Positions 1 through 28,196 of a stretch of 28,196 bases of DNA are shown in pieces (within the stretch, counting starts at the first letter, position 1; each line of letters starts with the position of its first letter). This DNA comes from Gammaproteobacteria bacterium (GTDB lineage: Bacteria > Pseudomonadota > Gammaproteobacteria > DSM-16500), in NCBI GenBank assembly GCA_013287235.1, contig JABDEF010000013.1:1-28196 (forward strand), written 5' to 3'. The notes under the pieces are model-generated. The model did no database searches. It saw only the letters and a list, made by a program, of their open reading frames with translations, and was not told the origin of the DNA. The position numbers were made by a program, and so were the translations under genes.

Positions 1-229
1 GATCAGGATAGTTGGAGTGTTGATTAAAATGGCCAAGGCTTTTGATAAAAGTCATTAGAAAAGACGCACGCGGGCACGCTCACGGGCACGATTGGGTCAG
101 TGGTGGCCGCTGAATAGATACCAAAAAAACAAATATCCATTGGCATGGTATAAAATAACGTTAATTCACTTGTGAGCGCGGATAAAATATATTAGCATTT
201 GAAAAATAAATAATTATTTTGGTCTACCT
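1..229. other. Left-edge intergenic region with possible promoter
   Basis: No gene is supportable here. Positions 62-112 are clearly richer in G+C than the rest and contain a repeated GGGCACG word, which may be a remnant of foreign or repeat DNA. A weak promoter candidate for the first gene of the peptide cluster is TTCACT (165-170), a 17-base spacer, then TATATT (188-193). The -10 is good and the -35 poor. No clear Shine-Dalgarno precedes the ATG at 230. Confidence 0.3.
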
Positions 230-1609
230 ATGTTTTTTAAAATACTCTGGAATCGTTTTGCATTTTTTTCACTCTTATTTCTTATTATTCAACAATTGAT
301 TGTTGCCTCATCCACATTTTGGATTACCGATTTAAGTGAGGCCGTTGTCAACCATGGTAATATTTTATTATATTTAACACTTTTTGTATCATCACTTTTT
401 CTAGTATACATCCCGGGGATATTTTCAGGGTATAACTTAGAAAAATCAAAATCAAAAGCCTTATATCAGTATACACGCCATTTTTCTGATAAGTATAAAT
501 GTTTACCAGAAACGCTCTCAGATAAAGAATTTCAAAGCGAAAAAGAGCCCTGGTTAACCAATGAAAGCAGTAGAACCATTGAAGAAACTTATAGCGTTGC
601 TTATGATAGTTTAGCGACCGGCTTAAATACGTTATTCAACATTATAGCAATCTGTATCGCTATTGATTCGAGACTCGTCATCGGATATATCGCAAGTTTT
701 ATCATGCTTCCTATTGCATCAAAATATTTTAAAAATAAAATATCCGATGCAGCATTACAATTACAAAATGATAGAAAATCCCTTTCACAAACCTTATTAT
801 CGGGTTGGGATAACATTATTATTGGAAATATTTATAACTTTTCAATTTGGTGGAAGCAATATAAGGAACGTTGGGCATTCTACAATCAATCATCTGCACA
901 TGCTGTTTTAATAACACAAGTAGCGAGTACAACAGCTACCATCTTATCCTTGATTCCTATTGCTGGCATTTTTTTATGGATATTTTTCACCACCGATGAG
1001 GCTGCTAAATTAGCCGCATTAGTTGCAACGCTTCCGCGTCAAATCCAAATTATTCAACATTTTGAAATTCTTTCAACCTACGCCATGCACTGGCATGGTA
1101 CATTTGCTAAACTGAAAGCGCTTATCGCAACCATCAAAACACCTTCTTTCGACAAAGATAAATTTCTCCATCGAATTAAAAAAAATGAAGTAACCATTCT
1201 CATGAATGAAAAATCGATGGATTTTGAATCTCTCGATCAATTTATTCATACGATTACTGAAAAACCAACGGGACGTATCACTATTCGTGGTAAAAACGGC
1301 AGCGGGAAAACAACACTCATCAATTTAATTAAAAAATCTCTTGGAAATCAAGCATATTATTTACCCACCCATTCTAAACTCTTGTTTGAAAAATCCTTTG
1401 AGGAATCTTATTCCACAGGAGAGAGAATTAAAGCATATCTTGAAGAATTATCGTATACATTATTAAAATCTGAAGATACCATGCGATTTGTATTATTATT
1501 TGATGAATGGGATGCAAATCTTGATTTACAAAATAAACAAATCATATCAAACTTATTGGATGATTTTTCAAAAAAACATTGCGTCATCGAAATCAGTCAT
1601 CGATTTTAA
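230..1609 (+). CDS. ABC transporter-like membrane ATPase with compact NBD (putative peptide exporter)
   Basis: A 459-aa half-transporter-like protein, probably moving the product of the downstream peptide cluster across the inner membrane. Hydrophobic segments lie near residues 12-34, 45-66, 133-162 and 225-253. The C-terminal ATPase shows Walker A GKNGSGKT (354-361), a degenerate signature STGER (395-399), Walker B RFVLLFDEWDAN (419-430) and an H-loop histidine (457) two residues before the end. Walker A to end is only about 105 residues, against roughly 160 or more in typical NBDs, so the helical subdomain looks reduced. LPT (378-380) sits where SbmA/ABCD-type ATPases carry LPQ, so the Q-loop glutamine may be lost. 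It is first in the co-directional run, 21 bases before the JmjC gene. Substrate and direction of transport are inferred from context only. Confidence 0.75.
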   Translation: MFFKILWNRFAFFSLLFLIIQQLIVASSTFWITDLSEAVVNHGNILLYLTLFVSSLFLVYIPGIFSGYNLEKSKSKALYQYTRHFSDKYKCLPETLSDKEFQSEKEPWLTNESSRTIEETYSVAYDSLATGLNTLFNIIAICIAIDSRLVIGYIASFIMLPIASKYFKNKISDAALQLQNDRKSLSQTLLSGWDNIIIGNIYNFSIWWKQYKERWAFYNQSSAHAVLITQVASTTATILSLIPIAGIFLWIFFTTDEAAKLAALVATLPRQIQIIQHFEILSTYAMHWHGTFAKLKALIATIKTPSFDKDKFLHRIKKNEVTILMNEKSMDFESLDQFIHTITEKPTGRITIRGKNGSGKTTLINLIKKSLGNQAYYLPTHSKLLFEKSFEESYSTGERIKAYLEELSYTLLKSEDTMRFVLLFDEWDANLDLQNKQIISNLLDDFSKKHCVIEISHRF

Positions 1610-1630
1610 ATAGCTCTAGAGGAGTGATAA

Positions 1631-2872
1631 ATGAACTACAATATCAATCAACTTCTTGATGATTCTATGCATTTAACAGAACCTGTCACTTACAAAAGTT
1701 TTTTTGAACCTTCTTTTCTCAATGAATCGCACATTAAAGCAGCATTAAATTCTGCCATTTTACATCAAGCAAAAGAAAATTTTAGAATCTGGGTAGAGAG
1801 AAGTGAAAATAGCAACTTTTCAGATATCGTGATCCAAACACCACTATTTGAAAATGAATCCATAGAAGAATGGACAAAACGCATCTTTAAAGAAAATAAA
1901 TTTTGCCTCCTGTTTAGTCAGGTAGAACAATTCAATGATGATCTTGCGGTGCTCGCAAGTCAATTTTTAAAACCGCTTTTTGAAAAACGTGGCATTACCC
2001 TTGGTGGCACCAGTTTAACCGTCTTCCTCGGCAATTATGGTTTTACACCCTCTGGTGTGCATCAAGATCAAGATGAAAATTGCATATTTCATTTTCATCT
2101 AGGGCCGGGATATAAAGAATTAATGACTTGGGACCCTCACGAATTTGAAAAATTAACAGGATCGAAAGAAGCTTATTTTGAGACAGAAAAAATATTACCT
2201 CATGCAAAAGTATTTGGTTTATATCCCAATGACTTTCTTTTTTTACCCACGAAATACTATCATATTGGTAAAACCGACCAATTTTCTGTCGATTTTGTGG
2301 TCGTTCTATCAGATTGCTCTAATATTAAACTGACGGAAGATATTTTCAATAATTTAATGGCGGAGGGATTAGCCAGAAATAAAAAAACATATAAACTTGA
2401 TCTTGTCGATATGGAAGAATCCATCACAACAATGACAAGAAACATGATGAATCATCTTTGCATCAATCCTGAAAAGCGCCAAGATTCCTTTGAAAACGTT
2501 ATCAAATCACAAATGGAAGATCGTTATTTATCTATGTTAAGCAATTTCAATTTTAGCTATCCGCCTCGATTAAATCAAAAAAGTACACATGATCTTAAAT
2601 CACGAAGTATTAAAATAAAAGAACCTTTTAAAATATATTATAAAAAAATAGAAAATAATAAAATGGCTGTTTTTTTTCGCGGTCGGGAGCTCGTTGCGCC
2701 TCATTATCCTTTCATCGTTCAATTAATTGATCATATCAATATTTCATCTACACTCAATGTAGAGGATGTGACTAAACAATTCGCGACAAATGATCAAGAT
2801 AAAAAAATAATTTTATCATTTTTATCGCAAGCGATTGAACATCATGCAATAAAATTAATAGTTGCGAAATGA
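1631..2872 (+). CDS. JmjC/cupin-fold 2-oxoglutarate-Fe(II) oxygenase with winged-helix-like tail
   Basis: A 413-aa protein with an AGGAG ribosome site (1620-1624) six bases before the ATG. The cupin core shows a His-X-Asp pair in GVHQDQDEN (H144, D146) and a distal histidine in KYYHIGKTD (H211), which together make a plausible two-His-one-carboxylate iron site, as in JmjC/RoxA-type protein hydroxylases. The last ~85 residues (about 332-413) look like two or three strands followed by helices, resembling the winged-helix tail of RoxA/MINA oxygenases. In this setting that tail might also bind a leader peptide like a RiPP recognition element. It lies directly upstream of two short peptide genes, and its final bases are part of the duplicated unit (second copy at 3286). 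Likely role: hydroxylation of the cluster peptide (inferred). It could instead hydroxylate a ribosomal or other cell protein. Confidence 0.75.
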   Translation: MNYNINQLLDDSMHLTEPVTYKSFFEPSFLNESHIKAALNSAILHQAKENFRIWVERSENSNFSDIVIQTPLFENESIEEWTKRIFKENKFCLLFSQVEQFNDDLAVLASQFLKPLFEKRGITLGGTSLTVFLGNYGFTPSGVHQDQDENCIFHFHLGPGYKELMTWDPHEFEKLTGSKEAYFETEKILPHAKVFGLYPNDFLFLPTKYYHIGKTDQFSVDFVVVLSDCSNIKLTEDIFNNLMAEGLARNKKTYKLDLVDMEESITTMTRNMMNHLCINPEKRQDSFENVIKSQMEDRYLSMLSNFNFSYPPRLNQKSTHDLKSRSIKIKEPFKIYYKKIENNKMAVFFRGRELVAPHYPFIVQLIDHINISSTLNVEDVTKQFATNDQDKKIILSFLSQAIEHHAIKLIVAK

Positions 2873-3121
2873 TATAAAAAATGAAATCATAAAGCGATTT
2901 GTATAAACAAATCAAAACCATAAATTTATTGGAGATATAAAATGAAATCATTTGATTCAGAAAAAGGTAAAATAGACATATCCTATCTCAATGCTCCAGT
3001 TCCTGTTGTTGTTCCAATCGTTAGACCCCGATTAATGCGTACCGTACCATCCAATATCGCAAAAGTGATTGGTAATTTCGAAGAAACGCAACTTCAAGCT
3101 TGCGCTGTCGAAACGAATTAA
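2858..3121 (+). repeat. Tandem duplication unit A (tail of JmjC gene, leader, peptide gene 1)
   Basis: The first copy of a unit repeated at 3286-3531. It begins with the last codons of the JmjC gene (ATAGTTGC...) and includes the untranslated leader, the ribosome site GGAGATATAAA and the whole first peptide gene. The second copy keeps the JmjC tail as a non-coding scar, which sets the direction: unit B derives from a duplication that took in the gene end. Confidence 0.85.
2942..3121 (+). CDS. Putative RiPP precursor peptide 1 (59 aa)
   Basis: A short gene with GGAG (2931-2934) seven bases before the ATG. The 59-aa product has a charged N-terminus (MKSFDSEKGK), a variable Val/Pro-rich middle (residues ~11-28), a block PRLMRTVPSNIAKVIGNFE (29-47) identical to that of the second peptide, and a Gln/Cys-containing tail. 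The block differs between the two genes at four codons, all synonymous, so it is under protein-level constraint. No signal peptide or membrane segment is seen. Placed between an oxygenase and a run of modification enzymes, it is best read as a precursor. Whether the modified core is the Val/Pro stretch, the conserved block (Arg, Pro, Asn, Lys, Met available) or the tail is not decidable here. It lacks the helical borosin-binding domain known from split borosins. Confidence 0.75.
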   Translation: MKSFDSEKGKIDISYLNAPVPVVVPIVRPRLMRTVPSNIAKVIGNFEETQLQACAVETN

Positions 3122-3124
3122 TCC

Positions 3125-3287
3125 TATACCTCGCACGGGATATTTTGCGGTTTTTAGCATCCCACACGCAGTCCATCTTGACTCGTTCAAAACACTTGCA
3201 TATGAATAACATAGCGCTGCGTTTCGAACGAGTCAATCTGAACTACGTCTGGGCGCTAAAAACCGCAAAATATGCCCGCGCGAGTAT
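3125..3287. repeat. Palindromic MITE-like element, copy 1
   Basis: About 163 bases forming one long imperfect inverted repeat. The outer arms read TATA..TCGC.CGGG..TATTTTGCGGTTTTTAGC on the left, with the reverse complement on the right, and inner arms pair around CGTTC/GAACG. It begins three bases after the stop codon of peptide gene 1 and ends inside the TATAGTTGC of duplication unit B. A second copy lies in opposite orientation at 25293-25439. There is no transposase, so it is a non-autonomous element or dispersed repeat. In RNA either strand would fold into a large hairpin that could terminate or stabilise the peptide transcript. Confidence 0.8.
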
Positions 3288-3531
3288 AGTTGCAAAATGA
3301 TGTAAAAAATGAAATCATAAAGCGATTTTAACAAATCAAAACTGTAACTTTCATTGGAGATATAAAATGGATTCATTTGATTTAGAAAAAGGTAAGATGG
3401 AGGACACATCGTATATCAATGTACGTCCGGTCAATCCGCGATTAATGCGTACTGTACCGTCCAATATCGCAAAAGTAATTGGTAATTTCGAAGACATGCA
3501 GCGCCAAACTTGCGCTATCAAAACCAGTTAA
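3286..3531 (+). repeat. Tandem duplication unit B (scar of JmjC tail, leader, peptide gene 2)
   Basis: The second copy of the unit at 2858-3121. The bases from 3286 match the end of the JmjC gene with one or two changes, followed by the same AAATCATAAAGCGATTT leader, the same GGAGATATAAAATG start region and a diverged peptide gene. A small hairpin is kept in both leaders (GATTTGT/ACAAATC at 2896-2913 in unit A; GATTT/AAATC in unit B). Confidence 0.85.
3367..3531 (+). CDS. Putative RiPP precursor peptide 2 (54 aa)
   Basis: A paralogue of the 59-aa peptide, with GGAG (3356-3359) seven bases before the ATG. The N-terminus MDSFDLEKGK matches; the middle is five residues shorter and different in sequence (residues 11-23). 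The block PRLMRTVPSNIAKVIGNFE (24-42) is identical, and the tail keeps the pattern Q.Q.CA..T. Four silent changes and no replacement changes in the 19-codon block, against indels and replacements in the middle, are the mark of a real coding pair. A 15-bp hairpin follows nine bases after the stop, before the methyltransferase gene. It is probably co-modified by the same enzymes as peptide 1. No known RiPP class is matched from the peptide alone. Confidence 0.75.
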   Translation: MDSFDLEKGKMEDTSYINVRPVNPRLMRTVPSNIAKVIGNFEDMQRQTCAIKTS

Positions 3532-3539
3532 TTCATCCA

Positions 3540-3575
3540 AACACACAACAAGAAGAGACTTTCTTGTTGTGTGTT
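3540..3575 (+). terminator. 15-bp hairpin between peptide genes and enzyme genes
   Basis: A perfect 15-bp stem (ACACACAACAAGAA plus one outer A-T pair) with a 6-base loop GAGACT. There is no U-run after it, so it is not a standard intrinsic terminator. It sits 16 bases before the methyltransferase start. It may act as a partial terminator or processing/stability hairpin that keeps peptide mRNA in excess over enzyme mRNA, as known in many lantibiotic and other RiPP operons (analogy). Confidence 0.65.
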
Positions 3576-3591
3576 ATACTGAGATTCACAA

Positions 3592-4362
3592 ATGAAAACA
3601 TTAAGAATTATTGGATCTGGTATGAAAGGGACATTACATCTCACTCAAGAATCGCTCACGCACTGTCAAAAAGCAAATAAAATCCTTTGGCTGGGCGCAA
3701 TCGTAGGATTAAATACCTTTTTAAATGAAAATAAGTGGAATCATGAAGATATCACTCTGTATTATGAAAATGGTGCAATCGATCGAGATAATTATGATCG
3801 AATCAAAAATAAAATATATGATGAATTAAAAAACTATGACGATATTGCATTGATTGTTTTGGGTCACCCAAGATTAGGCGTCACGATTGTCCAAGAATTT
3901 CAAGCGGATGCCTCCATTGCGTTACAAATTCTACCCGGTATTTCCAGTTTTGACACTATGATCAACGATTTGAAAATGGACCCGATTGAAGAAGGGACAT
4001 GCTTAGTCGATGCAAATCGACTCATTCTTTATGATTATCATATGGATCCCTGTTTGAATTATTTTATTTATCATATTTGTTCGATTGGCAATGCAAGAAC
4101 CGATTATGAATCACCCGCAGAAAAAAATGCGACGCATTTCTTACAAGAAAAATTACTCAGGCATTATCCTGACACACATGAACTCATTTTATTAAAATCA
4201 GAGTCTCATGATGAAAAATCCGTTCAATATAGAGGAAAAACAGGGGAATTACAGATATTATTACAGCATGTCACTTTTGATACATCATTATTCATTCCAG
4301 CCATGCTGCCACAATATCAAAAAATGAATATGAAATTTTATCATTACCTCATGAATACATAA
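3592..4362 (+). CDS. Tetrapyrrole-methylase-fold methyltransferase, borosin N-methyltransferase-like
   Basis: A 256-aa SAM-dependent enzyme. An N-terminal IIGSGMKG (6-13) fits the SAM-binding loop of the tetrapyrrole methylase fold. GHPRLG (91-96) and LPGISSFD (114-121) match the GHP and PG(I/V)S motifs. The following stretch with CLVDAN (137-142) and the segment ending CSIGNA (163-168) resemble the part of borosin alpha-N-methyltransferases (OphMA/SonM type) that follows their PG(V/I)S motif. Borosin enzymes methylate backbone amides of peptides. Here the substrates would be the two peptides encoded upstream, giving a split arrangement. Unlike known split systems, no borosin-binding domain is visible in the peptides. 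The start has only a weak GAG upstream. The stop is four bases from the next gene. A role in cobalamin or siroheme methylation is unlikely because no such genes are nearby. Confidence 0.78.
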   Translation: MKTLRIIGSGMKGTLHLTQESLTHCQKANKILWLGAIVGLNTFLNENKWNHEDITLYYENGAIDRDNYDRIKNKIYDELKNYDDIALIVLGHPRLGVTIVQEFQADASIALQILPGISSFDTMINDLKMDPIEEGTCLVDANRLILYDYHMDPCLNYFIYHICSIGNARTDYESPAEKNATHFLQEKLLRHYPDTHELILLKSESHDEKSVQYRGKTGELQILLQHVTFDTSLFIPAMLPQYQKMNMKFYHYLMNT

Positions 4363-4366
4363 AATT

Positions 4367-5113
4367 ATGATTTCTGTCCACATTGCTGACACTAAAATAG
4401 AATGGTCTTGTCCTGAAAATCCTCAAGCCTTACTTGAATCTGTGGGATTAAACGAATTTAGACTTAAAAAACCTTGTGAAAAACGCATCGCATTCATAGA
4501 GGCTGAATTACGTACATTAGAGAATAGCTTTCAAGCAGAGCTCGCATTTATTGCCAATTTTACCCATAGGATTTTTTGGTTAGAATCGAATGAAGAAAAA
4601 GCACTTGGAAGTGCGGGCTTTTATGAAGTACCCCATGGTACTTTTTTCTCTGACTTAGCGATGTTTTCGATACCACCTGAAATTATCGTACCCAAAGAAC
4701 ATGCGCGATACGCCATCTTAGAAAATTTATATCATGAGGCACTACATCACCAAATGCATGGTATTGAAAAAAATTTGAATCAAGGTTACCTACAAAATGA
4801 TTGTATCACCATTCCAACCATTACATTATCCTGGCGAGATAGAACATTCACACTATTAGAGGCATTACATGCATTACACGTCTATGCATATGTGACACCC
4901 TTACGGCGACATTACAGCGTAATGATAAATCATACAAATGACACTATCAAAAAATCAATTCAAGATGGTTTACGAATGTGGCAAGATTTGACAAGCGTAC
5001 TGAATGCCCATTTACCTAAATTTAAGGATCCGTGGTCATCTTATATTATTGAATGGGAATTGCAGTTAAAAAAATTCACACATGAGGAGTACATACATGG
5101 CAGTCAGTTATAA
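4367..5113 (+). CDS. HExxH-motif peptide modification protein (alpha-KG-HExxH-type oxygenase candidate)
   Basis: A 248-aa protein with YHEALHHQ (HExxH at 123-127) and, about 40 residues later, LSWRDRTF followed by LLEALHALHVYAYV (163-176). This arrangement (HExxH, then a W-R stretch, then a helix with a conserved His) fits the 'HEXXH motif-containing putative peptide modification protein' family, now understood as 2-oxoglutarate-dependent beta-hydroxylases of RiPPs rather than proteases (family knowledge). The likely metal ligands are H123, H127 and a residue in the later helix (H168 candidate). The start lies four bases after the methyltransferase stop with no good ribosome site, so translation may be coupled. 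The 3' end overlaps the cupin gene by 17 bases. It could alternatively be a true metallopeptidase. Confidence 0.72.
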   Translation: MISVHIADTKIEWSCPENPQALLESVGLNEFRLKKPCEKRIAFIEAELRTLENSFQAELAFIANFTHRIFWLESNEEKALGSAGFYEVPHGTFFSDLAMFSIPPEIIVPKEHARYAILENLYHEALHHQMHGIEKNLNQGYLQNDCITIPTITLSWRDRTFTLLEALHALHVYAYVTPLRRHYSVMINHTNDTIKKSIQDGLRMWQDLTSVLNAHLPKFKDPWSSYIIEWELQLKKFTHEEYIHGSQL

Positions 5114-6254
5114 AATGTCAGAACATCGAGATATTATTTCATTATTTACGGATTTGGGTGAAAAAATTCGTATTCAATGGGCAAAACATAATTATAATGA
5201 AGATGCCTTGGTAGAAACAGCCATTGACAAGTTAGATGAAGCTCGCTTACATCAATCACTTTCAGCAGACAATTTAATTCATTATGCATTAAATCCAGAC
5301 CCCTTACAATCTGCCCACCAAATCGATCCCCCTTTTGGTGATTTACAACAAATCATGTATCGTCATGCAAGATTTTATATTGAAGCGTTATACTGGTGTG
5401 ATGGTACAACTGCCGTACATGATCATGGATTTTCTGGTGCATTTTATGTCATGACTGGCTCAAGCATTAATCTTGAATATCAATTTCAAGATGCGGAAAG
5501 GATTAATCATCATTTCTGGTTAGGAAAGCTTTCAAAACCATTGGTCAGTAAATTACAAGTGGGTTCTATTAAACCTATTTATTCAGGTAAACGATTTATC
5601 CATTCTGTGTTTCACCTTGATAATCCAACCGTTAGTATCGTCGTGCGTACTTATCAAGACGATGATGCCATGCCTCAGTTTGAATATCGTGGAAAAAATA
5701 TTCGTCTTGTCGAAGAATTTTCTCCAGAATTTGCGAAAAAAATTAAAGGATTGCGATTTTTGTTGTCATTAAATCAAGAAAAATTTTCTTATCATTTCAA
5801 ACACATGTATCTTGAATCACCACTCGATGAGCGTTATTGGCTATTACGCGCATTCTATGCTAACTTTAAACAATTTCCTTCCATCCAACAATTTCTAAAA
5901 GAAATGGATGATGTTCAAACAAACATACTCATGAAATCTATCACGCAAGAAGCGATCATTCATAAAACAATGCAGTTTAGAAACAATATCGAAGATGTAG
6001 AACTTCGATACTTTCTTGCTGTATTATTGAATTTACCCTCTTGGAGTGATGTCGTTCAATTTATACAAAATGATTATCCCAATGAAACAAATACTGTCAT
6101 AGAGCGAGCCTTATCTAATATTAAATCACACGGTTTAAAAATACCAGAAATGACGAATCATACATTAATACATGATTACAACAATGAAGAACCCATTACT
6201 TCTAATAATGTCTTATATCATTTAATTTGTAGAAAAGTACTTGCAAACACATGA
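5097..6254 (+). CDS. Cupin-domain protein, possible metal-dependent oxygenase
   Basis: A 385-aa protein. The start at 5097 is chosen because AGGAG (5085-5089) lies seven bases upstream; an earlier in-frame ATG at 5082 has no such site. It overlaps the HExxH gene end by 17 bases. A cupin core spans about residues 90-185: YWCDGTTAVHDHGFSG gives His108 and His110, with a later RFIHSVFH (H169, H173), so a metal site is plausible, similar in layout to cysteine-dioxygenase-type cupins. The C-terminal half (about 210-385) is helical and unrecognised. It overlaps the next gene by four bases (ATGA), so the two are translationally coupled. The function is not established; by position it should act on the cluster peptides or bind them. 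Confidence 0.65.
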   Translation: MAVSYKMSEHRDIISLFTDLGEKIRIQWAKHNYNEDALVETAIDKLDEARLHQSLSADNLIHYALNPDPLQSAHQIDPPFGDLQQIMYRHARFYIEALYWCDGTTAVHDHGFSGAFYVMTGSSINLEYQFQDAERINHHFWLGKLSKPLVSKLQVGSIKPIYSGKRFIHSVFHLDNPTVSIVVRTYQDDDAMPQFEYRGKNIRLVEEFSPEFAKKIKGLRFLLSLNQEKFSYHFKHMYLESPLDERYWLLRAFYANFKQFPSIQQFLKEMDDVQTNILMKSITQEAIIHKTMQFRNNIEDVELRYFLAVLLNLPSWSDVVQFIQNDYPNETNTVIERALSNIKSHGLKIPEMTNHTLIHDYNNEEPITSNNVLYHLICRKVLANT

Positions 6255-7111
6255 CCACTGAACAAATTGATTACTCGATTATCCATCACTCCACGATGTT
6301 GAGTGATAATGAACGTCTTGCCTTATTCAAAAAAGCCGTGCAGACAGTTGTTCAATCCTCAAATATTGTTGTCGATATTGGATCTGGCACAGGCATTTTA
6401 GCAGCCTATGCTGCAGAATTGGCAAGTGCAGTATATGCCATTGAATATTATGCATTTGCAGAAAATCTCGCAAAAAAAATACTCTCGAAAAGTCCCTATC
6501 AACATATAAAATTTTTAAAAGCAAACGCGTTTGACGTCAAACTACCTGAAAACCCCGATGTTTTAATCACAGAAACCATTGGTCAAATCGGCCCAGAAGA
6601 AAATATTGTTGAAATATGTTATGATTTTTTTCGTAGACATCCTTCCATTAAACACATCATACCCTTGCAATTATCACTTTATGCGGAATTTATTGATTCT
6701 CATACAGGGCGTACTTTTATTCAAAATATCATCGATGGATATCTCAACGCATCGTTTGCAGAATTTGATTATGCATGGATACAGTCCGATATTGAACAAC
6801 AATTATCAAATCATATTTTTCAACTTGATTTAAAAGATGCTGTATCACTTCGACCACCAATTTTATTAGCAGAATATGAATTAGGTAAAACAGTATCTTC
6901 TACTTTCAAAAAAAACATTTCTATCCCCTTTGATTTGAAAGAGAAACTACTTCATTTATATTTTATGGCAAAATTATCCGATGATATCATCTTATCTTCA
7001 CGATTTAATCATCAAAATCATTGGAAACATAGTTTTGCCCATATTCCAAAAAACAAAGAATCATGCATCATTTCTTATATGGCGGACTCTGGTTTTATCA
7101 AAATAGAATAA
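6251..7111 (+). CDS. PRMT-like class I SAM methyltransferase
   Basis: A 286-aa protein with SAM motif I VVDIGSGTGILAAYAA (40-55), an acidic residue at the end of strand 2 (AIEYY, E65), and DVLITETIG (103-111), which resembles the first half of the PRMT double-E loop (typically SE.MG). The C-terminal part (about 135-286) would correspond to the PRMT barrel region but is not motif-rich. Protein arginine methyltransferases modify Arg side chains; the conserved block of both peptides contains two Arg residues. Modification of those residues is a hypothesis, not shown. It begins with an ATGA overlap on the cupin gene and ends 14 bases before the next start. Confidence 0.68.
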   Translation: MTTEQIDYSIIHHSTMLSDNERLALFKKAVQTVVQSSNIVVDIGSGTGILAAYAAELASAVYAIEYYAFAENLAKKILSKSPYQHIKFLKANAFDVKLPENPDVLITETIGQIGPEENIVEICYDFFRRHPSIKHIIPLQLSLYAEFIDSHTGRTFIQNIIDGYLNASFAEFDYAWIQSDIEQQLSNHIFQLDLKDAVSLRPPILLAEYELGKTVSSTFKKNISIPFDLKEKLLHLYFMAKLSDDIILSSRFNHQNHWKHSFAHIPKNKESCIISYMADSGFIKIE

Positions 7112-7125
7112 ATAAGAGGTTCTTT

Positions 7126-7824
7126 ATGTCTAAAAATATCTTTGAAAAAGAAAAATATATGATCGTAAAAAACGTATTACCAAAATCATTTTGCGAAATT
7201 ATCGTGAATTATGCTAAATTTCAAGCGTTATATGACTTTACACCAGAGTCAGGTGATTCCGCACAGGTATTACATACGCATAGTCGATATGCGGATTTTT
7301 TAATGGAAGCTTTTTTATTGTATCTTCAACCCATTATTGAAACAACCATCGAACAACCTTTACTTCCCGCTTACAGTTATTATCGTGTTTATAAACATGG
7401 CGATAAACTCGATCCGCATATTGACCGCGATGCTTGCGAAGTGAGCGCATCTCTCGCATTCGGCTGGAAAGATGCAAAACCCTGGGCTTTTAAACTCTCG
7501 AACGACAAAGAATACATCGATGGAACAGAGGAATGCTTTATCCCATCCAGTGCTGAAAATACCATTGTCATCCATTTAGAACCCGGTGATATGCTGATTT
7601 ATTCAGGTCCTAAAGTCAAACATTGGCGTGATCCTCTTGATACAGTTGCCCATGTGCAAGCATTTTTTCATTATGTATTGGCCGATGGTCCCAATATCGC
7701 TCATCAATTTGATGGTCGGGATGCGATTGGCGTTCCAAAGTTAAGCGGAGGTTTTGAATATATTAAGCATTCGGATTGGATGAATGCATTATTGGCATAC
7801 GAGAATCAAAAAATCAAAACATGA
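7126..7824 (+). CDS. Prolyl-4-hydroxylase-like 2OG-Fe(II) oxygenase
   Basis: A 232-aa oxygenase. The start at 7126 is preferred because AAGAGG lies about six bases upstream; an in-frame ATG at 7063 would overlap the methyltransferase gene widely. The double-stranded beta-helix signature is clear: YYRVYKHGDKLDPHIDRDA with His98 and Asp100, a distal KHWRDPL (H166), and Arg168 as the likely 2-oxoglutarate anchor. This is the classic HxD...H facial triad of P4H-type enzymes. The peptides offer Pro residues inside and next to the conserved block. The stop overlaps the peptidase start (ATGA). Role in peptide hydroxylation is inferred from context; family assignment is strong. Confidence 0.8.
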   Translation: MSKNIFEKEKYMIVKNVLPKSFCEIIVNYAKFQALYDFTPESGDSAQVLHTHSRYADFLMEAFLLYLQPIIETTIEQPLLPAYSYYRVYKHGDKLDPHIDRDACEVSASLAFGWKDAKPWAFKLSNDKEYIDGTEECFIPSSAENTIVIHLEPGDMLIYSGPKVKHWRDPLDTVAHVQAFFHYVLADGPNIAHQFDGRDAIGVPKLSGGFEYIKHSDWMNALLAYENQKIKT

Positions 7825-9653
7825 ACATTGACAAAATTATTACTGAAATACACGCATTATTAAAAAATAATTATCATTTTATTGATGCATTACTTTCAGA
7901 AATTCATGCATTTACTTGGGAGAATTTTATTATCCCCATCGAAATGAAGGAATATCCTCTCGCTGAAAAAATCCATCTTTTATCTCTCTTAAATGACACG
8001 CTTGGATTATCCCACATCGAAGAAGCATTTCAAAAACTGATTCCCAATATTGAAGAGTATCAATTAGCATTTTTACACAATAAGAAGATATATTCAGCCT
8101 ATCAAGAAATTTTGAAATCGTCGCGATTATCACAACCAGAGCGTATATACATTCAAAACACGCTCACGCACGCTAAAAACTCAGGTATTGATTTAAATCA
8201 GGATCAAAGAAATCACATTAAAAATATTTTCTCTAGCCTCGCAGCACTTGAGCATGCGTTTAACAAAAATATTGAAAACGCTAAGTATTTCTTGAAAATT
8301 CAAATGCCAGATCTTACCTTAGATCATGCATCCTATCAAAATGTCATGAAATATACGGAAAATCGTGATGTACGAAAACGTCATTTTTATCATTTTTCAA
8401 CGATAGCTTCTCCCTTACAAAATCAATTCAATAATGAAAAAATCATGTATGAAATATTAGAAAATCGCATGCAGCTTACGCATTTATTGGGTTTCAATCA
8501 TTTCGCGGATTTTGCATTATCTTGTAATGCATTAAAATCCACAAATGCTGTTTTAACATTTTTATTCGATAAAATGGAAAAAATAAAAGATGTAGCCAAG
8601 CGAGAAATGGATGAGTTACGGCATTTTGCTAAATTAAATCATATTGATCCACTAGAACCATGGGATATTCTGTACTTAAGTCATTGTATACAGAAAGAGA
8701 AATTCCATCTTGATAAGACTATTTCTGAATATCGATTCCCATTAAAAAATGTATTATCTACATTATTTCAGTTAACGCATACTTTATTTGATATCAATAT
8801 TATCGAGCAAGCTCATTTTGAAACATGGCATCCAGATGTGCGTTTTTTCAATCTTTATGATGAAAGTAATCATTTGCGTGGCTCTTTTTATCTTGATTTA
8901 TTTATGAGAAATGGAAAACGTGAAGGCGCTTTTTGTGCAGATGTAAAAATTCGTTATAATAATCCGTACGGATTTCAAATCCCCGTTGCCTGCATTGTCA
9001 CAAGTTTTGAAACGAATAAAGATACTATATCACATCAAGATATGATTACTTTATTTCATGAATATGGACATTGCTTGCAAAAAATATTAACTGAGATTGA
9101 TTATTCTGAAATGTCAGGCGATAAGGCGGTACCTTTTGATACATTAGAGATCATTAGTCAATGGATGGAACATTGGTGTTTTGAGCCTGATTTACTTGCA
9201 CAAATGATTCAACCAGAAAATCTCAAATCCTATACACCATGGCTCAATCAAATTAAACAAATCAAAACATTTCATCAAGCCACACGACACATGAAAGATA
9301 TTCTACATGCTTTATTGGACATCCATTTACACACGATAGATGTGTCTTTACCCGCGAATACATCGATTCAAATGATCTATAATAATCTCTTACAATTTAT
9401 TTCTATTTTTCCGTATCGTTATTACGATCACTTTCCATGTCGTTTTATACATATATTTTCAGGTGGTTTCGCGAGTTCGTATTATAGCTATTTATATTCA
9501 GAATCTATTGCAGATAAGCTATTTGCGCAATTTCAAAAAAATGGGCTTTTTTGTAAAATCACGGGGAAAAGATTTTTATCCTTATTTATAAGTCAAGGGA
9601 TGTTTATAAATATCGATTCTTTAGTTGCCGAGTTTGAGATGACAACTTCTTAA
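7821..9653 (+). CDS. M3-family zinc metallopeptidase (oligopeptidase A/thimet-like)
   Basis: A 610-aa peptidase. The start at 7821 gives an ATGA overlap with the oxygenase; an upstream in-frame ATG at 7776 is less likely. The zinc site is LFHEYGHCL (His413, Glu414, His417), with the third ligand in DTLEIISQWMEHW (Glu443), as in PrlC/OpdA and thimet oligopeptidases. The length is shorter than the ~680 aa of PrlC, and no signal peptide is present, so it acts in the cytosol. M3 enzymes cut short peptides, so within this cluster it is a natural candidate for leader removal or for clearing unmodified peptide. It is the last gene of the overlapping run; a hairpin lies 25 bases downstream. Confidence 0.85.
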   Translation: MNIDKIITEIHALLKNNYHFIDALLSEIHAFTWENFIIPIEMKEYPLAEKIHLLSLLNDTLGLSHIEEAFQKLIPNIEEYQLAFLHNKKIYSAYQEILKSSRLSQPERIYIQNTLTHAKNSGIDLNQDQRNHIKNIFSSLAALEHAFNKNIENAKYFLKIQMPDLTLDHASYQNVMKYTENRDVRKRHFYHFSTIASPLQNQFNNEKIMYEILENRMQLTHLLGFNHFADFALSCNALKSTNAVLTFLFDKMEKIKDVAKREMDELRHFAKLNHIDPLEPWDILYLSHCIQKEKFHLDKTISEYRFPLKNVLSTLFQLTHTLFDINIIEQAHFETWHPDVRFFNLYDESNHLRGSFYLDLFMRNGKREGAFCADVKIRYNNPYGFQIPVACIVTSFETNKDTISHQDMITLFHEYGHCLQKILTEIDYSEMSGDKAVPFDTLEIISQWMEHWCFEPDLLAQMIQPENLKSYTPWLNQIKQIKTFHQATRHMKDILHALLDIHLHTIDVSLPANTSIQMIYNNLLQFISIFPYRYYDHFPCRFIHIFSGGFASSYYSYLYSESIADKLFAQFQKNGLFCKITGKRFLSLFISQGMFINIDSLVAEFEMTTS

Positions 9654-9677
9654 AATGTATGATAATATAAGTCCTCA

Positions 9678-9716
9678 CTGTCATGCCAGCCTTCTGCTTC
9701 CATGACAGATTTTTAC
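9678..9716 (+). terminator. Hairpin after M3 peptidase gene
   Basis: A perfect 8-bp stem CTGTCATG/CATGACAG (9678-9685 and 9701-9708) with a 15-base loop, followed by ATTTTTACG. It could partly terminate the peptide operon before the downstream methyltransferase. The arm and the CTGTCATGCCAGC wording recall the longer hairpin at 12898-12970, so it may be a member of a dispersed repeat. Confidence 0.5.
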
Positions 9717-9732
9717 GTTAAGGATAACTGCC

Positions 9733-10632
9733 GTGAACACGCATAAATCCCACTCCGCTGATGTATTAAATGATATCCGAGATTACTGGTATTCTCCTTC
9801 ATTTATTGCTCTTATGGCTGAGCGTTGGAAACTTCATCAAATCAAATCCATGCTCGATGTGGGTTGCGGTATAGGACATTGGGGACAATTACTCATTCCA
9901 TTTTTATCCCAAGATGCAAAAACTTCAGGGATTGATCCAGAAATAGAATGGATTAAAGCAGCAGAAGATCGCGCTCAACAAAAAAACCTACGCAACACAA
10001 CCTATCAGTTAGGCACCGCGGAACAAATTCCCTATCCCGATCATCATTTTGACATGGTTACCTGCCAAACGGTTTTAGTGCATGTCAAAGATGTTTCTAT
10101 TGCGCTCGATGAAATGTTACGTGTGTTAAAACCCGGTGGCTTAATCGCTATTGCTGAACCCAATAATTTAGTTCAGCGCGTCATTTTCAATAATTTGACC
10201 TTTCATGATTCCATAAACGACATTGTCAACTTACTGCGTTTCGAACTGATATGCGAACACGGAAGAGAAAATCTTGGTAAAGGCAATGCATCCCGCGGGG
10301 ATCTGATTCCTTATTATTTTCATCAAGCAAGATTACAATCCATTGAAGTATATCAATCGGATCTTGCAGATTATTTCATCCCGCCTTATACCACACCACG
10401 TGAAGAATGTGCGCTTCAAGGATTGAATGATGAAAATGAGACTTTTTGGAACGCAGCTCAAAATGAAATGAAAGAATTTTATTTAGCAGGCAGCGGACTG
10501 CCTCAAGATTTCGAAAAATATTGGCATCTTTTCATTCAGCACAAAAACAGAATCCTCGATGGCTATAAGAATAAAACCTTATGTTCACCAGGTGGAACGC
10601 TTATGTATCTTATCTCTGGAATTAAAAAATAA
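9733..10632 (+). CDS. Class I SAM-dependent methyltransferase
   Basis: A 299-aa protein starting at GTG, with AGGA eight bases upstream. Motif I is MLDVGCGIGHWG (40-51), an acidic residue follows strand 2 (GIDPE, 67-70), and DMVTCQTVLVHVKD followed by LRVLKPGGLIAIAEP is the usual Methyltransf_11 pattern. The substrate is unknown. It lies 79 bases after the peptidase gene on the same strand, separated by a hairpin, so it may be the last tailoring gene of the peptide cluster or an unrelated neighbour. No N-terminal targeting signal is seen. Confidence 0.78.
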   Translation: MNTHKSHSADVLNDIRDYWYSPSFIALMAERWKLHQIKSMLDVGCGIGHWGQLLIPFLSQDAKTSGIDPEIEWIKAAEDRAQQKNLRNTTYQLGTAEQIPYPDHHFDMVTCQTVLVHVKDVSIALDEMLRVLKPGGLIAIAEPNNLVQRVIFNNLTFHDSINDIVNLLRFELICEHGRENLGKGNASRGDLIPYYFHQARLQSIEVYQSDLADYFIPPYTTPREECALQGLNDENETFWNAAQNEMKEFYLAGSGLPQDFEKYWHLFIQHKNRILDGYKNKTLCSPGGTLMYLISGIKK

Positions 10633-10642
10633 ATACAAATCT

Positions 10643-10800
10643 TCACTTACTCATCCGACCATGACAACTCGCACATTCATATACCCGTTGATCTAAACTC
10701 GCGCTACTCAAAGGCTTTTTTGGAACGAGATATTCTTTTCTTATCATCAGTGCTTCATGATCTGGCCATTGATTGGTTTCTTAAACATGCTTTGGATCAT
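10643..10800 (-). pseudogene. Remnant of a cytochrome c-type gene
   Basis: On the minus strand a short open frame ends at 10643-10645 and includes YECASCHGRMSK, i.e. a CxxCH heme-attachment motif close to the C-terminus. From the ATG at 10747 only 34 residues are encoded, and the same frame upstream (QWPDHEAL) reaches a stop. There is no ribosome site. Best read as the tail of a decayed cytochrome c gene. It may be a chance CxxCH. Confidence 0.35.
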
Positions 10801-10860
10801 CCAGCTGAGAATATATTCCTTTTGAAAAAAAATGCACAATAAATATCCTAAAAATTCTGT

Positions 10861-10866
10861 TATAAT
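10861..10866 (+). promoter_or_regulatory. Candidate -10 box of the deacetylase gene
   Basis: A consensus TATAAT at 10861-10866, 24 bases before the chosen ATG at 10891, with no good -35 at the usual distance. Confidence 0.35.
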
Positions 10867-10890
10867 ATGATTATTCAGGGAGGAATTCTT

Positions 10891-11655
10891 ATGTTAAAAC
10901 GCATCACCGCATTATTCTTCATCGCCTGTATTCTATTTTCACTCAACACATTTTCAGATAATAATACGATCCGTATTCCGATTCTTTGCTACCATAATTT
11001 AAATCCGACGAAACCCGGTAGCATGAATATGACACCAGCTGAATTTGAATCACAAATCAAGTGGTTAAAAGATAATGGATTTACGATCACTCCTCTCAAT
11101 AATATTGTGGAATATTTACAAGGTAAACGTACATCATTACCCAATAAACCGATTGCGATCACAGCTGATGATGGTTGGGAATCCGTTTATCAATATATGT
11201 TACCCATCGTTAAAAAATACAATATTCCTGTCACTTTGTTTATTTATCCAGAAACCATTTCCGCAGGGAAACATGCATTGACGTGGAATCAACTCAAAGC
11301 ATTACAACAAACAGGTCTTTTTGATATCCAAGGACATACGTATTCTCATCCGAATTTCAAAATAGAAAAGAGAACCCTCTCCAGCGACGCATACCAAAAA
11401 TTCGTACAAACAGAACTGCAAAAATCCAAAAAAATATTGGAAGATAACCTTGGAAAGAAAATCACATTATTGGCTTGGCCTTTTGGCATTTACGATCCTT
11501 ATTTAGAACAAGCAGCAGAAAATGCGGGATATGTCATGGCATTCAGTATCGATGCACGGAAAGCCAAAAAGGATGATAAAGCGATGGCGGTTCCTCGTTA
11601 CATGATTGTTGAACCACTATCCATGAAATCATTTTCGGTCAAGGTCGGTGAATAA
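10891..11655 (+). CDS. Secreted polysaccharide deacetylase (NodB/CE4 domain)
   Basis: A 254-aa protein. The start at 10891 is set by GGGAGGA (10878-10884); an in-frame ATG at 10867 is upstream of that site. Residues 1-23 form a signal peptide (MLKR, then a hydrophobic run). The NodB homology domain shows ITADDGW (motif 1, usually TFDDG, here with Ala), HTYSHP (motif 2, metal-binding His residues) and LAWPFGIYD (motif 3). CE4 enzymes remove N-acetyl groups from surface polysaccharides or peptidoglycan. It is closest in layout to PgaB/IcaB-type or general deacetylases. It stands alone between the peptide cluster and a convergent pseudopilin gene. Confidence 0.85.
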   Translation: MLKRITALFFIACILFSLNTFSDNNTIRIPILCYHNLNPTKPGSMNMTPAEFESQIKWLKDNGFTITPLNNIVEYLQGKRTSLPNKPIAITADDGWESVYQYMLPIVKKYNIPVTLFIYPETISAGKHALTWNQLKALQQTGLFDIQGHTYSHPNFKIEKRTLSSDAYQKFVQTELQKSKKILEDNLGKKITLLAWPFGIYDPYLEQAAENAGYVMAFSIDARKAKKDDKAMAVPRYMIVEPLSMKSFSVKVGE

Positions 11656-11680
11656 CATGTACACCTGACATCCATAGAAC

Positions 11681-12163
11681 TCAATCAAAACTTTCACTCC
11701 ACACCCATGCTGAATTGGCCCGACTTGTCGTTCCTATCATTGATATACCATCGAATTCAACACTTGGTAACGAGCCACTCACAGTCATCGTGGAGGTACC
11801 TGGTGCTACGTTTGGACCTCCAACAGCCCAGCCATCTACATAAGAATTCATGGAAATACCTCTTACTGTCGACAAATTATTGGGAAAGACAACTGCGTTC
11901 GATGAGCTGTCTAATATTTGATATGTGCTAGCAGAAGCTTGAGCGAGGCGATAACGTAACCCATGCGACATCGATAGAGATTGTGCATAATGAATATCCG
12001 TTGCAATCTGCAAAGCTTGAGCTTCAACAGATATACTGTTGGCTGGCCACATCATAAAAGCATAAACGGACAGAATCGCGACCAGAATAATCGTTATAAT
12101 TAATTCTATAATAGTGAAACCGAGAATATTACGCTGTTTCACTTCCATGTGTCCTTTGCTCAT
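11681..12163 (-). CDS. GspH/FimT-type pseudopilin
   Basis: A 160-aa protein with a type IV prepilin N-terminus: a short basic leader ending in Gly, then FTIIELIITIILVAILSVYA (Glu at mature +5), the substrate of prepilin peptidase PilD. The rest is small-residue rich, as in minor pseudopilins of type II secretion or type IV pili. An internal ATG at 12148 (leader MEVKQRNILG) is also possible; an AAAGGA lies just before it but unusually close (three bases). It converges on the deacetylase gene 25 bases away. No other pilus genes are in view. Confidence 0.75.
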   Translation of the reverse strand: MSKGHMEVKQRNILGFTIIELIITIILVAILSVYAFMMWPANSISVEAQALQIATDIHYAQSLSMSHGLRYRLAQASASTYQILDSSSNAVVFPNNLSTVRGISMNSYVDGWAVGGPNVAPGTSTMTVSGSLPSVEFDGISMIGTTSRANSAWVWSESFD

Positions 12164-12334
12164 GATTCTAAGGTAAAACCTCTGTTTTTTTGATATATTA
12201 CATCCATGTATATACCGGTATCGCTATGTTTGTTAAAAATTATAACATCCTGGATAATTGTATTCCATTTAATTCTGACAGCATATAAGTCACGCATTTT
12301 TAATACATGAGTTCAGTCAAAAGGAGATTCAACT

Positions 12335-12874
12335 ATGTTACAAAGGGCTCAAAAAGCGGCTTTTCATTTTTTTAATCGAAGAAAATCAGAAAATATCGAA
12401 ATCGAAAAAGAAGAGGAATTTTTATCCCGCGAAGAAGAAATAGTACTTCAATTAATAAATGATTTAGATAGAGAAGTAAAAATAATTCAAGACAAAAAAA
12501 CTCGCGATGGTTATTTTACGCAAATTGCACTACTGGGTCTCTCAGGCTTAATAGTATCTACAACACTCTATTCTATGGATACCATGAAAGGTATTCCGTC
12601 TGACACATTCGATAAAAGACCATTTGAAGTCTTATTTGGCGTATTACCTTCGCTTGGACTTCTGTATTTTGCCGGACCGAAATATTGGAGTGCTTGTGAG
12701 AGAAACATTCAACTGAGCGATTTATCTTTTGATTTTTGTGCGCGGGTTGATGAATTCATGACGTCAAATGGAGGACGATTAGCGGAAATGAATAATAATA
12801 TTGTGAATCTTAAGAAATATTTAAATTCAGCTTTAATAGATTTTGAAAAAAAAGCAATGCAGAAATGCCGTTGA
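12335..12874 (+). CDS. Hypothetical membrane protein, 179 aa
   Basis: A good ribosome site (AAAGGAG) lies before the ATG. The first ~45 residues are basic and acidic (KSENIEIEKEEEFLSREEE, probably helical). Hydrophobic segments at about 65-85 (IALLGLSGLIVSTTLY) and 103-122 (LFGVLPSLGLLYFAG) suggest a two-pass membrane hairpin, followed by a soluble helical tail. No family was recognised. The architecture (charged cytosolic ends plus a membrane hairpin) occurs in secreted effectors of intracellular Legionellales, but nothing here proves that. A long hairpin at 12898-12970 follows the gene. Confidence 0.6.
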   Translation: MLQRAQKAAFHFFNRRKSENIEIEKEEEFLSREEEIVLQLINDLDREVKIIQDKKTRDGYFTQIALLGLSGLIVSTTLYSMDTMKGIPSDTFDKRPFEVLFGVLPSLGLLYFAGPKYWSACERNIQLSDLSFDFCARVDEFMTSNGGRLAEMNNNIVNLKKYLNSALIDFEKKAMQKCR

Positions 12875-12897
12875 TGGTGTATCTCGACTATTCATCT

Positions 12898-12970
12898 GTC
12901 ATGCCAACATGCTTTTAAGCTGGCATCCAGAAGCTTTTCTGGATGCCAGCTTAAAGCATGCTAGCATGAC
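12898..12970. repeat. 73-base long hairpin between convergent genes
   Basis: An imperfect palindrome: GTCATG...CATGCTTT..TAAGCTGGCATCCAGAA, loop GCTT, then the complementary arm, ending CATGAC. It lies between the convergent genes ending at 12874 and 12985, so it can end transcription from both sides. It shares the TGTCATGCCA wording with 9678-9716, suggesting a dispersed REP-like family. Confidence 0.7.
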
Positions 12971-12984
12971 AAAACGCGTCGATA

Positions 12985-13713
12985 TCACAACATTTTTATT
13001 TTTTTATCAATAATAATATCCATCAGTTCCTGCTTTGAATGAACATGCATTTTTCTCTTAATATTTTCAAGATATTTTTCAACCGTCCGATAAGAAATTT
13101 TAAGCATTTTCGCAATTTCTTTGGAAGTCTTTTTTTGTATGGTATAATTCAAGCAGTCAACTTCTCGCTTGGTTAAATTCATATTGTAGGTTTGATAACA
13201 AACTTTTTTTGTTTGTGCGATATAAGAATCAAGAAATCCAAAATGCGCTACATTTTCCATACATTGAGATAAATTATGTATGCCAAACACAAAAGAACAA
13301 CCAAAAACACCTAAAATATGATTTCTTTCACTATACCAAGGAAATTTCAATGACAACGCGCGGAGGCTAACCTCCTCTTTAGCATCCGTAAATTCTTCAT
13401 CATAAAATCGTATTTGCTTACTTTGGATGATTTGAAAATTATTATCTAATATTTCTGTTAGATCTTGATCGAAAATTTTCTGAAGATACTGACCAGAAAC
13501 TTCCTTTGCTGATTTAAAACCACATGTGCGGACTTGTTCTTCATTGACATGCATAATCTTATTTTCTTTATTCAAAAAATAAATATTAAAAGGATTTTTA
13601 AATAAATTATCCATGGAATATTTAAACATTTTTTCATAATTATCATCGTTTAATTTTAATAATTTAATTCCATTAAGATAGGGTTGAATATAAAATTCTT
13701 TTTTGTTGCTCAT
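12985..13713 (-). CDS. PAS-domain LuxR-family transcriptional regulator
   Basis: A 242-aa protein from the ATG at 13713; the open frame extends upstream to a TTG at 13782, but no ribosome site is convincing at either start. The N-terminal part (about 35-100) looks like a PAS sensor domain (IYFLNKENKIMHVNEEQ). The C-terminus is a LuxR/GerE helix-turn-helix: LTKREVDCLNY, then TSKEIAKMLKISYRTVEKYL, then a helix with KRKMHVHSKQEL. It has no receiver or autoinducer-binding domain that can be recognised. Regulators of this layout are abundant in Legionellales genomes (family knowledge). Its target is unknown; it lies upstream of and on the same strand orientation as the 590-aa hydrolase gene. Confidence 0.78.
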   Translation of the reverse strand: MSNKKEFYIQPYLNGIKLLKLNDDNYEKMFKYSMDNLFKNPFNIYFLNKENKIMHVNEEQVRTCGFKSAKEVSGQYLQKIFDQDLTEILDNNFQIIQSKQIRFYDEEFTDAKEEVSLRALSLKFPWYSERNHILGVFGCSFVFGIHNLSQCMENVAHFGFLDSYIAQTKKVCYQTYNMNLTKREVDCLNYTIQKKTSKEIAKMLKISYRTVEKYLENIKRKMHVHSKQELMDIIIDKKIKML

Positions 13714-13809
13714 TATAACCGACTGCTCACTTATTATACTTTGATCGTTTAAAACGATACCATATAATAAACGAATATTCAAATTTTGATCTTCGACTAT
13801 AGGGAAATA

Positions 13810-15582
13810 TCAAAGCGTTTTAGATAGCGTATTGTTTGACGTTGTTTCTGTCGATAATTGTTGTGGAAAAACCTCCAGATCTTGCAGCCATAAACTGAAA
13901 GGAGAGGTAGTCAGTGATACGGTTGACTGTTGTTGTTTTGCTTGTTCTAATTTTTTTGAAAAATCGCCATTCGTTGGCAATTCAGTGCGATGCCACTTTT
14001 TAGGTTCTGGCGGTAGTGTTTGCTCATTTATAGGAGGGGCTAGTGTCGATGCAGGATACTGATAGCAATTGGTAAAAAGGGATTTTCCGAAAATTTTCAA
14101 TCCCGAATAACCCACTGTCAACAGAATCGCAGGCAGCAAAATCACCGTTGTAAAAACCATAGTCTCAACAATTCCATTCATTTTAGTGATAATGTTTAGA
14201 GGGAATGTTTGACTCATTTTAACCATTTTGCTCATATTGAGTTTGCGTACAGCTTTACGCGCAAGTATTTCTGTGCAAAGTTCCCAGTATTTCTTTACAA
14301 AGAAAATCTTATTCATGGTTTCTTTTATGTCATTACGAAACTCTCTACCGCGTGAATGATTTTCAGCTTCAACATCGAGTGGAATCACTTTAGCGCCTCG
14401 ATGGGCAACTAAATATCTGAGATGTATATCCGCTCGTGTTTGTATACCATCGGTAAACCAATTACATAGGTTTTGTAATGGGTTAAGAATGCGCCAGTTG
14501 GGAAGTGCGATACGGCTATATTGGGCGATCGATTTTTCAAAATGTGGATCAATGATACCGTAAAGATTAATCCCTGGTGGCAAGCCTTGTTCTAATGAAA
14601 AAACAGGATCTCCTAATTGATGATAAACATTCACTTTAGACCACGTCGCTGAAGGAACATGAGCGTATCGTTTTAAGGTATTTGCACTGAGTCCAGCGGG
14701 ATTTAAACAATCTGCGCGTAAGACAAGCTCAGGAAATTTGGCTGTGATGATCATTCCCATATTAGCGCCTTTACTGTGCCCGACGATATAATTCTGACGT
14801 GGATTGCGACGCATCGCATTTTCAATGGCTGCTAAGTTGTGACCCTCACCTAAAGAATGATACGGTCGGTAATTCTCAAGCACAGCAAGATCGGAGCCTT
14901 TGACCATATCAGGTGATGTTCCCATGAGCGAAACAATATTCGGAACGGCGGGATCTTCGTCATCATTTGGCGTCAAAATATAATCATACATGCGATCTTC
15001 TTCTTCCAATAAGCGTGCAAGTAATCCGCGACAAGGAGAAATATCAATTCTAGTCGCACGATATTCGATATCTCGCCATTGATTATTTATTTTTAAGGGA
15101 ATGTGGATACGGGTATCATCAGGTGGCTCTAAAAAAGGTATAACGGATGCTATACAGCCGATTAGGATACGAATCTTTTCTTCTTCGCCGTCTGCAAATA
15201 CTTGGCCTTTAACAAGCGCATTGCTCATGGCATGAAAAATAGCATAGATATAGGTAGAAATGCTTCTTATAAAATCAGGATTACGGCTTTCCAATAATGC
15301 TCTCAGAGCTACATCCAGTGCGCGATCGTAGCCGTGCCTTGCGATCGGTTGAACGCTGCGTTCCAAGTATCTCAATATATCTCTAGAAGCAATATCGATG
15401 AGTGCTTGATTAGATTCTGCTTGTTGATCCGACTCTAAGTCCGTTCCCCCTAAAACTTGGGTGAAAATGGAATCCATAAAGTCACTTGCTGAAATCAGCG
15501 CTACAGCTTTTTTTTCGTCGACAGAATTATTATTGAGCAATGTTTGGATGATGCGTGTTTCTGACATATTTCTTATAACCAT
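13810..15582 (-). CDS. Large alpha/beta-hydrolase-like protein with C-terminal membrane segment
   Basis: A 590-aa protein. A lipase-type nucleophile elbow YIVGHSKGANMG (GHSKG at 268-272, Ser270) follows a predicted strand, and HLRYLVAHRGAK (about 415-425) offers a candidate catalytic His. Before it lies a 230-residue unrecognised N-terminal region. Near residues 475-500 a strong hydrophobic run (TTVILLPAILLTVGY) is followed by a Pro/Ser/Thr-rich tail. The layout is similar to lipase-like effectors of intracellular gammaproteobacteria (inference). The start at 15582 is chosen as the first ATG; an ATG at 15567 is equally possible, and neither has a good ribosome site. There is no signal peptide. 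Confidence 0.62.
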   Translation of the reverse strand: MVIRNMSETRIIQTLLNNNSVDEKKAVALISASDFMDSIFTQVLGGTDLESDQQAESNQALIDIASRDILRYLERSVQPIARHGYDRALDVALRALLESRNPDFIRSISTYIYAIFHAMSNALVKGQVFADGEEEKIRILIGCIASVIPFLEPPDDTRIHIPLKINNQWRDIEYRATRIDISPCRGLLARLLEEEDRMYDYILTPNDDEDPAVPNIVSLMGTSPDMVKGSDLAVLENYRPYHSLGEGHNLAAIENAMRRNPRQNYIVGHSKGANMGMIITAKFPELVLRADCLNPAGLSANTLKRYAHVPSATWSKVNVYHQLGDPVFSLEQGLPPGINLYGIIDPHFEKSIAQYSRIALPNWRILNPLQNLCNWFTDGIQTRADIHLRYLVAHRGAKVIPLDVEAENHSRGREFRNDIKETMNKIFFVKKYWELCTEILARKAVRKLNMSKMVKMSQTFPLNIITKMNGIVETMVFTTVILLPAILLTVGYSGLKIFGKSLFTNCYQYPASTLAPPINEQTLPPEPKKWHRTELPTNGDFSKKLEQAKQQQSTVSLTTSPFSLWLQDLEVFPQQLSTETTSNNTLSKTL

Positions 15583-15659
15583 TTAAATGACTGGAAATTC
15601 TCTAATATTTTTGTGGAAAATGCAAGCTCATCATTTTTCGCAAAAAAATAAGTCAAAGA

Positions 15660-16100
15660 CTATTCTGTTTTTTTATCTTCAATATAGTTTTTTCTTAAAA
15701 AATAAAACTTCGAATTTTTTTCAAGCCCGCGTCTTTCTAATTCTACGCGAAATCCCAATTTTTTATAAAAGTCGAGCGCTTCCCAATCCCCTGTATTCAC
15801 AGCTGCTGCAACACACAGTTTTTTTAAGGCCAATGCTTCAGCTGCCTTCATCAATTGTGTACCGTATCCTTGTCCTCGCAAAGATTCATCTACCCATAAC
15901 TGATCGACATAAAGCCACCCATAACCGATGTTACCATTGACGCCACCTTTGATTTCATGATTGTCATCGCGTATAAAAAATGCGAATGGCACGACTGGAT
16001 CCAACCCACGCTTTGCTTTTGCATTGCGCGCAATGCCTTGACCTAAAATTTCCATATCTTTTTTCTGAGGAAGCGATTCATATACCAATTTATAATTCAT
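15660..16100 (-). CDS. GNAT-family N-acetyltransferase
   Basis: A 146-aa protein with the acetyl-CoA-binding motif A as LWVDESLRGQGYGTQLM (RGQGYG at 75-80), preceded by the beta-strand VDQLWV and followed by a DFYKKLGF motif B (about 110-117). These are standard GNAT features. The substrate is not predictable. It is divergent from the hydrolase gene at 16156 with a 55-base A+T-rich gap that must hold both promoters. Confidence 0.85.
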   Translation of the reverse strand: MNYKLVYESLPQKKDMEILGQGIARNAKAKRGLDPVVPFAFFIRDDNHEIKGGVNGNIGYGWLYVDQLWVDESLRGQGYGTQLMKAAEALALKKLCVAAAVNTGDWEALDFYKKLGFRVELERRGLEKNSKFYFLRKNYIEDKKTE

Positions 16101-16155
16101 ATATCACCTTAAAAAAGATTATTGTATTATATACTTTTTTAAAAAGGATAATAGA

Positions 16156-17160
16156 ATGGATAATCGAAAAATTGAAGTGTCAGAAGCGTGTGACACATTA
16201 TTTTATCAAGGCAATGGCAGTTCTCAGACGCAAGCGCTTAAATATATTGGCGATCAAAAAATAATAGCAACCACAGGCGAATTTATGTGGTGCACAGGCA
16301 GAAATCATTTAAAACCACTGAATGTCATTTATCATCTTTATATTGGCAAAGAAATTGCGGATGTGAATTTATATCCTTTTGACAGTTATTTTTCATACTT
16401 CAATCCTATCAAACTGATAGGGTCTGCAATCACGTGGGGCTCCAATTGGCGCAATGGATTTCATTTTGGGACAAAAGAAACGCCAGAATCCGTTAAATTT
16501 CATACGCCCATTCTTTCAGAAGTGAGCATCGGTCAAGAAACCGACATGCGTTCACATAGAAAAAAATATGATGCTTGGCTAGAAGAAAAAAATAAAACAA
16601 ATGGGCTTATTTTATGGGGTGTGTCTCGTGGTACGGCAGCGACTTTCTGCGCTTTTGCAAAAGAAAAATATCCTGAAGTGAAATTAGTAGTTTTAGAAGG
16701 TGCGATTGACTCCGTAGAAGAGGTTTTGTCAAAAAGAAAATCACATATCTTCAATACAGGATTTGCATTTTTTAAAAAATGGAGTCTCATACAATATCAT
16801 CAAGATGGGCCATCACCCTTAAAAAGCGTTGCAGAATTTCCAGAAAATATTCCTGTTGTTTTTATTACTTCCAAAGTAGACACCGTGGTCACTTGCAGTA
16901 ATACAGAAAATATTGCAAACGCATTAGCGGAAAAGGGTAAGAACGATGTTTATCTCTTGAAACTTGAACGTTCAAGTCACCCGAATTATATGTTTGATGA
17001 CAAAAATGACAGAGACTCTTATGAGACATTTATTCATGCGATCTATAAAAAATATCATTTAAAACATGATCCTCGACTCGCAGAACTTGGAAAACATCTC
17101 ATAAGTGATTGTACATTACATATGAATAAAGGCCTTATTTATGAAAACAAAAGAAATTGA
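16156..17160 (+). CDS. Alpha/beta-hydrolase-like protein
   Basis: A 334-aa protein with AAGGATAATAG upstream of the ATG. The central strand-turn-helix LILWGVSRGTAATF gives a GxSxG nucleophile elbow (GVSRG, Ser157). Later FITSKVDTVVT carries a candidate acidic residue and RSSHPNYMF a candidate catalytic His, so a Ser-Asp-His triad is plausible. There is no signal peptide or membrane segment. Sequence outside the core is not recognised. Cytosolic hydrolase or translocated effector are both possible. The final codons (17144 on) read ATGAAAACAAAAGAAATTGA, almost the same as the first codons of the CocE remnant at 19210, which may reflect a past rearrangement. Confidence 0.68.
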   Translation: MDNRKIEVSEACDTLFYQGNGSSQTQALKYIGDQKIIATTGEFMWCTGRNHLKPLNVIYHLYIGKEIADVNLYPFDSYFSYFNPIKLIGSAITWGSNWRNGFHFGTKETPESVKFHTPILSEVSIGQETDMRSHRKKYDAWLEEKNKTNGLILWGVSRGTAATFCAFAKEKYPEVKLVVLEGAIDSVEEVLSKRKSHIFNTGFAFFKKWSLIQYHQDGPSPLKSVAEFPENIPVVFITSKVDTVVTCSNTENIANALAEKGKNDVYLLKLERSSHPNYMFDDKNDRDSYETFIHAIYKKYHLKHDPRLAELGKHLISDCTLHMNKGLIYENKRN

Positions 17161-17195
17161 TATGTATTAATGCGTACAATAAAAAAATTGTAAAA

Positions 17196-17290
17196 TAACG
17201 CCATTCTCAACTTTAATAATACAATTGATGTAGGGTGGGCAAAGCTTTGCCACCCTACATCTGTACAATTTAAAGTTGAGAATCGCGTTA
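17196..17290. repeat. 95-base imperfect palindrome
   Basis: The left arm TAACGC.ATTCTCAACTTTAA and inner arm ATGTAGGGTGG pair with their complements around a GCAAAGC/GCTTTGC centre. The GTAGGGTGGGCAAAGC wording is typical of dispersed gammaproteobacterial palindromic repeats. It lies downstream of the hydrolase gene ending at 17160 and may act as its terminator. Confidence 0.75.
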
Positions 17291-17421
17291 AAATATTCTT
17301 TATTTAAAAGCTGCATTAACATATTATTCGCTTTTTTAATATCAAGCTGATTGAATACATAAATAGTGTATAAAAACATTAAATAAAATCTTAATATTTA
17401 AAATAATATTTAAGGAAATTT

Positions 17422-17940
17422 TTGAGTACTTCAAGAATATTAGCTATAGCTAATCAAAAAACTTTGTCACGCACAAAGCCGAGTAAAGTTTTCGTTTTTA
17501 AATCTATGCCTTGTGAAGAAAAAGCAGCAGCAATTAGAAATAAAGCGATTGATAGCATTGAAAGAGGAGACGTTGCCGAAACTGCTTATAGATACTTACA
17601 AAGTAGAGCAGGCGTTAAAGACATGATACTTGAAGGTACGTTAATAATTCTGATGACTCCATTTTTATGTAGTGGAAAAGGCCGATTTATCATAGGAGGT
17701 GCATTTTGTTCATCAACTATGCTCCTTATTATAAAAAATATTTTTAAGTTACGCGAGACAAGAGACTATTGTGATAAATGGTTATCTCAACATCTTGATG
17801 ATGAGTCAATTAAAGAAATTCATCAAATGTATTTTATACATTCTAAAAGGGACCTGGTAAATTTTTTTAAAGAAAAAAATATTGATACAAAATCAATTGA
17901 AAAAAAAGTACCGTTTTCATTTTTGCCTAGACATAACTAA
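17422..17940 (+). CDS. Hypothetical protein with central membrane hairpin, 172 aa
   Basis: It starts at TTG with AAGGA (17412-17416) five bases upstream; no better ATG is in frame near the beginning. The N-terminal ~70 residues are basic and helical. A hydrophobic region at about 73-110 (LIILMTPFLC and STMLLIIKNIF) could cross the membrane twice. The C-terminus is polar. No family was recognised. It resembles in layout, but not in sequence, the 179-aa protein at 12335. Confidence 0.5.
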   Translation: MSTSRILAIANQKTLSRTKPSKVFVFKSMPCEEKAAAIRNKAIDSIERGDVAETAYRYLQSRAGVKDMILEGTLIILMTPFLCSGKGRFIIGGAFCSSTMLLIIKNIFKLRETRDYCDKWLSQHLDDESIKEIHQMYFIHSKRDLVNFFKEKNIDTKSIEKKVPFSFLPRHN

Positions 17941-17944
17941 CCTG

Positions 17945-18015
17945 CTAATGCATAAAGCTGCCATCATTCGCACTAATTATTTGACTTTATAGCAATGCGT
18001 AATTTTGCATACAAG
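17945..18015 (-). pseudogene. Fragment of a VapC-like PIN toxin gene
   Basis: On the minus strand the bases closely match part of the intact PIN toxin gene at about 21535-21607 (shared TCATTCGC.CTAATTATTTGAC and CGCGTAATTTTGCAT-like words). The encoded pieces are YAKLR and IISAND, but they are joined by a frameshift and small deletion. This is a decayed second copy. Confidence 0.7.
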
Positions 18016-18016
18016 C

Positions 18017-18202
18017 GAGATCATTGCTTTCGGCACCTTTTTTTATCAAGAAAAAGCCGTCGGCGTTCTGAAAACACTTTCTAAAAAACCTTTTGCTTTT
18101 AATAACACGGATATTCAAACATTACAATTCATGTTTTCGTTGGATCATAGGGCACGTGAACAGGACAATACACAGATCACTTATTTTGACCTGGTGAATT
18201 AA
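18017..18202 (+). pseudogene. GAF-domain fragment
   Basis: The frame reads FGTFFYQEKAVGVLKTLSKK then PFAFNNTDIQTLQFM, the typical end of a GAF domain (VGVL.V.S..P.AF...DI..L). It has no start region and no downstream catalytic domain, and runs into the 3' end of the convergent phosphatase gene. It is probably a scrap of a signalling protein, possibly related to the histidine-kinase scrap at 21043. Confidence 0.55.
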
Positions 18203-18896
18203 AGTTTTGCATTAATTCATCCTTTTCTTCCGATATGGGTGGCCAAAAATTGAATATGTTTTTTAATTTTGGAGAGCTCTCTTCTTTTTGTTCTATTGGT
18301 TTACTCGGGTGATTAAATGAATAATTTTTTAATTTAATAATTTGTTCTTCAGTAAGCGTTATTGCATCAAGATTTGATATAGATGAAGCTTTAATTCCAA
18401 GGAAACGCTTTAGTGCGCCAATCGGTCCTGCGTGTGTGACTACACATATTTTTTTCCCCTCCATAGCTCCATACTGCTTGCATATGTCAGAAAATGCATT
18501 TAATACTCTTGTTTCCAGGTCTGATACTGATTCTCCTTGAGGAAATCGTGAAAATTTTTGAGGATTATTTTTATATGTATCATATAATTCTTTTTCTTCA
18601 TCATTTAATTCATTAAAACGCTTACCTTCTAATGATCCAAATTTTATTTCTTTTAACCCCTCATAAATTTCAATTTCGCAATTAGTGTCACCAATTAATA
18701 TTTTAGCCGTTTGCAAGCAACGAGGCAAAGGACTAGATATTACTATATTAAATTTCATGTCCTGAAATTTTTCAGTAATTTCCTTTTCACTTTCAGCTAA
18801 TAACTTAATAGATGAATTATTAGATTGCCCTTGGAAAATCCCATCAGCATTCCAATTAGTTTTTCCATGCCTTATAAAGATAATTGTAGATGACAT
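18177..18896 (-). CDS. Histidine phosphatase (phosphoglycerate mutase-like) family protein
   Basis: A 239-aa protein with GGGAG about nine bases before the ATG. The catalytic phosphohistidine motif is IFIRHGKTNWN (Arg9, His10, Gly11). SSPLPRCLQTA carries the conserved Arg, LKEIKFGSLEG supplies the usual acidic residue, and VVTHAGPIGALKRF supplies the second catalytic His. All elements of the branch are present. Substrate unknown: small phosphoesters, alpha-ribazole phosphate or a protein. The C-terminal ~35 residues are polar and extend beyond the family core. Confidence 0.85.
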   Translation of the reverse strand: MSSTIIFIRHGKTNWNADGIFQGQSNNSSIKLLAESEKEITEKFQDMKFNIVISSPLPRCLQTAKILIGDTNCEIEIYEGLKEIKFGSLEGKRFNELNDEEKELYDTYKNNPQKFSRFPQGESVSDLETRVLNAFSDICKQYGAMEGKKICVVTHAGPIGALKRFLGIKASSISNLDAITLTEEQIIKLKNYSFNHPSKPIEQKEESSPKLKNIFNFWPPISEEKDELMQNFNSPGQNK

Positions 18897-19209
18897 TGTT
18901 TAATATCTCCCAAATAAGATAATAATAACATTTTTAAGTAGTAATTCAAGAAAACTCTTATTCGTATAACAACCATATTCTTCACTCAGTTTGTAATTCA
19001 GCATTTTTGAAATTGAGATTTACATGTTCAATATCGATATTATACAAAACTTTATCTAGTTCTGTCATAATCTATATCTTTTTTCATGAATACACAATAT
19101 CTCGCTTAATTTTTGAGTTCATGATAAAGATTAAATTATATTGTATTATATCCACATATTGCTTCTATAGTAACTTTTTTCCAACTGTTCTCTCTAAAGA
19201 GACTTCATC
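18897..19209. other. A+T-rich intergenic stretch
   Basis: About 310 bases with no supportable gene. It must hold the promoter of the phosphatase gene. Short minus- and plus-strand frames show no recognisable motif. It borders the decayed CocE gene and is probably eroded coding sequence. Confidence 0.4.
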
Positions 19210-19329
19210 ATGAAAACAACAGAAATTGAAAACATCTTCATTCCATTATCCGATGGATGCAAATTAGCTGCTAAAATTTGGCTACCAGCAGAGAATAGAA
19301 GGCCAAGTAAACCTCGACTTTATTACTGA
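19210..19329 (+). pseudogene. 5' fragment of a CocE/NonD-type hydrolase gene
   Basis: From the ATG at 19210 the frame gives MKTTEIENIF IPLSDGCKLA followed by AKIWLPAE, the conserved start of X-Pro dipeptidyl-peptidase S15/CocE hydrolases, then loses the family pattern and stops at 19329. The matching 3' piece appears at 19573-19686. Confidence 0.7.
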
Positions 19330-19573
19330 TGCTTTTGCTGGATTTAACTTCCATCAATATAAAATCATTCTTGTGCACTGTGATAATAAAACACGTCATC
19401 TACGACTTCATCAAGGCCGTAACCAACCTGAGTTGATCAACAATAATATGGATAATTGGGCTGAATTTCTGAAGAAACAAGCCATTAATAAAAATATTAT
19501 GATTTTAGATACAAGCTTGATGAATACCGAGGAAATGGTAAATCAATTTAAACAATGGATCGGCGATGCTTAA
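19295..19573 (+). pseudogene. C-terminal fragment of a kinase-like NTPase
   Basis: An open frame ending at 19573 with IILVHCDNKTRHLRL, then QPELINNNMDNWAEFLKKQA and a later MILDTS. This matches the C-terminal half of small P-loop nucleoside/shikimate-kinase-like proteins (Cys/Asp-R..RL lid, then a W.LR..A helix). The Walker A half is absent. It sits exactly between two pieces of the CocE gene, so it replaced the middle of that gene. Confidence 0.5.
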
Positions 19574-19686
19574 GACCTGGCCCTCAAATCGGTTTTTTAC
19601 AAGAAGTCTTATGATGGTGGGACAAATGGTTAAAAGGGATTGAAATAGGCATCATGGATGAACCGCCATATCGCATTGGGATGCAG
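19573..19686 (+). pseudogene. 3' fragment of the CocE/NonD-type hydrolase gene
   Basis: The frame reads RPGPQIGFLQEVL, an in-frame stop (TGA), then WWDKWLKGIEIGIMDEP. This matches the region after the catalytic Asp/His area of CocE/NonD hydrolases (GP.IGFLQE.LRWWD.WLKG...GIMDEP). A stop codon where the family has Arg, and loss of the catalytic Ser region, make it a pseudogene. Confidence 0.75.
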
Positions 19687-19717
19687 AATTCTATATTGCC
19701 AGCACTTTATTCACAAC

Positions 19718-19739
19718 CGGACAAAAAATCGGACATTTT
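19718..19739 (+). repeat. 22-base direct repeat, copy 1 (upstream of fic promoter)
   Basis: CGGACA followed by AAAAATCGGACATTTT; 20 of 22 bases match a second copy at 19806-19827 inside the first codons of the fic gene. Each copy itself holds CGGACA twice. The pair brackets the predicted promoter. Confidence 0.6.
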
Positions 19740-19753
19740 TGATGTAAAAAGTA

Positions 19754-19782
19754 TTGCATTTTAAATAAAATTCATATATAAT
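19754..19782 (+). promoter_or_regulatory. Sigma-70 promoter of the fic gene, probably leaderless
   Basis: TTGCAT (19754-19759), a 17-base spacer, TATAAT (19777-19782). The ATG at 19790 is only seven bases after the -10 box, so transcription should start at or within a base or two of the start codon, giving a leaderless mRNA. No Shine-Dalgarno is present. Confidence 0.65.
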
Positions 19783-19789
19783 CAATAAG

Positions 19790-21019
19790 ATGAAATCAAA
19801 TAAATCGGACAAGAGATCGGACATTTTAAAGCCCATCGATAGACATGAAAATCTATCAATGATGGAACCCCTTCTCATTTCTGAAAACTCTAAATATCGC
19901 AAAGCATTAATGGATCTTGCCATTGAATTAACTGCAAAATCAGCAAGCTTCAAAAGCAGTTTACCAAAAGCAATACAATCCTCGCTTGCAACTTTTGTAC
20001 GTGCCATGAATTGTTATTACAGTAATTTGATCGAAGGGCACGATACGCATCCTATTGACATCGAACGGGCATTGCAAGGTCATTACAGCACCGATAGCAA
20101 AAAACGAATTTTACAAAAAGAAGCCAAAGCACATATCGCTGTCCAAGAGTGGATAGATCAGGGCGGCATTAAAGATAGCCCTTTTACAGCAAATGTCCTA
20201 TGCGAAATTCATAAACGCTTTTGCCGCTCGCTGCCTGATGATTTATTATGGATTGAAAACCCAGATACAAAAACTTTAATTAAAGTTATCCCCGGTGAAT
20301 TTCGAAAAATGGATGTCACAGTAGGTCATCATATTCCCATTAGTCCTGGCGCAATACCGCGTTTTCTTTCACGTTTTGAATCGGTTTACAGTCATTCAGG
20401 CAAAGCAGAATCCATTCTTGCCTTGGCAGCGTCTCATCACCGATTATTATGGATACATCCTTTTTTGGATGGAAATGGAAGAGTAGCACGCTTAATGTCT
20501 CATGCCATCACACTGAATGTACTTGACACAGGCGGCTTATGGTCAATTTCACGTGGACTTGCGCGTCATGTGAATCAATATAAAGCATTAATCATGAATT
20601 GTGATGTATTACGAAGAAATGATTTAGATGGACGAGGTAACTTAAGTGAAGAGTCGTTGGTTGATTTTACGCGCTTCTTCCTTGAAATGTGCATAGATCA
20701 AATTGATTTTATGAAAAATGTTATGCAACCAGATCATTTACGCACGAGAATCTTATTGTGGGCTCGCGAAGAAATAGAACTCAAGCACTTACCTCCTCAA
20801 TCGATGCAAATATTAGAGGCGATTTTGTATCGCGGCGAAATTTCTAGAAAAGACATCGCTGAAATTTTACATATTACCGATAGACATGCGAGACGTTTGA
20901 CACTGCCACTCGTTGAAAAAGGTATTCTTATTTCTGATTCACCAAAATCACCGCTTAAATTAGCCTTTCCTGCAACACTCGCGAGTCGGTGGATGCCGGG
21001 GTTATTTCCAGTCGAATAA
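19790..21019 (+). CDS. Class II Fic-family protein (predicted AMPylator) with C-terminal winged helix
   Basis: A 409-aa protein. The Fic core motif is intact: HPFLDGNGRVAR (223-234) with catalytic His223. An inhibitory helix motif SNLIEG (78-83) lies N-terminal to the core, placing it in class II (autoinhibited by Glu82). Fic enzymes usually transfer AMP from ATP to Ser/Thr/Tyr hydroxyls of proteins. The last ~75 residues (335-409), with EISRKDIAEILHITDRHARR, form a DNA-binding-type winged helix that could autoregulate the gene. A Fic C-terminal fragment at 21389 shows that another copy once existed nearby. It could be a housekeeping regulator, a toxin-like protein or a translocated effector; nothing here decides. 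Confidence 0.88.
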   Translation: MKSNKSDKRSDILKPIDRHENLSMMEPLLISENSKYRKALMDLAIELTAKSASFKSSLPKAIQSSLATFVRAMNCYYSNLIEGHDTHPIDIERALQGHYSTDSKKRILQKEAKAHIAVQEWIDQGGIKDSPFTANVLCEIHKRFCRSLPDDLLWIENPDTKTLIKVIPGEFRKMDVTVGHHIPISPGAIPRFLSRFESVYSHSGKAESILALAASHHRLLWIHPFLDGNGRVARLMSHAITLNVLDTGGLWSISRGLARHVNQYKALIMNCDVLRRNDLDGRGNLSEESLVDFTRFFLEMCIDQIDFMKNVMQPDHLRTRILLWAREEIELKHLPPQSMQILEAILYRGEISRKDIAEILHITDRHARRLTLPLVEKGILISDSPKSPLKLAFPATLASRWMPGLFPVE

Positions 21020-21042
21020 GATCTGTCTGTTCCTAAACACGT

Positions 21043-21318
21043 ATTGAAGTGATTGATCAAGGACCTAATATACCCGAAGAATTCAAAACACGCATTTTTC
21101 AAAAATTTTCTCAAGATAATACCCATGCGCATGATAAACATGTAGGGACAGGATTAGGATTGAATATTACTAAAATGTTGGTTGAAAAATTTGATGGCTC
21201 TATTAATTTCACTACCAGTGATTCTAATTGCACAACATTAGGTACACCCATATCACATGATATCTGCTCAATTACTTGGAGTTCTACAAATCCTGTGGTA
21301 GATATTCGTAAAAATTGA
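21043..21318 (+). pseudogene. Histidine kinase ATPase-domain fragment
   Basis: The frame reads IEVIDQGPNIPEEFKTRIFQ, then KFSQ and GTGLGLNITKMLVEKFDGSI. These are the G1 (DxGxGIP, here DQGPNIP), F-box (KFSQ) and G2 (GTGLGL) motifs of a HATPase_c domain. The sensor and dimerisation domains and the N-box are absent, and it follows the fic gene directly. A decayed two-component kinase end. Confidence 0.8.
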
Positions 21319-21388
21319 TTCACAAATCAAACATTTCCGCCTGACCTCGTAATGCGTTACTAAAAAATATCATTGCTTATATTTTATC

Positions 21389-21424
21389 TGTAAGACGTTT
21401 GACGCAGCCACTCGTTGGAAAATG
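21389..21424 (+). pseudogene. Short duplicate of the fic 3' region
   Basis: The bases AGACGTTTGACGCAGCCACT and the following CGTTGGAAAA repeat, with a few changes, the fic gene at about 20889-20925 (encoding RRLTLPLVEK). It is a scrap of a second fic copy or of a local duplication. Confidence 0.6.
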
Positions 21425-21437
21425 ATTATTTTATTTT

Positions 21438-21851
21438 TTAATTTTTTAACCAATTCTCAACCGACAAATCCGGAACTCTTAAAAATTCCCGTTCGTTTGC
21501 TGTTATTAAAATTGCATCCAAGGTAAGTGCATGTGCTGCAATAAGCATATCATTCGCGCTAATTATTTGACCTTTTTTTTCTAAAACAACGCGTAATTTT
21601 GCATAATAACGATCAACATCATCTGATAATGGTTGTACAATGATATTCGATAATAATAACTCTACTCTAGATATTAAATGCTTTGAATTTTTTTTTAAAG
21701 CACCATAACGTAACTCGCAAGCTACAATAATGCTAGTACAAAATGAAGTGTTATCTAGCTTTACAATTTTTTGTGCTAAAATACCAGAAGGATTTTTAAT
21801 CAGCTCTGACAATATATTCGTATCAAATAAATAATATTTTGTTTTTTTCAT
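21438..21851 (-). CDS. vapC: VapC-family PIN-domain toxin (RNase)
   Basis: A 137-aa PIN-domain protein, the toxin of a type II toxin-antitoxin pair; such enzymes cut tRNA or rRNA with Mg2+. The acidic active site is visible: YLFDTN (Asp10), VACELRYG (Glu46), ISANDMLIAAHA (Asp101) and ITANEREF at the fourth position (Asn119 where many have Asp). The gene lies three bases after the antitoxin stop, in the same transcript. A broken second copy is at 17945-18015. Length is normal for the family. Confidence 0.88.
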   Translation of the reverse strand: MKKTKYYLFDTNILSELIKNPSGILAQKIVKLDNTSFCTSIIVACELRYGALKKNSKHLISRVELLLSNIIVQPLSDDVDRYYAKLRVVLEKKGQIISANDMLIAAHALTLDAILITANEREFLRVPDLSVENWLKN

Positions 21852-21854
21852 TAT

Positions 21855-22097
21855 TTAAAACTCTACATCATCTAATGGCAAATCAGGTATATTAGGAAAC
21901 TCTTCTTTAAGCGGTTTCCAACTAGATAAGAGCGCCGCTAGATTATTTTTTTTTTCAACCGGCTCAATAATGAGACATGCACCTTCCTTGTGGATAAGAA
22001 CCTCTTTACCTGGGAATTCAAATTCGCGAGGAATCCTAACCGCTTGATTGCGGCCATTACGAAATAAATTTGCATGACGAATATGTGGCGTTGTCAT
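21855..22097 (-). CDS. vapB: VapB-family antitoxin (AbrB/SpoVT fold)
   Basis: An 80-aa protein; the start at 22097 is fixed by a strong AGGAGG eight to nine bases upstream, while the open frame continues to 22154. The N-terminal half, ANLFRNGRNQAVRIPREFEF then GKEVLIHKEG, is a swapped-hairpin AbrB DNA-binding domain. The acidic C-terminal half should wrap and block the toxin. It probably represses its own promoter at 22109-22148. Confidence 0.88.
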   Translation of the reverse strand: MTTPHIRHANLFRNGRNQAVRIPREFEFPGKEVLIHKEGACLIIEPVEKKNNLAALLSSWKPLKEEFPNIPDLPLDDVEF

Positions 22098-22108
22098 AAA
22101 ACCTCCTA

Positions 22109-22148
22109 AGCATATGTTAAGCATATGCCAGGAAGTTGGATTTGTCAA
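22109..22148 (-). promoter_or_regulatory. vapBC promoter and operator
   Basis: On the minus strand TTGACA (22148-22143), a 17-base spacer, then TATGCT (22125-22120). Two direct AGCATATG words on the plus strand (22109-22116 and 22120-22127) are 11 bases, one helical turn, apart and overlap the -10 box. They are the likely binding site for VapB-VapC autorepression. Confidence 0.75.
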
Positions 22149-22160
22149 GGGCAACCGAAA

Positions 22161-22628
22161 TCATAAAGAAACCTCCATCACCGTTACGGGATGTTCTTTA
22201 AATTGATCCATTCCGATTTTTTTCCAACCTAATTTTTCATACCATTCAGGAATAGTAGGATCTAAGGCAAAAAGATAACATTGTTGAAATCCCATGTTTT
22301 TCGCTTTTTCTTTCACAGTATTTATTAACTGATTACCAATCCCCTGTTTTTGAAAATGTGTATCAACCACAAGGCTTCCCAACCAGGGAGAAAGATCGGG
22401 TCGAATGCCATCATTGACGCGTAAGCTTGCCATACCAACAGGGTTTTGATTGTGCAACGCCACATATGCCAAAGGTAAGGTTTCCGTATTTAAATGTGTT
22501 TTGAGATTATTGACAACATTCGCAGGTGAGACGCCTGAAATCCATATTTTTCCCAATACGTCATACCATATCTCAGCAAGTCTAGAGATATGCTCTGGAT
22601 AATTTTCAAGTAATTCAATTTGAATCAT
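22161..22628 (-). CDS. GNAT-family N-acetyltransferase
   Basis: A 155-aa protein. The ATG at 22628 is chosen because AAGGA lies six bases upstream; the open frame extends to a TTG at 22649. Motif A is GSLVVDTHFQKQGIGNQLI (Q-K-Q-G-I-G acetyl-CoA loop), and EWYEKLGWKKIG is motif B. The N-terminus ends with substrate-binding helices. It lies 10 bases after the FAH-family gene on the same strand, so the two are co-transcribed. Substrate unknown. Confidence 0.85.
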   Translation of the reverse strand: MIQIELLENYPEHISRLAEIWYDVLGKIWISGVSPANVVNNLKTHLNTETLPLAYVALHNQNPVGMASLRVNDGIRPDLSPWLGSLVVDTHFQKQGIGNQLINTVKEKAKNMGFQQCYLFALDPTIPEWYEKLGWKKIGMDQFKEHPVTVMEVSL

Positions 22629-22638
22629 ATGTATTCCT

Positions 22639-23484
22639 TTATTCGGCAATTGTTTGATGTTCTTGCATCCCTAAACCCGTTAAACCAAGCTTAACATTCT
22701 GCCCAGGTTTTAAAAAAATGGGCTCAGGCTTAAACCCTGCTCCCACACCGGAAGGTGTACCTGTTGCAATAATAGACCCCGGTTGAAGGGTAAAAAACTG
22801 ACTAAGATAACTGACTAAATAAGAAACGCTAAAAATCATTTCGCGTGTATTACTATTTTGCATGCGTTTTCCATCGACTTCTAACCATATATCTAAATTT
22901 TGATGATTCGAAATTTCATCTGTTGTGACAAGCCATGGTCCAATCGGTCCAAAGGTATCGCAACTTTTACCCTTCACAAATTGTCCCGCCCTATCATATT
23001 GGAATGTGCGCTCTGACACATCATTCACAACACAAAAACCTGCAACATAATTTAATGCATTTTTTTCACTGACATATTTCGCTTTAGCGCCGATAATAAC
23101 ACCTAATTCGACTTCCCAATCTGTTTTCAAAGATCCTTTTGGAATAATAATATCATCATAAGGACCCGCGATCGAACTGGTTAACTTATTAAATAGCAAT
23201 GGTTCCTTGGGTAAGGATTTTCCTGTTTCTTCTGCGTGATCTTTATAATTTAAACCAATACACAGAAAATCGCGTACACCACCAATACAAGGTCCCATAC
23301 GCATATCGGATGGGACAAGCGGTAGTGTTTTAAAATCGATTTTCTTCAAGTCAGATAAGCGCTGGGGTGAAAGGGTTTGACCTGTGATATCAGAAATGAT
23401 CGCTGAAAGATCGCGAATATTACCATCGGAATCGAGGATCCCGGGCTTTTCAAAATCTTTCGGTCCAAAGCGTAAAAGTTTCAT
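22639..23484 (-). CDS. Fumarylacetoacetate hydrolase (FAH) family protein
   Basis: A 281-aa enzyme of full family length. GLNYKDHAEE (78-86) is the conserved lid/catalytic segment. TDWEVELGVIIG (Glu124, Glu126) and NDVSERTFQ (Asp155) supply the metal-binding acidic residues, and IATGTPSGVGAG is the signature near the C-terminus. The family splits C-C bonds in 1,3-dicarbonyl acids (fumarylpyruvate, acylpyruvates, 2,4-diketo-3-deoxy sugar acids). The sequence fits the cytosolic acylpyruvase/diketo-deoxy-acid branch, but no pathway genes are adjacent to name the substrate. Confidence 0.88.
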   Translation of the reverse strand: MKLLRFGPKDFEKPGILDSDGNIRDLSAIISDITGQTLSPQRLSDLKKIDFKTLPLVPSDMRMGPCIGGVRDFLCIGLNYKDHAEETGKSLPKEPLLFNKLTSSIAGPYDDIIIPKGSLKTDWEVELGVIIGAKAKYVSEKNALNYVAGFCVVNDVSERTFQYDRAGQFVKGKSCDTFGPIGPWLVTTDEISNHQNLDIWLEVDGKRMQNSNTREMIFSVSYLVSYLSQFFTLQPGSIIATGTPSGVGAGFKPEPIFLKPGQNVKLGLTGLGMQEHQTIAE

Positions 23485-23576
23485 ACATTTTTCTCATTTT
23501 AAAAAAACAGTAGAATAACATTTTATAAAAATTTAAAAAAATAATTTTGATATGAAAAATAAAATGGTAATATTGA

Positions 23577-23596
23577 CTTCCTTACAAACGGAAGTA
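23577..23596. promoter_or_regulatory. Inverted repeat upstream of the 555-aa gene
   Basis: ACTTCC, 8 bases, GGAAGT. A related ACTTCC...GAAGT arrangement lies upstream of the U-box gene at about 27165-27181, so a shared regulator of both is conceivable. TTGATA (23547-23552) and TAATAT (23568-23573) with a 15-base spacer is a weak promoter candidate just before it. Confidence 0.3.
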
Positions 23597-23618
23597 TCTC
23601 TCCCAAGGAGTGTGGCCC

Positions 23619-25286
23619 ATGCTAAGCAACCAAAACACTGAAACCATTGATCATCGTACCTTAAGACAATTCATTTTAGATGAAATTCCTTTGACCGACT
23701 CGGCAGAAATCAGCGAAGGCGTCAAACTCGGTATTTTTACCTCTATTTTTTATCATACCATTCATGCCTTTAAAACCATCGCGATTAAAACACTCGCACC
23801 CATGCTCGCCTTTGTGTCGTTGATTGGATTTACCCATGAATATTTTTCCAGTCTTCGTGAACAAAATAATAATAAAAAACCGAAACATTTTTTAAACGGT
23901 TTGCTGCTTACTGCAGAAGTGATTGCCATTTTTTTCTTTGTGACAGGCACACTCGTTTCTACTGTTGTTGCACCTGCGATATTTGTTGCAGTCAGTGCGA
24001 CGCGTTTTTTAATGGCCCTCGCAAAATCCATTTATTACGCAGGAGAACTTGCAAGTCTTTATTATAATAAGTGGTTTAATGACAATGATGAAACTTACAC
24101 CCAAAAACGCAAGCACTCAATAGACAAACTTAAACTCCATCTAAAAGATACGTTAATTGGCGGCATTGTGTGTGCGGGTATTACTATCGCTTTTTTTGCA
24201 CCTGAAGTCGTAGGGTTATCTGCAATCGCGGCCCCCGTTGCACTCGCATTTAAATGGATGGCGTGTGTAACCCTGGGAACATTAAGTTTATGGACATTCA
24301 CACATAAATATATCAAAAATTTTGTAAAATCCAGAACTGCTCCAGAATCATCGTCTCAAATGGCAGAAGAGTCAAAAAATGATTCTATGACAGAACCCTT
24401 GATTCAACCTCAACCTTCTTTCAAATTAAGTGATAAATTACATTTAACAGATGAAACGAAAGAAAAATATCGTAAAAATATCAAATTTAATCACTTAATG
24501 CATTCTGATGTGGATGATCTTTTAATCAAAATGGAAGTGCTACATGAAGAAAAAACGGAAGGAACAAATTTATTGGATTTTGAATATCTTGATACGTTAA
24601 TTCAACAAGAGAAAATGCATATCCGATTGAGTGACAATGAATCGATAATGACACAGAAAACGGGGGTCTTGAATTTATTAGAACAACTCATTGCGGGTAA
24701 AAATCTCAATTTATTATGGAATGGCGCAACCTATGAGAATTCCGTTTTGGGTATTACAAGATATTATCATGATAAAGAAGCTTTAAAAGCTATTTTAACT
24801 TCTTATTTTAGAGATGTAGGCGGTATGCAAAAGATTTTCCTATTGGTAGATCATTATTGCAAATTGAATCCTGAAGTCCTATTTAAAGCAAAAATCGATG
24901 AACAAACCGTCGAATCTGAGCGTGAAAAAATACATCAATTAAAAAATGAAGTTATTTCATTTAAAAATGATGCGAAACAATTGACCTATGCACTTCAAGG
25001 AAGTGTTAAAACCATTGACAAAGCAACAACAGACATTAAACACCATAAACAAACCATCCGGCATCAACAGATGATTATTGACAATAAAGAGTCAACTATT
25101 AAAGATCTTACGAATAAATTGGATGTATTGCAAAGTAAAGTCGAAAAAGAAGCAAAACAGCATGTGAAAGATGCTGAAAAAGAAACATCCGCTTTGGTTA
25201 AGAATAGCATTTACTATAATCCATTAACGATGGTGCCTATGCACGTACCTGAGGGATATGGATATCTTATGTCGCATCATGATTAA
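23619..25286 (+). CDS. Large membrane and coiled-coil protein, possible effector
   Basis: A 555-aa protein. The ATG at 23619 has AAGGAG (23605-23610) eight bases upstream. Hydrophobic stretches lie near residues 44-71, 94-128 and 185-230, with small residues in helices (AVSATRFLMALA), consistent with four or more membrane passes or hairpins. A polar region follows (240-280), then a mixed helical domain, then a coiled coil (about 415-530) rich in Lys, Gln and Glu. No enzyme motif was found. Multi-hairpin plus coiled-coil proteins are common among translocated effectors of vacuole-dwelling Legionellales (inference). It is close to a U-box gene. The stop codon is followed six bases later by palindromic repeat copy 2. 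Confidence 0.6.
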   Translation: MLSNQNTETIDHRTLRQFILDEIPLTDSAEISEGVKLGIFTSIFYHTIHAFKTIAIKTLAPMLAFVSLIGFTHEYFSSLREQNNNKKPKHFLNGLLLTAEVIAIFFFVTGTLVSTVVAPAIFVAVSATRFLMALAKSIYYAGELASLYYNKWFNDNDETYTQKRKHSIDKLKLHLKDTLIGGIVCAGITIAFFAPEVVGLSAIAAPVALAFKWMACVTLGTLSLWTFTHKYIKNFVKSRTAPESSSQMAEESKNDSMTEPLIQPQPSFKLSDKLHLTDETKEKYRKNIKFNHLMHSDVDDLLIKMEVLHEEKTEGTNLLDFEYLDTLIQQEKMHIRLSDNESIMTQKTGVLNLLEQLIAGKNLNLLWNGATYENSVLGITRYYHDKEALKAILTSYFRDVGGMQKIFLLVDHYCKLNPEVLFKAKIDEQTVESEREKIHQLKNEVISFKNDAKQLTYALQGSVKTIDKATTDIKHHKQTIRHQQMIIDNKESTIKDLTNKLDVLQSKVEKEAKQHVKDAEKETSALVKNSIYYNPLTMVPMHVPEGYGYLMSHHD

Positions 25287-25292
25287 GTTACC

Positions 25293-25439
25293 TATTTTGC
25301 GGTTTTTAGCGCCAGATGTAGTTCAGATTGATTCGTTCGAAACACTTGCATAGTTATTCATATGCAAGTGTTTTGAACGAATTAAGATGGACTGCGTGTG
25401 GAATGCTAAAAACCGCAAAATATGCCCGTGCGAGGTATA
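25293..25439. repeat. Palindromic MITE-like element, copy 2 (inverted)
   Basis: About 147 bases, the reverse complement of the element at 3125-3287 with scattered changes: outer arms TATTTTGCGGTTTTTAGC and GCTAAAAACCGCAAAATA, inner ...TCGTTCGAAACACTTGCATA.... The left outermost ~15 bases found in copy 1 are missing here. Like copy 1 it starts a few bases after a stop codon (six here). Confidence 0.8.
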
Positions 25440-25465
25440 CCTTCCCTACGCTTCGCGGGGGAAGG
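25440..25465. terminator. GC-rich hairpin between convergent genes
   Basis: CCTTCCC (25440-25446) pairs with GGGAAGG (25459-25465) around a GC-rich loop, just after repeat copy 2 and just before the SDR stop. Only a short T-run follows on the plus strand (AATAATTTT). Confidence 0.45.
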
Positions 25466-25472
25466 AATAATT

Positions 25473-26258
25473 TTAATTCCTCGGCTTACAAATCATTGCC
25501 GTAATTTTTGCATTTAACGATTGAGGAAACAACCATAATAAAAAAACAAAAATCTTGTTAATCATGCCAGTGATAATAACCGATTTATTTTTCATCAATT
25601 GATCATATCCAATCGTTGCCACCTGTTCAGCTGTCATGATCGGAAACATACGATCCATCATCGCAGCCCCTTTTAAACCTGCGCGGGCTTGAAATTCAGT
25701 TTCAGTATATCCAGGGCATAATGCAGAAATGATGACACCGTCATTCTTATATTCTTCATACAATGCAACTGAAAAGGATAACACATACGCTTTTGTGGCA
25801 TAATACATCGCCATATAGGGCCCAGGCGCATATGCCGCAATCGATGCAACATTTAAGATTTTTCCCTGTTTTTTAGCTGTCATGTATGGCAATACACGAT
25901 ACGTTAATTCGGTTAATACGCGGATATTCACTGCCAACATACCTTCCACATCTTCTTTTGACATATTCGTAAATTTCGATGATTTACCGAAACCTGCATT
26001 ATTCACTAACACATCTAAATTTATGATGTCTTCTTTAAATGTATTCATGATTTCATCGACAGCATTCGATTCACTTAAGTCAAGCGGTAAAATTTTTGAT
26101 GTGCATTGATAAGTGTTTTTTAATTCTTGTTGCAAACTTTCTAATTCGGATGTGGTACGCGCAATGAGAATTAAAGAATAACCGTTTTTTGCAAATACTT
26201 TCGCCAATTCTCGTCCGATGCCTTTTGAGGCACCCGTAATCAACGCCATTTTACTCAT
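25473..26258 (-). CDS. Short-chain dehydrogenase/reductase (SDR)
   Basis: A 261-aa classical SDR. The cofactor motif is LITGASKGIG (6-15, TGxxxGxG), with DLS (about 60-62) and VNNAG (85-89). The catalytic set is Ser139 in NVASIAAY, Tyr152 and Lys156 in YYATKAY. The C-terminal end carries a hydrophobic stretch (KIFVFLLWLFP), suggesting membrane association, as in the DltE/YdfG-like branch acting on lipids. The start overlaps the U-box gene stop by four bases (ATGA), so both come from one transcript. Arg33 after strand 2 suggests NADPH preference. Confidence 0.88.
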   Translation of the reverse strand: MSKMALITGASKGIGRELAKVFAKNGYSLILIARTTSELESLQQELKNTYQCTSKILPLDLSESNAVDEIMNTFKEDIINLDVLVNNAGFGKSSKFTNMSKEDVEGMLAVNIRVLTELTYRVLPYMTAKKQGKILNVASIAAYAPGPYMAMYYATKAYVLSFSVALYEEYKNDGVIISALCPGYTETEFQARAGLKGAAMMDRMFPIMTAEQVATIGYDQLMKNKSVIITGMINKIFVFLLWLFPQSLNAKITAMICKPRN

Positions 26259-27139
26259 AGTTTAGGACCTTCTTTTAATTTATTACTGGGTAACAATTTA
26301 CTATTATACTTTTCCATCAAAGATTTTAAATTTCGATTTGATATTAAAACATCAAATACAGATTGATCATTTTTCATTTTTGCACGTGTGACAGGCGAGT
26401 CTTTATGGACATATAACCATCTCGCAATCGCTTCCTTCTCGTAGGTATGTCCATCTAATGTACATAAAACAGGATCTTGCATTTTTGTAAAATTAATAGG
26501 ACAAATAAATTCTTCAATTGTCTCTGAATCGTCTTCAGAAATTTTTCTTGTCACTTTATTAAAAGAAATCAACATTTCGTGTAACAGCTTAGAAAAATAG
26601 CAAACCAGGCGAAAAGATTCTGGTGTTGTATCATCCAAACCTGTCATTTTTGTTATTTGTTCGCTAATTTGTGGTGATAGCCCAATTAAAAAAACAGCTT
26701 TTCCTAAGGTGGTTAAAGATAATTGAGTACTCGCAAGAAAACTCAAAGCAAAACTGCCCCAATATACCGTTTGTTTCATATCTTCTCGTGTATGATTACG
26801 CGATATCATCAAAATGTTGATGTGATCATGCTTGGTCTTATCAACAATCTGAGACATTTTTTGAACTAACTTAATAGTGTTTGCAATTTCATCTGTCGTA
26901 GATTCTATTTTTTCATCATTAAATTCAGCAATGAGACTTTCGAGATCTTTCATTAAACAAGAAATAACATCATATTTTTTTTGATCATCTGACTCTGATC
27001 CGTTTAGAAGAGCGGCTTTTTTTAATTCGTGCTCTTTATCACGTAATTTGCTCACTATGTTATATGGCTGCCTTAGCAATTCAGAACTTTCAAATCTTCC
27101 GTGCTTAAACTTAGACCAGAATAATCCTCCTGAAAACAT
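26255..27139 (-). CDS. U-box protein, predicted E3 ubiquitin ligase effector
   Basis: A 294-aa protein with AAGGAG about nine bases before the ATG. The C-terminal U-box (about 209-281) is complete: EFICPINFTKMQDPVLCTLD then GHTYEKEAIARWLYVH, SPVT, and NRNLKSLMEKY. U-boxes bind E2 enzymes and promote ubiquitin transfer, a purely eukaryotic process, so the protein is expected to act in a host cell, like LubX of Legionella (family knowledge). The N-terminal ~120 residues are helical and a hydrophobic stretch (about 127-156) may be a membrane segment; this would be the targeting part. The C-terminus is Lys/Ser-rich and short. A secretion signal cannot be proved here. It is operonic with the SDR gene. 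Confidence 0.88.
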   Translation of the reverse strand: MFSGGLFWSKFKHGRFESSELLRQPYNIVSKLRDKEHELKKAALLNGSESDDQKKYDVISCLMKDLESLIAEFNDEKIESTTDEIANTIKLVQKMSQIVDKTKHDHINILMISRNHTREDMKQTVYWGSFALSFLASTQLSLTTLGKAVFLIGLSPQISEQITKMTGLDDTTPESFRLVCYFSKLLHEMLISFNKVTRKISEDDSETIEEFICPINFTKMQDPVLCTLDGHTYEKEAIARWLYVHKDSPVTRAKMKNDQSVFDVLISNRNLKSLMEKYNSKLLPSNKLKEGPKL

Positions 27140-27370
27140 AGCAACAACTCCTTCGGACTACTTACTTCATTTGGAAGTATTAATATAATGGTACGGCAAA
27201 AAGCTTAAGGAAATATTAAATAGTGGATAAGACAAGTACCCATGATCAAAAAAGCGATTAGCAGCAGTAAAAACTATTTATCTATCTTTGTCATTTCTTA
27301 ATTGACTCGGAAGAACTATTCGGTTTAATATTTAGGAAGGCACAAATAATTAATAATAAGGAAATAACCC

Positions 27371-27715
27371 ATGTTTAAGAGAAAAGATTCTAGCAAACCA
27401 TTACCGACTATTCAGCCAGGTAATCTTGACACACTTCACAATACAAAAAAAGATATTGAAACCCAAAAAATCTTTCAAAAGCATCAACAAATTATGCTTT
27501 TAATGATTGATGCAAAATATACTTATTTAAATCAAAGTATATTCGAAGAAATAAAAGACCTTTTCGATCCCCTTAAAGAATCTCAAGATAACATCATTAA
27601 AAAATTATTAGAATCGAATATGTCCCTCATTCTTAAAAATACCATTTTTTCTACAAAATGCGGTGACTTTATAAAACCTGAGCGCGAACACGAAAAAATT
27701 CTTAAAATATGTTAA
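27371..27715 (+). CDS. Small hypothetical protein, 114 aa
   Basis: A 114-aa, helix-rich, polar protein (KRKDSSKPLPTIQPG at the start; later IFQKHQQIMLLM and ILKICstop). No signal peptide, membrane segment or known motif. The ribosome site is weak (AAGGAAATAACCC). A perfect 7-bp hairpin follows at 27746. It is divergent from the U-box gene, with 231 bases between that probably hold both promoters. Function unknown. Confidence 0.5.
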   Translation: MFKRKDSSKPLPTIQPGNLDTLHNTKKDIETQKIFQKHQQIMLLMIDAKYTYLNQSIFEEIKDLFDPLKESQDNIIKKLLESNMSLILKNTIFSTKCGDFIKPEREHEKILKIC

Positions 27716-27745
27716 ATATTGTGCTTATGTCAGAAGAAAATCTTG

Positions 27746-27775
27746 CCCCGTCATGCTTTCTAGACGGGGTTATCC
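27746..27775 (+). terminator. Hairpin terminator downstream of 114-aa gene
   Basis: CCCCGTC (27746-27752), a 10-base loop, GACGGGG (27763-27769), then TTAT. It also overlaps the 3' end of the minus-strand gene, so it may act for both. Confidence 0.55.
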
Positions 27776-28196
27776 CGGAAAACGCTTTTTGTTTATCCAA
27801 GATCCATAACCCTTTCGATCCTTTTTTTCCTGAGCGACTGTAGAATCTTTAGAACTAAAAAATGCATAAAATCGTTCAGTTAATGATTTATGATCTCTAA
27901 GGGATTCTAATGAGAAAATTAATTTTTCAACTTCCCTATGTGCTTCAAGATATTTGTTTTTATCTACTTCTAATTCAGCGCCTTCCACTTTTTCCAAAAT
28001 GACATTATCATAATCTTTAAGAATTTTGATAGGATTTAATGAGAGAGGTAAGAATAAGGCTTTAGTGAGAATAGTGCCATCGTTATTTTTGATGGTTTTT
28101 TTAATATAATCGATGTCAAATAAAATTTTTAATTTATAGATAAAAATTAATTGTTTTACTGAAATACCGCTATTATTTTTTATAGTAAAATCAAAT
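27770..28196 (-). CDS. Partial hypothetical protein, 5' end beyond the window
   Basis: An open minus-strand frame runs from the right edge (first full codon at 28195) to the stop at 27770, about 141 codons. Pieces read ISVKQLIFIYKLKILFDIDY, TILTKALFLPLSLNPIKIL, then an acidic/basic helical part (VEGAELEVDKNKYLEAHREV) and a Lys-rich tail ending KKRFPG. An internal TTG at 27997 is not the start. No family was recognised. Likely a helical protein similar in style to the hypothetical proteins elsewhere in the window. Confidence 0.6.
   Translation of the reverse strand, partial: FDFTIKNNSGISVKQLIFIYKLKILFDIDYIKKTIKNNDGTILTKALFLPLSLNPIKILKDYDNVILEKVEGAELEVDKNKYLEAHREVEKLIFSLESLRDHKSLTERFYAFFSSKDSTVAQEKKDRKGYGSWINKKRFPG

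What the first reader, a model, noticed from the sequence alone, without database searches (positions are those of the whole stretch)
230..10632. Undescribed RiPP cluster: two short peptides surrounded by seven modification enzymes, a peptidase and an exporter
A single co-directional run with several ATGA overlaps joins an ABC transporter-like gene, a JmjC oxygenase, twin short peptides, a borosin-like methyltransferase, an HExxH modification protein, a cupin, a PRMT-like methyltransferase, a P4H-like oxygenase and an M3 peptidase, with another methyltransferase just beyond. Each family is recognisable on its own; this combination acting on 54-59 aa peptides is not one I know. The expected product is a heavily hydroxylated and methylated peptide from a host-associated bacterium.
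Basis: partly seen in the sequence, partly recalled or inferred. Interest (0 to 1): 0.93.

Follow-up and report, generated by a model that had tools for sequence, protein, structure and literature searches.

The report
Borosin-type cluster with swapped key arginine
This bacterial DNA carries two tiny peptide genes beside a set of genes for predicted peptide-decorating enzymes, a peptidase and a likely exporter; the central enzyme belongs to a family found just downstream of similar peptide genes in several bacterial phyla, with an aspartate where studied relatives depend on an arginine, so the cluster likely makes an unusual, heavily modified peptide.

Summary
Two peptide genes (59 and 54 aa) share a 19-residue block and lie just upstream of a gene whose protein family matches borosin backbone N-methyltransferases (profile E 1.6e-26 to MroMA1, 7e-19 to SonM). 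The peptides are conserved with the enzyme: a strict block motif hits 14 of 4387 ORFs in 29 sequences, all just upstream of this methyltransferase, in five phyla. In Serratia, Rouxiella and Paludibacterium the block is a tandem repeat, which suggests it is the core. The precursors are too short for the borosin-binding domain of type IV borosins, and the methyltransferase clade has aspartate where SonM needs Arg67 (17 of 17 clade loci; Arg in 7 of 7 outgroup loci). Profiles or predicted folds support an alphaKG-HExxH oxygenase, a YcfD-like JmjC oxygenase, a PRMT-like methyltransferase and an M3 peptidase; the cupin-like and P4H-like genes rest on motifs, and the last methyltransferase is not tied to the cluster. 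Best reading: a BBD-less split-borosin-type RiPP cluster; no chemistry is shown. BBD-less borosins are in print, so this is a new variant of a known kind. Two key borosin surveys could not be read, and the source organism was not established.

The parts
230..1609 (+). ABC exporter-like protein (459 aa), likely exporter
   Evidence: Weak ABC hits below cut-off; homologues directly after the methyltransferase in L009, L010, L012 and L034
1631..2872 (+). JmjC oxygenase, predicted fold of the arginyl hydroxylase YcfD
2942..3121 (+). Precursor peptide A, 59 aa, block at residues 29-47
   Evidence: Relatives P0080, P0081; strict block motif
3137..3276 (+). Element with 22-base inverted arms between the two precursor genes
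   Evidence: Arms 3137-3158 and 3255-3276, 95% complementary
3367..3531 (+). Precursor peptide B, 54 aa, block at residues 24-42
   Evidence: Duplicate of A, block identical
3540..3575 (+). Perfect 15-base inverted repeat between precursor B and the methyltransferase
   Evidence: no T run, function unknown
3592..4362 (+). Borosin-family methyltransferase (256 aa), Asp64 at the SonM Arg67 position
   Evidence: PF00590 above cut-off; PDB profile hits MroMA1, OphMA, SonM
4367..5113 (+). HExxH protein, predicted alphaKG-HExxH oxygenase
5082..6254 (+). Cupin-like protein (390 aa), assignment by motif only
   Evidence: No match in Pfam, NCBIfam or PDB sequences
6251..7111 (+). PRMT-like methyltransferase
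   Evidence: Profile of 7 rows: E 9.3e-18 to PRMT9; relatives near the methyltransferase in L004, L005, L007, L008, L011, L013
7126..7824 (+). P4H-like 2OG-Fe(II) oxygenase, weakly supported
   Evidence: PF13532 E 0.01, below cut-off; HxD and distal H seen by eye
7821..9653 (+). M3 metallopeptidase, likely trims the peptide
   Evidence: PF01432 E 1.2e-87; start by ATGA overlap
9733..10632 (+). Class I methyltransferase; membership of the cluster untested
   Evidence: PF13847 E 4.1e-22; no relative found near the methyltransferase in 16 loci

Best explanation
This is a gene cluster that likely makes a ribosomal peptide of the borosin type: two short precursor genes lie just upstream of a borosin-family methyltransferase gene whose product is predicted to N-methylate the backbone of their shared 19-residue block, while the neighbouring gene products would hydroxylate and methylate its side chains, trim it and export it. 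The block is read as the core because in Serratia, Rouxiella and Paludibacterium it is the unit of a tandem repeat, and in the Sphingomonas and Alteromonadales relatives the repeat unit is little more than a variant of the block. The precursors have only 23-28 residues before the block, too few for the 53-residue borosin-binding domain of SonA, so recognition would be by the block itself, perhaps through its invariant arginine. The JmjC protein, whose predicted fold is that of the arginyl hydroxylase YcfD, would act on an arginine of the block, and the HExxH, P4H-like and PRMT-like proteins on other side chains. The M3 peptidase would trim the ends and the ABC protein export the product. Linkage, repeats, families and the Asp/Arg swap are shown; folds are predicted; every chemical step, trimming and export are inferred.
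For: Borosin-family match: window protein E 1.9e-13 to MroMA1, profile 1.6e-26 MroMA1 and 7e-19 SonM. Block motif in 14 of 4387 ORFs, all just upstream of the methyltransferase, and P0080 with the same longest-contig length (70699) as methyltransferase P0002 and JmjC P0086. Clade branch 100/99. Tandem blocks in L003, L006, L019, L020, variants in L005, L011, L013. HExxH after the methyltransferase in 6 of 17 clade loci, PRMT near it in 6 of 17, an MFS-type or ABC gene in 12 of 17. Folds. PRMT. M3.
Against: The clade has Asp where SonM Arg67 is needed (R67K about 100-fold loss, R67A trace activity; PMC8429565 passages), so N-methylation is not assured; by residue spacing the SonM Tyr58 position is also not Tyr here (Thr55), though L022-L027 lack it too. 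Strong block conservation is more usual for a leader than for a core. JmjC, cupin-like, P4H-like, M3 and the last methyltransferase have no relatives near the methyltransferase in the loci compared, so the full set is seen in one contig only. L014 is in the clade without a recognised block. No product mass is known.
Confidence: 0.7

Rival explanations
1. The block is a recognition sequence, repeated before each core in some species, and the modified core is the variable stretch beside it, such as the Pro/Val-rich NAPVPVVVPIV of precursor A or the short spacers of the repeat precursors.
For: The block is the most conserved part, as leaders usually are; precursors A and B differ mainly outside it.
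Against: In L011 and L013 repeat units of about 16 residues leave hardly any spacer; in L019, L020 and L006 the last copy ends the peptide.
Confidence: 0.14
2. The methyltransferase clade has changed reaction: with Asp in place of the clamp arginine it methylates something other than a backbone amide, for example a side chain or the peptide end, still within a RiPP pathway.
For: Invariant Asp64 in 17 of 17 clade loci and 73 of 77 protein relatives; the SonM arginine is essential (PMC8429565 passages).
Against: Tyr58, Tyr68 and the GHP motif are kept, and the whole sequence aligns with backbone N-methyltransferases.
Confidence: 0.12
3. The peptides are not natural-product precursors but small cellular proteins whose block is a regulatory site set by these enzymes.
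For: The closest folds of the JmjC model are oxygenases that act on ribosomal proteins, by their entry titles; no product is known.
Against: Tandem-repeat precursors and an MFS-type or ABC gene beside the methyltransferase in 12 of 17 clade loci.
Confidence: 0.04

Closest known systems
Type IV split borosins (SonM/SonA of Shewanella oneidensis; PMC8429565, passages read)
   Same: Separate methyltransferase and precursor; same methyltransferase family.
   Different: No room for the borosin-binding domain; Asp in place of Arg67; several more predicted tailoring enzymes; tandem blocks in relatives.
BBD-less split borosins, 'Class 4' in PMC11395268 (first part of five and passages read)
   Same: Methyltransferase and core peptide are separate proteins and no BBD is seen.
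   Different: That text gives no block motif or tailoring set; its types V-X were defined in papers I could not read, so identity with one of them is open.
Fused fungal borosins (OphMA, MroMA1)
   Same: Methyltransferase fold by profile.
   Different: There the core is fused to the enzyme.
Biphenomycin RiPP clusters (bip/bpm/pbs; PMC12707348 and PMC12257519, passages read)
   Same: A JmjC hydroxylase and an alphaKG-HExxH hydroxylase act on one precursor, one of them on a residue made from arginine.
   Different: MNIO, arginase and B12 radical SAM chemistry; no borosin methyltransferase or PRMT in the passages seen.
alphaKG-HExxH oxygenases (ChlB domain 8s5f, SjiH 22ob; PflC/PosC in PMC12636437, abstract and introduction read)
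   Same: HExxH motif and predicted fold.
   Different: 8-14% identity; below the NCBIfam cut-off.
YcfD-type ribosomal oxygenases
   Same: Predicted fold of the JmjC protein over nearly its whole length.

Membership tests
Borosin alpha-N-methyltransferases | TP-methylase fold enzyme related in sequence to OphMA and SonM | tested here: met
Borosin alpha-N-methyltransferases | Arginine at the SonM Arg67 position | tested here: not met
   Asp64 in the window; Asp in 17 of 17 clade loci, Arg in 7 of 7 outgroup loci; L016-L018 could not be aligned there. SonM numbering mapped through MroMA1, dbOphM and residue spacing
Borosins | Backbone N-methylated product | not testable with these tools
   Needs mass spectrometry
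Type IV split borosins | Precursor separate from the methyltransferase | tested here: met
Type IV split borosins | Five-helix borosin-binding domain (53 residues in SonA) before the core | tested here: not met
   Only 28 and 23 residues precede the block; length argument, no structure compared
BBD-less split borosins (Class 4 of PMC11395268) | Separate proteins and no BBD anywhere in the cluster | tested here: inconclusive
   Precursors and the 256-aa methyltransferase leave no room; the other cluster proteins were not searched for a BBD
RiPP cluster | Short precursor conserved next to modifying enzymes in other genomes | tested here: met
   12 of 17 other clade loci by strict motif, 3 more by a variant seen by eye
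alphaKG-HExxH peptide hydroxylases | HExxH motif in the characteristic fold | tested here: met
alphaKG-HExxH peptide hydroxylases | alphaKG-dependent hydroxylation | not testable with these tools
   Needs enzyme assay
Protein arginine methyltransferases | Sequence relation to PRMTs including the double-E and THW loops | tested here: met
   E 9.3e-18 to PRMT9, matches to PRMT1, 3 and 8 run to profile position 261; ETIGxIxPEE and HW invariant, THW in six of seven rows with NHW in the window; the motif names are recalled
JmjC ribosomal-oxygenase type | HxD...H iron site in a JmjC fold with C-terminal winged helix | tested here: met
   H144, H211 invariant, D146 not in all rows; YcfD match over residues 1-410
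Cupin oxygenases | Cupin family match for 5082-6254 | tested here: inconclusive
   No hit in Pfam, NCBIfam or PDB sequences; no model was made
2OG-Fe(II) oxygenases (P4H-like) | Family match for 7126-7824 | tested here: inconclusive
   PF13532 at 0.01, below cut-off; no PDB hit

The most novel reading that the evidence does not exclude
This clade has moved a key group from enzyme to substrate: the arginine that SonM-type methyltransferases supply is replaced by Asp64, and the invariant arginine of every precursor block docks on that aspartate and supplies the guanidinium in trans, so the block is its own recognition element and no borosin-binding domain is needed. In the window lineage a YcfD-like oxygenase and a PRMT-like enzyme then modify arginines of the same block.
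Probability: 0.14. Interest if true: 0.88.

Novelty: new variant of a known kind. Interest (0 to 1): 0.74.

Why it matters
If true, it joins predicted backbone N-methylation to several predicted hydroxylases and a PRMT-like enzyme on one short peptide, in a family with a recognisable precursor block in five phyla, so it can be mined by sequence. The Asp-for-Arg swap, found together with precursors that lack room for a binding domain, makes a direct test of how borosin methyltransferases hold and activate their substrate. Tandem-block precursors in Serratia and Paludibacterium offer cultivable models.

Tried and rejected
Host: no genome is held. A conserved gene (FAA hydrolase) matched 23 of 369 unnamed Gammaproteobacteria at E 1e-60 with at most 60% identity, and a second flanking gene matched weakly in 1 of 20 chosen genomes; neither places the window. 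The Legionellales idea is left open.

Spread: 7 of 369 Gammaproteobacteria passed E 1e-25, the centre genome itself with a clade-level score and six of the Arg type; 4 of 232 Chlamydiota passed, one a fragment. Viral contigs: 16 pattern matches, no relative. Precursor A has no match in plasmids.

Homology of the window's P4H-like gene with the 2OG oxygenases of relatives: none at phmmer E < 1 or by profile comparison; one row (L002) was read in a wrong frame, so that negative is weak. JmjC relatives occur in 32 plasmid records (20 listed); two whose neighbours I looked at, in Pantoea and Nostoc, have no methyltransferase of this family nearby.

A first tree had four rows translated on the wrong strand (L022, L023, L027, L028) and is discarded; one search replaces it. 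One enzyme per residue: HExxH and PRMT presence does not track the block letters. A second arginine (block position 5) occurs in precursors A, B, P0080 and P0081; a JmjC gene is seen or likely for the first three; no block of the 12 other strict-motif loci has it and no JmjC was found there. This is very few independent cases. Promoter and terminator scans are near the shuffled level and were not used. Rfam and tRNA scans: nothing.

Print: borosin (30 of 32 papers listed), HExxH with RiPP, HExxH with borosin (none of the 15 listed of 19 holds both), split-borosin terms, RiPP with arginine methyltransferase (10 of 61 listed), block letters (0 papers), JmjC with RiPP (2 papers, both biphenomycin); one search was too loose to use. 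Imani 2022 and Cho 2022 (recalled) are not held, so a prior description there is not excluded.
Full report
What is there. The window (28,196 bases, 34.7% G+C) holds on the + strand from 230 to 9653 a tight run of ten genes: ABC-like, JmjC-like, two short peptides, a borosin-family methyltransferase, HExxH, cupin-like, PRMT-like, P4H-like and M3 peptidase; a class I methyltransferase follows at 9733-10632 after 79 bases. Two junctions are exact ATGA overlaps. The two peptide genes are duplicates that include the stretch before the start codon; between them lies an element with 22-base inverted arms, and a perfect 15-base hairpin separates precursor B from the methyltransferase. Within the shared 19-residue block all four base differences are synonymous, whereas 18 of the 25 differences elsewhere fall in codons that change the residue: the block is under selection as protein.

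The peptides belong to the methyltransferase. A search of 5.8 billion proteins with precursor A found, besides precursors A and B, P0080 and P0081. A search with the methyltransferase found 77 relatives besides itself, and a scan of genome contigs gave 18 loci, of which L001-L014 prove to be of its clade. In the window and in 12 of the 17 a small ORF just upstream (within about 420 bases) matches one strict motif; L005, L011 and L013 have a variant recognised by eye, L009 has hardly any upstream sequence, and L014 has none that I recognised. Over the 29 sequences scanned the motif hits 14 of 4387 ORFs, all of them these, and none in 20 shuffles of 4086 ORFs; a looser motif hits 79 ORFs, near its shuffled level of 66, and was not used. 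The motif was written from sequences already seen, so only L028 is an independent hit. The loci outside the clade (L015-L018, L022-L027, L031) have no strict hit.

The block is probably the core. L003, L006, L019 and L020 hold three copies with short spacers, L001 two, L002 two and a degenerate one, L005 four variant copies, and L011 and L013 three variant units of about 16 residues with hardly any spacer. The window, P0080, P0081 and the Acinetobacter, Nostoc, Myxococcota, Bdellovibrionota and Chlamydiota peptides hold one. That conservation is leader-like is kept as a rival.

The methyltransferase. Its profile matches fused fungal borosins and SonM in the PDB, and a tree of 24 rows puts the clade behind a branch of support 100/99 from L015 and L022-L027; L014 sits in it on a long branch and is uncertain. 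SonA carries a five-helix borosin-binding domain of 53 residues (PMC8429565, passages); here 28 and 23 residues precede the block. The sharpest difference is one residue: the position aligned with SonM Arg67, where Lys costs about 100-fold and Ala leaves trace activity (PMC8429565, passages), is Asp64, Asp in 17 of 17 clade loci and in 73 of 77 protein relatives (3 gaps in fragments, 1 Tyr), Arg in 7 of 7 outgroup loci; L016-L018 could not be aligned there. The mapping runs through printed alignments to MroMA1 and dbOphM and the Arg/Asp-to-Tyr spacing of four, since SonM's own letters were not printed. Tyr58 and Tyr68 (the SonM Tyr71 position by spacing) are kept; the SonM Tyr58 position is Thr55. 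Every precursor block has an arginine, which invites the novel case; that is inference only.

Across the clade the shared part is precursor plus methyltransferase and the rest is exchanged: HExxH, 2OG oxygenase and MFS-type protein (Serratia L001 and L019, Biostraticola, Rouxiella, Paludibacterium); PRMT and MFS-type (Acinetobacter), with a 2OG oxygenase as well in Nostoc and the Myxococcota MAG; HExxH, PRMT and 2OG oxygenase (Photorhabdus); PRMT, methyltransferase and Asp/Asn-hydroxylase-type protein (Sphingomonas, Alteromonadales MAG); ABC and radical SAM (Chlamydiota, Bdellovibrionota). Family scans were run on representatives only (L004-L007, L012, L013); the others are placed by sequence clustering, and the MFS match of L006 is below its Pfam cut-off though L019's is annotated MFS. 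The window has the largest set. Its JmjC gene likely travels with the cluster in close relatives, judged only by equal longest-contig lengths (70699, 27865, 22661).

Novelty. BBD-less split borosins are named as a class in PMC11395268 (part 1 of 5 and passages read), and types V-X are credited there to papers I could not read. I call this a new variant of a known kind. The searches of the held library showed nothing on the block, the Asp swap, or a borosin cluster with HExxH, JmjC and PRMT genes; their listings were partly cut and the library lacks most subscription papers.

Shown: gene order, block conservation, linkage, repeats, family profiles, the Asp/Arg swap. Predicted: folds of HExxH and JmjC. 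Inferred and untested: every chemical step, the core boundaries, trimming, export and the host.

Noticed in passing
L034:7352-9344 (-), L012:1856-3846, L010:2840-4889, L009:952-2963: In Chlamydiota and Bdellovibrionota the clade methyltransferase is followed by an ABC protein and a small radical SAM protein (CxxxCxxC seen in L010 and L012), an alternative tailoring set.
   Followed up: partly
L020:8735-9378; NZ_CP074169.1:22120-23090: Serratia plasmids carry decaying copies: pE17 has precursor plus a 139-aa methyltransferase frame, and a S. ureilytica plasmid keeps about the oxygenase end only.
   Followed up: partly
L032:4838-10198 (Pantoea sp. JZ29 plasmid pJZ29-02): A relative of the JmjC gene lies with genes annotated arginase, a second cupin protein and MFS, reminiscent of biphenomycin-type clusters.
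   Followed up: no
3137-3276: Palindromic element of about 140 bases between the duplicate precursor genes, possibly a small mobile element.
   Followed up: no
26255-27139 (-): Protein with a eukaryote-like U-box domain (PF04564 E 1.8e-10), suggesting a host-associated bacterium.
   Followed up: no
19790-21019 (+) and 21438-22154 (-): Fic-domain protein, and a PIN toxin with MazE-like antitoxin pair.
   Followed up: no
L005:11715-12620 and L007:13507-14382: Two clade-cluster proteins without a convincing family match (L005: none in Pfam or NCBIfam; L007: only a weak below-cut-off Pfam hit).
   Followed up: no
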